A stretch of 64,000 bases of DNA from an uncultured Prevotellaceae bacterium (GTDB lineage Bacteria > Bacteroidota > Bacteroidia > Bacteroidales > Muribaculaceae): assembly GCA_947169265.1 (NCBI GenBank), contig CAMVPC010000014.1, forward strand, positions 1-64,000, given 5' to 3'. Shown piece after piece: positions 1 through 64,000 of the stretch. The notes under the pieces were generated by a model. The model had not been told where the DNA came from. It saw only the letters and a list, made by a program, of their open reading frames with translations, and ran no database searches. Position numbers and translations under genes: made by a program. The first letter of the stretch is position 1; every line of letters begins with the position of its first letter.

Positions 1-18
1 AGAAAATAGTTTCTTCAT
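1..18 (-). CDS. Start of a minus-strand gene running off the window (partial)
   Basis: The minus strand reads ATG at 18-16 followed by MKKLFS up to the window edge, which is the typical start of a Bacteroidales signal peptide. Only six codons are visible, so nothing can be said about function. No clear promoter box was seen just upstream (19-300), which keeps this tentative. Confidence 0.35.
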
Positions 19-348
19 AATTGCTTTTTTTAAAATAATTAATAACTAATGGCTCAGGAGTTTCCAGAACCGAGATGCCTTAATGGCGTTTGATTGTCAA
101 TAATGTTGTTTAAGTTATCGTAATCGTTTTTAATAATGTGCCTTTTGAGGGAGGTTTTTAAGGAAAAGCATGGCCCGCGGGGCGGCGCTGGAAGAGAACC
201 TTGTCGTGTGTCGCGACGCCGTCCGCGACAGGCCATGCGCGCGTGTCCTCACAGAATAACGTATTCGCTTTTTCTTAAATAAATCCATACAAAGAAAAAC
301 TCCTTTACTCCTTGAACTCCGTTGAAAAACTAAGGAGAGGCGAGGGCG
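19..348. other. Gene-free stretch
   Basis: No convincing gene. A 60-codon minus-strand ORF at 54-236 is Arg-rich, lacks a family signature and looks fortuitous. I see no strong hairpin with a T-run. The stretch separates the gene leaving the left edge from the small secreted protein gene at 349-705, which is transcribed toward it. Confidence 0.4.
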
Positions 349-705
349 TCACTCGACGAGGAGGGTGCCCTCGTAGGCGGTGCCGTCGGCGAGGGTCACG
401 GTGACGGTGTAGGAGCCGGCGTCGAGGGCGGGGACGGGCACGACGTTCTCGCCGGCGGCGAGCGGCGCGGCGGCCTCGGTGGCGCCGGTGGCGTCGTCGG
501 TCACCTCGACGTAGCCGGCGGGCGCCGTCATGTCGAGCTCGACGGTGAGCGTCTCCTCGCCGTCGTCGTAGGTCACCTCGGGCGGCATGGTGCCCTCGTT
601 GTGGCCGCCACCTGGATTGCCGGTCATTACGACTACTTGTTCCTCGGCTATCACGGGGATAGCCATAAACAGAACGGTTAAAACAAACACAACGATTTTT
701 TTCAT
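349..705 (-). CDS. Small secreted beta-rich protein (DUF3244-like)
   Basis: A 118-residue exported protein with signal peptide MKKIVVFVLTVLFMAIPVIA. The mature part begins with a short Gly/Asn-rich linker and then about 70 residues of alternating beta-strand sequence rich in Thr, Val, Ala and acidic residues, ending in GTLLVE. The Ig-like pattern (PAGYVEVTDD, GENVVPVPALDAGSYTVTV) resembles the small DUF3244-type or Fn3-like single-domain proteins of Bacteroidales. The resemblance is by eye only. It is a single-gene unit with its own promoter at 814-846 and a 5' leader of about 100 nt. The coding part is notably GC-rich compared with its leader. Function unknown. Confidence 0.75.
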   Translation of the reverse strand: MKKIVVFVLTVLFMAIPVIAEEQVVVMTGNPGGGHNEGTMPPEVTYDDGEETLTVELDMTAPAGYVEVTDDATGATEAAAPLAAGENVVPVPALDAGSYTVTVTLADGTAYEGTLLVE

Positions 706-813
706 CGCAAAATAGCTATTTAAAGGTTCACAAAACGGGATATATATAGCGGTGTTAAACCGTAGATTCTTGCGATGAGAAGGCGTGGAAAAACGGCCTT
801 ATAAAAAGTCGTG

Positions 814-846
814 CAAAATTACAACATTATGTGCTTTCGCTCCAAA
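814..846 (-). promoter_or_regulatory. Bacteroidetes-type promoter for the small secreted protein
   Basis: On the minus strand, TTTG (846-843) is followed after 21 nt by TAATTTTG (821-814). This matches the Bacteroidetes sigma-ABfr consensus TTTG/N17-23/TAnnTTTG. It predicts a transcription start near 807. Confidence 0.65.
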
Positions 847-919
847 AAAAATTTTGTGACATGCGCAATATTAAAGTATTGATTTACTGAATCTTAATCA
901 AGCGCGTCGTGTGACATCA

Positions 920-949
920 AAAAAAGTGCCTCAGCTGAGGCACTTTTTT
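920..949. terminator. Perfectly palindromic terminator
   Basis: The palindrome AGTGCCTCAGCTGAGGCACT (925-944) is flanked by A and T runs, so it can end transcription in either direction. It lies 29 bp past the stop of the CvfB-like gene and is the probable end of the dnaA-cvfB unit. Confidence 0.8.
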
Positions 950-977
950 GGGGTATTTTTTGAGACAAAATGTGAGG

Positions 978-1808
978 TTACCGCACCAGCGTGGGGTGCG
1001 GGTCGAGGGTGATTTTGTGGTTGCGATAGAGGAGCCCGAGAGCTTTCTTGAAGTCCTTCTTGCTGCAGGCGAAAGCGTGAGCAATCTCGTCGGGCGACGA
1101 CTTGTCGCTCAACGTCATGATTCCGCCGTGGGCGCGCATGTGCTCGAGGATGTCGCGAGCGAGGTCTTCGACGCGCAGTTTCTCGATTTTCTCCACGGTG
1201 AGGTCGATTTTTCCGTCGGGTCGCACTTGCTTGATGAAGGCGGTGTGGTGCTCGCCCACGTTAAGCTCGCGGAATGTCTCGTTCTGGTAAATCATGCCCC
1301 AATGGCTACCGTTGACGATAACCTTGTGACCGAGCTCGGTGCGTTGCACCACGAGCGCGTCCACCTTCTGTCGGTGGTAGTATCGCGGCGGTTGCTTGCT
1401 CAAGAACTTCTCGAGTTTGGCGCTTGCCACAACTCGGCCGGTGGCATGGTCGAGATAAACGTGCACCACATAGCTTCGTCCCACGGCCATTTTCACGCGC
1501 TGTTCCCTGAAAGGCACCAGCAAATCTTTGGCCACAAGCCCCCAGTCGAGGAAGGCCCCCACGGCGTTGACAGCCTTGACACGCATCAGCGCGAAGTCGC
1601 CCACGATGGCGTTGGGTCGCTCGGTGGTAGCTACCGGGCGGTCCTCGCTGTCGCGATAGACGAACACTTCCATCGTGTCGCTGGTGTGCTCTGCGCCCCT
1701 GAGATAGCGCTTGGGCAGCAGCACTTCGTCGCCATTGTCGTCGGCCAGATAGAGGCCAAAGTCGGTGCTGCGGTTCACGCGCAACACGTTAAAATTGCCT
1801 ATTTCCAT
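978..1808 (-). CDS. S1-domain RNA-binding protein, CvfB/YitL family
   Basis: A 276-residue protein. The start chosen is the ATG at 1808, giving MEIGNFNVLRVNRSTDFG, the usual N-terminus of this family; the frame stays open upstream, but a longer version would run into dnaA. It contains successive S1-like OB folds: FGLYLADD near the N-terminus, VGAFLDWGLVAKDLLVPFREQ near residue 90, then GEHHTAFIKQVRPDGKIDLTVE near residue 200. A C-terminal winged-helix segment of about 60 residues ends in KKDFKKALGLLYRNHKI. Firmicutes CvfB acts in post-transcriptional control of virulence and RNA turnover; the role in Bacteroidales is not established. The gene begins 28 bp after dnaA and is probably cotranscribed with it. 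Confidence 0.88.
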   Translation of the reverse strand: MEIGNFNVLRVNRSTDFGLYLADDNGDEVLLPKRYLRGAEHTSDTMEVFVYRDSEDRPVATTERPNAIVGDFALMRVKAVNAVGAFLDWGLVAKDLLVPFREQRVKMAVGRSYVVHVYLDHATGRVVASAKLEKFLSKQPPRYYHRQKVDALVVQRTELGHKVIVNGSHWGMIYQNETFRELNVGEHHTAFIKQVRPDGKIDLTVEKIEKLRVEDLARDILEHMRAHGGIMTLSDKSSPDEIAHAFACSKKDFKKALGLLYRNHKITLDPHPTLVR

Positions 1809-1836
1809 ATCATGGGAGGTGTAAAAGGGGGAGGAA

Positions 1837-3246
1837 TTATCGTTTAAGCTCGGCCTCGATAGCGCGCAAGTCGTCGTGGAGCTGACGCTCGATGGAAAGC
1901 CGCTGGTCCACCTGCTTGACAGCATGGAGCACCGTGGCGTGGTCGCGCATGAGGCGCATGCCGATGTTGGTCGACGAGAGCTGGGTGTGCTTCTTTGCCA
2001 AGTACATCACCAGCTGGCGGGCATCACTAATCTCGCGCTTTCGCGTCTTGCCGTAGAGCAGTTCGCTGTCAATGTTATAATAGTCGGCCACAGTCTCGGC
2101 AATTATCTCGAAAGAAACCTCGCGTTTGCGCACCTTGACGGCGTTGCCAACCACGCTTTGCGCCAGCTCAATGTTTATTTCCTTATTGAGCATGGTGGCG
2201 TGGGCCAACAGCGCCACGACGATACCTTCGAGCTCGCGCACGCTCTCGGTGACATGCGTGGCGACAAAGTCGAGCACGTCGGCGGGTATGTCGAGGCCGT
2301 CTTGCGAGGCTTTCAGCTCGAGCACGCGGCGACGCAACTCGTAGTCGGGCTTAGCCAGCTCAACAGTCATACCCCACTTGAATCGTGAGATGAGCCGCGG
2401 TATCATGCCGTCCATGTCGGCGGGCCTGCAGTCGCTCGTCATGATGAGCTGCTTTTGGTTTTGGTGCAGGTGGTTGAAGATGTGGAAGAATGTGTTTTGG
2501 GTACCTTGCTTGCCGGCAAACTCCTGAATGTCGTCCATCAGGAGCACGTCGATGCTCTGGTAAAAGTTGATGAAGTCGGGCACTTTGTTGCTGCGCACGG
2601 CTGTCGTGTATTGGTTCTCAAACACGCGCGCCGTTACATAAAGCACACGCGCACGCGGTTGCGTTTCCTTTATCTTGATGCCGATGGCCTGTAGCAGGTG
2701 GGTCTTTCCTACACCTGTCGAGCCAAAGATGAACAGCGGGTTGAAGGTCTTGCACGAGGGGTCGGTGGCAATGGCCTTGCCAATGCTCACAGCCAACTTA
2801 TTGCTCATGCTGCCGCAATAGTTCTCAAACGTGTACTTGGGATTGAGCTGCGGGTCGATGTCGTCGTACTCGGGCTCGGCAAACGGATTGGCCAAGCCGC
2901 GCGCCTGGCGCTCGACAGGATTGGCCAGCGTGGCGCTCGCGTGCCGGTCGTTCTCGAGGGTGACGCTCGTCGAGGGTGCGTCTTTTACCACATTATAATT
3001 ATAGAACAACTTCACGTCGGGGCCAAACACCCTCTTGAGCGTGCTGCTCACCAGGTTGAGGTAATGTTGCTCGAGATGCTCCACAAAGAACTGCGAGGGG
3101 AGCTGCAGCGTGAGCTTGTTGTCCTCATAGCTCAACGCCACGATAGGCTCGAACCAAGCCTTGAACTGCTCGGCGTCGAGGTTATCCCTGATGATGGAGC
3201 GACACTTGTCCCACAGGGCCGTTGCTGTTTGTTGCGATGAGGTCAT
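1837..3246 (-). CDS. dnaA: Chromosomal replication initiator DnaA
   Basis: A 469-residue AAA+ initiator that binds DnaA boxes, oligomerises with ATP and melts the origin. The start at 3246 gives MTSSQQTATALWDKC; an in-frame ATG 12 codons earlier (3282) is less likely. Domain I covers about residues 1-85, followed by a variable linker. The AAA+ core has Walker A GSTGVGKTHLLQ near residue 173, Walker B LLMDDIQEF near 235 and sensor elements such as RLISRFKWG. The C-terminal DNA-binding domain carries the signature RDHATVLHAVKQV near 434. Length is normal for the phylum. No dnaN or gyrB is adjacent, as is usual in Bacteroidetes, where dnaA is often isolated from other replication genes. Confidence 0.98.
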   Translation of the reverse strand: MTSSQQTATALWDKCRSIIRDNLDAEQFKAWFEPIVALSYEDNKLTLQLPSQFFVEHLEQHYLNLVSSTLKRVFGPDVKLFYNYNVVKDAPSTSVTLENDRHASATLANPVERQARGLANPFAEPEYDDIDPQLNPKYTFENYCGSMSNKLAVSIGKAIATDPSCKTFNPLFIFGSTGVGKTHLLQAIGIKIKETQPRARVLYVTARVFENQYTTAVRSNKVPDFINFYQSIDVLLMDDIQEFAGKQGTQNTFFHIFNHLHQNQKQLIMTSDCRPADMDGMIPRLISRFKWGMTVELAKPDYELRRRVLELKASQDGLDIPADVLDFVATHVTESVRELEGIVVALLAHATMLNKEINIELAQSVVGNAVKVRKREVSFEIIAETVADYYNIDSELLYGKTRKREISDARQLVMYLAKKHTQLSSTNIGMRLMRDHATVLHAVKQVDQRLSIERQLHDDLRAIEAELKR

Positions 3247-3628
3247 TTCAATATTACGATAAGTTTCGGGCGCACAAAGCACCGCATGTGGCGGCGCTTT
3301 TGCGATACAAAATTACATCGAAAATTGTTAAAAAAAACTGCCCAAAAAATTTGCATAATTGAAATCAATTATAAGGATATTGATTTGCAGTTTATTAGTG
3401 GCAGTCCCTACCAAAAAGAGAATTCCCCGGCGATTTAAAATCGACACTCTTTTGATTTTAAGCCGTTTAAGCGAAATCACATCATCCTTTAGCCCTGACG
3501 TATCCCCTATTGTCCAACGGCTAAAAAGCCCATTTTCATAACACTTATCTCAAGCGTGAAAAAAAGTTGAAAAAAATCGTTATTTAGAATTAATCCAAAT
3601 AACGATTTCTATCCTTGAGGCATTCGCT
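3247..3628. other. AT-rich intergenic region between dnaA and the MCE gene
   Basis: No gene is supported; a 60-codon plus-strand ORF at 3359-3541 has no recognisable feature. The minus strand has TAATTTTG at 3315-3308, a plausible -7 box for dnaA, but the nearest TTTG (3346-3343) is 27 nt away, longer than ideal. The region is AT-rich and holds the short inverted pair CGTTATTT/AAATAACG at about 3577-3606. I looked for DnaA boxes (TTATCCACA or close) and found no cluster, so an origin cannot be claimed. Confidence 0.5.
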
Positions 3629-4537
3629 TTAGAACACCTTGATGGTGACATAGCGCTTGGGGTTAGCCTTCACGTCCTGCAGGAGAGAGTCGAGGCTGAG
3701 CACGGCGTTATTGGCGTTGTTATAGAGCTGACGGTCGTTGAGCAACATACCCAAGCTCGAGTCGGTGCTATTGATTTTCTTGGAAAGTTGCTCAAGGTTG
3801 GCCACAGTGGCGTTGATGCTGTTGATGGTCGAGTCGAGCGGCATCGCCTTGAGTTGCGCCGTGATACTGTTCAGGTCGCCCGCGCTCGTGTTGAGTTTCG
3901 AGGTCACGCCATCCACATTGGTCATCACGCCGGGCACGCTGGCGTTGATTTGCCGCATGAGCTGCGTGAGTTGCTGGCTGCTGGCGGCAAGCTCGGCGGT
4001 GATGCCGTCGAGCCGCGCCACGCTGGTGCGCAATGCCGGGTCGGCGGTGAGGGCGTTCACGTTGGTCAATATCGAGTCGAGTTTAGGCAACATCACCTTC
4101 ACCTGCGGCATGACATTGGACGACACCGCGTCCATGAGTCCCGACTGCACGGTGCCTTTGATTTCATCGCCCACATTGAGATAAGTAGAGTTTTGGCTCA
4201 GGTTCAGCTCAAGCTCGGCCGACCCGAGGAGGCCCGAAGCGAGCGAGACGGTGGTTCCCACAGGAATCTTCAGGTTCTTGTCCATACTCATCTCGACGAG
4301 GATGCGGTTGTTGTCGTAGTCGTAGCTAATTTCGCTCACCTGCCCCACCTTGAAGCCGTTGATGGTGACGGGAGACGACACGTTAAGGCCATCGACCTGC
4401 TCGAAGTAGGCCTTGTAGAAGTTGGTGGGCTTAAACAAGTTAGCACCCTTGAGATACTCGATACCCCAGAAGAGCAAGCCCAGGGCCACGATAATCACAA
4501 GACCTATTATCACATTCTTAGTAAAAAAAGATTTCAT
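3629..4537 (-). CDS. MCE (MlaD-type) lipid-transport substrate-binding protein
   Basis: A 302-residue inner-membrane-anchored periplasmic protein. A single N-terminal membrane helix (about residues 8-26, IIGLVIIVALGLLFWGIEYL) is followed by an MCE/MlaD beta-barrel domain (about 38-120) with the pattern QVDGLNVSSPVTINGFKVGQV and SGLLGSAELEL. The rest is a long helical segment (about 135-290) rich in leucine, serine and asparagine. Proteins of this family form hexameric rings that carry phospholipids between membranes. The MlaE permease and MlaF ATPase partners are not in this window. It has its own promoter at 4569-4599. Confidence 0.9.
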   Translation of the reverse strand: MKSFFTKNVIIGLVIIVALGLLFWGIEYLKGANLFKPTNFYKAYFEQVDGLNVSSPVTINGFKVGQVSEISYDYDNNRILVEMSMDKNLKIPVGTTVSLASGLLGSAELELNLSQNSTYLNVGDEIKGTVQSGLMDAVSSNVMPQVKVMLPKLDSILTNVNALTADPALRTSVARLDGITAELAASSQQLTQLMRQINASVPGVMTNVDGVTSKLNTSAGDLNSITAQLKAMPLDSTINSINATVANLEQLSKKINSTDSSLGMLLNDRQLYNNANNAVLSLDSLLQDVKANPKRYVTIKVF

Positions 4538-4568
4538 TCTTTAACTATAAATTAATGTATTGAGTTTG

Positions 4569-4599
4569 CAAAATTAAGCAAAAACATTTTTACAGGCAA
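4569..4599 (-). promoter_or_regulatory. Promoter of the MCE gene
   Basis: Minus-strand TTG (4599-4597), a 20-nt spacer, then TAATTTTG (4576-4569): a full match to the Bacteroidetes -33/-7 pattern, about 32 nt upstream of the start codon. Confidence 0.65.
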
Positions 4600-4831
4600 T
4601 CCACATACACATATTTTAACGAGATTGTCGAAAAATACACCACTTTTAAAGCCAATTTGGGGTGTCGCGGGAGAAGCAGCCCCAACAATAAAAATGAAAA
4701 CGCCCTCGGATGTTTAGCCGCGGTAGCGCGGGCGTGGGCCAGCGTTGGCCGCAGTTCCTAAGTATTCGTTTATCCGTACCACTTCTATACCCCAATTCCT
4801 AAAGTTGTCGCAAAAAAAGCGTGGCCGGGGC

Positions 4832-4862
4832 TTGCGGGATTGGAGTATTTTTAAGAACTTTG
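4832..4862 (+). promoter_or_regulatory. Probable aroE promoter
   Basis: TTG (4832-4834), 20-nt spacer, GAACTTTG (4855-4862). The -7 box departs from TAnnTTTG only at the first base. It predicts a transcript start near 4869 and a leader of about 35 nt, which supports the ATG at 4904 rather than upstream starts. Confidence 0.5.
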
Positions 4863-4903
4863 CGGTATTAAACGCGCTAACCCCTCAAAAAACCGCTTTC
4901 ACT

Positions 4904-5671
4904 ATGGCAACAATTCGCGACGCAAAGACATTGTACGGACTGATAGGCCACCCCATCAGGCACTCATTCTCGGCGATTTACTTCAACGCCAAGTTTGAAG
5001 ACGAAGGCATTGACGCCTATTACAACAACTTTGAGCTTGAAGATGTGGGCGACTTGATGGAAATCATCGCCGAGTATCCAAACCTCAACGGCCTGAACGT
5101 GACCTCGCCCTACAAGGAACTCATCATTCCTTACATGAACGAGCTCGACGAGCTGGCCCGCGCCACGGGAGCCGTTAACGTCATCAAGTTTGTGCACGGT
5201 GACAAAGACAACGAGTTGCGGCTGGTGGGATATAACAGCGATGTCACAGGCTTTGAGCTGTCGATAAAGAAAATGCTCACGCCCGAGCGCGACGCGGCGC
5301 TTGTTCTGGGCACGGGTGGCGCCGCCAAAGCCGTCACCATGGCCCTCGAGCTACTGGGAGTGACCGTGCATGCCGTGTCGCGCCGCAAGAGCGCGCGCAC
5401 CTTCACCTACGAGGAGCTCACGCGACAGATGATTGCCGAGCACAAAATCATCGTCAACGCCACGCCGGTGGGCTCGCTGCCCAACGTGGAGGAATGTCCC
5501 GATCTTCCTTACCGCTTCCTCACACCCGGCCACCTGTGCTACGACCTGGTGTACAACCCCAGTGAGACCAAATTCATGCGACTGGCCGCAGCACAGGGCG
5601 CACAGGTGAAAAACGGTCTTGAAATGCTCCTGCTGCAGGCCTTCAGGAGCTACGAGATTTGGAACTCATAA
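4904..5671 (+). CDS. aroE: Shikimate dehydrogenase
   Basis: A 255-residue enzyme that reduces 3-dehydroshikimate to shikimate with NADPH in aromatic amino acid synthesis. The start at 4904 gives MATIRDAKTLYGLIGHPIRHSFS, the family N-terminus; the open frame upstream lies in promoter DNA. Visible are the substrate-binding serines in GHPIRHSFS, the catalytic lysine in VTSPYKE (Lys71), the catalytic aspartate in YNSDVTG (Asp113), and the NADP-binding loop VLGTGGAAKAV (about residues 134-144). A substrate-site motif lies near the C-terminus (NGLEMLLLQAF). Length is slightly short of the E. coli enzyme, as in other Bacteroidetes. comEC begins 17 bp downstream, so the two are probably cotranscribed. 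Confidence 0.95.
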   Translation: MATIRDAKTLYGLIGHPIRHSFSAIYFNAKFEDEGIDAYYNNFELEDVGDLMEIIAEYPNLNGLNVTSPYKELIIPYMNELDELARATGAVNVIKFVHGDKDNELRLVGYNSDVTGFELSIKKMLTPERDAALVLGTGGAAKAVTMALELLGVTVHAVSRRKSARTFTYEELTRQMIAEHKIIVNATPVGSLPNVEECPDLPYRFLTPGHLCYDLVYNPSETKFMRLAAAQGAQVKNGLEMLLLQAFRSYEIWNS

Positions 5672-5687
5672 CCCCAGTGTAGACGCC

Positions 5688-7766
5688 ATGTCACGCGTGC
5701 CGGCACTGCGCCTGCTACTGCCCTTCATCGCGGGGGTACTGCTGGCTACGCCCGCCCCCGGCACAGCGGCCGTGACGATGGTTATCGTGCTGACGGTGAC
5801 AGCCCTCGCGGGCTGGGTGACACTGGTGGCGGTATCACGCACACCGCAATCACGCGCCCAAGCCCGTCCTTACTTTATCCTCCCCGTCGCACTCGCGGCG
5901 GCGGCACTTGGCTCACTCGACGCCACACTACAGCGTCCCGCCACCATTGACACGTCGGCGTGGCACGACCGACCGGTCACGGCGCGCATCGAGCACCTCG
6001 CGTCGTCACAAGCGTCAATGGATCTGCACGTCAAGGTTATCGCGCTCCACGACACAGCCGGCCTTCCGCTTGCGACGCCGCCATTGTCACTGCGTCTTAC
6101 CACACGAGGTTGCGACCACACGTTGCGTGCCGGCGACCTCGTTACGTTCAAGGCCCGCTTGCGCCGCGTCACGTCAATGGGTAATCCCGACGAAATCGAC
6201 TATTCGGCGCTACTGGCCCGTCGCGGCATCCTCTATGAGCAACACGTCACACTCGACGAGCTGGCGAAGAACGGCCGCGACGCCACCTGGCTCAACCGGT
6301 GCGACAACGCGCGGCAATGGCTCGAGAGTAAGGTGCTCGCCACGCGCCTGTCACCGCCGGCCCAAGCCTTTGTGATTGCCACCTTACTGGGCAATAGCGA
6401 GTTTATCGACAGCGACGTGCGACAATCGTTCTCGCGCGCCGGCGTGGCCCACGTGCTGGCGCTCAGCGGCCTCCACGTGGCCATCGTGATGGGCATGTTT
6501 TGGTTCTTCCTTTTTCCCCTCGACTATATGGGGCAACGCAAACCGCGCCTCGTCCTCACCCTCGTGCTGCTTGCCGGCTACACCTTGCTCACGGGAGCCT
6601 CGCCCAGCGTGGTGCGCGCCGCGCTCATGGCCGCCGCGGCGCTGGCCGCTCTGGTATTGCAACGACGCGCCGTACCGCTCAACGCGCTGTGTGTGGCCGC
6701 GCTGGCCATTGTGGCGGTGTCGCCGTCGAGCATCTACGGCACGGGGTTCCAAATGAGTTTCCTCACCGTGGGCGCTCTGCTGCTTTTCAGCGACAAAATC
6801 AGGCGGCACGCGCCGTCGCGACGATGGCTCGCGGCACCTTACTATTTGGCGGCCACCTCGACAGTGGCGCTACTGGCCACGTTGCCGCTCACCGCTTTCT
6901 ATTTCCACACCGTCTCGTGGGGAGGCATAGTAGCCAACCTGCTGGTGGTGCCGTTATTGCCTGTAATGCTCGTTGTGTGCGCCGCATTCCTCTTTCTGGC
7001 GGCTTGCGGCACGCAGTGGGAAGTTCTCAACACCACAATCAACACCGCTTACCGCGCCCTCGAGCAATGGACCGCCATCGTGGGCGAGATGATGCCCACG
7101 AGCGATGCCGTCTACATGCCGGCATCGGCGGTGTGGTGCTACTACGGCGTGGTCCTCGCCCTCACCGTGTGGCTATTCACGCGACAGCGACGGTGGGCGT
7201 GGGTCGCCTCGGCCGTGGCATTGTTGTGGGCGGGCACCGGTGTGTACCGGTCGGTCACCACGCCGCGGGTGGGATATGTCATTTTCAACGACTACGACGC
7301 CACGCCCACGCTCTATTTCGAGCACGGCACGGGGCACTTGTGGGTGCCACTCGACCTCGAAGACTGTGACCCGGCCGAGTTCAGGCGCCGCCACGCCGCA
7401 TTCCTCGCCCATCACAGCATCGACAGCGTGGTGCTCGTGCCCGACAGCGGACTGGTGCGCCTGCGTCACGCGGCCTTCGACGGACGCAGCGCGTGGCTCG
7501 ACGGCACCAGCGTCACGGTCTTTGGGCCCGGCAAGTGGAAACGTAGCGAACGACGCGGCGACAGCCGGGTCGACATGGCCTTGGTCACCCGCCGTTTCCA
7601 CGGCACGATATCCTCGCTTACGCGCCTCTACGACATTGAGCGCGTGGTCCTCTCGGGCGACATCTACCGGGAGACGCGCGACAGCCTCGCCGTCCAATGC
7701 CGCCAGGCCCGACTTCCGGTCCACGACCTCTCGCGCGACGGAGCCATCGTGCATTACATCCGCTGA
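5688..7766 (+). CDS. comEC: ComEC/Rec2-type DNA-uptake membrane channel
   Basis: A 692-residue polytopic membrane protein. The start at 5688 gives MSRVPALRLLLPFIAGVLLA, a membrane helix at the very N-terminus, as is usual. After a DUF4131-like extracytoplasmic segment (about residues 80-200) comes the competence domain with the hallmark HVLALSGLHVAIVMG (about 253-268) and many hydrophobic helices to about residue 520. The C-terminal 170 residues replace the metallo-beta-lactamase domain found in longer ComEC proteins, as in other Bacteroidetes versions. ComEC moves single-stranded DNA across the inner membrane. No other competence gene is nearby. GC content is very high in this gene. Confidence 0.9.
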   Translation: MSRVPALRLLLPFIAGVLLATPAPGTAAVTMVIVLTVTALAGWVTLVAVSRTPQSRAQARPYFILPVALAAAALGSLDATLQRPATIDTSAWHDRPVTARIEHLASSQASMDLHVKVIALHDTAGLPLATPPLSLRLTTRGCDHTLRAGDLVTFKARLRRVTSMGNPDEIDYSALLARRGILYEQHVTLDELAKNGRDATWLNRCDNARQWLESKVLATRLSPPAQAFVIATLLGNSEFIDSDVRQSFSRAGVAHVLALSGLHVAIVMGMFWFFLFPLDYMGQRKPRLVLTLVLLAGYTLLTGASPSVVRAALMAAAALAALVLQRRAVPLNALCVAALAIVAVSPSSIYGTGFQMSFLTVGALLLFSDKIRRHAPSRRWLAAPYYLAATSTVALLATLPLTAFYFHTVSWGGIVANLLVVPLLPVMLVVCAAFLFLAACGTQWEVLNTTINTAYRALEQWTAIVGEMMPTSDAVYMPASAVWCYYGVVLALTVWLFTRQRRWAWVASAVALLWAGTGVYRSVTTPRVGYVIFNDYDATPTLYFEHGTGHLWVPLDLEDCDPAEFRRRHAAFLAHHSIDSVVLVPDSGLVRLRHAAFDGRSAWLDGTSVTVFGPGKWKRSERRGDSRVDMALVTRRFHGTISSLTRLYDIERVVLSGDIYRETRDSLAVQCRQARLPVHDLSRDGAIVHYIR

Positions 7767-7821
7767 GCGCCAAACGTGGGACATGTCAAAAAACGTTATC
7801 GCAAAAAAAACGTCCAAAAGA

Positions 7822-7851
7822 TTGCGCCGTCACATTTTTTTTGTAACTTTG
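7822..7851 (+). promoter_or_regulatory. Promoter of ilvE
   Basis: TTG (7822-7824), 19-nt spacer, TAACTTTG (7844-7851). A strong match, about 50 nt before the ilvE start codon. Confidence 0.75.
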
Positions 7852-7902
7852 CGCTGACTAAATAAAACCTTTTTAACACCAACTATCTAAACAACAGTAA
7901 TC

Positions 7903-8925
7903 ATGAACGATATCAATTGGGAAAAACTGCCTTTCGGCTATGTGAAAACCGACTACAACGTGCGGTGCCACTACCGCGACGGCAAGTGGGGTGAAATCGA
8001 AGTCACCGACAGCGAATTCATCAACATGCACATGGCGGCCACCACGCTTCATTACGGACAAGAGTGCTTCGAGGGCCTTAAGGCCTTCCGCGGAAAAGAC
8101 GGCAAGGTGCGCGTCTTCCGCCCCGATGAGAACGCCAAGCGCATGATTCGTAGCGCCAAGGGCATCAAGATGGCCCCCATCCCCGAGGAGTTGTTCCTTG
8201 AGATGGTCGACAAGGTCGTCAAGCTCAACGAGCGTTTTATCCCGCCCTATGGCAGCGGCAGCTCGCTCTACATCAGGCCTCTCGAGATTGGCATCAGCCC
8301 GCAAGTGGGTGTCAAGCCTGCCAGCGAATACCTCTTTATCATCTTCGTTACGCCCGTAGGCCCCTACTTCCCCGAAGGCTTCAAGCCCACCAAGGTGGTT
8401 ATCTACCGCGAGTATGACCGCGCCGCCCCCAAGGGAACCGGCACGCTGAAAGTGGGTGGTAACTATGCCGGCGGCATGGCCGCCACGTCGCGTGCCCACG
8501 ATGAGGGCTTCTCGACGGTGCTCTTCCTCGACCCGCGCGAGAAGAAATACCTCGACGAGTGTGGCCCGGCCAACTTCTTCGGCATCAAGGACAACACCTA
8601 CATCACCCCCAAGAGCAACAGCATCCTGCCCTCAATCACCAACATGAGCCTGCAGCAGCTGGCCCGCGACATGGGCATGAAGGTGGAATGCCGCCCCATC
8701 CCCATTGAGGAACTTGAGACCTTTGAGGAAGCCGGCGAATGCGGCACGGCAGCCGTGACAGCTCCTTTGAGCGAGATTTACGATATGGACAACCACAAGA
8801 CTTACACCATCCTGGACGGTGACACGCCGGGTCCGGTCATCACCAAGTTCTACAACCGCTTGAGGGCTATCCAGTGTGGTGATTATCCCGACGAGCACGG
8901 TTGGAACCACATCGTGGAGATGTAA
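7903..8925 (+). CDS. ilvE: Branched-chain amino acid aminotransferase
   Basis: A 340-residue PLP enzyme of fold type IV that interconverts branched-chain amino acids and their 2-oxo acids with glutamate/2-oxoglutarate. Visible are the N-terminal segment with HYGQECFEGLKAFRG (about residues 48-62), the substrate-arginine region LYIRPL (about 121-126), the PLP lysine in GTLKVGGNYAGG (Lys183), and the cofactor-phosphate region near ECGTAAVTAPL (about 280-290). Length fits the BCAT II group. It has its own strong promoter and is followed after 12 bp by the HD-domain gene. Confidence 0.95.
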   Translation: MNDINWEKLPFGYVKTDYNVRCHYRDGKWGEIEVTDSEFINMHMAATTLHYGQECFEGLKAFRGKDGKVRVFRPDENAKRMIRSAKGIKMAPIPEELFLEMVDKVVKLNERFIPPYGSGSSLYIRPLEIGISPQVGVKPASEYLFIIFVTPVGPYFPEGFKPTKVVIYREYDRAAPKGTGTLKVGGNYAGGMAATSRAHDEGFSTVLFLDPREKKYLDECGPANFFGIKDNTYITPKSNSILPSITNMSLQQLARDMGMKVECRPIPIEELETFEEAGECGTAAVTAPLSEIYDMDNHKTYTILDGDTPGPVITKFYNRLRAIQCGDYPDEHGWNHIVEM

Positions 8926-8937
8926 TCACCGGACACT

Positions 8938-9480
8938 ATGATTGACTATAACGACATCATAGCGAAATACTATACGGCAGGCAGCGAGCTACACTCGCTG
9001 CTTGTCGTTCACAGCCGTCACGTGGCCCGCCTGGCCATTGAGCTGGCCCTGCGCGGCGACCTTGATGTCGACCTCAATTTTGTGCGTGAGGCCGCCATGC
9101 TTCACGATATAGGCATCGTCCACACCGACGCCCCGGGTATCCACTGCCACGGTACGCTACCCTATATCGCCCACGGCGTGGAAGGTAGCCGCATGCTCAC
9201 CGCGCTGGGCTTGCCGCGACACGCCCTCGTGTGCGAGCGCCACACCGGTGCAGGCCTCAGCCTCGACGACATCGTGAACCAGCATTTGCCGCTCCCCCAC
9301 CGCGCGATGCTACCTGTAAGCATGGAGGAAAAACTCATTTGCTACGCCGACAAATTTTTCTCAAAGACGCGCCCCGACCGGCAAAAGACCCTCGAGCATG
9401 CACGACGCAGCCTCGAAAAATTCGGTGTCGCCACCCTCGCGCGTTTCGATGCTCTGACAGCCCTCTTTGGGTCACCATAA
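8938..9480 (+). CDS. HD-domain phosphohydrolase (HDIG type)
   Basis: A 180-residue soluble protein with an HD metal-dependent phosphohydrolase core. Metal ligands visible are the first His in VVHSRHVARLA (about residue 27), the HD pair in AAMLHDIGIVHTD (about 56-68), and later histidines in CERHTG and the aspartate in YADKFFSK. This layout matches small bacterial HDIG proteins annotated as predicted nucleotidases or tRNA-processing relatives; the substrate cannot be read from the sequence. The gene starts 12 bp after ilvE and probably shares its transcript. Confidence 0.85.
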   Translation: MIDYNDIIAKYYTAGSELHSLLVVHSRHVARLAIELALRGDLDVDLNFVREAAMLHDIGIVHTDAPGIHCHGTLPYIAHGVEGSRMLTALGLPRHALVCERHTGAGLSLDDIVNQHLPLPHRAMLPVSMEEKLICYADKFFSKTRPDRQKTLEHARRSLEKFGVATLARFDALTALFGSP

Positions 9481-9508
9481 TTCATTTATCATTCTAATTT
9501 TCATCATC

Positions 9509-9922
9509 ATGGACAATCAACCTGCTATCCAAACCCCGTCCCACGCCGGCGTTCCCGCCGCCGCTTACTATCCACAAATGGCACAGCCATCCCCGCTCGA
9601 CGACAAGCGTCAGCAAAAGAAGTCGGGCATTCTCCTCGTCACTTGGCTAATTAGCACCCTCATTTTTCGCCTCGTTTGGACCATATTGCCCCACATCTTA
9701 GGCGCCATCTCCACCGATTATTATTTCTCTACAGGCTATCAAGCAACAGTGTTGGCACTGAGCGTGATTCAATCCTTGTGCCTGTTGCTCATACCTCTTG
9801 CCATCACGAATAAGACACTCAAAATCATAGGATTTATCCTGGCAATCATTATAATTGGTTTTTCCATATTCAATTCAGTATTCACCTTTATCCAAAGCCT
9901 ACAATACGCCGCGTCCTATTAA
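9509..9922 (+). CDS. Small membrane protein of unknown function
   Basis: A 137-residue protein. The start at 9509 gives MDNQPAIQTPSHAGVP; an earlier ATG overlaps the preceding gene. About 40 polar, Pro- and Gln-rich residues face one side, followed by three or four hydrophobic helices (about residues 38-60, 72-92, 96-120). I do not recognise the family. It lies 28 bp after the HD gene and a terminator-like hairpin follows at 10024-10050. Confidence 0.7.
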   Translation: MDNQPAIQTPSHAGVPAAAYYPQMAQPSPLDDKRQQKKSGILLVTWLISTLIFRLVWTILPHILGAISTDYYFSTGYQATVLALSVIQSLCLLLIPLAITNKTLKIIGFILAIIIIGFSIFNSVFTFIQSLQYAASY

Positions 9923-10023
9923 TCGGCACGATGAATGCCATCCTGTGCGCTGCGCTTCCAGCGACACGTAGTCTCGAAAGCCGCCTGACGTCATGTCATC
10001 GCGCCGCATTGGACATCATCACA

Positions 10024-10050
10024 AAGGGCACCTCGCAATGAGATGCCCTT
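10024..10050 (+). terminator. Terminator of the ilvE-HD-membrane protein unit
   Basis: AAGGGCACCTC (10024-10034) pairs with GAGATGCCCTT (10040-10050) around a 5-nt loop, with one mismatch, followed by CTTTTCT. Confidence 0.65.
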
Positions 10051-10066
10051 CTTTTCTATGGGGTAA

Positions 10067-10099
10067 AGCTCAAGGCTCGAAGCTCATAGCTCAAGAGTC
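10067..10099 (-). repeat. GAGCYNN heptamer array behind a stop codon
   Basis: Read on the minus strand, the TGA stop of the Spy/CpxP-like gene (10100-10098) opens a run of 7-nt units: GACTCTT, GAGCTAT, GAGCTTC, GAGCCTT, GAGCTTT. The same heptamer family follows stops at 24217, 24350, 33246, 50974 and 56093. Confidence 0.8.
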
Positions 10100-10568
10100 A
10101 CTTTTGAGCCTCATCGCCCTGTTTAGTAGGCGGGCAATTTTCGCAGCCTTCGCCGTGGCGCGGTCCGTGCCCTTTGGGCCCGCGTCCGCGGAATTCGCCC
10201 TTACGGTCCTTGAAGTCGGGGCGCGGTCCGCCTTCTCCCTTAAAATCGCCATGCCGGTGTCCGCGGTGACGCGGTTTCATCTCTTTGAACTTGGCCAGTT
10301 GCTCCGGCGTGAGGATTTGCTCCATTTGGGTCCTTTGCGCCTCGAGGATTTCCTTCTTTTGCTGCTCGAGCGCTTCGAGCTGCTTCTTCGATTGGTCCAT
10401 GAGGGCGGTGATTTGCGTCTTTTGCGCCTCGGTGAGATTGAGTTCCTTGGCCATCATCTCAACGCGCCCTTCCGGCCCACGCTTGTGTTCGTTTTGTTGC
10501 CCGTTATCCTGGGCGCTAACGGTGGTAACTGCGAGCACTGCCATGAGTGCGACAAATAATTTCTTCAT
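10098..10568 (-). CDS. Spy/CpxP-like periplasmic protein
   Basis: A 156-residue exported protein with signal peptide MKKLFVALMAVLAVTTVSAQ. The helical middle (about residues 30-95) has the LTxxQ arrangement of Spy/CpxP-like proteins: LNLTEAQKTQITALMDQ and then ILTPEQLAKFKEM. The C-terminal 60 residues are a low-complexity His/Gly/Arg/Lys/Asp-rich tail (RHRGHRHGDFKGEGG, GPKGHGPRHGEGC) that could bind metal. E. coli Spy is a periplasmic chaperone; the role here is inferred. It is monocistronic, with a promoter at 10619-10649 and a heptamer array directly behind its stop. Confidence 0.8.
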   Translation of the reverse strand: MKKLFVALMAVLAVTTVSAQDNGQQNEHKRGPEGRVEMMAKELNLTEAQKTQITALMDQSKKQLEALEQQKKEILEAQRTQMEQILTPEQLAKFKEMKPRHRGHRHGDFKGEGGPRPDFKDRKGEFRGRGPKGHGPRHGEGCENCPPTKQGDEAQK

Positions 10569-10618
10569 AGTTCTGTCTCCTTTTAATTTTTTTGATGGTT
10601 AATGAAAAATTTCTGGGA

Positions 10619-10649
10619 CAAAATTACGACCTGTCGCCAAACCCCGCAA
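10619..10649 (-). promoter_or_regulatory. Promoter of the Spy/CpxP-like gene
   Basis: Minus-strand TTG (10649-10647), 20-nt spacer, TAATTTTG (10626-10619), about 50 nt before the start codon. Confidence 0.65.
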
Positions 10650-10757
10650 TAGTTATAAGGTAATGTGGTGGCCAACGACCCGAAAGTGATGGCCAACAAC
10701 AAAGCGATCCGCGAGCTTTGAGCCAGCCCCACTAAATTCCCAACCGACTCCTATTTT

Positions 10758-13178
10758 CTAATTAAGCAGCAGGTTGTAGAGGGCGGTGATGTCGGCGCCG
10801 CTGATGAAGCCGTCGCCGTTCACGTCGGCATTGCCGGCAGTGGCAGTCCCGTCGAGAAGCACGTTGTAGAGTGCGGTGACGTCGGCACCGCTCACCACGC
10901 CGTCGCCATTCACGTCGCCAGCCACAGGTCGTTGGGTGTCGCGGTAATGCGCCGTGAGGACCATGGTGATGGCATTGTCGCCATAGTCGCTCTTGGCGGG
11001 CGTGAACTTGATGGTTTTCACCGTGAGCGGGTAAGTGGAAAGGCGCTCGACACCGCCCAGGGCGTCCATATCGAGGCGCAAGGTGTGCTCGACTCCGGCC
11101 TCGAAAGTGCCCTCAAACTCCTGGTAGGTGAGTTTGGTCACATGATAGTTGCGGGTATCGATTTGCACCTTGTCGACGGGCACCGTACTATTGAAGGTCA
11201 GCGTCAGCTCGTCGGGCGTGCCGTAGATAGGATTGTCGGTCGAGAGGGTGACGTGCGGGGCCCTACTCGAACTGTAAGTGAAGCCGAGCGTTCCCTGCCC
11301 GTTCCACACGAAGTCCTTGGCGCCGGAGCCTTTAACTGTCCAGTCGTCGAGGGGCACGTCGCGCAGTTCACTGTCGCTGATTTCCACCCTCACGAGGGTC
11401 TCGTCGTTGAAGTCGCCTATCGTGCAATAGAGCGGCGTGGTGCCATTGGCCAGTCCCGTGAGGCATCCGTCGGCATCCACGGTGGCCACCCCTTGCTCGG
11501 CAAAGCGCCATGCGAGCCCCGCCGGGTTGTAAGGATATACCTCGTTGCCCACCGTAGCGCTCACCTCGAGCGGCAGCGGATAACGCCCCACTACGGCCAC
11601 GGGCTTGGTGACGATAGCCGGTTCGGCCTCAAGGGTGCGCACCTCGACTTGCGCTGTCATGCCGTTGAGCGTGGCGGTGAGCGTGTGGGTTGCGAGCGTG
11701 CCGCCCACGATAAGCGTGGAGCCGACGGTAGTGCCCAAAACCGGGTCGCAGCTCAGGGTGAAGTCCTTCACGTCGTCGTCAACGATTTCGCCCCAGCGGT
11801 TAAAGCCCACAATGCGGGGCGTGTAAGACGAATAGACCGGCAATTCGGCACGGAAATCATAGAACTGAATCGACGCTATCTCGTTGTCCTCGGGAGCCAC
11901 CGTCGAGAGTAGCCAGCCGCAGGCCACGGCGCGCGGTGTGCCCTCGGTGGTAGTGTTGACGATATTGCCTCGCACGAGCATTTCGGCACTGCCGCCGGCA
12001 TCCATGTTGATGACTTCGCTGATATCGGGATATAGTGACTTTAGAATTTGACACATAACCTCGGTGGAACAGCCCACGCTGCTGCCGTAAGTCTTACTCG
12101 TGGCCTTGTCGATGACTATCATGTAGAGCTTGCGGCCTGTGGCATCGGTGCCGTAGGCCGTGCGGCTATACACCATCGAGTTGTACTCCTCGTCGTAATT
12201 GCGGCCGGTGAGCTCGCCGCCGTGCATCACGGGCGCGTTGCCCTCGACCATGTCGGTGATGGCGGGCACGACGGGAGTGCCGTCGGTGTAGGTCCAACCG
12301 TGGTTCACGGTAATTTCATCGCCTTCGCGCAGCGCGGCCAGCGCCTCCTTTTGGGTGCCCGTGGCAGTGAGGCAGGCGTCGTAGTCGCCCAGAGTACGGC
12401 GGTCTTCGCCGCCTACAATCTTGGCCACGGTGAACGACATGGGTGTGTTCACGCCCCATGTACTGCCCGGCTTGAAGGTGAGGTAGTAGTTGTCGGCGAG
12501 CGCGTCGCCCCGCGTGTTGTGGGCGGTCCAGTCGGTTTCAAACTCGCGGTCGCGCCCGTAAGGAGGTGTCCATAACGCCACGCTGCTACCCTTGTTGCGG
12601 CGGTTCACCGTCTCGAAGGCCACCGGCGCGGCCAGGTTGCCGCCCGCGATAGTTCCCGCGCAGGTGAAGTGCCCCATATAGAGCGTCTTGTCGGCCGCGA
12701 CGGCACAGCCGCCCGTTCGCGTGGGCCCGCCATCCCAGGGGTCGATGTTGTTACCCGTATTGACATAGACCGTGTCGCGCCTCACCACGGCGCCAAAAGG
12801 CGTACCCAGACAAAAGCGGCTCCACGGCTCACCATTGCCCGTCACGCACCAGAAGTTGGCGTTGCAGCCCGCCACCGGGCGCCGCGTGGCCGTGCGGTTG
12901 CGCCGGTATGCGTTGGTTAGCGCCTCGGTGCGCCCCAGGCGGTTATAAGCCAGCGTGGTCTCCACCCCGTTATAGGGGTTGTCCATGTCGGCCTCGAGCA
13001 GATACACATTGAGCGGATAGTCGGGCAGTCGCAACACCGTGTGGACGATTCCCGGCCCCACCTGGCGATGCTCGAGCGTGTCGGCGCGAAATTCCTTATC
13101 ACCGATGGTCACCGCCGCCCGGACTCCTATAGCCCCGGCCACGAGCAACACAATCACAATCAGTCTTTTCATTCCCAT
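10758..13178 (-). CDS. Secreted phosphodiester glycosidase with C-terminal dockerin-like repeats
   Basis: An 806-residue exported protein (signal peptide MGMKRLIVIVLLVAGAIGVRA). The N-terminal half is a phosphodiester glycosidase (NAGPA/DUF2233) domain; its hallmark is VINMDAGGSAEMLVRG near residue 391, equivalent to the DGGGS motif of the family. This family removes GlcNAc or related sugars from phosphodiester-linked polymers, so the likely target is a sugar-phosphate glycan (inference). Ig-like beta domains follow (about 430-620), then a jelly-roll-like segment (about 625-750). The last 55 residues hold two dockerin type I-like calcium loops, GDVNGDGVVSGADVTALYN and ADVNGDGFISGADITALYN. The promoter at 13204-13235 overlaps the opposing DUF3667 promoter. 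Confidence 0.88.
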   Translation of the reverse strand: MGMKRLIVIVLLVAGAIGVRAAVTIGDKEFRADTLEHRQVGPGIVHTVLRLPDYPLNVYLLEADMDNPYNGVETTLAYNRLGRTEALTNAYRRNRTATRRPVAGCNANFWCVTGNGEPWSRFCLGTPFGAVVRRDTVYVNTGNNIDPWDGGPTRTGGCAVAADKTLYMGHFTCAGTIAGGNLAAPVAFETVNRRNKGSSVALWTPPYGRDREFETDWTAHNTRGDALADNYYLTFKPGSTWGVNTPMSFTVAKIVGGEDRRTLGDYDACLTATGTQKEALAALREGDEITVNHGWTYTDGTPVVPAITDMVEGNAPVMHGGELTGRNYDEEYNSMVYSRTAYGTDATGRKLYMIVIDKATSKTYGSSVGCSTEVMCQILKSLYPDISEVINMDAGGSAEMLVRGNIVNTTTEGTPRAVACGWLLSTVAPEDNEIASIQFYDFRAELPVYSSYTPRIVGFNRWGEIVDDDVKDFTLSCDPVLGTTVGSTLIVGGTLATHTLTATLNGMTAQVEVRTLEAEPAIVTKPVAVVGRYPLPLEVSATVGNEVYPYNPAGLAWRFAEQGVATVDADGCLTGLANGTTPLYCTIGDFNDETLVRVEISDSELRDVPLDDWTVKGSGAKDFVWNGQGTLGFTYSSSRAPHVTLSTDNPIYGTPDELTLTFNSTVPVDKVQIDTRNYHVTKLTYQEFEGTFEAGVEHTLRLDMDALGGVERLSTYPLTVKTIKFTPAKSDYGDNAITMVLTAHYRDTQRPVAGDVNGDGVVSGADVTALYNVLLDGTATAGNADVNGDGFISGADITALYNLLLN

Positions 13179-13203
13179 AGAGCATTCATATTAAACAATG
13201 TCA

Positions 13204-13250
13204 CAAAGATACAATTATTTTTGTTCACTTGCAAAAAATCATTACATTTG
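13204..13250. promoter_or_regulatory. Overlapping divergent promoters
   Basis: Minus strand: TTTG (13235-13232), 20 nt, TATCTTTG (13211-13204), serving the glycosidase. Plus strand: TTTG (13220-13223), 19 nt, TACATTTG (13243-13250), serving the leader ORF and DUF3667 gene. The two -33/-7 spans interleave, so polymerases could not occupy both at once. Confidence 0.65.
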
Positions 13251-13274
13251 CAATGTCAAAGAAATTGCAACAAT

Positions 13275-13364
13275 ATGACAGAGAAAAAAAATCACCGAAC
13301 CGACGCGCACTTCTCGAAGTTGGGATGGCGCACCGCCACCCACCTTCGCAATAATCAGCAATGA
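13275..13364 (+). CDS. 29-codon leader ORF coupled to the DUF3667 gene
   Basis: The first ATG after the plus-strand promoter (13275) opens a 29-codon frame, starting MTEKKNHRTDAHFSK and ending QQ-stop. Its TGA (13362-13364) overlaps the ATG of the next gene (13361-13363) as ATGA. The peptide is basic, with no recognisable family and no hydrophobic segment. The overlap suggests translational coupling rather than a functional protein. It could also be chance. Confidence 0.4.
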   Translation: MTEKKNHRTDAHFSKLGWRTATHLRNNQQ

Positions 13365-14311
13365 GAAAGCCGAGAATTAAGCCTGTTCTCAGGCTGTTAA
13401 AAGACAATAAAAAAAGATACAAGCGATTTCGCCAATGGCAGCAAGTTCCCCATCGCGTAAAACCGATGTCGCCCGTTGAGCACGTATGCCCCACTTGCGA
13501 CCGTCATTACACGGGCAATTATTGTCCCCGGTGCGGACAATCGTCAAAAATCGGGCGTTACTCGTTCAAGAACGCCTTTCTGCTGTTCATCGACGTGTGG
13601 GGCCTGGGCAACCGAGGCATGTTCCGCACCATTCGCGACATATTTCTGCGGCCGGGCTACATGATAGGCGACTATCTGCGTGGCATGCAGATGGCCTATT
13701 TCCCGCCATTCAAGATGCTCTTCCTCATCTGCGCTTTGGGGCTACTGGTAGATACCGGCATGAACATTAAGGGCATCAACCGCTTCGAGTTGTATATGGA
13801 ACAGGAAAAGGAATATGCCGAGAAAAGTCAGGTCGAAGCGAATGCCGACAAAACACTCACCGTGGAGAAACGGGAGGCCAAAATTGTCGCCAACCAAACG
13901 CTCTATTCCATTGAGAACAAAATAGGAGAGAACAACCAGCTGGCGGCACTCATCGGCCTGCTAATCTTTTCCGGACCATTTTATCTCATGTTCAGGCACT
14001 GTCCCGCCATACCCGACCTGCGCTTCTCGGAGTGCTTTGTGGCGATGGTCTATATCGCCAATATGATTCTAATCTATACCATCATCCCCTCACTGCTGTG
14101 CTTCAGTTTCAAGGCCGAAGCCCGCTTCGACTTGCTGGCCGCGACACTGGCCATTATCCCCATCAAGCAGTTGACAGGATACAGCTACTGGGGCACGATA
14201 TGGCGGCTGCTTGTGGCATTCATTCCCTTCGGCGCAATTATCATGGCGTTGTATTTCTTTGCTTCCTTTTTCGCGTACATATCAGCGCATCCCGAAATTT
14301 TGCATCAATAG
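13361..14311 (+). CDS. DUF3667 membrane protein with zinc-ribbon
   Basis: A 316-residue protein. A basic N-terminus of about 42 residues precedes a zinc-ribbon CPTCDRHYTGNYCPRCGQ (four cysteines, about residues 43-60), then the conserved helix RYSFKNAFLLFID and several membrane helices (about 110-130, 195-215, 225-250, 285-310). This is the DUF3667 arrangement found throughout Bacteroidetes; its function is unknown. The start at 13361 overlaps the stop of a 29-codon leader ORF. Confidence 0.85.
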   Translation: MRKPRIKPVLRLLKDNKKRYKRFRQWQQVPHRVKPMSPVEHVCPTCDRHYTGNYCPRCGQSSKIGRYSFKNAFLLFIDVWGLGNRGMFRTIRDIFLRPGYMIGDYLRGMQMAYFPPFKMLFLICALGLLVDTGMNIKGINRFELYMEQEKEYAEKSQVEANADKTLTVEKREAKIVANQTLYSIENKIGENNQLAALIGLLIFSGPFYLMFRHCPAIPDLRFSECFVAMVYIANMILIYTIIPSLLCFSFKAEARFDLLAATLAIIPIKQLTGYSYWGTIWRLLVAFIPFGAIIMALYFFASFFAYISAHPEILHQ

Positions 14312-14351
14312 TTTCATTGATCACTTGGCGACAAAAAAACGTGCCGAAAAA

Positions 14352-14382
14352 TTGCACATTTTCACTGGAGTCTTTATCTTTG
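14352..14382 (+). promoter_or_regulatory. Promoter of the 664-aa secreted protein
   Basis: TTG (14352-14354), 20-nt spacer, TATCTTTG (14375-14382), about 74 nt before the start codon. Confidence 0.7.
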
Positions 14383-14455
14383 TGCCATCAGTTACAAATT
14401 CCGGTATCAACTGATTAACGTCCTTTTATTACAAACTTCCTAACAAATTATTCGT

Positions 14456-16450
14456 ATGAGAAAACTATTACTCACAAGCGCATTGGTAGCCATGTCGATT
14501 GCCATGGCCGCCGAGAATCCGTTCGCTTACAACATCAGCGCCGAGGGCATTCCCGCCGGCGGTGTGCTTGACGCAAGCGTAACCGAATTGCCCATCAGTT
14601 ACACGCTCAACGCTAACGCCGTGAGCGTGGGTGTCATCTTCATGAACGGTGACACCGAAGTGGGGCGCGTGGCCTTTGACGACGCGAGCCTCTTCACCAA
14701 GGGTGACCACCAGACCACCGTGTCGCTTGAGGGACTGCCTAAGGGCGTGGACCTCAGGTGGAAAGTCTATGCCGAGGGCGAGGTGCTCACCGCCCCGAGC
14801 GCGATCACACGCATCAAAAATCCTTCGGGCTCAGAACTTGCGGTGTGGGGCCCCTACGCCATGGCTGTTGACAACAACCCCGAAAGCGAGCACTTCGGCC
14901 GCGTGCTCTACACCGAGAGCCACACCGGCGTGCTGGCGCCCAAGAACAGTGGCTATTTCTCCATCACCGATGGCATTGGCGTGGGTGTCTATGAACTTGA
15001 CCCGCAGCACAACCTCGTGAAGAACGCCGCCGGCACCTACGGCTACAACGGCGGCATCACGTGGACGATGAAGAACTACAGTGACTACGAGGGAGTGCCT
15101 GGCGCCGACGCGTCGGCCATTTTCGGCCCCAAGCGCGTGAAAATCAGCAAGGACGGCCGCATCTTCGTTTCGGTTGCCGACCTCGACAACTGCCCCCTCT
15201 ATGAAATGAACCCCGACGACCTGAGCCAGTGGACCCCGGTGCTTGAGGGTTCCTATAATCAGGAAGTGGAAGGCCGCCCGGGCCGCTGGTGGGTCAACGG
15301 CGACGGCGACGTGATAGGCTCGGCCGGCCACGGCCTTGCCGTACAAGGCGAAGGCGATGACCTCAAGGTGGCCCTCTACTACTGCGGCAACGGCCTGGGC
15401 ATGGGTCTTCCCGCTTATTGTGGCGCTATGGAATATGACCTGGGCACCGCCACCTCGACCTCGGTCGGCACCGAAGTGGAGCCACTCAAAGGCAAGTACA
15501 CGCAAAGCGCGCAATATGCCGATGTCGCCTACGACGGACGCGGTGGCATGATTTACATCCAATATCGTGGCATCAACGCCAACACCCCCTTCACGGTCTT
15601 GTCCTACGTCAACGCCGAGGGCGTGGAAACAGGCTCAATCACCCAGAACGACTTGAACATGACCATGCGCGCGGGCGGTATCGTGTTTAACGAGGACTAT
15701 TCGCTGGTTGCCATGGGAACAAGCAATCAGCAAATCACCATCTACAAAGTGGGTTATGGCGACGAGGTGGAGAACCCCACCATCGATTTGGGTGACCTCA
15801 AGCTGACTCAACTCTATAGGATTTCGAGTAACGGTTTCAATGGCAACACCGCACTGGGATTTGACATCGCCAACAACCTCTACACCTGCACCAACAACGC
15901 CGAGCGCCTGGGTTACCACGCGCTGCCGCGCGAAGAGCCCATCTGCGCAGTGCCCGCCCGCAGCGAATTTACTTTCCAAATTCCTGTGGCCATGGTTACC
16001 GTGACGGGTAAAGTCGTCAAGGCTCCTCGTGAGGCCGCCAATAACACTGCCGCCCGCATCGCCGCCGGCGAAGGAATCATGGGTGCCCAAGTGGTCTTCA
16101 ACGATGGTGCCAACGAGTATAGCGGCACGACCGACAGCGCAGGCGAATACAGCATTGACATGCCCGCCGGCACTTACACTGTGACGGTTACCGAGCCCAC
16201 CCACTACCTGCCTTACACCGAGGAGAACGTGGTGGTGAGCGACGATCCCACGGCGGCTCCCGTGCTCAACTTCAGCCTCCAGTATGACTACACCACTGCC
16301 GTGAGCGACGTGAAAGCCGAGGCCACCGTGGTGGGCGTGAAATACTACGACCTCAGCGGCAAGGAGAGCGCCGCTCCCGTCAAGGGCGTGAACGTGAAGG
16401 TGACCATCATGAGTGATGGCAGCCGCGTGACCGAAAAAATTCTCAAATAA
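14456..16450 (+). CDS. Large secreted protein with carboxypeptidase-regulatory-like domain
   Basis: A 664-residue exported protein with signal peptide MRKLLLTSALVAMSIAMA. Residues about 25-120 form an Ig-like beta domain. Residues about 125-500 look like a beta-propeller-like region with repeated blade-like motifs (GRVLYTESHTGV, RIFVSVADLDNCPLYEMNPDD, GGMIYIQYRG). A carboxypeptidase-regulatory-like domain follows (about 513-610: VTVTGKVV, GAQVVFNDG, DSAGEYSIDMPAGTYTVTV). The last 40 residues, with VVGVKYYDLSGKE and ending VTEKILK, resemble the C-terminal tails of T9SS-type cargo. Extracellular or surface location is inferred; no enzymatic motif is visible. A terminator follows at 16491-16530. 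Confidence 0.75.
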   Translation: MRKLLLTSALVAMSIAMAAENPFAYNISAEGIPAGGVLDASVTELPISYTLNANAVSVGVIFMNGDTEVGRVAFDDASLFTKGDHQTTVSLEGLPKGVDLRWKVYAEGEVLTAPSAITRIKNPSGSELAVWGPYAMAVDNNPESEHFGRVLYTESHTGVLAPKNSGYFSITDGIGVGVYELDPQHNLVKNAAGTYGYNGGITWTMKNYSDYEGVPGADASAIFGPKRVKISKDGRIFVSVADLDNCPLYEMNPDDLSQWTPVLEGSYNQEVEGRPGRWWVNGDGDVIGSAGHGLAVQGEGDDLKVALYYCGNGLGMGLPAYCGAMEYDLGTATSTSVGTEVEPLKGKYTQSAQYADVAYDGRGGMIYIQYRGINANTPFTVLSYVNAEGVETGSITQNDLNMTMRAGGIVFNEDYSLVAMGTSNQQITIYKVGYGDEVENPTIDLGDLKLTQLYRISSNGFNGNTALGFDIANNLYTCTNNAERLGYHALPREEPICAVPARSEFTFQIPVAMVTVTGKVVKAPREAANNTAARIAAGEGIMGAQVVFNDGANEYSGTTDSAGEYSIDMPAGTYTVTVTEPTHYLPYTEENVVVSDDPTAAPVLNFSLQYDYTTAVSDVKAEATVVGVKYYDLSGKESAAPVKGVNVKVTIMSDGSRVTEKILK

Positions 16451-16490
16451 CATCGCATAGCCGCCGGCAGGCGGTTATCCCACCTTAAAC

Positions 16491-16530
16491 GCGTGCCGCG
16501 ACGGGAAAGCCCGACGCGGCACCGCTTTTT
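16491..16530 (+). terminator. Terminator after the 664-aa protein gene
   Basis: GTGCCGCG (16493-16500) pairs with CGCGGCAC (16515-16522) around a 14-nt loop. CGC and a T-run at 16526-16530 follow. Confidence 0.7.
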
Positions 16531-16646
16531 GCGGGCGAAATCCTCCCCTATCGGCCATTCGGCCGGGAACAGGTTGTTTTGGCTTATTGCGGGTAAAGGA
16601 AAAATGTGTGTAAAAATAACATTTTTGACTAAAAATGAGCAAATTG

Positions 16647-16677
16647 TTGGTTGTTTGAAGAAAAAGTTGTACCTTTG
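16647..16677 (+). promoter_or_regulatory. Promoter of rpsA
   Basis: TTG (16647-16649), 20-nt spacer, TACCTTTG (16670-16677), about 68 nt before the rpsA start codon. Confidence 0.75.
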
Positions 16678-16744
16678 CGGCGCTTTTGCCGGGAACGTAT
16701 CTGGCAAGACGAGATTGTATTAACCTATTTTATTAACTTTTTAA

Positions 16745-18538
16745 ATGAGCGAAGAATTATTAAACAATTCTCCAATTGAAGATTTCGACTGGGATGCCTT
16801 TGAAAAAGGAGAGAACCCGTCGGAGAAAACGAACGAGGAAGCAGTTGCCGCCTACGACAAGTCGCTTGGCGCATTCAAGGACAATGAGGTAACCGAAGGT
16901 ACCGTTATCGCCATCAACAAGCGCGAGGTAGTGGTTAACATCGGCTACAAGAGCGACGGCATCATTCCTTACAACGAGTTCCGCTACAACCCCGACCTCA
17001 AGGTGGGCGACACCGTGGAGGTGTTCATCGAGAACCAAGAGGACAAGAAGGGTCAGCTGGTGCTTTCCCACAAGAAAGCCCGTGCCAGCAAGAGCTGGGA
17101 ACGCGTCAACCAAGCGCTTGAAAACGACGAAGTCATCAAGGGCTACATCAAGTGCCGCACCAAGGGTGGTATGATCGTGGACGTGTTTGGCATCGAGGCC
17201 TTCCTGCCCGGCAGCCAGATTGACGTTCGCCCCATCCGCGACTACGATGTCTTCGTTGACAAGACCATGGAATTCAAGGTGGTCAAGATTAACCAAGAGT
17301 TCCGCAACGTGGTTGTTTCGCACAAGGCTCTCATCGAGGCCGAGCTCGAACAACAACGCAAGGAAATCATCAGCAAGCTCGAGAAGGGCCAGGTGCTTGA
17401 GGGTACCGTCAAGAACATCACCCCCTACGGCGTGTTTATCGACCTGGGCGGCGTGGACGGTCTCATCCACATCACCGACCTGTCGTGGGGCCGCGTGAGC
17501 AACCCCGCCGACGTCGTCGAGCCTGACCAAAAGCTCAACGTCGTTATCCTCGACTTTGACGAGGAGAAAAAGCGCATCGCGCTGGGCTTGAAGCAACTGC
17601 AACCGCACCCCTGGGACAAGCTCGACCCGAACCTCAAGGAGGGCGACCGCGTGAAGGGCAAAGTCGTCGTCATGACCGACTACGGCGCATTTGTCGAAAT
17701 CGCCCCCGGCGTGGAAGGTCTTATCCACGTGAGCGAGATGAGCTGGTCGCAGCACCTGCGCAGCGCCCAAGACTTCCTCAAGGTGGGCGACGAGGTGGAG
17801 GCTGTGATCCTCACGCTGAACCGCGACGAGCGCAAGATGTCGCTGGGCGTGAAGCAGCTTAAGGAAGACCCGTGGGAGAACATCGAGACGAAATATCCCG
17901 TCAACTCGAAGCACACCGCCAAGGTGCGCAACTTCACCAACTTCGGCGTGTTCGTCGAGCTGGAGGAGGGTGTCGATGGCCTGATTCACATCAGCGACCT
18001 GTCGTGGACCAAGAAGGTGAAACACCCCAGCGAGTTCACGCAAATCGGCGCCGAGATCGAGGTGGTGGTCCTCGAAATCGACAAGGAGAACCGTCGCCTG
18101 AGCCTCGGCCACAAGCAGCTTGAGGACAATCCCTGGGACGTGTTTGAGAGCATCTTCTACGTGGGCAGCATCCACGAGGGTACCATCACCGAGCTCCTCG
18201 ACAAGGGCGCCGTGGTGAGCCTCCCCTACGGTGTGGAAGGTTTCGCTACTCCCAAGCACCTCGTCAAGGAAGACGGCACGCAAGCCAAGCAGGACGAGAA
18301 GCTCCAGTTCAAGGTGATTGAGTTCAACAAGGACGCCAAGCGCATTATCCTGAGCCACAGCCGCATCTTCGAGGATGAGCAAAAGGCCGAGGCACGCAAG
18401 GCACGCAAGGCCGAGGGCCGCAAGCCCCAGCAGGCCGCCGAGGCTCCCGCCGCAGTAGCCAACATCGAGAAGACTACGCTGGGCGACCTTGACGCACTTG
18501 CCAAGCTCAAAGAGCAAATGGAGAAGGGCGAAGAGTAA
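16745..18538 (+). CDS. rpsA: 30S ribosomal protein S1
   Basis: A 597-residue S1 protein that binds mRNA on the small ribosomal subunit. It contains six S1/OB repeats of about 75-85 residues. The middle ones show the motif G-V-F/A-V-x-L/I...G-L-I-H: GVFIDLGGVDGLIHITDLSW, GAFVEIAPGVEGLIHVSEMSW and GVFVELEEGVDGLIHISDLSW, at about residues 227, 314 and 400. An acidic N-terminal extension of about 35 residues and an Ala/Lys-rich C-terminal tail flank the repeats, as in other Bacteroidetes S1 proteins. It is expressed alone: strong promoter at 16647-16677 and strong terminator at 18565-18611. Confidence 0.97.
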   Translation: MSEELLNNSPIEDFDWDAFEKGENPSEKTNEEAVAAYDKSLGAFKDNEVTEGTVIAINKREVVVNIGYKSDGIIPYNEFRYNPDLKVGDTVEVFIENQEDKKGQLVLSHKKARASKSWERVNQALENDEVIKGYIKCRTKGGMIVDVFGIEAFLPGSQIDVRPIRDYDVFVDKTMEFKVVKINQEFRNVVVSHKALIEAELEQQRKEIISKLEKGQVLEGTVKNITPYGVFIDLGGVDGLIHITDLSWGRVSNPADVVEPDQKLNVVILDFDEEKKRIALGLKQLQPHPWDKLDPNLKEGDRVKGKVVVMTDYGAFVEIAPGVEGLIHVSEMSWSQHLRSAQDFLKVGDEVEAVILTLNRDERKMSLGVKQLKEDPWENIETKYPVNSKHTAKVRNFTNFGVFVELEEGVDGLIHISDLSWTKKVKHPSEFTQIGAEIEVVVLEIDKENRRLSLGHKQLEDNPWDVFESIFYVGSIHEGTITELLDKGAVVSLPYGVEGFATPKHLVKEDGTQAKQDEKLQFKVIEFNKDAKRIILSHSRIFEDEQKAEARKARKAEGRKPQQAAEAPAAVANIEKTTLGDLDALAKLKEQMEKGEE

Positions 18539-18564
18539 TTTCTCCCCCCTTACCCCGCAATATC

Positions 18565-18611
18565 GACGGGCACCGCACCCACCACGGGAGAGCGGTGCCC
18601 GTCTTTTTTTT
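18565..18611 (+). terminator. Terminator of rpsA
   Basis: GACGGGCACCGC (18565-18576) pairs perfectly with GCGGTGCCCGTC (18592-18603) around a 15-nt loop, followed by eight T residues. Confidence 0.9.
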
Positions 18612-18839
18612 GCCTCAAGTGGCGCGCAAATCCCGAAACGCCTGATTCGCACCCCGAAAAACACCGATTCCTCAACCAATCATCGAACCCGAATCGGCCA
18701 TCCTGTTTCAAGGTAGCGACAGATTTCACCACGAGCAAATCGCAACATCTAAAGGAACCCATCATCGGCCCAATAAACGGTTTGGGTTGAGGAAAAGGAC
18801 GATAAAGGGCGACGTTTTTCGCGTTTTTTCGACAAAAGG
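18612..18839. other. Intergenic DNA between rpsA terminator and the zapB-like promoter
   Basis: No gene, repeat or strong hairpin was seen. The only note is CCAATAAACGGTTTGG (18770-18785), a short imperfect inverted repeat. Confidence 0.4.
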
Positions 18840-18870
18840 TTGCGGATGTGGGGAAAAAGTACTACATTTG
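18840..18870 (+). promoter_or_regulatory. Promoter of the zapB-like/zapA unit
   Basis: TTG (18840-18842), 20-nt spacer, TACATTTG (18863-18870). Only 17 nt separate the -7 box from the ATG at 18888, so the leader is about 10 nt. Confidence 0.7.
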
Positions 18871-18887
18871 CAAGAATTTTTAGCGAT

Positions 18888-19181
18888 ATGGCCAACCAGC
18901 TGCAAGAAACATTAGACCGCATCATCGCTAAGAGCAATGTGCTCGTCGAGCGGTACCACCTCCTCTCAACCGAAAAGGAGGCCTTGGCAACCGAGAACGA
19001 GGCACTGCGGGCCGAGGTCGAGAAATTGCGCTCGCTCACCGAGCAGTTGCGACAAGACAACAAATATCTGCTCACGGCACGCAGCATTGCTCCCAACAAG
19101 GTGATGGTCGACGACGCGCGGGCAACCATATCGCGAATAGTGCGGGATATAGACCGTTGCATCGCCCAGCTCAACGAGTGA
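18888..19181 (+). CDS. ZapB-like coiled-coil protein
   Basis: A 97-residue protein. The start at 18888 follows the -7 box at 18870; an earlier in-frame ATG (18840) lies inside the promoter and is rejected. Residues about 5-62 form a continuous coiled coil with heptads of Leu/Val and Glu/Lys (LVERYHLLSTEKEALATENEALRAEVEKL is interrupted here only by its natural heptads). The short tail ends in a second helix, ISRIVRDIDRCIAQLNE. The position 19 bp before zapA and the size suggest a ZapB-like or other divisome-associated partner; this is inference from context. Confidence 0.75.
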   Translation: MANQLQETLDRIIAKSNVLVERYHLLSTEKEALATENEALRAEVEKLRSLTEQLRQDNKYLLTARSIAPNKVMVDDARATISRIVRDIDRCIAQLNE

Positions 19182-19200
19182 AGGCGGTGCCCACGAAGCT

Positions 19201-19503
19201 ATGGCAACCAACGACGATAAAATAAATATATGGATCAGGCTCGGTGACGTTAAGCAACCCATTCCGCTTAGCGTCAATCGTGACGAAGAAGCGGAATACC
19301 GCAATGCCGAGAACCTTGTTAACACATTGTGGAACAAGTGGATGGCACGCTTCAACGACACCAGTTCATCACACGAGGTGATGGCAAGGGTCGCGTTCCA
19401 GTTTGCGCGATTGTACGCTCAGGCTTACAATAGCAATGTCGCCCTGAATGAGTTCCTATCCTCGTTTGAGCAAGAGCTCGACGAAGTGGTCCTCAAGGTG
19501 TGA
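19201..19503 (+). CDS. zapA: Cell division protein ZapA
   Basis: A 100-residue FtsZ-ring-associated protein that promotes FtsZ bundling. The N-terminal beta-alpha globular head (INIWIRLGDVKQPIPLSVNRDEE, about residues 8-30, written here as the region rather than a motif) is followed by a short helix with RNAENLVNTLWNKW and a C-terminal coiled coil (about 65-100). Length and architecture are typical of the family. It follows the coiled-coil gene by 19 bp and probably shares its promoter. A strongly structured intergenic region separates it from rny. Confidence 0.88.
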   Translation: MATNDDKINIWIRLGDVKQPIPLSVNRDEEAEYRNAENLVNTLWNKWMARFNDTSSSHEVMARVAFQFARLYAQAYNSNVALNEFLSSFEQELDEVVLKV

Positions 19504-19513
19504 CGGCAACGCG

Positions 19514-19645
19514 TGCCCCACCCCGCTCGCGGGTGCCGGGGCAAGCGAGAGAGATTGATTTTTAAGGTTCCTGCACTACTACACGCCCAAGCGCCGACGC
19601 CACTGGCGGCCGTCGCTAATCGGGCGGCATGGTGGTGCTATTTTT
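19514..19645 (+). ncRNA. Structured intergenic RNA candidate between zapA and rny
   Basis: Two strong hairpins fill this gap. The first (19514-19543) pairs TGCCCC with GGGGCA around an inner ACCC/GGGT stem. The second is a 66-nt rod (19573-19638): GCACTACTA pairs with TGGTGGTGC, then CGCCC with GGGCG, with an inner CGCC-ACT-GGCG hairpin, followed by a T-rich stretch from 19640. In enterobacteria the 6S RNA gene lies directly after zapA, so a 6S-like RNA is one possibility, but the rod is too short on its own and no promoter was found. A tandem terminator of the zapA transcript is the simpler alternative. Confidence 0.35.
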
Positions 19646-19672
19646 ATATAATTTTATTTTTTTACTCTTTTA

Positions 19673-21223
19673 ATGGAAACTAACACTATAATTTGGATTA
19701 TTTGCGCCATTGCGGGCGGCGGTGCCATCGGGGCCGCTATCGCCTTGTGGCATGCCCGCAACAACGCCAAGTCAATGGCCAGCACCATCCTTGAGAAAGC
19801 CCGACTCGAAGCCGACGTGCTCAAGAAAAACGAGGTCATGAAGGGCAAGGAAGAAGGTCTCGCCATCAAGAGCGAAAGCGAGAAACAAGCTAACGCACGC
19901 ATGGCCAAGGCACAGGCCGCCGAAGCCAAAATCAAGCAGCGCGAGATGCAACTGCAACAGCAACAAGGCGACCTGCAACGCAAAAAGAACGAGACCGACG
20001 CCCTCGCCGCCGCCCTCGACAAGCAGGGACTGGCCCTCGAGGAACGCAAAAAGGAAGTCGACAAGCTCGAGAAAACCGTGCGCGACACCCTCGAGCACGT
20101 GAGCGGCATGACCGCCGAAGAGGCCAAGGAGCGCCTCGTCGAGACACTCAAGGACGAGGCCAAGACGGCCGCCGCCAGCTATATCAACGACATCATGGAC
20201 GATGCCAAGATGACAGCCACCAAAGAGGCTAAGCGCATCATCGTCACCACTATCCAGCGCGTGGCCACCGAGACGGCCATCGAGAACGCCGTGACCGTGT
20301 TCCACATCGAGAACGACGAGATAAAGGGCCGCATCATCGGACGCGAGGGACGCAACATCCGCGCCCTCGAAGCCGCCACCGGCATCGAAATCATCGTCGA
20401 CGACACCCCTGAGGCCATCGTCCTGTCGGGCTTCGACCCCGTGCGCCGCGAAATCGCCCGCCTGGCCCTGCACCAGCTTGTGGCCGACGGACGCATTCAC
20501 CCGGCCCGCATCGAGGAAGTCGTGGCCAAGGTGCGCAAGCAAGTGGAGGAAGAAGTCATCGAAACCGGCAAGCGCACCGCCATCGACATGGGTATCCACG
20601 GGTTGCACCCCGAGCTCATTCGCCTCATCGGCAAGATGAAATACCGCTCGAGCTATGGACAAAACCTGCTCCAGCACTCCCGCGAAACCGCCAACCTGTG
20701 TGCCGCCATGGCCAGCGAACTGGGCCTCAATCCCAAGAAGGCCCGCCGCGCCGGCCTGCTGCACGACATCGGCAAGGTGCCCGACGACGAGCCCGAACTG
20801 CCTCACGCCATGCTGGGCATGAAGATTGCCGAGAAATATAAGGAGAAACCCGACATCTGCAACGCTATCGCCGCCCACCACGACGAGACCGAGGCCACCA
20901 GCATCTACGCGCCCATCGTGCAAGTGTGCGACGCCATCTCGGGCGCGCGCCCGGGCGCCCGCCGCGAAGTGGTCGAGGCTTACATCAAGCGTCTCAACGA
21001 CCTGGAGAAACTCGCCGCCTCTTATCCCGGCGTGGTCAAGACCTATGCCATCCAGGCAGGCCGCGAGCTGCGCGTGATTGTGGGAGCCGACAAAATCAGC
21101 GACGAGGAGACCGAAAAGCTCTCGAGTGAAATCGCTCAAAAGATTCAGGACGAGCTCACCTATCCCGGACAGGTGCGCATCACCGTCATTCGCGAAACGC
21201 GCGCCGTGAGTTATGCCAAATAA
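19673..21223 (+). CDS. rny: Ribonuclease Y
   Basis: A 516-residue membrane-anchored endoribonuclease that starts mRNA decay. It has one N-terminal membrane helix (about residues 5-24), a long coiled coil (about 30-165), a KH domain with [15 protein letters not shown] (about 219-233) and an HD domain with [13 protein letters not shown] (about 362-374). Length matches the family. It is followed 20 bp later by ricT; in Bacillus the RicT-containing complex modulates RNase Y, so the pairing is meaningful. No clear TAnnTTTG box is visible in the 170 bp upstream, so transcription may come through from zapA. Confidence 0.96.
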
Positions 21224-21243
21224 CCGTGGGAGAGACGCCTATC

Positions 21244-22599
21244 ATGAACGACAATAATGTGAACACGCGGCAACACGCGGTCGACGACGAGGCCACACAG
21301 CAGTGCCTGCACTGCGACTGCAATGCCCACAAGGGACCTTGCGACTGTGACAGCCGTTGTAACCTGCACAGCTACAACTGGCTCGCCGACGTGCCTGCCG
21401 CCGAAAGCTATACCGACCTTGTCGAGGTGCATTTCAAGAACACGCGCCGCGGCTTCTACCGCAACACCCTCTCGCTCAACCTCACCCAGGGCGACGTGGT
21501 GGCGGTGGAAACAGCCACCGGCGGCCACGACATCGGCACTGTGGCCATGACGGGCCCGCTCGTGAAGCTGCAGATGAAACGCGCCAACCTCAAGCCCGAC
21601 ACCGAGATACGCCGCATCTTCCGCAAGGCGAAAGCGGCCGACTTGGAGCGCTTCGAGGCCGCGAAGGCGCGCGAAATCGACACGATGATACGCTCGCGCA
21701 AGATTGCCGCCGACCTCGACCTGAAGATGAAGATTGGCGACGTCGAGTATCAGGGCGACGGCAGCAAGGCCATTTTCTACTATATCGCCGATGAGCGCGT
21801 CGACTTTCGCCAGCTCATCAAGGTGCTGGCCGACACGTTCAAGATTCGCATCGAGATGAAGCAAATCGGGGCGCGGCAGGAGGCCGGGCGAATAGGTGGC
21901 ATGGGACCCTGCGGACGACCGCTGTGCTGCGCCAGCTGGATGACGAAATTTGTGAGCGTCTCGACGGGCGCCGCACGCGTGCAAGACGTGTCGCTCAACC
22001 CGCAGAAGCTCGCCGGACAGTGCGCCAAGCTCAAGTGCTGCATCAACTTTGAGGTCGACAGCTATGTCGAGATATCGAAACAGCTGCCGCCACGCGACAC
22101 CACGCTTGAAACCGCCGACGCTACTTACTTCCTGTTCAAGACCGACACGCTCAAGCGCGAAATGACCTTCTCGACCGACAAGCGCATCGCCGCCAATCTC
22201 GTCACCTTGCCCGTGAACCAAGTGTGGCAAATCATCGAGATGAACAAGAACGGAGAGAAACCCGAAAAACTGCAAGCCGACGCCGACAAAGCGGCCGAAC
22301 CCAGCGCCTATGGCGACCTCGTGGGCCAAGACAGCATCAACCGCTTCGACAAAAAGAAAAAGCGCCGCAAAAAGAAAGCCGCGGCCGCCAACATCAAGCC
22401 CGAAAAACCGGCCGCCGAGCCCAAGCAGCCCAAGCAGGCCAAACAGCCCGCCCAACCCAAGCAGCCCAAGACCGAGAACCGCCGTCAGCCACGCGACAAC
22501 GGCAACACAGCCAGGCCGCGCAACGACCGTCCCCGCAAGGGACACGACCGCAACCCCAAGAACAATAATGGCAAGCCACGGCCACAAAACGACAACTGA
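21244..22599 (+). CDS. ricT: PSP1-domain protein RicT (YaaT)
   Basis: A 451-residue protein. The ATG at 21244 is preferred over an in-frame GTG at 21226. An N-terminal cysteine cluster (CLHCDCNAHKGPCDCDSRC, about residues 20-38) precedes the PSP1 core. Later cysteines occur in GGMGPCGRPLCCASW (about 218-232) and AGQCAKLKCCINFE (about 256-269). RicT of Bacillus works with RicA and RicF, binds Fe-S clusters and controls RNase Y and sporulation phosphorelay. The last 110 residues are a low-complexity Lys/Pro/Gln/Arg/Asn tail that is probably disordered and could bind RNA. rny lies just upstream and gldH just downstream. Confidence 0.9.
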   Translation: MNDNNVNTRQHAVDDEATQQCLHCDCNAHKGPCDCDSRCNLHSYNWLADVPAAESYTDLVEVHFKNTRRGFYRNTLSLNLTQGDVVAVETATGGHDIGTVAMTGPLVKLQMKRANLKPDTEIRRIFRKAKAADLERFEAAKAREIDTMIRSRKIAADLDLKMKIGDVEYQGDGSKAIFYYIADERVDFRQLIKVLADTFKIRIEMKQIGARQEAGRIGGMGPCGRPLCCASWMTKFVSVSTGAARVQDVSLNPQKLAGQCAKLKCCINFEVDSYVEISKQLPPRDTTLETADATYFLFKTDTLKREMTFSTDKRIAANLVTLPVNQVWQIIEMNKNGEKPEKLQADADKAAEPSAYGDLVGQDSINRFDKKKKRRKKKAAAANIKPEKPAAEPKQPKQAKQPAQPKQPKTENRRQPRDNGNTARPRNDRPRKGHDRNPKNNNGKPRPQNDN

Positions 22600-22627
22600 C
22601 CCACGGCCCGTTGCCACACAAGGCAAC

Positions 22628-23089
22628 ATGGCGTGGCGATGGGCAATGATGACAGTCATCATTGCCCTCGCCGCATGCTCGCTGACCGACACCTTCAGCT
22701 ACTACCACAAGCTCGACGGCAACGCGTGGAAGCGACAGTTGCCACTGCGCTGGCATCCCACGCTACCCGACAGCGCCGGCACTTACAACGTGGACCTCGC
22801 GATAAGGCACACGGGCGCTTACCGGTATGCCAATCTTGCCGTGCGTCTCGACTTCCTCGACAAGGGCGGCAACGTGAGCTCGCGGCAAGTGGTGCTCAAG
22901 CTCGCCGATGGCGAAGGCAACTGGCGCGGCTCGGGCTTTGGCTCGCTTTACCAGCTGCGCACCACGGTGGCCACCGACGTGCCCGCCGGGCAACTCGCCA
23001 CGGTGGTGGCCTGGCAGGCCATGGACAGCGTGGAGTGCCTGAGCGACGTGGCCGAGGTGGGCCTCTTTATCACACATTCGTCCCATTAA
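22628..23089 (+). CDS. gldH: Gliding-motility-type lipoprotein GldH
   Basis: A 153-residue lipoprotein. The start at 22628 gives MAWRWAMMTVIIALAACS with a lipobox LAAC; an upstream ATG at 22568 overlaps ricT and would bury the signal peptide. The mature part is beta-rich with family features (FSYYHKLDGNAWKR, YNVDLAIRHTGAYRYANL, GEGNWRGSGFGS). GldH is needed for gliding in Flavobacterium, but the ricT-gldH pair is kept in non-gliding Bacteroidales, where its role is unclear. Confidence 0.85.
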   Translation: MAWRWAMMTVIIALAACSLTDTFSYYHKLDGNAWKRQLPLRWHPTLPDSAGTYNVDLAIRHTGAYRYANLAVRLDFLDKGGNVSSRQVVLKLADGEGNWRGSGFGSLYQLRTTVATDVPAGQLATVVAWQAMDSVECLSDVAEVGLFITHSSH

Positions 23090-23114
23090 TCCATTTAATC
23101 AGCAACACCGCAGG

Positions 23115-23771
23115 ATGATTACTCTCGAATACATACTCGAAATCGTGGCCACGCTGTTCTACGCCATCAGCGGCGTGCGGCTTGCGGCCGTGAAGCGTTT
23201 CGACTGGTTCGGGGCTTATTCGATAGGCCTCATCACGGCCATCGGCGGCGGCACGATGCGCGATGTGTTCCTGGGTGTGAAACCTTTTTGGATGATCGAC
23301 CCGTCTTACTGCCTGGCCACCATTGCGGGCCTGATTATCGTGATTGTGTTGCGCAAGTATCTGGTCAAGATTGAGGGCACGTTCTATATCTTCGACGCGT
23401 TTGGGCTGGCCCTGTTTGTCGATGTGGGCATTGTCAAGACGCTCGAGTTGGGCAACCCCATGTGGGTGGCCATCATCATGGGCACCATCACCGGTTGCAT
23501 GGGCGGCGTGCTGCGCGACATCTTCATCAACGAGGAGCCGCTGGTGTTCCGCAAAGAAATCTATGCCACGTGCTGCATCGTGGGCGGTCTGCTCTTTTGG
23601 GGCGCGCAGTGGCTGGGGTGGCCCGACGGCGTGCAGCAAGCGTTGTGCGCGGGCCTCATCGTGATTGTGCGCTTCCTGGCGGTGAAATACCGCTGGTCGA
23701 TGCCCGCGATGACAAAATATGGCGACAAGAACCTCGAAAACGACTACAAACATGAAAAAGATGACCCTTAA
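23115..23771 (+). CDS. TRIC-type cation channel family protein (UPF0126)
   Basis: A 218-residue membrane protein with two copies of a three-helix unit plus one helix. Each copy has the glycine-rich signature: AIGGGTMRDVFLG (about residues 43-55) and TGCMGGVLRDIFINEEP (about 127-143). Prokaryotic members form trimeric potassium-selective channels. Its 3' end overlaps the GtrA gene by 20 bp, indicating one transcript. Confidence 0.9.
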   Translation: MITLEYILEIVATLFYAISGVRLAAVKRFDWFGAYSIGLITAIGGGTMRDVFLGVKPFWMIDPSYCLATIAGLIIVIVLRKYLVKIEGTFYIFDAFGLALFVDVGIVKTLELGNPMWVAIIMGTITGCMGGVLRDIFINEEPLVFRKEIYATCCIVGGLLFWGAQWLGWPDGVQQALCAGLIVIVRFLAVKYRWSMPAMTKYGDKNLENDYKHEKDDP

Positions 23772-24219
23772 AGACGAAAAAACGCGACAAACGGCCGTGC
23801 AGCTGCTCAAATATGGCGCTATAGGCATGAGCAATACCATTATCACCCTCGCGACGTTTTACTTGCTCAACACTCTCCTGGGGGCCCCTTATGGGCTGGC
23901 CAACGTTACCGGGTATGTCCTGGGCGTCATCAATAGTTTTGTGTGGAACCGCACCTGGGTGTTCAAGGCCAAGGGCAACGTGTGGCGCCAGGCCGCCCTC
24001 TTCCTGGGCGGGTTTGCCGTGTGCATGATACTCCAGGGTCTCGTGAGTTGGATACTTCTCGAGGCGGTGGGCATGAAAGACCTCCCCGAGGACGTCATCC
24101 CCTTTCTTCCCATGAAAAATGCCGGACAAAACATTGTCATGCTTATCGCCATGGTGGTCTACACGCTGGCCAACTATGTGTGGAACCGCACCGTCACTTT
24201 CAAGGATAAAGAGCTGTGA
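23752..24219 (+). CDS. GtrA-family membrane protein
   Basis: A 155-residue protein with four membrane helices (about residues 20-40, 46-65, 80-105, 130-150). The start at 23752 gives MKKMTLKDEKTRQ and overlaps the preceding gene by 20 bp. The typical pattern N-S-F-V-W-N-R-x-W-V-F (about 60-70) recurs at the C-terminus as NYVWNRTVTFKD. GtrA proteins are thought to move undecaprenyl-linked sugars across the membrane for glycan modification; the sugar here is unknown. The stop lies inside a heptamer array followed by a terminator. Confidence 0.88.
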   Translation: MKKMTLKDEKTRQTAVQLLKYGAIGMSNTIITLATFYLLNTLLGAPYGLANVTGYVLGVINSFVWNRTWVFKAKGNVWRQAALFLGGFAVCMILQGLVSWILLEAVGMKDLPEDVIPFLPMKNAGQNIVMLIAMVVYTLANYVWNRTVTFKDKEL

Positions 24220-24263
24220 GCCGCGAGCTTTTATCCCCTTGGGCTTGAGCCGGGGGATTTTTT
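24211..24263 (+). terminator. Heptamer array plus terminator after the GtrA gene
   Basis: GAGCTGT, GAGCCGC and GAGCTTT (24211-24231) overlap and follow the TGA stop. A hairpin follows at once: ATCCCC (24233-24238) pairs with GGGGAT (24253-24258), with inner GGCT/AGCC, and six T residues. The same order of heptamers, then ATCCCC...GGGGAT, then T6, follows both M6 protease genes. Confidence 0.75.
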
Positions 24264-24318
24264 CACTCTGGAAAAGGTGGGCTACCGTCCGAGACTGCGT
24301 CTCGGAGTACACCGACAT

Positions 24319-24352
24319 GCTCAAGGCTCGGGGCTCAAGGCTCGGGGCTCTA
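24319..24352 (-). repeat. GAGCYNN heptamer array behind rsgA
   Basis: On the minus strand, starting in the TAG stop of rsgA: GAGCCCC, GAGCCTT, GAGCCCC, GAGCCTT, GAGC. It faces the array of the convergent GtrA gene about 90 bp away. Confidence 0.8.
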
Positions 24353-25288
24353 AAACGGCTTGCGGTATTTATCGGGGGCCGTGTCGTCCATGATGCTCAG
24401 GTAGCTTGTGTAGCGCGACAGGCTGATGAGGCTCGACTCAACAGCCTCGCGCACGGCGCATCCCGGCTCGTGGGTGTGGGTGCAGTTGCCATAGCGGCAG
24501 TCGCGCGCGCGCTCAAAGATTTCGGGGAAAAAGTGCGACACCTCCTCGCGCTCAAGGTCAATGGTGCCGAAACCCTTCACACCCGGCGTGTCGATGAGGC
24601 AACCGCCGCCCGGCAGGTCGAGTATCTCGCTGAACGTGGTGGTGTGCATGCCCGTGTGGTGCACAGCACTCACCTCGCCCACCTTGAGGCGCGCGCCCGG
24701 CACAAGGCGGTTGATGAGCGAGCTCTTTCCCACGCCCGAATTGCCACTGAGTAACGTGGTCTTGCCGGCGAGCGCCGCGCGCAGGGTGTCGATGCCATCG
24801 CCGGTGGCCGCCGACGCTGTGAGCACCTCGTAACCGATGCCGCGGTACAAGCCCACAAGCGCCTCGAGCAGTTCACGGTCGTCGGGAGCCGTGAGCAGGT
24901 CGATTTTATTGATGAGCAGCGTTACCGGCACGCGATAAGCCATGGCGGTAGCCAGAAAACGGTCGATGAACGTGGTGCTCGTGACGGGCTCGGCGAGCGT
25001 GACGACAAGCAACGCCATGTCGAGGTTCGACGCGATGATTTGGAACTCCTTCGACAGGTTGCTGGCACGGCGGATGATGTAGTTGCGGCGCGGCGCGATG
25101 GCACGGATAAACGCCGTGCCGTCGGGCTTAGGTTCCAACGTCACCTCGTCGCCCACAGCCACGGGATTGGTGCAACGGAAGCCCTTCAATCGCAGGTTTC
25201 CCTTGATTTTGCAGTTAATTTCGGTGCCATCGTCGGTCCTCACAATGTACCAGCTGCCCGTGTTCTTAATCACCAGACCTTGTTTCAC
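24350..25288 (-). CDS. rsgA: Ribosome small-subunit-dependent GTPase RsgA
   Basis: A 312-residue circularly permuted GTPase that helps mature the 30S subunit. The start is a GTG at 25288, giving [17 protein letters not shown], the normal family N-terminus. An OB fold (about residues 1-70) precedes the GTPase with motifs in permuted order: G4 LINKIDLL, G1 [10 protein letters not shown] and G3 [10 protein letters not shown]-terminal zinc site follows, [20 protein letters not shown] (about 269-288). It has its own promoter at 25294-25326 and converges with the gtrA gene. Confidence 0.96.
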
Positions 25289-25293
25289 GGGTG

Positions 25294-25326
25294 CAAAATT
25301 ACAAAATAATTATCGCATTCGGCAAA
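25294..25326 (-). promoter_or_regulatory. Promoter of rsgA
   Basis: Minus-strand TTTG (25326-25323), 21-nt spacer, TAATTTTG (25301-25294). The -7 box ends 6 nt before the GTG, so the mRNA is leaderless or nearly so. It overlaps the 3' end of the hypothetical ORF at 25310-25621. Confidence 0.65.
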
Positions 25327-25621
25327 TTTTCTCAACCTTGTTATCAGATCTAACAATCAACACTTGCCTCAAGGGCGGATTGAAGCCTTCACGCTTGCCC
25401 CTATAAATCACATCACCCGATATAGAGGTCACGGTTATATATTCTTCATCATTCTCTATCGCCACGTCATCAATTGCGCTAACACCAAGCCAATGACGGT
25501 CAAGAAACGCTTCCTTGGCCCTGAACACGCGTTTGAATTCAATGGCGCGACGCCAACTAAGTATTAACGCGAGGCGAAAGTTCCACGAAATGAAAGACGA
25601 CGTTTTTCGTTTACAAGGCAA
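25310..25621 (-). CDS. Hypothetical short ORF, possibly a gene remnant
   Basis: A 103-codon frame just upstream of rsgA. The second half reads like a real beta-rich protein (DDVAIENDEEYITVTSISGD, then DVIYRGKREGFNPPLRQ). The first 30 residues are basic and unlike a normal N-terminus. No family is recognised and no promoter was found in front of it. It may be a remnant or spurious. Confidence 0.3.
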   Translation of the reverse strand: MPCKRKTSSFISWNFRLALILSWRRAIEFKRVFRAKEAFLDRHWLGVSAIDDVAIENDEEYITVTSISGDVIYRGKREGFNPPLRQVLIVRSDNKVEKICRMR

Positions 25622-25645
25622 AAGTGAGCAAAAAGCGCATATAAT

Positions 25646-25677
25646 TTTGCAATTATGGGCAATTTGCGCTAACTTTG
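25646..25677 (+). promoter_or_regulatory. Promoter of pfp
   Basis: TTTG (25646-25649), 20-nt spacer, TAACTTTG (25670-25677), about 87 nt before the start codon. Confidence 0.75.
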
Positions 25678-25764
25678 CAGCCTGTTGAGCCCATTGGATA
25701 CAACAGCATCAAGAGGTAAAAGATTGAAATTTAGATTTAACGGTTTTAAAATCAACACATTCAC

Positions 25765-27429
25765 ATGGCACAGAAGAGCATTCTTCAACAAAAACGCGCG
25801 GCCTACCAGCCCAAATTACCCAGCGCACTGTGGGGACCGGTAGTGGCCGTGGAGGGCGCTCCCACGCAGAGCGTCGACGACCAAGAGGCAATCAAGGCAT
25901 TGTTCCCTAACACCTACGGCCTTCCCGAGTTGACGTTTGAGAAAGACACGACGTCGGGCAAGACGAAAATGGAAAGCGAAAAGACCATCAATGTGGGCGT
26001 GATTCTCTCGGGCGGACAAGCTCCGGGCGGACACAATGTCATCAGCGGACTCTTCGACGGCCTTAAAACGCTGAACAAGAAGAACCGCCTCTACGGTTTT
26101 CTGATGGGCCCCGCGGGTCTCATCGAGCACCACTACAAGGAGTTGACCAAAGACATCATCGACGAATACCGCAACACGGGCGGTTTCGACATCATCGGGT
26201 CGGGCCGCACCAAGCTCGAGAAACCAGAGCAGTTCGAAAAGGGTCTCGAGATTCTCAATGAGCTTGATATCAAGGCGCTCGTCATCATTGGCGGCGATGA
26301 CAGCAACACCAATGCCGCCGTCCTGGCCGAGTACTATAAGGCCAAGGGCGTTCCCGTGCAGGTGATAGGTTGCCCCAAGACCATCGACGGCGACCTCAAG
26401 AACGAGCTTATCGAGACATCGTTCGGTTTCGACACCGCCACCAAGGTTTATAGCGAGGTCATCGGCAATATCGAGCGCGACTGCAACAGTTCCAAGAAAT
26501 ACTGGCACTTCATCAAGGTCATGGGCCGCTCGGCAAGCCACATCGCCCTGGAGTGTGCCCTGCAGACTCAGCCCAACTACTGCGTGATAAGCGAGGAAGT
26601 GGAGGCCAAGAAGATGACGTTGCGCGACATTGCCAACGACATCGCGCGCGTGGTGGCCATGCGTGCCGAGCAAGGCATGAACTTCGGCACGATTATCATC
26701 CCCGAGGGCGTCATCGAGTTTGTGCCGGCAATGAAGACGCTCATCGCCGAGCTTAACGACTTGCTGGCCCACAACCCGCAGTTCAGCACCATGACGCGTG
26801 TGAACCAGCGCGAGTTTGTCCTGAGCCACCTGAGCGAAGAGAATGCCGCCACGTTCGCCTCGATTCCGGCCAGCGTGGCCCGCCAGCTCACTCTCGACCG
26901 CGACCCCCACGGCAACGTGCAAGTGTCGCTCATCGAGACCGAGAAGCTGCTCAGTGCCATGGTGGGCAAGCGCCTCGCCGCGATGAAGAAAGAAGGAAAA
27001 TATGTGGGCAAGTTCGCCACGTTGCACCACTTCTTCGGCTACGAGGGCCGTTGCGCGGCGCCTTCGAACTTCGACGCCGACTATTGCTACGCCCTGGGCT
27101 ACAACGCGTCGCTGCTTATCCACTGTGGTGCCACGGGTTACATGTCGAGCGTGCGCAACCTGGCCAAGCCCAGCACGCAATGGAAAGCCGGCGGCATCCC
27201 CATCACGATGATGATGAACATGGAGCGCCGCAACGGCGTGGACAAGCCGGTGATCAAGAAAGCGCTCGTTGAGCTTGACGGCGCGCCCTTCAAGGAATTT
27301 GCGGCCCACCGCGAGCAATGGGCGCGCGAAACGAGCTTCATCTATCCGGGCCCCATCCAGTACTTTGGTCCCGACGAGGTGTGCGACCTCACATCGCGCA
27401 CGCTCTACTACGAGCAACAAGGCAAATAA
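25765..27429 (+). CDS. pfp: Pyrophosphate-dependent phosphofructokinase
   Basis: A 554-residue enzyme that reversibly phosphorylates fructose 6-phosphate with pyrophosphate. The long form is typical of Bacteroidetes and plants. Visible are the N-terminal glycine-rich loop GVILSGGQAPGGHNV (about residues 78-92), GGDDSNTNAA (about 173-182), where the second Asp in place of Gly marks PPi rather than ATP use, and the active-site PKTIDGDLK (about 204-212). MGRSASHIALE (about 253-263) binds the sugar phosphate. It is monocistronic with a strong promoter and a perfect terminator. Confidence 0.95.
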   Translation: MAQKSILQQKRAAYQPKLPSALWGPVVAVEGAPTQSVDDQEAIKALFPNTYGLPELTFEKDTTSGKTKMESEKTINVGVILSGGQAPGGHNVISGLFDGLKTLNKKNRLYGFLMGPAGLIEHHYKELTKDIIDEYRNTGGFDIIGSGRTKLEKPEQFEKGLEILNELDIKALVIIGGDDSNTNAAVLAEYYKAKGVPVQVIGCPKTIDGDLKNELIETSFGFDTATKVYSEVIGNIERDCNSSKKYWHFIKVMGRSASHIALECALQTQPNYCVISEEVEAKKMTLRDIANDIARVVAMRAEQGMNFGTIIIPEGVIEFVPAMKTLIAELNDLLAHNPQFSTMTRVNQREFVLSHLSEENAATFASIPASVARQLTLDRDPHGNVQVSLIETEKLLSAMVGKRLAAMKKEGKYVGKFATLHHFFGYEGRCAAPSNFDADYCYALGYNASLLIHCGATGYMSSVRNLAKPSTQWKAGGIPITMMMNMERRNGVDKPVIKKALVELDGAPFKEFAAHREQWARETSFIYPGPIQYFGPDEVCDLTSRTLYYEQQGK

Positions 27430-27444
27430 TCGCCACCTTATAAT

Positions 27445-27483
27445 AAGGTGTACCCGCCACCATGCCGGGTACACCTTTTTTAT
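27445..27483 (+). terminator. Terminator of pfp
   Basis: AAGGTGTACCCG (27445-27456) pairs perfectly with CGGGTACACCTT (27666 is not involved; the arm is 27466-27477) around a 9-nt loop, followed by a T-run. Confidence 0.9.
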
Positions 27484-27522
27484 TTTTCACCCTGTTATCT
27501 ACCTTACCACTAATCAAGCCTT

Positions 27523-28221
27523 ATGAACAAATTGCTATTCCTCATGCTTTTCGCGCTGGCACCCATCGCCATGCCTGCCGCCGAACCGCTCGCGTCGTTT
27601 TCGAGCGACGGCTTCGAGGGTTGGGAGTATACGCGCGACGCCACCGATGTGGCCCTCAACCAGAACAACATCTTGCGCAAGCGCATCACCCTGTTTCACG
27701 ACAACGACAAGGGCAGCGACTACACGTTGCTCTCGCCCGTGATGGCCGTCGACGGCCTCGCGGCGCTTGAAGTGCGTGCCACGCTCTACAATAACAACAA
27801 TGGCGACAGCCAGTACCGCCCCGAGAAGACCTCGCCCACCTTTGAGCTGGTCGACGCTCAACTCAACGTGGTGGCTACCGTCACCGTTCCCATTGAGGAA
27901 GATAAAATCAGTTACGCGCTTGTCGACACACTGGCGGTGCCCGCAGGCACAGGCAGCGTGCGATTGCGCGTGGCCGTGTGGAACGGCGACGTGCACAATG
28001 CCTTGGCGGCCTATAAAGTGGAGGTGAGTGCCTGCGACCTGCCCGCGCAACCGACGCGTGGCGATGTCAACGGCGACGGCCTCGTGAGCGGCGCCGATGT
28101 CACGGCGCTTTACAACCTGTTGCTCAACGACACGCCCGCCGGCGGCGACGCCGACGTCAACGGCGACGGCCTTGTGAACGGCGCCGATGTCACCGTGCTC
28201 TACAACCTGCTACTTGATTAA
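27523..28221 (+). CDS. Secreted protein with C-terminal dockerin-like repeats
   Basis: A 232-residue exported protein with signal peptide MNKLLFLMLFALAPIAMPA. Residues about 20-165 form one beta-sandwich-like domain (SFSSDGFEGWEYTRDA, ITLFHDNDKGSDYTLLSP, GSVRLRVAVWNGD), resembling a carbohydrate-binding or adhesin-type jelly roll. After the linker QPTR come two dockerin type I-like calcium loops, GDVNGDGLVSGADVTALYN and ADVNGDGLVNGADVTVLYN, which end the protein with LLLD. The pair is almost the same as that of the phosphodiester glycosidase at 10758-13178. No catalytic motif was seen. It lies directly after the pfp terminator; I found no clear promoter. Confidence 0.8.
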   Translation: MNKLLFLMLFALAPIAMPAAEPLASFSSDGFEGWEYTRDATDVALNQNNILRKRITLFHDNDKGSDYTLLSPVMAVDGLAALEVRATLYNNNNGDSQYRPEKTSPTFELVDAQLNVVATVTVPIEEDKISYALVDTLAVPAGTGSVRLRVAVWNGDVHNALAAYKVEVSACDLPAQPTRGDVNGDGLVSGADVTALYNLLLNDTPAGGDADVNGDGLVNGADVTVLYNLLLD

Positions 28222-28313
28222 CGCGCGATTTTCGCCCGTAAGAGCGATTTCCCTCGACCGGATGAGGCACGCCATCACGTGCTCACGCCCCACTTGATTC
28301 GCATTAAAACCTT

Positions 28314-28345
28314 GCTCACAGCTCGCAGCTCGTTGCTCAATGCTC
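28314..28345 (-). repeat. Heptamer array without an adjacent minus-strand gene
   Basis: On the minus strand: GAGCATT, GAGCAAC, GAGCTGC, GAGCTGT, GAGC. Unlike most copies it is about 90 bp past the nearest stop (plus strand, 28221) and in antisense orientation to it. Confidence 0.7.
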
Positions 28346-28405
28346 TACAATGCTTCACGTAAAACGATTGCAAACCACCAAATGCACATTTTGAGACGCT
28401 AAATG

Positions 28406-28435
28406 TTGACAGATTGAAAAAAGGGCGTAATTTTG
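28406..28435 (+). promoter_or_regulatory. Promoter of the winged-helix gene
   Basis: TTG (28406-28408), 19-nt spacer, TAATTTTG (28428-28435), about 50 nt before the start codon. Confidence 0.7.
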
Positions 28436-28485
28436 CAGCGTTTTTAGAACACATTGTTATTTTAATTTAAAATTAAATTTGAATT

Positions 28486-28695
28486 ATGAACGTTGAAACT
28501 ATTGGCCTGTGGGCAGGCGAAGTTTGGACCGCCCTGAGCGAAGCCGAGGGTACCCTCGAGCTGAAAGCCATCAAGAAGGCCACGAAGCTTAAAGAAAAAG
28601 AATTGTACGCAGCAATCGGTTGGCTCGCCCGTGAAGGTAAGGTTAACGTTGCCGCCGACGAAGAAGCTAAAACAGTTGACGTTACGCTGATCTAA
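28486..28695 (+). CDS. Small winged helix-turn-helix protein (DUF2582-like)
   Basis: A 69-residue protein that is a single winged-helix domain: helix GLWAGEVWTALSE, helix LELKAIKKATKL, recognition helix KEKELYAAIGWLAREG, then a beta wing KVNVAADEEAKTVDVTL. This is the small winged-HTH protein widespread in Bacteroidetes, named DUF2582 in some databases. It is acidic overall and highly regular, and its target is unknown. It is monocistronic, and a strong hairpin follows at 28765-28802. Confidence 0.88.
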   Translation: MNVETIGLWAGEVWTALSEAEGTLELKAIKKATKLKEKELYAAIGWLAREGKVNVAADEEAKTVDVTLI

Positions 28696-28764
28696 TTAAT
28701 ACAGCTAAGGGAAACTAAGACTCACACGCGACACACCCGCGCATTTTGCCGGGTTGTGAATTCA

Positions 28765-28802
28765 GCAAGCGCGCTGCCCCCGTCCGGGAGCAGCGCACTT
28801 GC
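28765..28802 (+). terminator. Hairpin after the winged-helix gene
   Basis: GCAAGCGCGCTGC (28765-28777) pairs with GCAGCGCACTTGC (28790-28802), with one mismatch. The T-run after it is weak (GTTGTATT), so termination strength is uncertain. Confidence 0.55.
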
Positions 28803-28901
28803 GTTGTATTGGAGGGAGATGACGACGACAGTCGCCGGCTTACTGAGCGGTTTGCGCAATGGATTGCAGAGGATATAAACGCTTTTTTTAGCAAAAACAT
28901 G

Positions 28902-28931
28902 TTGTATAACATAAAAAACGGTTTACCTTTG
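28902..28931 (+). promoter_or_regulatory. Orphan promoter with no gene behind it
   Basis: TTG (28902-28904), 19-nt spacer, TACCTTTG (28924-28931): a full consensus match. It is followed by about 150 nt without a convincing ORF and then an intrinsic terminator. Confidence 0.7.
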
Positions 28932-28937
28932 CATCAG

Positions 28938-29088
28938 TTTTCATGGTATTAGTTTTTAAGGTTATGAAATAACGGGCGTCGTGATGACGGTTTTTATTTC
29001 AATTTGTTTTAAGGTTTATGTTAATGGTAATAAAAAGGTTCAATTAGTTAAGCAATCCTCGGCAGCGATGTCGAGGATACTTTTTTTG
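28938..29088 (+). ncRNA. Candidate small RNA with own promoter and terminator
   Basis: The transcript would start near 28938 and end at a clean terminator: ATCCTCG (29055-29061) pairs with CGAGGAT (29072-29078), followed by seven T residues (29081-29087). Inside are only very short frames (ATG-GTA-TTA-G at 28943, ATG-AAA-TAA at 28964). The one longer frame (from 28984) runs through the terminator. The RNA is AT-rich and carries two similar segments, GTTTTTAAGGTTATG (28952-28966) and GTTTTAAGGTTTATG (29006-29020), plus a short GGGCGTC/GATGACGG stem. The next gene has its own promoter at 29122-29151, so a leader role is less likely. Family not recognised. Confidence 0.55.
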
Positions 29089-29121
29089 GGCAGATACCCT
29101 ATTTTTTTTTGGGAAAAAACC

Positions 29122-29151
29122 TTGATATGCTGAAAATATTTACTAAATTTG
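29122..29151 (+). promoter_or_regulatory. Promoter of the 1242-aa adhesin-like gene
   Basis: TTG (29122-29124), 19-nt spacer, TAAATTTG (29144-29151), about 93 nt before the start codon. Confidence 0.7.
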
Positions 29152-29243
29152 CCATTATTATTACAATTTCTTTAATTTACAACCTTTTTAGATAGGATTC
29201 TTTGTACAATTAACTATATTTATTCACTTAATTTTCAGCATTC

Positions 29244-32200
29244 ATGATGAAAAAGTCATTACTTCTAATTTTGATTGCGGTGCTGGCGGCCATTGTGCCT
29301 GCCCGCGCCTTGGAGACAGTGACCGTGAACGACGGGACAGCGCGTGAGAATCACGTTCCCGTCTATGGTTACTATGCCGACAACTACCAGAAGAGTGCTT
29401 ACATCGTTCCCGCCGCGGATTTGACCGCGGTAAACGGCGGTACCATCGTCGCGTTGACATGGTATCTCCAGACAGCCGCGTCAACCGACTTTGGGATAGC
29501 CACATTCCAAATCGTCCTCAAGGAGGTGGAAGCAACCACTGTGACCGATTTCAGCGATGTAGACGCGGCCACAGTAGTCTATGAGGGTCAGTTGGACTTA
29601 ACTAAGAATGAAGTCACCATCAATTTCGCCACGCCATTCAACTATCAAGGCGGCAACCTGCTTGTGGGTGTGCGCGAAACCGTGAAGGATGACTATGCCA
29701 GCGCCACCTTCTATGGAGTGTCGACCGAAGAGAACTCGAGCATTTACGGCTACAACAGCTCCTCGCTCGACAATGTGAGCGCCAATGGGGTGAAGTTCCT
29801 CCCGAAAACCACATTTTCCTACTCTCCCGCCGGAGTGGTCTTCATCGACAAGCCCAAGAACTTAACGGTGAGCGACATCCTGACCAACAGCGCCACGGTG
29901 ACGTGGACGGCCGGCGGCAGCGAAACCACCTGGAACTTCGCTTACAAGAAAGCGGCCGACGAGCAGTGGAACGAAGAACAGGTGTCCGCCCCCAGCTATG
30001 AGTTTGACATGCTTGACAATGGCACCACCTATGATGTGCGCGTGCAAGCTGTCACAAGTGACGGCACAAGCGAATGGGCCACTGCCCAGTTCTCCACGCC
30101 CTTGTGCGACGAGAGCGACAAGGTGGCGGTTAACTACTCGTTTACCGATGCCTACGGCGACAGCTGGAACGGCAACCAAATTCAAGTCGTGAACACGGTC
30201 ACCGGCATCGTCGAGTACACGCTCACATGCCCCAGCAACTACAAAACGCCTTCGACCTACGACGGCACGATCAATTTGTGTGTGGGCACGCAGTACAACT
30301 TTGTGTGGGTGAAGGGCAACTATCCCGACGAAGTCATCTTCACTTTCTCGAACGAGGAAGGCGAAATCTTCAGCTGCCCATCGGGCACAGCCACCGGCTA
30401 CACCAACGGCCAGGTCATCTTCAGTTATACGCCCGAGCGCAACCTTTATCCGCGTCCCGGCGGCTTGACGGCCGGCAATGTGACCTATAACAGCGCTGTG
30501 CTGAGTTGGACACCGGGCGGCGAGGAAACCGCATGGCAAATCGTGTATGCCGCCGGCGCTGACTTTGATCCCGACGGCATCGATATGATTCCCGTCGATG
30601 TGACCGGCACCCCGAGCGCCACGCTCACGGGTCTGGACGTGGAAACGACCTACTACGCCTACGTGCGCGGCAACTATGGCGACGGCAACATGAGCAAGTG
30701 GAGCGAGGTGTGCTCGTTCACCACGCTTGAGCAGTTCAGCAAGCCCACCGACCTGACCATCGATGACGTGAAGTCCACCAGCATGACGGCAAGCTGGAAC
30801 GGCACTGCCCCGAGTTACAATGTGCGCTATCGCGTGTTGAATGGCCTGTTTGAGAGCTTTGAGAGTGGCGACATCCCCACCGGTTGGACAATTGTCGATG
30901 CCGACGCAGACGGCCTCAACTGGGAAGTAGTGAACCCGTCGACCTACTTCTCAGCGTCCGCTGGCCTGAGTGCCTTCGATGGCAACTACACAGTTATGTC
31001 ACGAAGCTACAACGGCTCCATCTTAACGCCCGACAACTGGCTCATCTCCCCGAAGGTGGATTTAGGTGGCACACTCAATTACTGGGTCTGTGGCGATCCC
31101 TCTTATCCCGAGACTTACCAAATTTTTGTCTCTACCACCAACACCGACCTCGAGAGCTTTGAGCCTCTTACCGATAAGCTGCAGTCGCCCACCCAAAGCG
31201 GATGGTTCAACGAATCGTTCAGCCTCAGCGCCTATGCCGGCCAGCAGGGCTATATCGCATTCCGCAACTACGACTGCGAAAACATGGATCTCATCCTTAT
31301 TGATGCCGTCTCAATCTTAAGCGCCACTGACACCGATTGGACCGTGGTGGAGAACGTGACCAGCCCCGCCACGATTACCAGCCTCAACCCCGAGACCACC
31401 TACGAGCTGCAAGTGCAGGCGGTTTACAATGAAGGCTCCTCGAACTGGACCGATAGCCAAACGTTCACCACGCCCGATCTCGTGGCCATTCCTGAGATTG
31501 CGAGCATGGAACCGACCGACCACAATGCCACCATCACCTGGACCGGCGCGCAAGAAACCTATAACCTGCGCTACCGCACCAGCGTGAAGAAAGTGGGCTT
31601 CTACGATGACTTTGAGAGCGGGACACTCACCGGCTGGACCAACCTCGACGAGGATGGTGATGGCAACAAGTGGTATGCCGTTACAATGACAAACCCGGTT
31701 GACGGCAACGGCAACCCCACCACGTTCGACGCTTATTGCGCCACGTCGGCCAGCTACAACGGTAGCGCTCTCACTCCCGACAACTGGCTGATTTCTCCGC
31801 AAGTGGAGCTCAAGGGCAGCCTGTCGGTGTGGTTACGAAACCAAGACCCGAACTATGCCGAGAATTTCGCCATCTATCTGTCGACCACGGGCACCGCGGT
31901 GGAGGACTTCACCACCGTGCTTGTCGCCGAGACTGCGGCCCCGAGTGTGTATACCGAATTCACTGCCGACCTGAGCGAATATAACGGAGCTAAGGGCTAC
32001 ATCGCCATCCGCCACTTCGACACGAAAGACATGTTCCGCCTCAATGTGGACAACTTCCACGTGAAGCATGGCGAGGACATCCCCGCCGGCGAGTGGATAG
32101 TGGTTGAGAACGTGACTTCGCCCTACACTATCGAGGGTCTTGACCCCAACACGAAGTACGACGTCGAAATTCAAGGTGTGGTTGATGCCGAAACCCTTAC

Positions 32201-32972
32201 CGAGTGGACTGCTACCAAATGGTTCAGAACTGAAAAGGCTCCCTTGACGCTGGCTCAGGCCCTTGAGGGCGAAGCAGGCGACGTGACCATTTCCAGTGAC
32301 CTGAAGGTGGTTGAAGTCACTACCGACTTTGCCTCGGCCAGCGATGGCGAAGGCAACTGGATTTTGCTCTTCAGCGACACGCCGCTCACCAAGGGTGCTG
32401 TTATCGCCAACCTGAAGGGCGAAATTGGCGGTCTTGACGTGAATCCGCAAATGTATGTCGAAAGCTTCGACGAAAGCAACGCCGTCGTGGAAGTGGAAAT
32501 TCCCACGCTCGACCTCCGCTTGATTCACCGTGAGGAAATCACCGCCCTCAAGTCGGGCCAGATGGCTACTTTCGTGGGTTACTACAACGCCGACAGTCAC
32601 GAGGTGTGCGCCTTCAGCCCCGACACTCAATATGGCGGTCTGCACCTGCAGTCGAGCACCAACTACATGATAGGCTCGATTGTCGAAGGCAAGCAGCAAA
32701 AGTTCACCGGCCTGATTCAACTCGCCGAGGCTTGGGACGCACCCGCCGGCGCTCCGGCCCGTGTGCCCATCGACGACGACAATGCCTTTGAGAACGTGAT
32801 TGTCTACATCACCGAGGCTACGGTGCCCACCGGCATCGCCGACGTGAAGGCACTCGACGGCAAGGAAATCCAGGGCATCTACAACGTGAACGGCCAGCGT
32901 GTGACACGTCCCGAGGGCGGTGTGTACATCATCCGCTACACCGACGGCACCGCCGCCAAGGTTCGTTTCTAA
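29244..32972 (+). CDS. Large secreted protein with Fn3 and cleaved-adhesin-type domains
   Basis: A 1242-residue exported protein (signal peptide MMKKSLLLILIAVLAAIVPARA). An N-terminal beta domain (about residues 25-195) precedes fibronectin type III units at about 202-290, 402-495 and from 502. Two choice-of-anchor J/cleaved-adhesin modules follow at about 532-692 (FESGDIPTGWTIVDADADG) and 780-945 (FESGTLTGWTNLDEDGDG). Each has SYNGS, LTPDNWLISP and later FR or IRxxD signatures, as in the haemagglutinin regions of Porphyromonas gingipains. The last 45 residues (IYNVNGQRVTRPEGGVYIIR) are a T9SS-like C-terminal tail. No protease domain is visible, so an adhesive or glycan-binding role is inferred. 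Confidence 0.85.
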   Translation: MMKKSLLLILIAVLAAIVPARALETVTVNDGTARENHVPVYGYYADNYQKSAYIVPAADLTAVNGGTIVALTWYLQTAASTDFGIATFQIVLKEVEATTVTDFSDVDAATVVYEGQLDLTKNEVTINFATPFNYQGGNLLVGVRETVKDDYASATFYGVSTEENSSIYGYNSSSLDNVSANGVKFLPKTTFSYSPAGVVFIDKPKNLTVSDILTNSATVTWTAGGSETTWNFAYKKAADEQWNEEQVSAPSYEFDMLDNGTTYDVRVQAVTSDGTSEWATAQFSTPLCDESDKVAVNYSFTDAYGDSWNGNQIQVVNTVTGIVEYTLTCPSNYKTPSTYDGTINLCVGTQYNFVWVKGNYPDEVIFTFSNEEGEIFSCPSGTATGYTNGQVIFSYTPERNLYPRPGGLTAGNVTYNSAVLSWTPGGEETAWQIVYAAGADFDPDGIDMIPVDVTGTPSATLTGLDVETTYYAYVRGNYGDGNMSKWSEVCSFTTLEQFSKPTDLTIDDVKSTSMTASWNGTAPSYNVRYRVLNGLFESFESGDIPTGWTIVDADADGLNWEVVNPSTYFSASAGLSAFDGNYTVMSRSYNGSILTPDNWLISPKVDLGGTLNYWVCGDPSYPETYQIFVSTTNTDLESFEPLTDKLQSPTQSGWFNESFSLSAYAGQQGYIAFRNYDCENMDLILIDAVSILSATDTDWTVVENVTSPATITSLNPETTYELQVQAVYNEGSSNWTDSQTFTTPDLVAIPEIASMEPTDHNATITWTGAQETYNLRYRTSVKKVGFYDDFESGTLTGWTNLDEDGDGNKWYAVTMTNPVDGNGNPTTFDAYCATSASYNGSALTPDNWLISPQVELKGSLSVWLRNQDPNYAENFAIYLSTTGTAVEDFTTVLVAETAAPSVYTEFTADLSEYNGAKGYIAIRHFDTKDMFRLNVDNFHVKHGEDIPAGEWIVVENVTSPYTIEGLDPNTKYDVEIQGVVDAETLTEWTATKWFRTEKAPLTLAQALEGEAGDVTISSDLKVVEVTTDFASASDGEGNWILLFSDTPLTKGAVIANLKGEIGGLDVNPQMYVESFDESNAVVEVEIPTLDLRLIHREEITALKSGQMATFVGYYNADSHEVCAFSPDTQYGGLHLQSSTNYMIGSIVEGKQQKFTGLIQLAEAWDAPAGAPARVPIDDDNAFENVIVYITEATVPTGIADVKALDGKEIQGIYNVNGQRVTRPEGGVYIIRYTDGTAAKVRF

Positions 32973-32999
32973 GTTCCCGTTCCCCCTTTACCTATAAAG

Positions 33000-33030
33000 A
33001 GCGGCACCCGCGCGGGTGCCGCTTTTTTTT
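33000..33030 (+). terminator. Terminator of the adhesin-like gene
   Basis: AGCGGCACCCG (33000-33010) pairs perfectly with CGGGTGCCGCT (33013-33023) around a 2-nt centre, followed by a run of T residues. Confidence 0.9.
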
Positions 33031-33102
33031 CGCGCTGTGGCACAAAATCTTATGCGATACAACCACAAAGCCGCCTTGGCGCCACAGTCATCTTTTCAAA
33101 AC

Positions 33103-33199
33103 GCGAATTTCGCGAATCCCGCGAATTTCACAAACTTTTATATCCCAAAATGGAACGATAAATTTAATTCGTGAAATTCGCTTGATTCGCGAAATTCGC
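33103..33199. repeat. Long inverted repeat of the GCGAAATTCGC type
   Basis: The left arm (33103-33131) and right arm (33171-33199) are 29 nt each and complementary at 27 positions, separated by 39 nt. Each arm contains GCGAA and TTCGC blocks at about 9-nt intervals. It sits between convergent genes. I recall similar TTCGCGAAATTCG-type intergenic repeats from other Bacteroidales genomes. Confidence 0.85.
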
Positions 33200-33209
33200 A
33201 TTATGATTC

Positions 33210-33249
33210 GCTCAAAGCTCGCGGCTCAGAGCTCAAAGCTCAAGCTCAA
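33210..33249 (-). repeat. GAGCYNN heptamer array behind nifJ
   Basis: On the minus strand it overlaps the nifJ TGA stop (33248-33246): GAGCTT, GAGCTTT, GAGCTCT, GAGCCGC, GAGCTTT, GAGC. The first unit is one base short. It abuts the right arm of the inverted repeat. Confidence 0.8.
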
Positions 33250-36200
33250 ACGCCCCATTGCTGCTGGGCGAGGCGGCGATAGTTGTTGTAGCGCCATTGC
33301 GCGTTCTCCTTGGCGGCGGCGAAGAGTTCTTCGGCCTCCTCGGGATATTGCTTCATGACCGACGCATAGCGCACTTCGCCCTTAAGGAAGTCGATAAACT
33401 TGTCCCAATCGGGCTCCTTGCTGTCGAGCGTGAAGGGGTTCTTGCCTTCCTTCTCGAGCTCGGGGTTGTAGCGCCACAGGTGCCAGTAACCGCATTCCAC
33501 AGCTTTCTGTTCCTCTTGCTGCGAGTGCCCCATGCCGGCCTTGAGACCGTGGTTGATACAGGGAGCGTAAGCGATAATCACCGAAGGACCGTCGTAAGCC
33601 TCGGCCTCGCGGATGGCCTTAAGCGTCTGCTGGTTGTCGGCGCCCATTGCCACTTGAGCCACATAGACGTAGCCGTAAGTGGAAGCGATAAGACCCAGGT
33701 CTTTCTTGCGGATGCGCTTGCCGGCGGCGGCAAACTTGGCGATAGCGCCGAGCGGTGTGGCCTTTGAGGCCTGGCCGCCGGTGTTAGAATACACCTCGGT
33801 GTCGATAACCAGGATGTTCACGTTCTTGCCGCTGGCGATGACGTGGTCGAGACCGCCGAAGCCGATGTCGTAGCTTGCACCGTCGCCACCCACAATCCAC
33901 TGCGAGCGCTTGACGAGGTACTGGCCCAGGGCCTTGATTTGCTCCTCGATGGGATTGCCGCATTGCTCGAGGGCCGCCATAATCTTGTCGCTAAGCTCGC
34001 GACTGAGCGCGCCGTCGTTCTTATTCTCGAGCCACTGGCGATAGAGCGCCTTGTTGTCGTCGCTCACGACTTCGCTCTCGATGGCCTGCTCGACGAGGGC
34101 GGTGACGCGGTTGCGCATCTTCTCGTCGGCGATGGTCATACCGAGGCCAAATTCGCAGAAGTCCTCAAACAGGGAGTTGGCCCAAGCGGGACCGTGGCCC
34201 TTCTCGTTGGTGGTATAAGGCGTGGAGGGCACCGAAGCCGAGTAAATCGAGCTACAGCCGGTGGCGTTGGCCACCATCTCACGGTCGCCGAAGAGTTGCG
34301 AGATGAGCTTGAGATAAGGCGTTTCGCCGCAACCCGAGCAAGCGCCGCTGAACTCAAAGAGAGGCGTAGCAAACTGCGAGTTCTTGACGTTTTGCTTCAC
34401 GTCGACAAGGTGTTGCTTGCTCTTGACGTTTTGCGCGCAGTAGTCCCACAGCTTTTGGTCGTCCTCGTGACCCATGAGGGGCACCATTTCGAGGGCCTTC
34501 TCGCCCTTCTTACCCGGGCACACGTCGGCACAGTTGCCGCACCCGAGGCAATCGAGCACGTCGACGGCCTGGACAAACTTGAGTCCGGTGAGCGTCTTAC
34601 CGATAGCCGGCAGCAGGTCGGCCTGCGCGAAGGGCGAAGCCGCGGCCTCTTGCTCGTCGAGCAGGAACGGGCGGATGGCGGCGTGGGGACACACAAAGGC
34701 GCACTTGTTGCACTGGATACAATTCTCTGCTTTCCACACGGGCACGAACGTGGCAACACCGCGACGCTCGTAAGCTGCCGTACCGGGGTCCCAAGTACCA
34801 TCCTCGCGTCCGGCGAAAGCGCTCACGGGAAGGAGGTCGCCATTTTGCGCGTTGATGGGCCTTACCACATTATTGATAAAGGCGGGAGCGTTGTCGTCGA
34901 GGTTCTCTTCCACGTCGAGGTTGCTCCAAGCGGGGTCGACGACGAGTTGTTCGTACTCACCGCCGCGGTCCACGGCCTGATAGTTCTTGTTGACGACATC
35001 CTCGCCCTTGCGTCCGTAGGACTTGACGATGAATTTCTTCATCTGCTCCACAGCGAGCTCCACGGGAATGACCTCGGTGATGCGGAAGAAGGCGCTTTGC
35101 AGGATGGTGTTGGTGCGATTACCGAGGCCAATTTCCTGGGCAATCTTGGTGGCGTTGATATAATAGACCTTGATGTCGTTGTCGGCAAAGTATTTCTTCA
35201 CCTTAGCCGGCAGGTTCTTGGCGAGCTGGTCGCCCTCCCACACGGTATTGAGCAGGAAAGTGCCGCCGCGTTGCAGGCCGCGCGTCACATCGTACATGTG
35301 GAGGTAAGCCTGCACGTGGCAAGCCACAAAGTTAGGCGTGGTCACAAGGTAAGTCGAGCGGATGGGGGTGTCGCCAAAACGCAGGTGCGAGCAGGTGAAG
35401 CCACCGCTCTTCTTGCTGTCGTAAGAGAAGTAAGCTTGGCAATACTTGTCGGTGTTGTCACCGATGATTTTCACCGAGTTCTTGTTGGCACCCACAGTAC
35501 CGTCGGCACCCAGGCCGTAGAACTTGGCCTGGAAGATGCCCTTGCCACCCATGGCCACCTCTTCCTTGAGGGGCAGCGAGGTGAAGGTGACATCGTCCTC
35601 GATGCCCAGGGTGAACTGGTTCTTGGGCACGGGCAGCGACAGGTTCTCATAGACCGACAGGATTTGGGCCGGCGTGGTGTCCTTCGAGCCGAGGCCATAG
35701 CGTCCGCCCACAATGAGGGGCGCGTTCTCGGCACCATAGAAGCAGTCCTTCACGTCGAGGTAGAGGGGTTCGCCCACCGCACCGGGTTCCTTGGTGCGGT
35801 CGAGCACAGCGATGCGCTTGGCGGTGCTGGGCACGGCAGCCAGGAAATGCTTGGCGCTGAAGGGACGATAGAGGTGCACAGCCACGAGGCCCACCTTCTC
35901 ACCGCGCTCGGTGAGGTAGTCGATGGTTTCGCGGATAGCTTCGGTAACCGAGCCCATGGCGATGATAACGCGGTCGGCGTCCTTGGCTCCATAGTAGTCA
36001 AAGAGACCGTACTTGCGTCCGGTGAGCTCGTTGATTTTGTTGATATATTCCTCCACGATGCCGGGGATGGCGGTATAATATTCGTTGCTCGACTCGCGGT
36101 GCTGGAAGAACACGTCGGGGTTCTCGGCGGTACCGCGTGTGACAGGCTTGTCGGGATTCATGGAACGGCGACGGAAGGCGGCAAGAGCCTCACGGTCGAC

Positions 36201-36788
36201 GAGTGGAGCCAGGTCGTCCTGGTCGAGGGCTTCCACCTTTTGAATCTCGTGGGAGGTGCGGAAACCGTCGAAGAAGTTGACAAACGGCACACGGCCTTTG
36301 ATGGCGCTCAGGTGGGCCACAGCGGCGAGGTCCATCACCTCTTGCACCGATCCCTCGGCGAGCATGGCGAAACCGGTTTGGCGGGTGGCCATAACATCCT
36401 GGTGGTCGCCAAAGATGCACAACGTGTGGGAAGCCAGGGTGCGGGCGCTCACGTGGAAGACGCCGGGCAGCAGTTCACCCGCAATCTTATACATATTGGG
36501 GATCATCAGCAGCAAGCCCTGCGAAGCGGTGTAGGTAGTGGTGAGGGCACCGGCCTGCAACGAGCCGTGAACGGCACCTGCGGCACCTGCCTCACTTTGC
36601 ATTTCCTGCACGAGAACGGTTTCGCCGAAAATGTTTTTACGACCGGCGGCAGCCCATTCGTCGACGTGCTCGGCCATGGTTGAAGAGGGAGTGATGGGAT
36701 AGATTGCGGCCACATCGGTAAACATGTAGCTGATGTGGGCGGCAGCCTGGTTGCCATCACAAGTCATGAATTTCTTCTCTTTGCTCAT
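33246..36788 (-). CDS. nifJ: Pyruvate:ferredoxin (flavodoxin) oxidoreductase
   Basis: A 1180-residue single-chain enzyme that oxidises pyruvate to acetyl-CoA and CO2 and reduces ferredoxin or flavodoxin. It is the main anaerobic pyruvate-oxidising step. Domains in order: TPP-binding domain I with YPITPSSTMAEHVDEWA (about residues 35-51), transketolase-C-like domain, the gamma domain (about 420-650), and two 4Fe-4S clusters with CIQCNKCAFVCPH (about 687-699) and CLGCGNCADVCPG (about 743-755). The TPP pyrophosphate domain follows, with GDGASYDIGFGGLDH (about 963-977), and conserved cysteines in SGACSGCGETPY. Full length for the family. Strong promoter at 36894-36925; monocistronic. Confidence 0.97.
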   Translation of the reverse strand: MSKEKKFMTCDGNQAAAHISYMFTDVAAIYPITPSSTMAEHVDEWAAAGRKNIFGETVLVQEMQSEAGAAGAVHGSLQAGALTTTYTASQGLLLMIPNMYKIAGELLPGVFHVSARTLASHTLCIFGDHQDVMATRQTGFAMLAEGSVQEVMDLAAVAHLSAIKGRVPFVNFFDGFRTSHEIQKVEALDQDDLAPLVDREALAAFRRRSMNPDKPVTRGTAENPDVFFQHRESSNEYYTAIPGIVEEYINKINELTGRKYGLFDYYGAKDADRVIIAMGSVTEAIRETIDYLTERGEKVGLVAVHLYRPFSAKHFLAAVPSTAKRIAVLDRTKEPGAVGEPLYLDVKDCFYGAENAPLIVGGRYGLGSKDTTPAQILSVYENLSLPVPKNQFTLGIEDDVTFTSLPLKEEVAMGGKGIFQAKFYGLGADGTVGANKNSVKIIGDNTDKYCQAYFSYDSKKSGGFTCSHLRFGDTPIRSTYLVTTPNFVACHVQAYLHMYDVTRGLQRGGTFLLNTVWEGDQLAKNLPAKVKKYFADNDIKVYYINATKIAQEIGLGNRTNTILQSAFFRITEVIPVELAVEQMKKFIVKSYGRKGEDVVNKNYQAVDRGGEYEQLVVDPAWSNLDVEENLDDNAPAFINNVVRPINAQNGDLLPVSAFAGREDGTWDPGTAAYERRGVATFVPVWKAENCIQCNKCAFVCPHAAIRPFLLDEQEAAASPFAQADLLPAIGKTLTGLKFVQAVDVLDCLGCGNCADVCPGKKGEKALEMVPLMGHEDDQKLWDYCAQNVKSKQHLVDVKQNVKNSQFATPLFEFSGACSGCGETPYLKLISQLFGDREMVANATGCSSIYSASVPSTPYTTNEKGHGPAWANSLFEDFCEFGLGMTIADEKMRNRVTALVEQAIESEVVSDDNKALYRQWLENKNDGALSRELSDKIMAALEQCGNPIEEQIKALGQYLVKRSQWIVGGDGASYDIGFGGLDHVIASGKNVNILVIDTEVYSNTGGQASKATPLGAIAKFAAAGKRIRKKDLGLIASTYGYVYVAQVAMGADNQQTLKAIREAEAYDGPSVIIAYAPCINHGLKAGMGHSQQEEQKAVECGYWHLWRYNPELEKEGKNPFTLDSKEPDWDKFIDFLKGEVRYASVMKQYPEEAEELFAAAKENAQWRYNNYRRLAQQQWGV

Positions 36789-36893
36789 AATAGTAGTTAT
36801 GAATTATTAGAAAAATGTGATATAATGAATTAGTTTTTTAGTGGTCAGTATCTTTGTTTTAAGCCGTTTGGGGCTTGTTTGAGTTTGAAAATG

Positions 36894-36925
36894 CAAAGTT
36901 AAGCATTTTTCGCCGCCCGAGCAAA
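36894..36925 (-). promoter_or_regulatory. Promoter of nifJ
   Basis: Minus-strand TTTG (36925-36922), 20-nt spacer, TAACTTTG (36901-36894), giving a leader of about 100 nt. Confidence 0.75.
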
Positions 36926-36952
36926 TAAAATTTTGCGACACAGGCCACAAAA

Positions 36953-36998
36953 CACGACTTGCCCCACACGCGGCATCGCCGGCATGGGGCAGGTCGTG
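36953..36998 (-). terminator. Terminator of the cysteine-repeat gene
   Basis: CACGACTTGCCCCA (36953-36966) pairs with TGGGGCAGGTCGTG (36985-36998), with one wobble; on the minus strand GTTTTGTGG follows. A second tight hairpin, GGGGAGC-GTC-GCTCCCC (37001-37017), lies between it and the stop codon. Confidence 0.75.
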
Positions 36999-37034
36999 GC
37001 GGGGAGCGTCGCTCCCCGTGGTGGTAACGCGGTG

Positions 37035-37475
37035 TTACTTGCAGCAGCACTCGGCCTCGCTGCGGCAGCACTCGGCCTTGTCACACTTGCCGTCCTTGAG
37101 GCAGTGCTTAGCGGCATCGTCACATTTGTTATCCTTACTGCATTGCTTGCCGGCCTTGTCGCACTTGGCGGCCTTGTCGCACTTCTCGGCCTTGTCGCAC
37201 TTGACAGCAGCCTTGTCGCACTTGACAGCAGCCTTGTCGCACTTGACAGCAGCCTTGTCGCACTTGACAGCGGCCTTGTCACACTTGGCCATCTTGGCCT
37301 TGTCGCATTTTTGCATCGGGGCCTTGTCGCATTTTTGCATTTGGGCCTTGTCGCATTTCTCAGCTTTCTCACATTTGGCCTGCTTGGGGCTGTTTTCGAC
37401 CTTTGCAGGAGCTTGCGCCTGCACAAAAGCCACCGCAAAGATGGCAATCAACATTGACAGAATAGTACGTTTCAT
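37035..37475 (-). CDS. Secreted cysteine-rich KCDKA-repeat protein
   Basis: A 146-residue exported protein with signal peptide MKRTILSMLIAIFAVAFVQAQ. The mature part is almost entirely repeats of K-C-D-K-A plus two or three residues (KCDKAQMQ, KCDKAPMQ, KCDKAKMA, then four perfect KCDKAAV units). More irregular units follow, and the end is CCRSEAECCCK. I count 20 cysteines, each mostly spaced seven residues apart and flanked by Lys and Asp. No known family is recognised. Spaced thiols in the periplasm or at the surface suggest metal binding, redox buffering or cross-linking; this is inference. It is monocistronic with a strong terminator. Confidence 0.85.
   Translation of the reverse strand: MKRTILSMLIAIFAVAFVQAQAPAKVENSPKQAKCEKAEKCDKAQMQKCDKAPMQKCDKAKMAKCDKAAVKCDKAAVKCDKAAVKCDKAAVKCDKAEKCDKAAKCDKAGKQCSKDNKCDDAAKHCLKDGKCDKAECCRSEAECCCK
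37190..37273 (-). repeat. Four tandem 21-nt repeats inside the cysteine-rich gene
   Basis: Four head-to-tail 21-nt units (37190-37210, 37211-37231, 37232-37252, 37253-37273), the first three identical and the last with one change near its end. Each encodes KCDKAAV, so gain or loss of units keeps the frame. Confidence 0.9.
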
Positions 37476-37557
37476 TGTCGTTGAATTAAAAAATAATTAT
37501 GGTTTAAATCTATATTAATAACTTGATAAATGGCTTTTTATTGTCCTCGAGCGGCTC

Positions 37558-38898
37558 TTAAAACAGCGAGAGCTCGCGGGGAGATTCGGGCTTGGGACAA
37601 AAACGCTTGGTCAACCGGGCCACAGCGTGCTCGTCGGGGTCAAGGGCCAGCACACGACGGCTTGCGGCGGCAGCCTCAAGGGCACCGTTAGCGTGGCAAC
37701 GGGTCACGAGCAGCGTGCCTTGGGGCGGGCAAGCCGAATCGATAATGACACGCCCTATGGCGGTCGTGAGTCCCCCACCCTCGTCGGCGGCCTGTCGCCA
37801 CACATCGCCGGGTGCGGGACCGGGCGTCACTTGCAGGAAGAAACCGCGCTCGTTCACGCCGCGTCCCTGCGGCGTGTCGTCGCCCATGGGAATGCGGCTC
37901 TCGCGCAGGAAGAGGCGGAAGTCGGCTATTTCGCCCGTGTCGAGTTGCGCCATAGCCTGGTCGAGGGCTTGTGTTGCGGCCTGCTTCTCGTCATCGCTCA
38001 TGTGCTTGGCGCTTTCGATTTTTCGCCGGTATCCTTGGCCGGTTTTCGTGGTGCGGCGGTTAGTGACGATGAGTTCGTTAAACATACGCTTGAAGGTGAC
38101 ACTGTCGAACCATGCCGCGTCGGCATCCTTGACAAGGTGGAGCACCAGGTCGTGACGCGGGGCGATGCCGGCATGCTGCGGCGTGTCGCTGTTTTTCTTG
38201 TCCCACACGATGTCGTGGGCCAGTATCCAGCCTTGTTCGCGTTCCAAGGCGAGCGCCAGTTGCCAGTTGAGCGTGGTGGCGCGAGTCCCGTGTCGCAAGT
38301 GCAACCACAGGCTTCCCGTGGAGCGCAAGACGCGGTAATATTCTTGTGTGAGTGCCAGCAAGGCGGGCAACTGATCTTCGCCGGTGAGCAACGTTGCGGC
38401 AGCCACGATGCAGTCGGCGCTCGCGTCGTGCAGGCGTGAGAGCAACGCAAGCTCCTCGCCGGCATGTAGCGCCGGTTCGCCCTCACGGGTCGGGAAATCC
38501 AAGTCGCGCGCGACCACCGCGGGCGGCGGCGTGAGACGGACTGCCTGAGCAACAACAGGCTCGGGAGCGGGCATCACGGCAGGCCGGGCGGTCGTCGCCG
38601 GTTCGTGGCGTTCCTCGTCCATACCCAGGTGCCGGCGCAGGTAAGTCATGGCCTCGGTGGCCATGCGGTCGTGCCCTATCTCGCCCAGGGCGGCGAACGC
38701 GAGCCATCGTCCCACAAGCTCGGCCTCATCGACGCCGAAGATGCGCGCCAGTTTCACCACCTGCTCGCGCTTGGGGCGCCGCTCGCCGTGCTCGTAGCGG
38801 CAATACATGGGCACGTCCACGCCAATGGCGGCGGCCAGTTCGCGTTGCCGCTTTCCACTCCGTTCTCTCAGTTGTCTCAATCGTTCAGGAAAAAGCAT
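37558..38898 (-). CDS. XRE-family HTH protein fused to an apparently inactive DNA methyltransferase
   Basis: A 446-residue protein; the ATG at 38898 gives MLFPERLRQLRERSGKRQRE. Residues 5-62 are an XRE helix-turn-helix (QRELAAAIGVDVPMYCRYEHG) of the kind that precedes some Bacteroidetes methyltransferases. From about 130 the order matches an N4/N6-type DNA methyltransferase: LLSRLHDASADCIV (151-164), YYRVLRSTGSLWLHL (187-201), DIVWDKKNSDTP (229-240), PRHDLVLHLVK (247-257), the GEIADFRLFLRESR region (322-335), and a C-terminal CPPQGTLLV...RRVLALDPDEHAVARLTKR (390-432). However the catalytic (D/N/S)PP(Y/F/W) motif is replaced by AAATLL (166-171), and the SAM motif DPF-G-GT is replaced by VTRCHANGA (398-406). 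An inactive enzyme used as a DNA-binding regulator is inferred. No endonuclease gene is adjacent. Confidence 0.8.
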   Translation of the reverse strand: MLFPERLRQLRERSGKRQRELAAAIGVDVPMYCRYEHGERRPKREQVVKLARIFGVDEAELVGRWLAFAALGEIGHDRMATEAMTYLRRHLGMDEERHEPATTARPAVMPAPEPVVAQAVRLTPPPAVVARDLDFPTREGEPALHAGEELALLSRLHDASADCIVAAATLLTGEDQLPALLALTQEYYRVLRSTGSLWLHLRHGTRATTLNWQLALALEREQGWILAHDIVWDKKNSDTPQHAGIAPRHDLVLHLVKDADAAWFDSVTFKRMFNELIVTNRRTTKTGQGYRRKIESAKHMSDDEKQAATQALDQAMAQLDTGEIADFRLFLRESRIPMGDDTPQGRGVNERGFFLQVTPGPAPGDVWRQAADEGGGLTTAIGRVIIDSACPPQGTLLVTRCHANGALEAAAASRRVLALDPDEHAVARLTKRFCPKPESPRELSLF

Positions 38899-38925
38899 AA
38901 TCTTCCCCTTGTTGTTAATTCGTGA

Positions 38926-38933
38926 CAAATTTA
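38926..38933 (-). promoter_or_regulatory. Probable -7 box of the HTH/methyltransferase-like gene
   Basis: Minus-strand TAAATTTG (38933-38926) lies 28 nt before the start codon. The expected -33 TTTG is not at the right distance (nearest at 38949-38946, 12 nt), so the promoter may be weak or need an activator. Confidence 0.4.
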
Positions 38934-39012
38934 CCAATATTTTTCCAAACGACGAAATCTCGCCCTTCTTTTTTACATAATTTAGGAAAAACAAAAAACT
39001 ATGGTCAATTAT

Positions 39013-39043
39013 TTTGTATTGCGGGCAGATTGCAGTAATTTTG
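39013..39043 (+). promoter_or_regulatory. Promoter of the DEAD-box helicase operon
   Basis: TTTG (39013-39016), 19-nt spacer, TAATTTTG (39036-39043), about 27 nt before the start codon. Confidence 0.75.
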
Positions 39044-39070
39044 TAGATTTAAACGACTAAAACATATTTC

Positions 39071-41023
39071 ATGACATTCCAGGAACTGGGCGTGCGCGAG
39101 GATTTGCTGCGCGCCATCGAGACAATGGGCTACGAAAAACCCATGCCCATACAAGAAATGGTGATCCCCCACCTGCTCCACGAGGAGACCGACGTGGTGG
39201 GGCTCGCACAAACGGGAACCGGCAAGACGGCGGCCTTCGGGTTGCCCATGCTGCAGCGCATCGACACGTCGTCGACAGCCACGCAAGCGCTTATCCTCGA
39301 CCCCACGCGTGAGTTGTGCCTGCAGACGAAGGCCGACCTTGAGGACTATGCGCGCTATGTGCCCGGAATGGAGATTCTGGCGGTGTACGGCGGTGCCAAC
39401 ATCGAGCCGCAAATCAAGGCGGTGAAGCGCGGTGTGCAGGTGATAGTGGCCACACCGGGCCGCCTGCTCGACCTGCTCAACCGCAAGGTGGTGGACCTGA
39501 CAAATGTGAACACCGTGGTGCTCGACGAGGCCGACGAGATGCTCAACATGGGTTTTGTGGATGACATCAACGAAATCCTGTCGCATGTGCCCGAGCAACG
39601 CAAAATGCTGCTGTTCAGCGCCACGATGCCCAAGGAGATTGCCGCCATCGCGCGCAACTACATGCACGACCCCAAGGAATTTGTGGTGGGCACCCGCAAC
39701 GAGAGTTCGGCCAACGTGCGCCACATTTATTATATGGTGAACGCGCGCGATAAATACCTGGCGCTGAAACGCATCGTCGACTACCTGCCGCGCATTTACG
39801 GCATCATCTTTTGCCGCACGCGCGCCTCGGCCCAAGAGGTGGCGGCGCAACTCATCCAGGACGGCTACAACGCCGATGCCCTGCACGGCGACCTCACGCA
39901 GGCTCAGCGCGACGCCGTGATGAAGAAATTCCGCCAGCGCAACATCCAGTTGCTGGTGGCTACCGACGTGGCGGCGCGCGGCCTCGACGTGAACGACCTG
40001 ACGCACATTATCAGCTTCGCGTTGCCCGACGACAACGACATCTATAACCACCGCAGCGGCCGCACCGGCCGTGCAGGCAAGACCGGCATCTCGATTGCCA
40101 TCATCCACAGTCGCGAGCGTGGCAAACTCAAGCAAATAGAGCGTCACATAGGCAAGGAGTTTGAGCGCCACGAGGTACCTAAGGGCAGTGAAATTATCGA
40201 GAAGCAACTCTTCAACCTGGCAGCGCGCCTCGAGAACGTCGACGTCAACGAGGAGGACATCGCGCCGTTCATGCCCAGCGTGGTCAAGAAACTGTCGTGG
40301 CTCTCGAGCGAGGAACTGCTCAAGCGCATGCTCTCGCTGGAGTTCAACCGCCTCATCGAGTATTATAAAAAAGCGCCCAAACTCGACATTGAGCCCGACA
40401 AATCGAAACGCGACCGCAAGAAGAACAACGCCGAGCACGTCATCCCCGACAAGGCCGAGAAAGACCGTCGCCACGGCGAGAACGGCTACGAGCGCGTATA
40501 TATTAATGTGGGAAAGGCCGACGGATTCTTCGCCCCCAACCTCATCAAGATGATTAACGCCGTCACCCACGGCGAGCGCATCAACATCGGGCGAATAGAC
40601 CTGCTGAGCCGCTATTCGCTCTTCGACGTGGCCCTGGGCGACGCCCGCCACGTCATTCGCTCGCTCACCGGCGGCGACTTCTTCGGCAAGCGCCTCTACC
40701 TCGAGATTGCCGTCGAGGGCAAAGACTACAACGCCCTGGCCGACAAAGGCAAGGGCCGCAAAAAGAGCCGTGACAACGAGCCGGCCATGCCCCCCGAAAG
40801 GAAGAAGAACCGCCGCGAGCGCCGAGCCGAGCAGTTCGGGCACGCCCTCGAGCCGGCCGCCGAACCCAAGGGCGGCAAGGCCTCTAAACGCGGCAAGCGC
40901 GGCGCGAAACGCTTCGACGAGGTAGCCGCAAGCCACGGCCGCCGCACCAGTCGCCGCGAGGTGAACTACGACGCGCTGGGCGACTACGACAAGTTCATCA
41001 AGAAAAGCAAACGCAAGAAATGA
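39071..41023 (+). CDS. DEAD-box RNA helicase with DbpA-type C-terminal domain
   Basis: A 650-residue ATP-dependent RNA helicase. Visible motifs are the Q region (FQELGVREDLLRAI), motif I AQTGTGKTAAFG (about residues 47-58), motif II DEADEMLNMGF (about 153-163), motif III SAT (about 185-187), and motif VI HRSGRTGRAGKTG (about 327-339). After about residue 470 there is a DbpA-type RRM-like domain (YINVGKADGFFAPNLIKMIN), which in DbpA and CsdA relatives guides RNA binding. A long basic, low-complexity tail ends in KFIKKSKRKK. The closest described relatives are DeaD/CsdA, which act in ribosome assembly and cold adaptation. Its stop overlaps the capA start as ATGA. Confidence 0.93.
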   Translation: MTFQELGVREDLLRAIETMGYEKPMPIQEMVIPHLLHEETDVVGLAQTGTGKTAAFGLPMLQRIDTSSTATQALILDPTRELCLQTKADLEDYARYVPGMEILAVYGGANIEPQIKAVKRGVQVIVATPGRLLDLLNRKVVDLTNVNTVVLDEADEMLNMGFVDDINEILSHVPEQRKMLLFSATMPKEIAAIARNYMHDPKEFVVGTRNESSANVRHIYYMVNARDKYLALKRIVDYLPRIYGIIFCRTRASAQEVAAQLIQDGYNADALHGDLTQAQRDAVMKKFRQRNIQLLVATDVAARGLDVNDLTHIISFALPDDNDIYNHRSGRTGRAGKTGISIAIIHSRERGKLKQIERHIGKEFERHEVPKGSEIIEKQLFNLAARLENVDVNEEDIAPFMPSVVKKLSWLSSEELLKRMLSLEFNRLIEYYKKAPKLDIEPDKSKRDRKKNNAEHVIPDKAEKDRRHGENGYERVYINVGKADGFFAPNLIKMINAVTHGERINIGRIDLLSRYSLFDVALGDARHVIRSLTGGDFFGKRLYLEIAVEGKDYNALADKGKGRKKSRDNEPAMPPERKKNRRERRAEQFGHALEPAAEPKGGKASKRGKRGAKRFDEVAASHGRRTSRREVNYDALGDYDKFIKKSKRKK

Positions 41024-42102
41024 GGGAACTACTTACCATAGCCCTGGCAGCCATGCTCCTGACGGCATGTGCGGGCCAAGCCACTACCGGCGGCGAGACC
41101 ACGAGCGCCGACAGCACGGCACCCGCACCCGACACCGTGACCCTCGCCATGACAGGCGACATCATGCTGGGAAGCACATTCCCGCGCGTGCGCCTGCCGC
41201 ACGACGACGGCCGCGACATTTTCATGGACTGCGACAGCATTTTGCGGGCCGCCGATGTAGCTTGCGGCAACCTCGAGGGCGTGCTCGCCGACGAGGGCCG
41301 CCCCCGCAAGAACCCCGAAAGCCCGCGGGCCTTCATGTTCCTCATGCCCACCAAATACGTGGGTCTGCTCGTGGACGCCGGCTATGATTTTTTGGGCCTG
41401 GCCAACAACCATATCTACGACTTTTGGGACGAAGGCGCCGCCTCCACTATCAGCACCCTGCAAGCGGCCGGTATCGCCTACGCCGGACGCAAGGAGTGCG
41501 AAACGGCCACGAGGACGGTGAACGGTGTGCGCTACGGCTTTTGCGCCTTTGGCCACGAAGATTACTGCCTGCGCACGCAGGACACGGCCACCGTGCGCCG
41601 CATCATCACGCAACTCAAGCGCGACAACGACCTCGTGGTGGTGTGCTTCCACGGCGGTGCCGAGGGCGCGGCGTGCCGCCACCTGCCCTACGAGACCGAA
41701 TACCTGCAAGGCGACGACCGCGGCAACCTGCGCGAGTTTGCCCATTTTGTCGTCGATTGCGGCGCGAGCATCGTCTACGGCCACGGCCCCCACGTGGTGC
41801 GCTGCCTGGAACTGTACAAAGGGCACCTTATCGCCTATAGCCTGGGCAACTTCGCCACGCCGGTGGGCATGGGCACGGCGGGACTTACGGGCTATGCGCC
41901 GTTGCTCACAGCGCGCCTGAACAGTGTCACCGGCGCGTTTATCGACGGCAAGATACACTCGTTCATCCAAATTGCCGGCGAAGGCCCCCGTCGCGACCCC
42001 AAGAATCTGGTGGCGGCCGAGATGCGTTCGCTCACCCTTGAAGACATTACCGACAATCATCTGCTCATTGCCTACGACGGCACCATTACGCTAAAGAAAT
42101 GA
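41020..42102 (+). CDS. CapA-family lipoprotein (PGA-capsule-type metallophosphatase fold)
   Basis: A 360-residue predicted lipoprotein: signal MRELLTIALAAMLLTAC with lipobox LTAC at residue 17. The CapA domain begins TVTLAMTGDIMLGSTFPR (about residues 40-57) and continues with NLEGVLADEG, GLANNHIYDFWDEG (about 126-139) and VYGHGPHVVR (about 248-257). These are the metal-ligand motifs of the CapA/metallophosphatase fold. In Bacillus CapA takes part in poly-gamma-glutamate export; a role for this lone homologue is unknown. It overlaps its neighbours by 4 bp on both sides. Confidence 0.88.
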   Translation: MRELLTIALAAMLLTACAGQATTGGETTSADSTAPAPDTVTLAMTGDIMLGSTFPRVRLPHDDGRDIFMDCDSILRAADVACGNLEGVLADEGRPRKNPESPRAFMFLMPTKYVGLLVDAGYDFLGLANNHIYDFWDEGAASTISTLQAAGIAYAGRKECETATRTVNGVRYGFCAFGHEDYCLRTQDTATVRRIITQLKRDNDLVVVCFHGGAEGAACRHLPYETEYLQGDDRGNLREFAHFVVDCGASIVYGHGPHVVRCLELYKGHLIAYSLGNFATPVGMGTAGLTGYAPLLTARLNSVTGAFIDGKIHSFIQIAGEGPRRDPKNLVAAEMRSLTLEDITDNHLLIAYDGTITLKK

Positions 42103-42725
42103 AACGATTACTCTTTTTTATACTGCTGGTCGCGGCGCTGGCCACGGGCCGCGCCGCCACAATCGGCGACCTGTTTGTGAGTGAGACTTACGGGATTTTC
42201 AACACCCTCACACCCACCATGCGCGTGGTGCTGCTGAACCACTATCGCGACGGCGACACTACACGGGTAGCCAACAACCTGTCGCCTAACGGGTCGCGCA
42301 TCGTGACCCTCGACGAGCACCACATCACCGTGGAGACCTCGGTGGCCGCCCGCGTGCAGCTCACGCTCCTCACCCAGGGGCGCGACAGCGTGGTGATGGC
42401 CGTTGAAACCGTGCTCACCCCTTACCCCGACAGCCGCGTCTCCTTCTACGACACACAGTGGAAACCGCGTCTTGCCTCGCGTCACTTCAAGATGCCGGCC
42501 ATGGCCGACTTCCTGCAGCCTCAGGCCTCGAAAGACGTCAAGCGTCGCCTTGCCGCGAGCCTTGACTTTGCCATGATTGAGGTGGAGGTGACCGGCGACA
42601 CCCTCGTGGCGCGTCACCACCTCGACAAAACGATGGACCGCAACGACTACGCCTCGCTGGCGCAATACCTGCGCCGCGAGCTGCGCTACACGATAAAAGG
42701 AACCAAAATTACTCCGTCACGATGA
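42099..42725 (+). CDS. DUF3256 family secreted protein
   Basis: A 208-residue exported protein with signal peptide MKRLLFFILLVAALATGRA. The family start IGDLFVSETYGIFNTLTPTMR is followed by L-N-H-Y-R-D-G and a beta-rich region with DEHHITVETSVAARVQL, then a C-terminal helix (DYASLAQYLRRELRYT). DUF3256 is restricted to Bacteroidetes and has no known function. Translational coupling by ATGA overlaps with capA and xseA puts it firmly in this operon. Confidence 0.85.
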   Translation: MKRLLFFILLVAALATGRAATIGDLFVSETYGIFNTLTPTMRVVLLNHYRDGDTTRVANNLSPNGSRIVTLDEHHITVETSVAARVQLTLLTQGRDSVVMAVETVLTPYPDSRVSFYDTQWKPRLASRHFKMPAMADFLQPQASKDVKRRLAASLDFAMIEVEVTGDTLVARHHLDKTMDRNDYASLAQYLRRELRYTIKGTKITPSR

Positions 42726-44059
42726 GCGACACCCTCCCCACCCTTCCCCTCGACATAACCCCGCACGGTATCTCGCTGCTCGAGTTCAACGGCCGCATCA
42801 AGCGATTGCTGCACCACAGCGACGTGCTTGACTGCTGGGTGGCAGCCGAGACCGCCGACCTGCGACTGTCGCGTGGCCATTGCTACATGGAACTATTGCA
42901 AAAAGACGAGCGCAACAACACCGTGGCACGGCTGGGAGCCGCCATTTGGGCCAGCGCTTACCCTGCCCTCGACGCCAAGTTCTTTGCCGTCACCGGCAAC
43001 CACCTTGCTACGGGCATGAAAGTGCTGGTGAAGGTTAACGCCACGTTCCACGAACTCTATGGCATGAAGGCCGTTATTACCGACATCGACCCGCAATACA
43101 CGCTGGGCGACATGGAACGCCAGCGCCTGGAGATATTGCGGCGGCTCAAAGAAGAAGGCATCATCGACGAGAACAAGGCCCTGGGGTGGCCGCTCGTGCC
43201 GCAGCGCGTCGCCATCATCTCGGCGGCAGGCGCCGCGGGCTACGGCGACTTCATGAATCAGCTTCACGGCAACGCTTACGGCCTGGCCTTCTACACGTGC
43301 CTCTTTGCGGCGGTGATGCAGGGCGGCAACACGGTGCCCAGCGTGCTCGGCGCGCTGGAGCGCATCGAGCGCCACATCGGGCTTTTCGACTGCGTAGTCA
43401 TCATTCGCGGCGGAGGCTCGACGAGCGACCTCAACTCGTTTGACAACTACGATCTGGCGGCCCGCATCGCCACCTTCCCGCTGCCCGTCATCACCGGCAT
43501 CGGGCATGAGCGCGACACCACCGTGCTCGACTATGTGGCCGCATTGCGCGTCAAGACGCCCACGGCGGCGGCCGAATTCCTCATCGGGCGCGCCGCCGAA
43601 CAGCTCGCGCGCGTCGACGAGCTCAAGAACGCGGTGTCGTCGACGGTGCGCGAAGCCGTGTCGCTGTCGCGCAAGCAGCTCGACTATTACGCCGACTTCA
43701 TCCCGCTGTCGGCGCGCCAGACCATGGAACGGGGACGCATGCGCCTCGACCAGCACGCACGCGCCCTGCCCCTCGTGGCGGGCAAACGCCTCGACAGTGA
43801 GCGCGCGCGACTGCACCACCTCGCGGCGCTGGCACTGCAGGCCATTCCCCAAATCATATCACGCGAGCGCCTGCGCCTGGGCGCGCTCAACGACAAGGTG
43901 CAAATCCTGTCGCCGCGCAACACCCTTAATCGGGGTTACTCGCTCACGCTGAAAAACGGACGGGCCGTTACTTCATCCTCACAGCTCGCCGCCGGCGATG
44001 TCATCACCACGCACTTCAAGGACGGCAGCGCCAAATCGACAATCACAACCACTAAATAA
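42722..44059 (+). CDS. xseA: Exodeoxyribonuclease VII large subunit
   Basis: A 445-residue subunit of the nuclease that digests single-stranded DNA. An N-terminal OB fold (about residues 15-115, with VAAETADLRLSRGHCYMEL) is followed by the catalytic domain with GYGDFMNQLHGN and VVIIRGGGSTSDLNSFDNYDLA (two adjacent stretches around residues 175-245). The ITGIGHERDTTVLDYVA motif lies near 258-274, and a long coiled coil (about 290-390) precedes the short C-terminal beta domain with LNRGYSLTLKNG. Normal length. xseB follows 9 bp later. Confidence 0.95.
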   Translation: MSDTLPTLPLDITPHGISLLEFNGRIKRLLHHSDVLDCWVAAETADLRLSRGHCYMELLQKDERNNTVARLGAAIWASAYPALDAKFFAVTGNHLATGMKVLVKVNATFHELYGMKAVITDIDPQYTLGDMERQRLEILRRLKEEGIIDENKALGWPLVPQRVAIISAAGAAGYGDFMNQLHGNAYGLAFYTCLFAAVMQGGNTVPSVLGALERIERHIGLFDCVVIIRGGGSTSDLNSFDNYDLAARIATFPLPVITGIGHERDTTVLDYVAALRVKTPTAAAEFLIGRAAEQLARVDELKNAVSSTVREAVSLSRKQLDYYADFIPLSARQTMERGRMRLDQHARALPLVAGKRLDSERARLHHLAALALQAIPQIISRERLRLGALNDKVQILSPRNTLNRGYSLTLKNGRAVTSSSQLAAGDVITTHFKDGSAKSTITTTK

Positions 44060-44068
44060 CGAAACATC

Positions 44069-44290
44069 ATGGAACAAAATCCTTCAATTGAACAGCTCAC
44101 TTACTCACAGGCCATCGCGCAACTTGAGGCTATCGTCAAGAAAATGCAAAGCCCCGAGTGTGACATCGACAACTTGAGCACCCTCACCTCGCAGTCGCTT
44201 CAACTGCTCAAGCACTGCAAGGCCAAACTCACTGCCACCGACGAGGAACTGAAAAAAGTGCTTGCCGAGCTCGAACAATCACAACAATAA
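44069..44290 (+). CDS. xseB: Exodeoxyribonuclease VII small subunit
   Basis: A 73-residue helical hairpin protein with the family pattern LTYSQAIAQLEAIVKKMQ, then a DIDNLSTLTSQSLQLLKHC segment and a C-terminal LTATDEELKKVL. It binds the coiled-coil arm of XseA to form the active complex. It is the last gene of the helicase-capA-DUF3256-xseA chain. Confidence 0.95.
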   Translation: MEQNPSIEQLTYSQAIAQLEAIVKKMQSPECDIDNLSTLTSQSLQLLKHCKAKLTATDEELKKVLAELEQSQQ

Positions 44291-44307
44291 GCCATCACCA
44301 CGACACT

Positions 44308-45825
44308 ATGAGCACCGAACGTCCCTCCCTCGATTTGAGAAAGACCATTGGCGCCATCGCCGGTCCGGTACTCGCCATCCTCATTTGGTTCACGCCCATC
44401 AGTGGCCTGGAGGCTGAGGCCCACCATCTGCTCGCCATCATGGCGCTTGTGGCCATTTGGTGGATCACCGAGCCTGTGCCCATTCCCGTAACCTCGCTGC
44501 TGGGTCCCACACTGTGTGTGATAGTGGGCGTGGCTCCCATGGGAAAAGCCTTCGAGAACTTCGCCAACCCCATGATATTCCTGTTCCTGGGCGGTTTTCT
44601 GCTCGCCAAAGCCATGATGGTGAACGGGCTCGACAAGCGTTTGGCTTACGGCATCATGTCGATGAAATGGGTGGGCGACTCTCCCCGCCGCATTTTCCTG
44701 GCCATCGGCTTGGCGTGCATCATCTGCTCGGGCTGGATAAGCAACACCGCCACCGCTGCAATGATGTTCCCTATCGCCCTGGGCCTGCTCGAGACGATAC
44801 GCAAGATGATGGCCGCCAATGGCAAAATCATCGACCTGAAGAACTATAAGTATGCCACAGGCCTGATGCTCATGACCGCTTACGCCTGCTCGATAGGCGG
44901 CGTGTTCACCCCCATCGGCACGCCACCCAACATCATGATGCTCGGTTTCATCGACAAGTTGGCGCCCGATGCTCCCACCATCTCGTTCTTCCAGTGGATG
45001 ATTTGGGGATTTGTGGCCATGGTGTGCTATTTCGCTGTGGCCTACTTGGTGCTGTGGCGCATGTTTCCCGCCGACGTCAAGCGCATTGAGGGAGCCCACG
45101 AGTTTATCCGCGAATACGCCAACTCACTCGGCAAGTGGACGCGCGCGCAGAAGAACACCGTCATCGCTTTCAGTGTCGCCGTAGTCCTGTGGGTGGCACC
45201 CAGCGTGCTGAGCATCGTTTATGGCGCGAAGTCAGAGGCGATGACAGCTTTCGACAACCATTTCCCCGAAGGCATTGCCGCCATGGCGGGCGCTCTGCTG
45301 TTGTTCTTCCTCCCCGGCAATGAACGGGGTGTAAAGACACTCAAGTGGAAAGAAGGCGTCGAGGGAATCGACTGGGGCACGCTGCTGCTCTTCGGCGGCG
45401 GTCTCTCGATGGGCGCGCTCATGTACACCACCGGACTGTCGCAGTGGATAGGCAATGGCATCAGAGACGTGATGGGAGGCAATCCCTCGGAGTTGACGTT
45501 CATGATTGTGTTCTGTATGTCGGCACTGCTGCTCTCGGAGCTTACTTCGCACACAGCCGCCATCAACCTCATGGGGGCCATAGCCATTGGCACGGCACTG
45601 TCGCTGGGCTTCAGCCCCATTCCCGTGGCTGTGGGCGTGGCACTGTCGTCGTCGCTGGGCTTCATGATGCCGGTATCGACACCGCCCAACGCCATCGTCT
45701 ATGCCTCGGGCTACGTGCCCATCACCAAGATGTTCCGCTCGGGCCTTATCATTGACATCATCGGCATCCTGCTCATCACCGTGCCCATCGTGCTCCTGCT
45801 CGTCAAGGCCGTGATGGGAATCTAA
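44308..45825 (+). CDS. DASS/SLC13-family sodium:dicarboxylate symporter
   Basis: A 505-residue membrane transporter with about 11-12 helices. Family signatures are the two Ser-Asn-Thr sodium/carboxylate motifs: WISNTATAAMMFPIALG (about residues 144-160) and the later LTSHTAAINLMGAIAIG (about 412-428, in which the usual SNT is SHT). MPVSTPPNAIVYASG (about 452-466) matches the second substrate loop. Members carry succinate, fumarate, malate or sulfate; the neighbouring methylmalonyl-CoA decarboxylase suggests succinate (inference). It starts 17 bp after xseB, with no promoter seen between. Confidence 0.9.
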   Translation: MSTERPSLDLRKTIGAIAGPVLAILIWFTPISGLEAEAHHLLAIMALVAIWWITEPVPIPVTSLLGPTLCVIVGVAPMGKAFENFANPMIFLFLGGFLLAKAMMVNGLDKRLAYGIMSMKWVGDSPRRIFLAIGLACIICSGWISNTATAAMMFPIALGLLETIRKMMAANGKIIDLKNYKYATGLMLMTAYACSIGGVFTPIGTPPNIMMLGFIDKLAPDAPTISFFQWMIWGFVAMVCYFAVAYLVLWRMFPADVKRIEGAHEFIREYANSLGKWTRAQKNTVIAFSVAVVLWVAPSVLSIVYGAKSEAMTAFDNHFPEGIAAMAGALLLFFLPGNERGVKTLKWKEGVEGIDWGTLLLFGGGLSMGALMYTTGLSQWIGNGIRDVMGGNPSELTFMIVFCMSALLLSELTSHTAAINLMGAIAIGTALSLGFSPIPVAVGVALSSSLGFMMPVSTPPNAIVYASGYVPITKMFRSGLIIDIIGILLITVPIVLLLVKAVMGI

Positions 45826-45867
45826 ATAAGGGAATCGAGGAACTAAAAACTTAAAAACTCAAGACTA

Positions 45868-46686
45868 ATGGAGAATAAACTGGTTAACGTGACCATTGAC
45901 GACAGGATTTGCTTCATTGAGATGAACAATCCCGAGAGACTGAACTGCTTGAGCGACCGTATGTGCCACGACATCGTCGAGGCCGTGAAAACGGGCTACG
46001 AAAGCGAGTGTGTGGCTATCGTCATCAAGGCGGTGTGCCGCAAAGGCGTGTGGAGCGCCGGACACGACATCCGCGAATTGCCGCAGGACGGCAGCGACCC
46101 ACTGGCCTATGACGTGCCCATGGAGCGCATGCTGCACCGTATGCAGGAAGTCGCGATTCCCGTTATCGCGTGCGTGGACGGCAGCGTGTGGGGCGGTGCC
46201 TGCGACCTGTGCCTGAGCTGCGACATGATTGTGGCCTCGCGCGACGCCACTTTTGCCATCACACCGGCCAAGATAGGAATCCCCTACAACGCCTCGGGCA
46301 TCATGCACTTTGTGAACCAGCTGGGCTTGAACAAGGCGCGCGAGATGTTCTTCCTTGCGATGCCCATCGAGGCCGAAGACGCTCTCAACGTGGGTCTGAT
46401 CAACCGCGTGGCGGCGCCCGAAGAGCTTGACCAAGTGCTCGAGGAGCATTTCCTGGTGCCGCTACGCCGCAACTCGGTAATGTCGATAAGTGCCATCAAG
46501 CGCCAGTTCCGCATCCTCTCGAAAGCCTCGTCGGTGATTTCCTCGGAGGGCTTCGAGCGCATCAACGCCTACCGCACACGCGTCTATAAGGGAGCCGACT
46601 ACCTCGAGGGCGTGCGCGCGTTCCTCGAAAAACGAGCGCCAAACTTCACCGGTAAGGCCTCGGATCTCGACACCACCGCGATATAA
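45868..46686 (+). CDS. scpB: Methylmalonyl-CoA decarboxylase (ScpB type)
   Basis: A 272-residue crotonase-fold enzyme that converts methylmalonyl-CoA to propionyl-CoA and CO2 without biotin. Similarity to E. coli ScpB (YgfG) is clear along the whole length: SAGHDIRELP, GSVWGGACDLCLSCDMIVAS, ITPAKIGIPYNASGI, and FERINAYRTRVY near the C-terminus. The two residues discussed for the E. coli enzyme, His66 and Tyr140, are present at the same positions (SAGH66, IPY140). The oxyanion-hole glycines are kept. It lies 42 bp after the DASS transporter. Many Bacteroidales use the biotin-dependent, sodium-pumping decarboxylase instead, which makes this one noteworthy. Confidence 0.88.
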   Translation: MENKLVNVTIDDRICFIEMNNPERLNCLSDRMCHDIVEAVKTGYESECVAIVIKAVCRKGVWSAGHDIRELPQDGSDPLAYDVPMERMLHRMQEVAIPVIACVDGSVWGGACDLCLSCDMIVASRDATFAITPAKIGIPYNASGIMHFVNQLGLNKAREMFFLAMPIEAEDALNVGLINRVAAPEELDQVLEEHFLVPLRRNSVMSISAIKRQFRILSKASSVISSEGFERINAYRTRVYKGADYLEGVRAFLEKRAPNFTGKASDLDTTAI

Positions 46687-46734
46687 CCAATAACGAAACC
46701 AATACATTAACTAAATTAACTCACCCAAAAAACT

Positions 46735-49700
46735 ATGAAGAAAATTCTCATGCTATGCATGGCTATCGCCACAACATGCTTCGTGGCGATGGCAGTCCCG
46801 GCAAAACCCGGCGTGACCACCCTCACGCAGAGCGACGGGACCCAAATCACGGTGCACACCGTGGGCGACGAGTGGCACAGCGCCATTCTCACCCAAGACG
46901 GTCTCGCTGTGGAAAGAGCCGCCAACGGCGACTTTTATTACCGCACGGCGACAGGCTTGAGCGACGTGCGTGCCCACAACACGCTCGACCGCGGTGCCGC
47001 CGAAGCGCAGTGGGTGCGCGAGCACGCCTCGAGCCTCACGCCGCAGTCACTGGAGACCGCGGCCGGCAAAGCGCGCCGCGCGAGCGCGCGTCTCGGCGGT
47101 CGGCCTCAAAAAGTGGGTAGCACGCAGGTTCCCACAACCGGTTCACCGCACGTTCCCATCATTGTGATTGAGTTCAGCGACAAGAAACTGAGCAACGACA
47201 TCTCGGCGTTCCGCAACCAGTACACCAGTGGCTCGACGAGCGTTTACCAGTACTTTGCCGACCAGAGCAACAACAAGTACCAGCCACAGTTCGACGTCTA
47301 TGGCCCTTACACGCTCGACAACACCCGCGCCACCTATGGTGCCCACGGTACCGACAACCAGGGCAACAGCGTCAACGACATAGGCGTGGCCCGGATGGTG
47401 GGCGAAGCCGTCGACAAGGCGGGCAACGACATCAACTGGAGCCAGTATGACAACGACGGCGACGGCGAGGCCGACGTGTGTATCGTGGTCTATGCCGGTG
47501 TGGGTGAGGCCCAGGCCAGCACCACAGTTCCCAGTTCGGTATGGCCCTGCCAGTGGAACCTCTCGTCGGGAGCCTACTACGGCGACGGCAGCGGCACCCG
47601 CACGCGCAACAGCGTGACGATCAACCGTTTCGCCGTGTTCAACGAAGTGCATGGCAGTCGCGACAGCGGCACCACGCTCGACGGCGTGGGCACCTTTTGC
47701 CACGAGTTCAGCCACTGCCTGGGTCTGCCCGACTTCTACGAGACGACCTACGGCAACGGCTACTACGGCATGGGCTACTGGAGCCTGATGAACAGCGGTT
47801 GCTACAACAACGACGGCTACACGCCCATCGGCTACAGCGCTTACGAGAAGGAATTCATGGGCTGGATTGACTACATCACGCCCGTCGAGAACACGCAATA
47901 CACCTTGACGGCGTTCAATCAAAAGAGCGAGGACACCGACATGGCCCTCAAGCTGGTGAGCCCGCTCAACAGCAACGAGTATTTCATTCTCGAGAACCGC
48001 AAGAAACAAGGTTGGGACGCCTATATCAAGGACGAAGGCGTGATGATTTCACACGTGACATACGTTGCCAACCGCTGGAGCGGCAACACCGTGAACAACG
48101 AGGCCATCCAGCTGATGACCATCATGCCGGCCGACAACGTCCGCAGCACAAGCACCGAGACCGCCGACCTCTTTGGCGAAACCAACCACGAATTTACCGA
48201 CGAAAGTACGCCGACCGCCAAGCTCAACATGACCGCGAGCGGCTCGCTCGCCAGCTCGACCGGCGGCGCCGGCCTGCTGGGCAAGCCCGTCACCGAGATT
48301 TACCTCAACAGCGACGGCTCGGCCTCGCTGTGGTACATGAAGGGCAGCTCGAGCCTGCCCCACCTGTCGGCCCCGGTGCTGGCCGATGCCAACCACATCA
48401 AGGCCACTTCGTTCCGCGCCACGTGGAGCGACAACAACGACACCGACCACACCTACACGCTTGAGGTGAACCGCCTGGGCGGCTACACATTGTTGTTAAG
48501 CGAGACGATGGAAGGCCTCACTTCGAGTTCGACCAACATCGCCAATAACCTCAACGAATATCTCACCAACAACGGCTGGACGGGCACCTACCTGTATCCG
48601 GGCACCGGCTATATGCAGATAGGGGGACGCACCTCGACATGGAGCTCGACCTACAACGCCGGCACGCTCGTCACACCGGGCCTCGACCTGCGTCACAGCG
48701 GCGGCAAGGTAACCGTGAAATTTAACGCCGCCGCCACCGGCAGCACGTCGCTTGTGGTGAAATGCGGCAACTCGTCGCAAACCATCAGCGGCCTCACCAC
48801 CTCGTTTGCCGAGAAAACGGTAGTGCTCGACTGTAGCGCCGCCACCGGCCAGAAAGTGACCTTTGCCGGCAACGGCACCAGCGGCATCGTGGGTGTGTAC
48901 GGCATCGAGATTTATTCGGGTGTTGAGGAAGACGCCACAGGCGCGCCGCTGCGCGCCGTGAGCGAGACGGGCGACGCCAACCAGCGCACCATCACCGGCA
49001 TCACCGACAAGACTTACACCGTGACCGGCCTCACCGAGGGCGAGACCTACTCCTTCCGCGTGAAGGCCGTGCCCGTCGACCCCGAAGTGGCCGTTGAGAG
49101 CACGTGGTCGAACGTGAAGGAAGTGACCCTTGTCGAGACACCGCCCACCCTGGCCTTCAACAAGAGCGAGGTGAACATGGGCAACGTGGAAGTGGATGCC
49201 ACCGGCACCGCCACCTTCACGGTGACAGGTACCGACCTCGACGCCGACGTCACTCTCACGCTTGCCGACGAAAGCGGCTACTTCAGCCTCGACAAGACGA
49301 GCCTCACCATCGACGAGGCCGAGCAAGGCGCCACCGTCACCGCCACCTTTGCGCCCCAAGTATCGGGCACCTTCAGCGCCACTGTCACCGCCGCCACCGC
49401 CGGTGCCCAGGCCGTGAGCCTGACGCTCACCGGCACCGCGCCGCTCGTGAAAGCCGTACCCGTGATGCTGGCAGCCGACGAAGCCACCGTGGGCACCACG
49501 TCGTTCACTGCCGCGTGGACCGACGACACGCCCGCCGAGAATGTGGTGAGCTACACGCTGAGCGTGAACGGCGGCGAAGCCGAACAGGTCTATCTGCTGG
49601 CCGAAGAAGATTTCTCGAACGTCACCTGGACCAAGTCGGGTATTACCTCGTCGAGCAACGGATACCTCCAGATTGGCAACGCGCGCGGCTCGAAAGGCCG

Positions 49701-50976
49701 TGTCACCAGCGCGCTACTCACCCCCACGAGCAATGTGATCACCGTGAATGTGGCAGCTTTGAGTCCCGCGGCCAATGCCTCGATGAAAATCCTCCTCCTC
49801 AACAGCGCCAATAGCGAAGTGGCCAGCGAGACCTACTCGCTGAGCACCGACGAGGCCACCTTCACCAAGATATTCGACGTGACGCCCAACACCCAGTACA
49901 AGGTGCGCTTCGAGAACGTCACGGGATATGCGGTGCTGCACAACGCCACCGTCTATAACGGCGACGCCACCGCGGCCGACGCACCGGCTTATGCTACTGA
50001 GACCGGCGACGCCAATCATCGCACTATCACCGGCATCACCGACAAGAGCTACACCGTGGAGAACCTTGTGGCCGGCGCCACCTATTCTTATAAGGTGAAA
50101 GCCATATATGCCGATGATACCGAAAGCCGCTGGAGTAACACGCAAAACGTCACTTTGAACGAGACCACACCCGTCATCGAAGCCACGCCCACAGCCCTGA
50201 GCCTCGAGGCCGTGGAAGGTGAAACCGCGAGCACGTCGTTCGCTGTCGCGGCCCACGACCTGCAAGGCGACGTCACGCTCACCCTCAACGATGAGAGCGG
50301 CGCGTTCGGCCTGAGCACCGGCTCGCTGAATGCCGCCGAAGCCGATGGCGCCACCGTCACCGTCACCTTCGCACCCACTACCGCCGGCGATTACAGCGCC
50401 ACCATCGTGCTCGCCAGCGAGGGCGCCGAGAGCGTCACCGTCACGCTTGCCGGCACCGCCACCATCGCCAAGCAAGTGCCCGTGATGGAAGAGGCCGACC
50501 AGCAGACCGTGACCGAGCGCTCGTTCATCGCCACTTGGACCGCCGTGCCCAACGTAGAAAGTTACACCCTGCAAGTGACGCGCGCCGGCAGCAACGGCGC
50601 CGCGGCCCGCGTTGAAGAGAGCGGTGACGCAAGCAACCGCACCATCACCGGTATCACCGAGACCAGTTACGCCGTGGCCAACCTCGAGCGCGCCACCACT
50701 TACCGCTATCGCGTGCAGGCCGTTTACACCGACGGCACCGAGAGCGAGTGGTCGAACGCGCAAATGGTCACCACCAAAGTTAAGACCGGCATCAACGCGA
50801 TTGCCGCCGGCGGTCGTGTGACCCTCAACGGCAACGTGCTCACCGGCGACGAGTTCACACGCGTCTACAACGTGGCCGGCCAGGAAATTCCCGCCATCGA
50901 CGGCACGTGGACCCTCGACCGTGGCATCTATCTCATCGCCACGCCCGAAAGCGCCGCCAAGATACAAGTGAAGTGA
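46735..50976 (+). CDS. Giant secreted M6-family metalloprotease (copy 1)
   Basis: A 1413-residue exported protein (signal peptide MKKILMLCMAIATTCFVAMA). After a propeptide-like region (about residues 20-125) comes the M6 peptidase domain, with the zinc motif HEFSHCLGLPDFYE (His323, His327) and YYGMGYWSLMNSG as the family Met-turn region. C-terminal modules are three Fn3-like units (starting near LSAPVLADANHI, VPVMLAADEATV and VPVMEEADQQTV), carbohydrate-binding-like insertions, and two choice-of-anchor D units (PPTLAFNKSEVNMGN, TPVIEATPTALSLE). The tail VYNVAGQEIPAIDG...GIYLIAT resembles T9SS sorting domains. It is closely related to the gene at 51266-56095. It probably degrades host or dietary proteins (inference). 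A Bacteroidetes promoter is not evident in the 48 bp upstream. Confidence 0.9.
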   Translation: MKKILMLCMAIATTCFVAMAVPAKPGVTTLTQSDGTQITVHTVGDEWHSAILTQDGLAVERAANGDFYYRTATGLSDVRAHNTLDRGAAEAQWVREHASSLTPQSLETAAGKARRASARLGGRPQKVGSTQVPTTGSPHVPIIVIEFSDKKLSNDISAFRNQYTSGSTSVYQYFADQSNNKYQPQFDVYGPYTLDNTRATYGAHGTDNQGNSVNDIGVARMVGEAVDKAGNDINWSQYDNDGDGEADVCIVVYAGVGEAQASTTVPSSVWPCQWNLSSGAYYGDGSGTRTRNSVTINRFAVFNEVHGSRDSGTTLDGVGTFCHEFSHCLGLPDFYETTYGNGYYGMGYWSLMNSGCYNNDGYTPIGYSAYEKEFMGWIDYITPVENTQYTLTAFNQKSEDTDMALKLVSPLNSNEYFILENRKKQGWDAYIKDEGVMISHVTYVANRWSGNTVNNEAIQLMTIMPADNVRSTSTETADLFGETNHEFTDESTPTAKLNMTASGSLASSTGGAGLLGKPVTEIYLNSDGSASLWYMKGSSSLPHLSAPVLADANHIKATSFRATWSDNNDTDHTYTLEVNRLGGYTLLLSETMEGLTSSSTNIANNLNEYLTNNGWTGTYLYPGTGYMQIGGRTSTWSSTYNAGTLVTPGLDLRHSGGKVTVKFNAAATGSTSLVVKCGNSSQTISGLTTSFAEKTVVLDCSAATGQKVTFAGNGTSGIVGVYGIEIYSGVEEDATGAPLRAVSETGDANQRTITGITDKTYTVTGLTEGETYSFRVKAVPVDPEVAVESTWSNVKEVTLVETPPTLAFNKSEVNMGNVEVDATGTATFTVTGTDLDADVTLTLADESGYFSLDKTSLTIDEAEQGATVTATFAPQVSGTFSATVTAATAGAQAVSLTLTGTAPLVKAVPVMLAADEATVGTTSFTAAWTDDTPAENVVSYTLSVNGGEAEQVYLLAEEDFSNVTWTKSGITSSSNGYLQIGNARGSKGRVTSALLTPTSNVITVNVAALSPAANASMKILLLNSANSEVASETYSLSTDEATFTKIFDVTPNTQYKVRFENVTGYAVLHNATVYNGDATAADAPAYATETGDANHRTITGITDKSYTVENLVAGATYSYKVKAIYADDTESRWSNTQNVTLNETTPVIEATPTALSLEAVEGETASTSFAVAAHDLQGDVTLTLNDESGAFGLSTGSLNAAEADGATVTVTFAPTTAGDYSATIVLASEGAESVTVTLAGTATIAKQVPVMEEADQQTVTERSFIATWTAVPNVESYTLQVTRAGSNGAAARVEESGDASNRTITGITETSYAVANLERATTYRYRVQAVYTDGTESEWSNAQMVTTKVKTGINAIAAGGRVTLNGNVLTGDEFTRVYNVAGQEIPAIDGTWTLDRGIYLIATPESAAKIQVK

Positions 50977-51046
50977 GCTTTGAGCTGCGAGCTTTGAGCT
51001 TTGAGTTAAGAATCCCCCCGGGCATGAGGCCCGAGGGGGATTTTTT
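50975..51046 (+). terminator. Heptamer array plus terminator after M6 copy 1
   Basis: Starting in the TGA stop: GAGCTTT, GAGCTGC, GAGCTTT, GAGCTTT, GAGTTAA (50975-51009). Then AATCCCCCCGGGC pairs with GCCCGAGGGGGATT (51011-51042), with one unpaired A, followed by T6. The same block follows M6 copy 2. Confidence 0.85.
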
Positions 51047-51167
51047 CATGCCGCAAACACATGGCCGGGGGCCGCGCTCAAATCACGACGAAAAGTGAGA
51101 AAAGTCACCCTTTTGGCTGAATTAATGGTTAATATGGAGCAATTCATTGAAGTTTAAGAATATTTTT

Positions 51168-51198
51168 TTTGTAATTGGATAGAAAAAAACTAACTTTG
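51168..51198 (+). promoter_or_regulatory. Promoter of M6 copy 2
   Basis: TTTG (51168-51171), 19-nt spacer, TAACTTTG (51191-51198), about 68 nt before the ATG at 51266. It shows that copy 2 is a separate transcription unit. Confidence 0.75.
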
Positions 51199-51265
51199 CG
51201 TGCTTTGCAAAATTAATCACATTCAATATTTTGTTTCATTATTAATTAAACCTCATCAAACCTTT

Positions 51266-54200
51266 ATGAGAAAATTTGCTCTTATCATGGCAGTGCTGGG
51301 AACTTGCTTCGCGGCACTGGCAGTGCCGGCAAAACCGGGTTTGACTAAAACTGTCACGCAGAGCGATGGCACTGTCATCACCGTCAACATGGTGGGTGAC
51401 GAGTGGCACCACTCGTGGGTGACAAGTGACGGCAAGCCTACCATGGAAGCCAGTAACGGCGACATGGTATACCGAACCGCCGACGGACCCAGCAACATGC
51501 TCGCGCACGAAAAAGGCAGCCGCACCGCTGCCGAGGAATCTTTTTTGAGTACTAACGCCGACAAGATGACAATCGAGTCGATCACGGCCAAGTCGCCGCG
51601 CGCCAAGGCTCGGCGCCGCGGTCCGGCGAAAGCCGCCGGCGACCCCGAAGTACCCCAAATAGGTTCTCCCCACGTGGCCATCATCCTTGTCGAATACTCG
51701 GATGTGAAATTCGCGAACTCCAAGTCGTCATTTGTGACACAATACACATCTACGACCGAGAAGAGTGCCTACAAGTATTTCTACGACCAAAGTAACGGCC
51801 AGTATTCACCACAATTCGATGTCTATGGCCCCTACACGCTCAATAGTACTCGCGCCACCTACGGCGGCAACGACAGCGACGGCAACGATGTGGGTGTAGC
51901 CAACATGGTGGGCGAAGCCATCGACAAGGCCGGCAACGACATTAATTGGTCGACCTACGATAACGATGGCGACGGCGAGGCCGACGTGTGTATCGTGGTG
52001 TATGCCGGCGGCGGCGAAGCCCAGACCAGTATCGCCAACCAGATTTGGCCCTGCCAGTGGAATCTCTCGTCGGGAGCCTATTACGGTGACGGTGACGGCG
52101 CTCGCACGCGCAATGGCGTGACCATCGACAAGTTCGCCGTTTTCAACGAGCTTAACGGCACCAGCAGCACGAAGCTCGACGGTGTGGGCACCTTCTGTCA
52201 TGAGTATGGCCACTGCATGGGACTGCCCGACTTCTACGAGACGACCTACCGATACGGCTATTACGGCATGGGTAACTGGGACATCATGTGCAGCGGCAGT
52301 TATAACGACGACGGATACACGCCCATCGGCTACAATGCCTACGAGAAGGAATTCATGGGCTGGCTCACGCCCAGCACACCGGTCGAGAACCACAAGTACA
52401 CGCTGCCCAAGTGGAACACCGGCAACGACGTGAGTTACAAGGTGACCAGCCCACTCAACAGCAACGAGTGCTACTATCTTGAGAATCGTTCCAAGCAAGG
52501 TTGGGACGCATACATCAGCGACGAAGGTATGCTGGTGACTCACCTCACCTACGACCAAAGTCGCTGGGAGGCAAACACGCCCAACAACCAAAGCGTGCAA
52601 CTGTTCACCGTCATTCCGGCCGACAACTCCCTCTCGGAGTATAACGAGACCGCCGATTGCTACGGCGAAACGAACCACGAGCTCAGCAACACCAGTTCAC
52701 CGGCCGCCAAGCTCAACATGAGCGCGAACGGCACGATTGCCAGCTCGACCGGTGGCGCCGGTTACATGAACCAGCCACTCACCGAGATTACCCTCAACAG
52801 CGACGGTACGGTGTCGTTCTGGTACATGAAGGGCAGTGTTCCGGCACTCGACGCGCCGGTGCTGGCCGACGCCACAAACGTGGGCAACACATCGTTCACG
52901 GCTTCGTGGACCGACAATATCGACATCGACCACACTTACACGCTGTTGGTTAACATTAAGTCGGCAGTGCAGACGTTGCTCTCGACCACGTTTGGCTCGG
53001 GTCACGGATGGACCACATCGGGAAGCACGACAAACTCCTCGTCGGGCTACACCCAGTTGGGAAGCCGAAACAACACCGGATCGGTGACAAGCCCGGATGT
53101 GACACCCGAGAGCGATAAGCTATCGGTAAGCATTAACGCCGCTTACTACAGCACCGACGGTAGCTCGATGAAAGTGTCGTTGCTTAACGGCTCGACCACT
53201 GTCGACACCTATACCCAAGCGCTCACAAGCGATTTCGCCGACTATGACCACGTGTTCAACGTGACCGCCGGTACAGCTTACAAAGTAAAAATCGAGACCA
53301 CCGCGTCGCGCAAGCGCGTGAATCTCGCGAAAGTGGTAATCAGCAGTGGCGACATCACGGCAGCCGGCGCACCGGCTCGCGCCATCAGCGACACGGGCGA
53401 CGCCGACAACGGCGGCCGCACCATCACCGGCATCACCGCCAAGAACTATACGGTAACCGGCCTCACCGAGGGTGAGACCTATGAGTTCAAGGTGCAAGCC
53501 GTGCCCGTCGACGAGAGCGAAGCCACCGAGAGCCAGTGGAGCAACGCCAAGGAGGTGACGCTGGCATCGGATCCCGTGCCCACCATCACCGCCACCCCCA
53601 CCACAATTGAGATGGGTGAGCTCTTCGTGGGCCAGAGCGCTACCGAGTCGTTCACCGTGGGCGCCGAGAACCTCACCGGCAACGTGACTATCGCGCTGAC
53701 CGGCAGCAACGCCTTCAGCCTCGACAAGAACAGTCTCACCGCCGCGCAAGCCAATGGCGCCGAGGTCAATGTAACCTTCGCTCCTACCGCCGTAGGTGAG
53801 TTTACCGCCACCGCCACACTGAGCAGTGAAGACGCTGCCGACGTGGTAGTGACCTTGAGCGGTAGCGCCGTGCTTGAAAAACACGACCCGGTGATGCTGG
53901 CCGCCGATGAAACCAAAGTGGGCACCACCGCCTTTACCGCCGACTGGACCGACGCAACGCCCGACGCCAACGTCGCCAGCTACACACTGCAAGTGAACGA
54001 GAAGGCAGCCGCTCCCAAGGCCATCCTCACCGAGACCTTCGATGGCAGTGATGTCACGAGCGACGGCAACACTAATGTGGGCTCGTCGATGGACGATTTC
54101 GCCGACAACCAAGGCTGGACCGGAAGCTATGTGTACAAAGCCCCCTCGGGCGTGAAATTCGGCTCGAGCAGGCAAGCCGGCACCCTCACCACGCCCGCCC

Positions 54201-56095
54201 TCAACCTGAGCGGCTCGCAGGGCAAGGTGACCGTGAGGTTTAACGCCAAGTACTACAACACCGATGCAAGCTCGGTCAAGCTCACCTCGGGCGACAACAC
54301 CACTGTCACCCAAGCACTGACCAACGAGGCAACCGATTATACCGTAGTGCTCGACTGCAACGATGCCGCAGCACAAACTATCACCTTTGCCTGCACCGGC
54401 GGCGGAAAGCGCTTCTACATCTATAACGTGGAAGTGTTCAACGGCGACGTGGCCCAGACATTGAGCGAACTCGACGGAGCCGGCTCACCCGCCCGCGCCA
54501 GCGAGAGTGGCGACGCCACGACCCGCACCATCACGGGTATCACCGCCAAGACCTACACGGTGAACGACCTCAACGAGGGCGCCACCTATACTTACATGGT
54601 GAAAGCCGTTTACACTGACAACACCGAGAGCTCGTGGAGCAACGCCGAGGAAGTAACCCTCAACGAGGTTCCCACGCCCGTGCTCACGGCCACCCCGACG
54701 GGCATGACTTTCGAGGCCATCGCCGGCTCGAGCGGCAGCGACAGCTTTGAGGTGCTGGGTACCGACCTGCAAGGCGACGTGACCCTCACCCTCAACGATG
54801 AGACCGGTGCCTTCAGCCTCAACACAAATACCATCGCCCAGGCCGACGCCGAGCAAGGAGCCACCGTCACCGTGAGCTTCAACCCCACAAGCGCCGGCGA
54901 CTACAACGCCACGCTCACCGTGGCCAGCACTAACGCCGAGAGCGTCACCGTGACGCTTACCGGCACCGCCCTGGCTACCGAGCTTGCCGTTAATCCCACC
55001 ACGCTGACCATCGATCAGACCCTCGTGGGCCAGAGCAACAGCGCCACCTTCACCGTGCAGGGCACGAACCTGATCAACGATGTGAACCTTGAACTCAGCA
55101 ATGCCGAGAACAGCGTCTTCACCCTCGACAGCTATGTCATCGAGATGAACGACGCAGGGCAAGGGGCCACCGTCACCGTGACCTTCACGCCCACCGAGGC
55201 CGGCGAGTTCACCACCACCGTAGGCGTTCACACCGATGGTGCCGAGAGCCAATATGTGACCGTGAACGCTGTGGCCATCGCTCCATCGCTGAGCGCCACG
55301 CCCACGAGCCTCGACTTTGAGGTGGTGGAAGGCCAAAGCGAGGCCAAGACGTTCACCATCGAGGCCGCCAACCTGCAAGGCCCCGTGACGGTGACACTTG
55401 CCGACGACAACAACGTGTTCAGCATTGACACCGAGACCGTCGTGCCCGATGCCACCAATATCCCCACCGTAACGGTGACGTTCGCTCCGCAAACCGCCGG
55501 CGAATATACCGCTACCGTGACGCTCTCGAGCGACAATGTGGAAGATGTCGTCATCACCCTCAATGGCGTGGCCAACCTCGACAAGGAAGTGCCCGTGATG
55601 CAAGATGCTGACCAGGAAACGCTCACCGACAGGTCGTTTGTCGCCACCTGGACCGCCGTGCCCAACGTGGAGAGCTACACCCTGCAAGTGGATAAGGTAG
55701 CCCTGCCCGCCGGTGCCGCCGCCCGCGCGCCGCAAGAGACAGGCGACGCCACGACCCGCACCGTCACCGGCATCACCGAGACGAGCTACACCGTGGCAAA
55801 CCTCGACCGCGCTACCCCCTATGAGTATAAGGTGAAAGCCATCTATACCGATGGCACCGAGAGCGACTGGTCGAACGTACAAACCGTCACCACCAAGGTG
55901 AAGACGGGCATCGACGTGATTGCCGCCAGTGGTCGCGTGACCTTCAATGGCCGCACACTCACCGGTGACGAGTTCACCCGCGTCTACAACGTGGCCGGCC
56001 AGGAAATCCCGGCTATCGACGGCACTTGGACCCTCGACCGTGGCATCTACCTCATCGCCACGCCCGAAGGCGCCGCCAAGATACAAGTGAAGTGA
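51266..56095 (+). CDS. Giant secreted M6-family metalloprotease (copy 2)
   Basis: A 1609-residue exported protein. The start at 51266 gives MRKFALIMAVLGTCFAALA, a clean signal peptide; an in-frame ATG 22 codons earlier is rejected. The M6 domain carries HEYGHCMGLPDFYE (His312, His316) and YYGMGNWDIMCSG. C-terminal modules are three Fn3-like units and four choice-of-anchor D units (starting near PTITATPTTIEMGE, PVLTATPTGMTFE, ELAVNPTTLTIDQ and PSLSATPTSLDFE), against two in copy 1. The sorting tail differs from copy 1 only in a few residues. The high similarity of both ends, including the DNA after the stop, indicates tandem duplication or gene conversion. Confidence 0.9.
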   Translation: MRKFALIMAVLGTCFAALAVPAKPGLTKTVTQSDGTVITVNMVGDEWHHSWVTSDGKPTMEASNGDMVYRTADGPSNMLAHEKGSRTAAEESFLSTNADKMTIESITAKSPRAKARRRGPAKAAGDPEVPQIGSPHVAIILVEYSDVKFANSKSSFVTQYTSTTEKSAYKYFYDQSNGQYSPQFDVYGPYTLNSTRATYGGNDSDGNDVGVANMVGEAIDKAGNDINWSTYDNDGDGEADVCIVVYAGGGEAQTSIANQIWPCQWNLSSGAYYGDGDGARTRNGVTIDKFAVFNELNGTSSTKLDGVGTFCHEYGHCMGLPDFYETTYRYGYYGMGNWDIMCSGSYNDDGYTPIGYNAYEKEFMGWLTPSTPVENHKYTLPKWNTGNDVSYKVTSPLNSNECYYLENRSKQGWDAYISDEGMLVTHLTYDQSRWEANTPNNQSVQLFTVIPADNSLSEYNETADCYGETNHELSNTSSPAAKLNMSANGTIASSTGGAGYMNQPLTEITLNSDGTVSFWYMKGSVPALDAPVLADATNVGNTSFTASWTDNIDIDHTYTLLVNIKSAVQTLLSTTFGSGHGWTTSGSTTNSSSGYTQLGSRNNTGSVTSPDVTPESDKLSVSINAAYYSTDGSSMKVSLLNGSTTVDTYTQALTSDFADYDHVFNVTAGTAYKVKIETTASRKRVNLAKVVISSGDITAAGAPARAISDTGDADNGGRTITGITAKNYTVTGLTEGETYEFKVQAVPVDESEATESQWSNAKEVTLASDPVPTITATPTTIEMGELFVGQSATESFTVGAENLTGNVTIALTGSNAFSLDKNSLTAAQANGAEVNVTFAPTAVGEFTATATLSSEDAADVVVTLSGSAVLEKHDPVMLAADETKVGTTAFTADWTDATPDANVASYTLQVNEKAAAPKAILTETFDGSDVTSDGNTNVGSSMDDFADNQGWTGSYVYKAPSGVKFGSSRQAGTLTTPALNLSGSQGKVTVRFNAKYYNTDASSVKLTSGDNTTVTQALTNEATDYTVVLDCNDAAAQTITFACTGGGKRFYIYNVEVFNGDVAQTLSELDGAGSPARASESGDATTRTITGITAKTYTVNDLNEGATYTYMVKAVYTDNTESSWSNAEEVTLNEVPTPVLTATPTGMTFEAIAGSSGSDSFEVLGTDLQGDVTLTLNDETGAFSLNTNTIAQADAEQGATVTVSFNPTSAGDYNATLTVASTNAESVTVTLTGTALATELAVNPTTLTIDQTLVGQSNSATFTVQGTNLINDVNLELSNAENSVFTLDSYVIEMNDAGQGATVTVTFTPTEAGEFTTTVGVHTDGAESQYVTVNAVAIAPSLSATPTSLDFEVVEGQSEAKTFTIEAANLQGPVTVTLADDNNVFSIDTETVVPDATNIPTVTVTFAPQTAGEYTATVTLSSDNVEDVVITLNGVANLDKEVPVMQDADQETLTDRSFVATWTAVPNVESYTLQVDKVALPAGAAARAPQETGDATTRTVTGITETSYTVANLDRATPYEYKVKAIYTDGTESDWSNVQTVTTKVKTGIDVIAASGRVTFNGRTLTGDEFTRVYNVAGQEIPAIDGTWTLDRGIYLIATPEGAAKIQVK

Positions 56096-56156
56096 GCTTC
56101 GAGCTCTGAACTTTGAGTTAAGAATCCCCCCGGGCATGAGTCCGGGGGGATTTTTT
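56094..56156 (+). terminator. Heptamer array plus terminator after M6 copy 2
   Basis: Starting in the TGA stop: GAGCTTC, GAGCTCT, GAACTTT, GAGTTAA (56094-56121). Then AATCCCCCCGG (56123-56133) pairs with CCGGGGGGATT (56142-56152), followed by T5. Confidence 0.85.
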
Positions 56157-56193
56157 GCGCATGACGCGGTAGAGGGCACCAGCCATCTACGCG

Positions 56194-56220
56194 GTTCAAT
56201 GCTCACGGCTCAAAGCCCGC
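56194..56220 (-). repeat. Degenerate heptamer array
   Basis: On the minus strand: GGGCTTT, GAGCCGT, GAGCATT, GAAC. No minus-strand gene ends nearby, so this copy, like 28314-28345, breaks the stop-codon association. The rest of 56157-56416 holds only a TATTTTTG box (56268-56275) that may drive the gene at 56417. Confidence 0.6.
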
Positions 56221-56416
56221 AAACTGTTAAAAAAACGGAATGTGGCGGCCATTATCAAAATTTTGTGTATTTTTGTATTTGGAAAATTAGCGTTTCGCCA
56301 ATTGCGACACTAATAATCCTAAATAGAACACCGCGTCCGTTAAACTAAAGTCGGTGGATGCGGTCAAAGAGAGCAAATAAATTAACATTTTGTTTAATCC
56401 TTAAATAAAGAATTAA

Positions 56417-57457
56417 ATGACTATGAAAAAGTTGGGAATTATTGCATTGTTGGGTGCGCTGGCCTGGGCTCCGGCCAAGGTCAACGCGCAGGACTATGAC
56501 GACGTTTATTACGACGCGTCGAAAGACACCGAAAAGGTGGTGAAGCCGGTCAAGCACGCAAGCAATACGCATAGCGTGGTGGTGTACGGCGACGCGCCGG
56601 TGTATGTAAAATCCACGGTTGAGCCCGTGGTGAACGGTCGCGACGTGGACGAATATAACCGCCGCGGGCCGGCCTATGACCTTGACTCGATAGGCTACGA
56701 CACGCTCTATGACGAGCAAGGCGACTTCAATAACACGCGTCGCCTGCAACGTTTCCACAACAGCACCGTGGTGCTCGACGCGGGCGACAACGAGCTTGTG
56801 ACGCTCTACTATAACGACCGCCCCAACGTGAACGTGTATGTAGTCGACACGCGCTGGTACGACCCCTGGTACTATCCTTATAGCTGGCGATGGGGATGGG
56901 GATGGCGCAGCGCTTGGTACGACCCCTGGTACTGTTGGAACTGGGGCTGGGGAGGCTTCTACTACGCATGGGGACGTCCTTACTATCACCACCACTACTA
57001 CGGCGGCTGGTATGGCCATCACTACTACGGCGGTGGCGGACGCCACTATGGCTGGAACGACCGTGGCGGACGTCGTCCCTCGGGATATGGCGGTCGCTCG
57101 GCGATAGGCACCACACGTCCCTCTTACACGAGCGGCGGCGGACGCCGTCCCGGCAGCAGTTACTCCCCCACTCGCAGCTACGGCACGCGTCAGCAAGGCA
57201 GCTATCGCGGCAACACCGGTTCGGCACGCCGCCCGACACCCAGCTATAGCGGCAGTAGCAGTAGCGGCCGCACCTACACGCCCGCTCCTTCCCGCAGTTC
57301 GTCGAGCTATGGCGGCAGCCGTCCCAGCGGCAGCTATGGCGGCAGCTACGGCGGCGGTCGCTCAAGCGGCGGCTACAGCGGTGGCGGCTACAGCGGTGGC
57401 GGTGGCTACGGCGGCGGTCACAGCGGTGGCGGCGGAGGCGGCGGTCATCGCCGATAA
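56417..57457 (+). CDS. Secreted protein with Trp/Tyr-rich core and Gly/Ser/Tyr-rich tail
   Basis: A 346-residue exported protein (signal peptide within MTMKKLGIIALLGALAWAPA; an ATG two codons later is equally possible). Residues about 25-140 are an acidic beta-like domain (VVVYGDAPVYVKSTVEPVV, LVTLYYNDRPNVNVYVVD). Residues about 141-205 are extremely rich in Trp, Tyr, His and Gly (WRWGWGWRSAWYDPWYCWNW). From about 205 to the end the chain is Gly/Ser/Arg/Tyr low complexity, ending in Gly-His repeats and HRR. I do not recognise a functional family; adhesive or phase-separating properties can only be guessed. It precedes the OmpP1 gene by 74 bp and may be cotranscribed. Confidence 0.8.
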   Translation: MTMKKLGIIALLGALAWAPAKVNAQDYDDVYYDASKDTEKVVKPVKHASNTHSVVVYGDAPVYVKSTVEPVVNGRDVDEYNRRGPAYDLDSIGYDTLYDEQGDFNNTRRLQRFHNSTVVLDAGDNELVTLYYNDRPNVNVYVVDTRWYDPWYYPYSWRWGWGWRSAWYDPWYCWNWGWGGFYYAWGRPYYHHHYYGGWYGHHYYGGGGRHYGWNDRGGRRPSGYGGRSAIGTTRPSYTSGGGRRPGSSYSPTRSYGTRQQGSYRGNTGSARRPTPSYSGSSSSGRTYTPAPSRSSSSYGGSRPSGSYGGSYGGGRSSGGYSGGGYSGGGGYGGGHSGGGGGGGHRR

Positions 57458-57531
57458 GCGAAAGCCAATCGCTCCCCTCTCCACACCATCAAGAACTGGA
57501 AATTCTATCACATTCATTCATTGACGATAAC

Positions 57532-59127
57532 ATGAACAAGAAACTTTTCGCATTGTTGCTTTGCGCAACACCCTTAATAATGAATGCCCAGGCGGCTTTC
57601 GATGTGCTCAACATGTCGCAAACCGAATTGCGTGGCACATCACGCTTCATGTCGATGGGCGGCGCTTATACCGCGGTGGGCGGCGACATCTCCACGTTGA
57701 ACCAGAACCCCGGCGGCATCGGCATCTACCGCAACAGCGACGTGGCGGTGACCATTGGCCTCGACTTTAACAACAGCAAGGCCGACAATCTCAACAGCAC
57801 GAGCAACACGCGCTTCAACCTGAACAACATCGGTTATGTGGGCGCCATCAAGCTCGACGGCGAAATACTCAAGAACTTCAACTGGGGTTTCAGCTTCAAC
57901 CGCCGCAACGACTTCCACCGCCATTACGCCGGCGGGTGGAATGGCATCAGCTCATCGATTACCAACTATGTGGCCGGCCTGACCAATGCCGGCGGATGGA
58001 CGGCAAACGACCTGCATGCCACCGACAGCTACGACCCCTATTGGAATTCTAACGCCCCGTGGATAAGCGTGCTGGGCTACGACAGCTACTGGATTAACCC
58101 CAACCAAACGTTACCCGGCTCCTTCCAGGGCCTTTTGGGCGAAGGCTCCGGTGGCTATGCCGAATATGAGATTGACGAAAAGGGCCACGTTGACGAGTAT
58201 GGTGTCACCCTGGGCGGCAACTGCGCCAACATCCTCTACTGGGGTTTGGGCTTCGGCTTCCAGGACCTGGACTACAAGAACTATATGTACTACGGCGAGA
58301 GCCTCACCAACGCCTATGTGCCCAGCGACATGAAAGCCACCCAGATTGTTAACGGCGGCGCCAACTATGGCTTGGTCAACCGCCTTGACACCAAGGGTAC
58401 CGGTTACAACTTCAAGCTTGGTGTGATTGTCAAGCCGGTGAACGAGCTGCGACTGGGATTCGCGTTCCACACCCCCACTTACTACGACATGCGCGACCTC
58501 TATAGCACCGTGTCGAGCTTTGAATACCTGCCCGACAACGCCGCCAGCTTTAGCGACGGTGCTCACTGCGGCGACCAGTGGAACGAATACCGCTACCGCA
58601 TCAACACGCCGTGGCGTTTCATGGGCGGTATCGCCGGCGTGATTGGCAAGAGCGCCATCGTGAGTGTCGACTATGAGTACACGGGCTACAACACGATGCG
58701 CATCAAGTATGACAACGGCAATGAGGACATCAGCTCGACCAACGACATCAACGACTACTTCCGCGCCGCCCACAAAGTGAGCGTGGGTGCCGAATACAAG
58801 GTGACGCCCAGCTTTGCCTTGCGCGCCGGTTACTCTTACCAAACGTCGCCCGTCAAGAAGGATTATGAGGACGGAGTCCTCGAGGTGAACACGGTAAGCA
58901 CCAACCCGTCGTACCAGTTCGACCGCACCACGCAGTACATCACCTGCGGCTTTGGCTACAAGTACAAGTCGTTCTACCTCGACATGGCCTATGTGCACCA
59001 GGCCCGCAAGAGCACCTACAACTCGTTCCCCACGGTGAACTACGACGATGGTACCGACTATAACATGATGGCCGATGTTAAAACCAACAAGAATCGCGTG
59101 TCGCTCACGCTGGGCTTCCGCTTCTAA
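57532..59127 (+). CDS. OmpP1/FadL/TodX-family outer-membrane transport protein
   Basis: A 531-residue outer-membrane beta-barrel with signal peptide MNKKLFALLLCATPLIMNAQ. The family N-terminus with SRFMSMGGAYTAVGGDIST and NQNPGGIGIYRNSDV (about residues 37-72) forms the plug region. The rest shows alternating amphipathic strands (YNFKLGVIVKPVNELRLGFA, KVSVGAEYKVTPSFALRAGY) and ends in an aromatic strand NRVSLTLGFRF, the expected assembly signal. FadL-type channels take up hydrophobic compounds; the ligand here is unknown. Confidence 0.9.
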   Translation: MNKKLFALLLCATPLIMNAQAAFDVLNMSQTELRGTSRFMSMGGAYTAVGGDISTLNQNPGGIGIYRNSDVAVTIGLDFNNSKADNLNSTSNTRFNLNNIGYVGAIKLDGEILKNFNWGFSFNRRNDFHRHYAGGWNGISSSITNYVAGLTNAGGWTANDLHATDSYDPYWNSNAPWISVLGYDSYWINPNQTLPGSFQGLLGEGSGGYAEYEIDEKGHVDEYGVTLGGNCANILYWGLGFGFQDLDYKNYMYYGESLTNAYVPSDMKATQIVNGGANYGLVNRLDTKGTGYNFKLGVIVKPVNELRLGFAFHTPTYYDMRDLYSTVSSFEYLPDNAASFSDGAHCGDQWNEYRYRINTPWRFMGGIAGVIGKSAIVSVDYEYTGYNTMRIKYDNGNEDISSTNDINDYFRAAHKVSVGAEYKVTPSFALRAGYSYQTSPVKKDYEDGVLEVNTVSTNPSYQFDRTTQYITCGFGYKYKSFYLDMAYVHQARKSTYNSFPTVNYDDGTDYNMMADVKTNKNRVSLTLGFRF

Positions 59128-59180
59128 GCACCAAACACGCTGTTAACCATCAAGTTAACAAGCAAGCCACACAATCACAA

Positions 59181-59245
59181 CGAGTAAACAAGACGAACCT
59201 AACGCGTTCGCGTGTTTACTCGTTTACTTGTTTACTCGTTTACTA
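59181..59245. repeat. Inverted repeat followed by TTTACTCG direct repeats
   Basis: CGAGTAAACA (59181-59190) pairs perfectly with TGTTTACTCG (59213-59222). The right arm continues as direct repeats TTTACTTG, TTTACTCG, TTTACT. It lies about 50 bp after the OmpP1 gene. There is no T-run, so termination is uncertain. Confidence 0.7.
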
Positions 59246-59330
59246 AATCAATTTACATTTGCATTGATTGCACGAAAAAATATTTCGCTGATTTTTAGCG
59301 AAATAATACGTAACGAAACTTTTTTTGTTC

Positions 59331-59368
59331 ATTTTTGTTTGTAAATTCGATTTTTGTTTGTAAATTTG
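59331..59368 (+). promoter_or_regulatory. Tandem 19-nt duplication forming a promoter
   Basis: Two adjacent 19-nt units (59331-59349 and 59350-59368) match at 18 positions. The TTTG of the first (59338-59341) and the TAAATTTG ending the second (59361-59368) are 19 nt apart, exactly the -33/-7 geometry. The start codon at 59400 is 31 nt downstream. Confidence 0.65.
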
Positions 59369-59399
59369 CCCTCACATTTCTATTAAACAAATTTAGCGC

Positions 59400-60257
59400 A
59401 TGAAAAAATTCTTTTTATATGCACTTGTTGCCATGATGGCAACGGGCTTTGAAGCGACGGCCGCCGGCGTGACGACAGCCGACGAGAACGACTTTGACCA
59501 GAGTATCCAAAAACCCATTCGCAGCGTGCGTCAGCACTACGCTACGCCAAACGAGGAACAGGGTGCCGATGACGACATCAAGGAGGTAAAACTCGACCGC
59601 AACAACCCCAAATACAAGCCTCGCATGACGCGCGAGGAATATGAGGCCCTCGAAGCCGAAAAGAAAGCCGAGATGGAGGCTAAGCGACTCGCCCGGAAGA
59701 ACGAAATCGACAGCCTGCTCAACATCGACTACACCAAGTCGTCGATACCCGAGCGCAAGCCCTACACATGGAAGAACGACGAAGTGGACATGAGCGGCAT
59801 CGATACCCTCAGGAACTACTTCACCACGGCCAACGTGAACGGCAAGCAGCGCTTTCTGTATCAAGGCATCACGCTCGACATCAAGGAAAACGATGTGTTC
59901 CTCTACTTTACTGTGGAGAACGGCAAGCCCGAGCTGCGCTTCCGCGCCGAGTTCTACGCCGACGACCCCATCGAGTTCAGCCGCCTCGAGTTCAACATCG
60001 ATAAGTTCAAATATACATACGTGCCCAAGAACCTGAACCGCGGCAAGGACGGCACGCGCTTCTTCTATGAGAACTTCGACGAGCCCATCGACGACTCGAG
60101 CAAGGACCTCGCTTACGCGCTTTCGCACTGCCGCTGGGCCGTGATGACCTTCATCAGCGACCGCGGCGTGAACCACCGCATCTACTTCAAGAAGTCGCAC
60201 ATCGAGCGCTTCAAGCACGTGTACCAAATGTACCGTATGCTCGGTGGCGAGCTCTAA
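59400..60257 (+). CDS. Secreted protein of unknown function
   Basis: A 285-residue exported protein (signal peptide MKKFFLYALVAMMATGFEATA). A charged helical region with Glu/Lys/Ala runs (about residues 60-105, REEYEALEAEKKAEMEAK) precedes a beta-rich domain of about 170 residues (DTLRNYFTTANVNGKQRFLY, ENDVFLYFTVENGKPELRF, AVMTFISDRGVNHRIYFKK) that ends in a C-terminal helix. I do not recognise the family, although it reads as a well-conserved soluble periplasmic protein. It has its own promoter made of a 19-nt duplication. Confidence 0.8.
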   Translation: MKKFFLYALVAMMATGFEATAAGVTTADENDFDQSIQKPIRSVRQHYATPNEEQGADDDIKEVKLDRNNPKYKPRMTREEYEALEAEKKAEMEAKRLARKNEIDSLLNIDYTKSSIPERKPYTWKNDEVDMSGIDTLRNYFTTANVNGKQRFLYQGITLDIKENDVFLYFTVENGKPELRFRAEFYADDPIEFSRLEFNIDKFKYTYVPKNLNRGKDGTRFFYENFDEPIDDSSKDLAYALSHCRWAVMTFISDRGVNHRIYFKKSHIERFKHVYQMYRMLGGEL

Positions 60258-60354
60258 ACGCCACTCTCCTCTCCACCCCCAAGACAATTATTCAGCAAAA
60301 TTTCATATTACGCGATAGTTTCACTTAAGTCTAAGCTCAATCCATGAAAATATT

Positions 60355-60391
60355 AGCGATGGGCGCCTCTGCGAAGGAGACGCCCATCGCT
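60355..60391. terminator. Strong hairpin between convergent genes
   Basis: AGCGATGGGCG (60355-60365) pairs with CGCCCATCGCT (60381-60391), with an inner CTC/GAG pair. It lies about 100 bp after the 59400 gene and before the convergent M64 gene. No T-run follows, so the function as a terminator is uncertain. Confidence 0.55.
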
Positions 60392-60525
60392 CACGTTATC
60401 ATCCGGCCGCCCCACCCCGCCACCGCCCGAACGACCGCATCGCCACTTCCTCTTTTCGACGTGTCGCCCCTCTCAAATTTCACTTTACATTTGTGTCACT
60501 AACACCGCCTTAATCTATAGTAACC

Positions 60526-61824
60526 CTAATTGACATCATTGCCGGGGGCTGTGTAGAAATCGATGAGGCGCCGCAAGGCACGCCGGCACACGGGGCAGAA
60601 CTCGGGCACGGCGTTGGTGCGCATGCGACATTCCTGCACGGGACGGTACACACCCTTCTTCATGTATCCTCCACCCTCGAAGAGCCCCACACGCGATGTC
60701 ATGAGCGTGCTGTCGGTGGTTTCGGGCGCGGGAAACGGCATCGACGGGTCAATCATGTCGGCCCACTTGTGGGAGAAATCACGCATCGTGGTGAGATTAG
60801 CCTCCCAGGGTTCCACATCGCTAAAATAACGCGGGTCATCGTCGCCATAGGGATACTCATCGGCCAGGCCGGCAAAACTATGCCCGAACTCATGCACCAC
60901 CACTGGACGGAAGTGCTTGCCGCGCGTGTAGCTCAAGTTGTAGCTGTTATAGATGCCTCCACCTCCATAGTGGTCGGTGTTGGCCAGAATGATGATGTGT
61001 TCATAAGGCACGCCGGCCAGCAAATTGTGGAGTTGCTTGAGGTGGAGCGTGGTCAAGTAACGCTTGCTGTAGAACGTGTCGAAGTGCGAGCCCAGCGCGG
61101 TATTGAGCCAGCAGCCCGCCCCGGGGTCGCTCACGCCGCTGTCGCGCGAGGCGCTCTTCACGGCCACAATGTGGAACCGCCCACGCATCGACTTGAACGG
61201 CTCGTGCTCAAAGAGCGCCTCCATGGCTTCACGACAATGGTCAAGGAACTGTGGCATCTCTTGATCGGTATACCCCTCGGCCACGTAGGCGATGTGTATG
61301 CAGCGCGTTGTGTCGTCGGCCTGCTGCAAGGTAACGTAAGGCGTCACATCACGCTCGCCGCGGCGCGTGATGAGGATGTCGGTGGGCGACACGCGGTGGG
61401 TGAGCATGGCGGTGACGCGGTGACGCGGGTCGCGCAACTCGACGGTGATATCCACCGTGTCGCGCGGCATGGGCACAAGAAACACGTTCTCCATCGACTT
61501 GCGCACCACCTTGGCCTCGGCTGTCGACACCCATTCCTGGAACAGGCTCGAGAACGAGTGCTTGTAAATCACCCGGCCGCTACGGTGGTCGCGCACCGTG
61601 ATGGTACCATCGCCCGCCACAGGCACTTCGTCAAGATGGGCACGTCGTCCCCACCAGCGTGGCAGGCGCGACATTTGGTCCAAATAAATCGCATGCTTGA
61701 CGGCATCGCCCGCAAAGGCATAGTCGAGCCTTAACGTCGTGTCGCAAAAAAACTTGTCGAACTCTACCGCCCGGGCCGCCGCAAGGGTCATAGCCAGGCA
61801 CACTATGGCTATCAATCGTTTCAT
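60526..61824 (-). CDS. M64-family metallopeptidase (IgA-protease-like)
   Basis: A 432-residue exported protein; the start at 61824 gives MKRLIAIVCLAMTLAAARA, a signal peptide. The upstream open frame is not needed. An N-terminal beta domain (about residues 20-160) precedes the peptidase domain with YVAEGYTDQEMPQF (about 202-215), the zinc motif HEFGHSFAGLADEY (His311, His315, and Asp322 in the extended motif), and a Cys-rich C-terminal segment (CRMRTNAVPEFCPVCRRAL). M64 is the family of the Clostridium ramosum IgA peptidase, and Bacteroides homologues exist; the substrate here is unknown. TACCTTTG on the minus strand at 61864-61857 is its likely -7 box. Confidence 0.9.
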   Translation of the reverse strand: MKRLIAIVCLAMTLAAARAVEFDKFFCDTTLRLDYAFAGDAVKHAIYLDQMSRLPRWWGRRAHLDEVPVAGDGTITVRDHRSGRVIYKHSFSSLFQEWVSTAEAKVVRKSMENVFLVPMPRDTVDITVELRDPRHRVTAMLTHRVSPTDILITRRGERDVTPYVTLQQADDTTRCIHIAYVAEGYTDQEMPQFLDHCREAMEALFEHEPFKSMRGRFHIVAVKSASRDSGVSDPGAGCWLNTALGSHFDTFYSKRYLTTLHLKQLHNLLAGVPYEHIIILANTDHYGGGGIYNSYNLSYTRGKHFRPVVVHEFGHSFAGLADEYPYGDDDPRYFSDVEPWEANLTTMRDFSHKWADMIDPSMPFPAPETTDSTLMTSRVGLFEGGGYMKKGVYRPVQECRMRTNAVPEFCPVCRRALRRLIDFYTAPGNDVN

Positions 61825-62023
61825 TACACTTACAGGATTTGTTATTATTTGTAGTGCAAAGGTAATGCTTTTTCGGGCAAAACGGCCACGATGCCGCAAG
61901 AAAACAAATCACGCGGGTTCCTCCCGTCTTATCCAAATCGGTAAAATAAATAAGAATATCCGTAAATCGTATATCAGCCGTAAGGAAAAATCGGTGTAAA
62001 TTTGTGGTCAAATAGAAAAAGCG

Positions 62024-62316
62024 ATGATAAAACAATTCTTACTATTTGTATTTTGTACAGGTCTCACCCTCGCAGGCTATGCCCATGAGACCACATTTGC
62101 CGCCGGGCACGTGGCTTCAACAATTACATCTGCAAGATTATCAACACATATGTGGAAGAAAACCGACTTGACGAACAAGGCAAACCCGACTATCGCAAGC
62201 TCAAGCCCGTGCTGTTTGAAATGCCCACTTATAAATACCTGCGCACCGGCGATGTCATCGGCGACTGCGTGAAGATGGGCAAAGCCTACGGCGCCGAACG
62301 ACAGACCGCGCAGTAA
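62024..62316 (+). pseudogene. Decayed gene: leader-like start and flavin-reductase-like C-terminus in different frames
   Basis: An ATG at 62024 opens MIKQFLLFVFCTGLTLAGYA, which reads like a signal peptide and continues about 10 codons. From about 62110 the meaningful sequence switches to the +1 frame, open from 62089 to the TAA at 62314-62316: FNNYICKIINTYVEENRLDE, then a GKPDYRKLKPVLFEMPTYKY region, then LRTGDVIGDCVKMGKAYG. This second part looks like the last 65 residues of an FMN-binding flavin reductase family protein (RutF-like); the assignment is from memory and moderate. The core of such a gene (about 100 residues) is missing, so this is a deletion/frameshift remnant. Nothing after the junction in the first frame is protein-like. 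Confidence 0.55.
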
Positions 62317-62335
62317 AATCCCTCTCATTTGAAAT

Positions 62336-62387
62336 AACGACAGCGGGCGAAAGCTGAAATTCTCATCAACTTCCGCCCGCTGTCGTT
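62336..62387. terminator. Hairpin between the remnant and the NTF2-like gene
   Basis: AACGACAGCGGGCG (62336-62349) pairs perfectly with CGCCCGCTGTCGTT (62374-62387) around a 24-nt loop. It is 10 bp past the stop of the minus-strand NTF2-like gene and 20 bp past the remnant, so it can serve both. Confidence 0.7.
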
Positions 62388-62397
62388 AGGTAGAAAA

Positions 62398-62781
62398 TCA
62401 CTTCTTGATGGTGTCGGAATTCTGGTTGTAGGCCTTGGCCACACACTTCCACTCGCCGTTCATCTTCATCAACAACAAGTAGTCGGTGAAGTCGATGCGG
62501 CCACCCCACTTCTCCTCAAGCACACGCACTACGGCCACAGTCTCCTCGATGGAGACGACATCGACGCGCGCCTTGAAATCGGCGCCGGCGCCCACGGTAT
62601 CCACATTGTGATAGAACTGCTCGATGGAGCCGTGCTCCAGCTCGCCGTCGAGAAAACCGAAAAGTACGGCATCGTCGGTAAACAGTTCTTTGGCATACTT
62701 GCTATTGCCCTCGGCAACGCTTTTCACAAACTTCATTGCGGCTTGTTCAACCGCCACATACTCTGAAATAGGAGCTCTCAT
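62398..62781 (-). CDS. NTF2/SnoaL-like (putative lumazine-binding) protein
   Basis: A 127-residue protein with the cone-shaped NTF2-like fold: helices with VAVEQAAMKFVKSVAEGNSK, then KELFTDDAVLFGFLDGELEHGS, an Asn/His-containing helix QFYHNVDTVGAG, and beta strands (DVVSIEETVAVVRVLEEKWG, DYLLLMKMNGEWKCVAKAY). No signal peptide. Such proteins bind or isomerise small hydrophobic or flavin-like compounds; the ligand is unknown. It is divergent from the HxlR regulator (162 bp apart), which suggests that the regulator controls it. Confidence 0.85.
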   Translation of the reverse strand: MRAPISEYVAVEQAAMKFVKSVAEGNSKYAKELFTDDAVLFGFLDGELEHGSIEQFYHNVDTVGAGADFKARVDVVSIEETVAVVRVLEEKWGGRIDFTDYLLLMKMNGEWKCVAKAYNQNSDTIKK

Positions 62782-62815
62782 TGCGATTTGTTATTTATTG
62801 GTTATTATTTTGACG

Positions 62816-62846
62816 CAAAATTAGGCACTACCCGGCGATTGCGCAA
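62816..62846 (-). promoter_or_regulatory. Promoter of the NTF2-like gene
   Basis: Minus-strand TTG (62846-62844), 20-nt spacer, TAATTTTG (62823-62816), about 35 nt before the start codon. The divergent HxlR gene has TAACTTTG at 62912-62919. Confidence 0.7.
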
Positions 62847-62942
62847 GTACCGAAAAATTTTTCATGTACTGAATTATTTTTCCATATACCCTATTTCTCA
62901 ATCATTATTTTTAACTTTGCGGCAAGAAATATACACAACAAT

Positions 62943-63296
62943 ATGTACAAACGCAAAATTCCCGTCGACCTCAGTTGCCCGTTGAGATTGACAATCAGCC
63001 TCATCGACTCCAAATGGAAGTCGTGCATACTTGACGAACTGCGTCACACCCGCATGCGCCCGAGCGAGCTGCACAAAGCGTTGCCCGAAGCCACCCCGCG
63101 CGTGCTCGACCTGCAATTGAAAGAAATGGTCAACGACGGCCTGGTGACAAAGACCATTTATCCCGAGCTCCCACCGCGCAGCGAATACTCGATTTCACCG
63201 CTCGGCGCGACGCTCATCCCCATCATCGACGCGATGCTACGCTGGGGCGAGGAGCACCAAGAACTCTTCGAAAAGAAATACCGCGACCCCGAATAA
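62943..63296 (+). CDS. HxlR-family transcriptional regulator
   Basis: A 117-residue winged-helix regulator: CPLRLTISLIDSKWKSCILD, a recognition region RPSELHKALPEATPRVLDLQ, a wing with RSEYSISPLG, and a C-terminal dimerisation helix. Cys12 sits at the position of the redox-sensing cysteine of HxlR/HypR/YodB relatives, and a second cysteine is Cys28. These regulators respond to electrophiles, quinones or aldehydes. A TAACTTTG box (62912-62919) lies 24 nt before the start. Neighbouring NTF2-like and flavin-reductase-like sequences fit a small redox-response locus. Confidence 0.9.
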   Translation: MYKRKIPVDLSCPLRLTISLIDSKWKSCILDELRHTRMRPSELHKALPEATPRVLDLQLKEMVNDGLVTKTIYPELPPRSEYSISPLGATLIPIIDAMLRWGEEHQELFEKKYRDPE

Positions 63297-63348
63297 CGGG
63301 TCACACGCAAAAAAACGGGTTTCGCATGAGCCATATAATCGAGTGGAC

Positions 63349-63375
63349 GTGCTGCTGTATAAACAGCCACTTTTT
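63349..63375 (+). terminator. Terminator of the HxlR gene
   Basis: GTG (63349-63351) and GCTGT (63354-63358) pair with ACAGC (63363-63367) and CAC (63368-63370) around ATAA, with a CT bulge, followed by T5. Confidence 0.65.
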
Positions 63376-63626
63376 CTGAAATAAACCGGTTAAGTGCCTA
63401 ATCGTCCATTAGGCTGGGTATGTGTGTTTTTTTGAATAGTTGCACGCGTTTAAAACCGAGTCAAAGGTAAAACGCCCTAAGGGCGTCCTCTATGTGTCCC
63501 CAGTGGAAAAGGGCGCTCAAGGGGACGCCCTTCGGGCGGCCATCACTGCCATGTGGTCACCGGAGACTCGACGCTCCCAATTCCTGTGCTTTTCACATCA
63601 CAAAAGGCAGTAGTAATAGACAATGT
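63376..63626. other. Intergenic region with palindromic GGGCGTCC-type elements
   Basis: No gene is supported. It holds ACGCCC-TAA-GGGCGT (63471-63485) and, about 35 nt on, GGGCGCTC...GGGGACGCCC (about 63509-63530). These may be parts of an extragenic palindromic repeat. No transposase or attachment site was seen. Confidence 0.45.
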
Positions 63627-63657
63627 TTTGCAAGTTACCCGTTTTTTGTTATCTTTG
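63627..63657 (+). promoter_or_regulatory. Promoter of the glutaredoxin-like gene
   Basis: TTTG (63627-63630), 19-nt spacer, TATCTTTG (63650-63657), about 34 nt before the start codon. Confidence 0.75.
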
Positions 63658-63690
63658 CGGTTGTTACATTAGAATTAAAAACATGATGTT

Positions 63691-63993
63691 ATGATTAAGA
63701 TGTTTGTCATGGAGACCTGCCCCGATTGTGAGTATGTAGAGAAGCAGGTGGCGGGCGACCCCCGTTTTGAGATAATTGATATCGGTAAGCACGTGCGCAA
63801 CTTGAAGCGGTTCCTCGACCTGAGGGACAGCCACGCCGCCTTCGACGAGGCTAAACGGATAGGCGATGTGGGCATCCCGTGCTATGTGCTCGAGGATGGT
63901 TCGGTGACCCTTTCGTCGAAAGACGTGGGGCTGGAGCCGAGGCCCGCCGCAAGCGTGGGAGATTCATGCAAGATTGACGGAAGCGGATGCTAA
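63691..63993 (+). CDS. Glutaredoxin-like/thioredoxin-fold protein
   Basis: A 100-residue small redox protein. The active site CPDC lies in METCPDCEYVEKQ at residues 10-13. FEIIDIGKHVRNLKRFLDLRD and a cis-proline region GDVGIPCYVLEDGSVTLS (Pro at about 62) follow. The C-terminus adds two cysteines, SCKIDGSGC, beyond the usual fold. No signal peptide, so cytoplasmic. The exact reduction partner is unknown. It is the last complete gene of the window and has a strong promoter. Confidence 0.88.
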   Translation: MIKMFVMETCPDCEYVEKQVAGDPRFEIIDIGKHVRNLKRFLDLRDSHAAFDEAKRIGDVGIPCYVLEDGSVTLSSKDVGLEPRPAASVGDSCKIDGSGC

Positions 63994-64000
63994 GTCGCTC

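Follow-up and report, generated by a model that had tools for sequence, protein, structure and literature searches.

Bacterial DNA methyltransferases are almost always read as enzymes. M.SsoII has a second activity as well: its N-terminal domain binds a palindrome at its own promoter and represses the methylase gene, according to the cited account (PMC6100179). For a dead methylase fold that is kept for binding, METTL14 is the published precedent (PMC5023411). In a 2026 review of prokaryotic methyltransferases, the matching passage deals only with planned inactive mutants (PMC13076061), and among the open-licence PMC matches listed, judged by titles and abstract starts, none described a bacterial DNA pseudo-methyltransferase maintained by selection as a regulator.

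Here we analyze a gene in a 64,000-nucleotide stretch of DNA (the window) from an uncultured Prevotellaceae bacterium. A first-pass annotation, made from the letters alone, had described its product as an XRE regulator fused to a DNA methyltransferase fold without catalytic motifs. We conclude that the window protein is very probably a pseudoenzyme, and we lean towards the view that it has been retained as a DNA-binding regulator.

Protein architecture and motif loss

The gene is a single intact frame that starts with ATG at 38898 (Table 1). Profile and structure matches gave the layout as an N-terminal HTH, a linker and a methyltransferase domain. HTH_31 matched residues 5-61 (3.4e-14), HTH_3 residues 7-61 (1.3e-12), and N6_N4_Mtase (PF01555) residues 181-292 with 31.2 bits against a cut-off of 26.7, in agreement with the earlier report of an XRE HTH and methyltransferase landmarks in one frame. 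The fold comparison proposed at that stage yielded solved beta-class enzymes matching in the usual element order, which confirmed the beta-class fold, and it placed no working motif elsewhere. AlphaFold models of the window protein and of the motif-intact orthologue L052, computed from only 4 input sequences, were weak, with a mean pLDDT of 51.5 and 51.6; our statements on the fold are based on the model core (block means 66-87, residues 151-200), the structure matches and the sequence.

Table 1. Position of the gene and of its features in the window.
Feature	Coordinates	Strand	Basis
XRE-HTH / presumed pseudo-methyltransferase gene, 446 aa	37558..38898	-	Open frame, family matches, dN/dS against the G027 orthologue
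XRE HTH, residues 1-68	38695..38898	-	HTH_31/HTH_3 matches, identity to orthologues, dN/dS
Beta-class amino-DNA methyltransferase fold, residues 144-442	37573..38469	-	
Former motif IV, residues 166-171, AAATLL; following loop about 13 residues shorter	38386..38403	-	Alignments, regular expressions
Former SAM motif I, residues 398-406, VTRCHANGA	37681..37707	-	Alignments, regular expressions
Target-recognition-type insertion, residues 281-350	37849..38058	-	Common to 7 unfused homologues, long orthologues and the G076 copy; dN/dS
C-terminal LSLF tail, clamp-motif-like	37561..37572	-	Conserved in family rows reaching a stop
Inverted repeat TTTGT-N9-ACAAC, candidate operator	38911..38929	-	Spacer-9 count against shuffles

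Motif IV and motif I are required for catalysis and SAM binding in this enzyme class. In the window protein, AAATLL aligns with the TTPPYW of orthologues and VTRCHANGA with their LDPYCGTGT, and about 13 residues of the active-site loop are deleted directly after the motif IV position. A regular expression search of the whole protein found neither [DNST]PP[YFWH] nor [DE].[FYM].G.G. Together with the alignment to intact orthologues, this search upholds the reported loss of both motifs; the loop deletion, the C-terminal LSLF and the promoter repeat had escaped notice. Relocation of a motif within the protein was ruled out, since there is no PP[YFW]- or FxGxG-type motif and the matches to solved enzymes follow the usual order. 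The closest orthologue, in G027 (JAGCUP010000169.1, a yak-rumen Muribaculaceae MAG), stems from an independent assembly and shows the same losses (VATAPL and VTNCQANGA), which excludes a sequencing error and, in conjunction with the low dN/dS described below, also a recent pseudogene.

The insertion around GEIADFRLFLRESR, which had been noted as specific for the family, is real. It is long in 15 of 77 aligned rows and present in seven unfused homologues of other genera. Its position, compared with that in beta-class enzymes, points to a role in DNA recognition.

Distribution of intact and motif-less forms

The family is an XRE-methyltransferase fusion of one Muribaculaceae genus, with matches in 79 of 101 genomes, own genome included; in at least three of the 79 (G064, G092, G113) the match is a short XRE protein only. 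Further orthologues come from a roe-deer-rumen Muribaculaceae MAG and from RUG434, labelled uncultured Prevotellaceae. In a wider sample, 71 of 397 family genomes matched at 1e-20, and seven outside the genus matched the methyltransferase part only. These seven homologues (L186-L192) are methylases without HTH and with intact SPPYW and DPF[SC]GTGT. All of them carry the insertion, which therefore looks ancestral. The HTH fusion, as far as the searched genomes go, appears to be a feature of the genus.

The 77 rows of the family alignment exclude duplicates (L011, L051-L053) and frames below 170 aa, and several are contig-end fragments. Motif IV, covered in 76 rows, reads PPYW in 62, LPYW in 5, APYW in 1 and VPYW in 1, and is missing in 7. 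Motif I is intact in 69 and broken in 6 of 75 covered rows, and both motifs are intact in 61 of the 77. A clade of L003, L004, L005, L035 and L077 has LPYW in place of PPYW next to an intact motif I, and thus an altered catalytic motif.

The seven rows without motif IV are the window, G027, G076 and four short forms (G015, G083, G069 and G120). In the short forms the middle of the methyltransferase domain is deleted (G069 is also cut by a contig end); the HTH is kept, and so is the tail wherever a stop is reached (three of the four). Loss of the HTH marks the G076 copy, which reads DPMCKTGN at motif I and retains the insertion at 53% identity to the window. This HTH-less relative with its broken SAM motif (L111:5867-6799, minus strand) ends in QARLF and lies at the shared genomic site described below. 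Copies with and without the motifs (live and dead copies hereafter) both have the HTH, the inverted repeat at their own promoter and the C-terminal LSLF.

The number of losses was judged from an rpoB tree of 29 genomes, in which G005 has a branch length of 10 (in all likelihood because its frame was extracted wrongly), G076 and G117 cover less than half of the columns, and G088 is absent for want of an rpoB match. The four short-form genomes group with motif-intact G089 and G090 (97/93). The window genome and G027 group with G076 (97/89), adjoining four genomes without a full-length copy (100/100): G078, G096 and G112 have no match, and G092 has a short XRE protein only. The fork that would unite both dead groups is weak (80/48). 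A second lineage has thus apparently lost the motifs too, on this tree independently, and with vertical descent the rpoB tree implies at least two losses. The whole-protein tree groups the window with the short dead forms and, taken alone, would leave room for a sister relationship between the two dead groups. We prefer the rpoB tree because that grouping is weak (86/60) and comes with a long-branch warning.

The loss is not recent, since it is also present in the closest orthologue, from which the window gene differs at a low dN/dS. Whether the motifs are lost throughout the orthologues, a check proposed by the first-pass annotation, has a divided answer: most orthologues are intact, yet the loss is common to two diverged species and has apparently arisen twice. 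Likewise, only half of the picture named there as evidence for recent decay, that of intact orthologues beside one decayed copy, was found. Intact copies are indeed the majority, but the window gene is not a recently decayed single copy.

Selective constraint

Selection was estimated pairwise (NG86) for the window gene against its G027 orthologue; dS is close to 1, and the single segments have few codons. For the whole gene, dN/dS was 0.155 (dS 1.0). Seven neighbour genes gave 0.066-0.151, so that the window gene is less constrained than any of them, yet its value is far from 1. By segment, the values were 0.057 for the HTH, 0.082 for V-VIII and 0.061 for the insertion, 0.258 and 0.183 for the regions of the lost motifs IV and I, respectively, and 0.537 for the loose residues 426-446 (20 codons). 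Six live pairs gave 0.01-0.04 for the HTH, 0.01-0.07 for V-VIII and 0.00-0.04 for the motif I region. In the motif IV region they ranged from 0.01 to 0.37, with four of the six below 0.08, and the dead value falls inside this range.

HTH and V-VIII of the dead pair lie about 1.2- to 6-fold above the six live pairs. By these estimates, constraint is relaxed overall in the dead pair relative to live copies. It fell most clearly at the motif I region, and scaffold and insertion are still constrained, less than in live copies. Among the short dead forms, the HTH of the pair L027/L069 had a dN/dS of 0.024. Mean identity to 19 chosen orthologues, a set that includes live L006 itself and four members with LPYW or VPYW rather than PPYW, was 69% for the window HTH, equal to the mean of L006, and 30% for the methyltransferase part versus 58% for L006. 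The low dN/dS values for whole gene, HTH and insertion are those that the earlier proposal of a pseudoenzyme kept by selection called for. With the motifs lost in the two closest orthologues and with fold, HTH and insertion under purifying selection, this proposal is sustained.

Promoter repeat and C-terminal tail

Live and dead copies alike are preceded by a TAnnTTTG box, the Bacteroidetes -7 consensus. Its TTTG opens the repeat TTTGT-N9-ACAAA, which in most cases lies some 30 nt ahead of the ATG. The box of the window is TAAATTTG at 38926-38933, and its terminal TTTG is the start of the repeat listed in Table 1. No such box was found in 16 of 77 upstream regions, some of them cut by contig ends. 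With a spacer of 9, at least 9 of 10 bases agreed in 47 of 72 upstream regions and all 10 in 28, compared with shuffle values of 1.1 and 0.1. Because of the homology between the regions, these counts are not independent. Other spacers from 4 to 15 gave 1-8 regions, except for spacer 5 with 22, a count that a flanking palindrome with 17-bp arms may explain. The window scored 9/10, G027 8/10 and the four short forms 9 each. We regard the repeat as a candidate operator for autoregulation and predict that the HTH binds it. A strict 18-base operator pattern occurs at two sites in the own genome and, read backwards, at none. The second site (L126) falls on the 3' end of a reading frame rather than on an evident promoter, and with this pattern no regulon is visible.

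Just upstream of the -7 box, 28 of 71 upstream regions, but 0 of 71 mononucleotide shuffles, have an inverted repeat whose 17-bp arms pair at 14 or more of 17 positions. Eight are perfect, and the left arm occurs in 21 different versions, which means that the two arms vary in concert. The repeat occurs mainly in the motif-intact L006-like clade (L006, L014, L024, L025, L044, L055, L062, L070 and others); the dead copies L001, L002, L027, L069 and L074 reach only 10-11 paired positions. An RNA hairpin and a protein site with twofold symmetry are both conceivable.

Among the 75 rows that reach a stop, 74 have [LM]S[LM]F at the C-terminus or one residue before it, the exception being G076. In 275 naively called frames of 22 neighbourhoods, this motif was found in family members only. 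The bacterial clamp motif is given as QL(S/D)LF at the C-terminus (PMC9690074). The tail reads ELSLF in the window and mostly PLSLF or SLSLF elsewhere, and the consensus Q is absent. Resembling a clamp motif in this way, the tail is a lead towards a sliding-clamp docking site, not a finding. None of the seven unfused homologues ends in [LM]S[LM]F, but SLF is found close to the C-terminus of L186 (TSLFNENHW) and L189 (YSLFR), so that the origin of the tail may be older. A scan of DnaE as a control gave no clear clamp motif and one match near the N-terminus. In the own genome, sequences in MutS (QLSFF) and in UmuC (QLDVF) resemble clamp motifs by eye, and the regular expression missed both.

Genomic context

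In 20 of 22 neighbourhoods, those of the short dead forms and G076 included, the gene lies close to one or more of a set of shared genes, which by inspection we take to be VanZ-like, ComEA-like, sodium-symporter, dihydropteroate synthase and diadenylate cyclase genes. The exceptions are G004, with the gene at a contig end, and G027. In the window and in G027, the gene lies between a cysteine-repeat gene and a DEAD helicase, and the VanZ-like site of the own genome has no copy. This arrangement points to a joint move of the long dead form and its promoter. The VanZ-like gene of the own genome (G000:C13:34361-34756, L112) has a stop (TAA) inside the matched stretch.

The cysteine-repeat gene (37035-37475, minus strand) encodes a small protein that begins like a signal peptide and has tandem KCDKA repeats with a high content of Cys, Lys and Asp. 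It had no Pfam match, has a 74% identical orthologue in G027 (dN/dS 0.073) and is possibly metal-binding.

The divergent neighbour of the window gene is a DEAD-box helicase, not a restriction endonuclease, and within the gene itself and five neighbouring genes the reported absence of a restriction enzyme is correct. The suggestion that the protein might control the DEAD-helicase operon found no support. The repeat belongs to the promoter of the gene itself and is some 140 bp away from the start of the helicase, the gene lies in another region in 20 of 22 neighbourhoods, and among the loci compared only that of G027 (L002, L051) has the window's neighbourhood. A role as anti-restriction factor is likewise unsupported, the gene being chromosomal and in a conserved region and the defence-library matches being generic methyltransferase and HTH models. 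PADLOC matched methyltransferase models and the HTH parts of RmrA, capH and control-protein models; PHROGs matched HTH regulators and one methyltransferase family. On these PADLOC and PHROGs matches and the conserved region seen in 20 of the 22 neighbourhoods, a mobile or defence element was rejected.

Discussion

We hold it to be somewhat more probable than even that the pseudo-methyltransferase has been retained as a DNA-binding regulator, that is, as an autoregulated, methylation-incompetent reader of DNA. The regulator role raised by the first-pass annotation thereby persists as a best guess, drawn from the conserved HTH, the insertion and the promoter repeat. The ancestor would have been an orphan DNA methyltransferase, specific to the genus and joined to an XRE HTH. 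As the sequence shows, the window protein no longer has the catalytic motif, the SAM motif and the loop of the active site, purifying selection maintains HTH, scaffold and insertion, and the promoter still has the inverted repeat of the live relatives. The HTH would dimerize on the promoter repeat that starts in the -7 box and repress its own gene, as M.SsoII does, and the methyltransferase half may bind its former recognition sequence without modifying it, in the role of reader, competitor or bridge. Docking on the sliding clamp may also persist, through the C-terminal LSLF. The most far-reaching version, in which two or more conversions within this one genus made an orphan clamp-docking methyltransferase into a site-specific pseudo-methyltransferase, autoregulated, reading its former methylation site and still travelling with the replication clamp behind the fork, is doubtful.

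Signs of decay exist among the relatives, namely a G076 copy without HTH and four related genomes without a full-length copy, and slow decay towards loss is the main rival to the regulator reading. Methylation would be dispensable in the clade, and the gene would survive mainly through self-repression by its HTH while the rest drifts to loss. This account, which we consider unlikely, fits the absence of a match in G078, G096 and G112, the lone short XRE protein of G092, the short forms without the middle of the domain, the dN/dS of 0.54 for the last 21 residues and a whole gene looser than its seven neighbours. However, the dead scaffold and insertion evolve at a dN/dS of 0.06-0.08, and G076 retained the insertion and not the HTH, the opposite of what selection on the HTH alone would leave.

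Retention as a non-catalytic partner of another methyltransferase, in the way METTL14 serves METTL3, is very improbable given the candidates available: with PF01555, the own genome (completeness 95.6%) has only two other proteins that score above the cut-off (of 628 and 627 aa, both encoded on other contigs) and one sub-threshold match, and with the window protein as query it has no second family copy. We give slightly less credit still to changed chemistry or ligand sensing, in which the pocket would bind another small molecule that controls the HTH. The kept fold and the replacement of the pocket motifs by sequence partly common to two species would agree with it, but the two motif regions evolve faster than the rest of the methyltransferase part, unlike a new selected site.

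Dead copies under selection beside a motif-intact majority of sister species are natural separation-of-function pairs. Such pairs let one ask which phenotypes need the mark and which only DNA binding. Naming these genes methylases by their fold alone is wrong for the lineages described here.

Among known systems, the beta-class enzymes M.BceJIV, MboIIA, RsrI, PvuII and CcrM have the same fold and element order as the window protein, which differs from them in the absence of catalytic and SAM motifs and in the added XRE HTH. The unfused PF01555 methylases L186-L192 share the insertion, and live L006 is 34-39% identical to the first part of their methylase domain; they differ in having both motifs and no HTH. 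METTL14 and ImuB, like the window protein, are catalytically degenerate members of enzyme families, with binding roles kept. In M.SsoII as in the window protein, an N-terminal DNA-binding regulator domain is followed by a linker and a C-terminal DNA methyltransferase. Two molecules of M.SsoII are described on the palindrome of its own promoter (PMC6100179); the window has a repeat at this place, which we infer to work in the same manner. M.SsoII, according to the same source, is an active C5-cytosine enzyme encoded on plasmids with a divergent restriction gene, whereas the window protein has a beta-class N4/N6 fold without catalytic motifs and is encoded on the chromosome, divergent from a helicase gene. 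With another class of methyltransferase and without the catalytic motifs, the window protein does not belong to the M.SsoII group, yet of the systems compared it would work most like M.SsoII.
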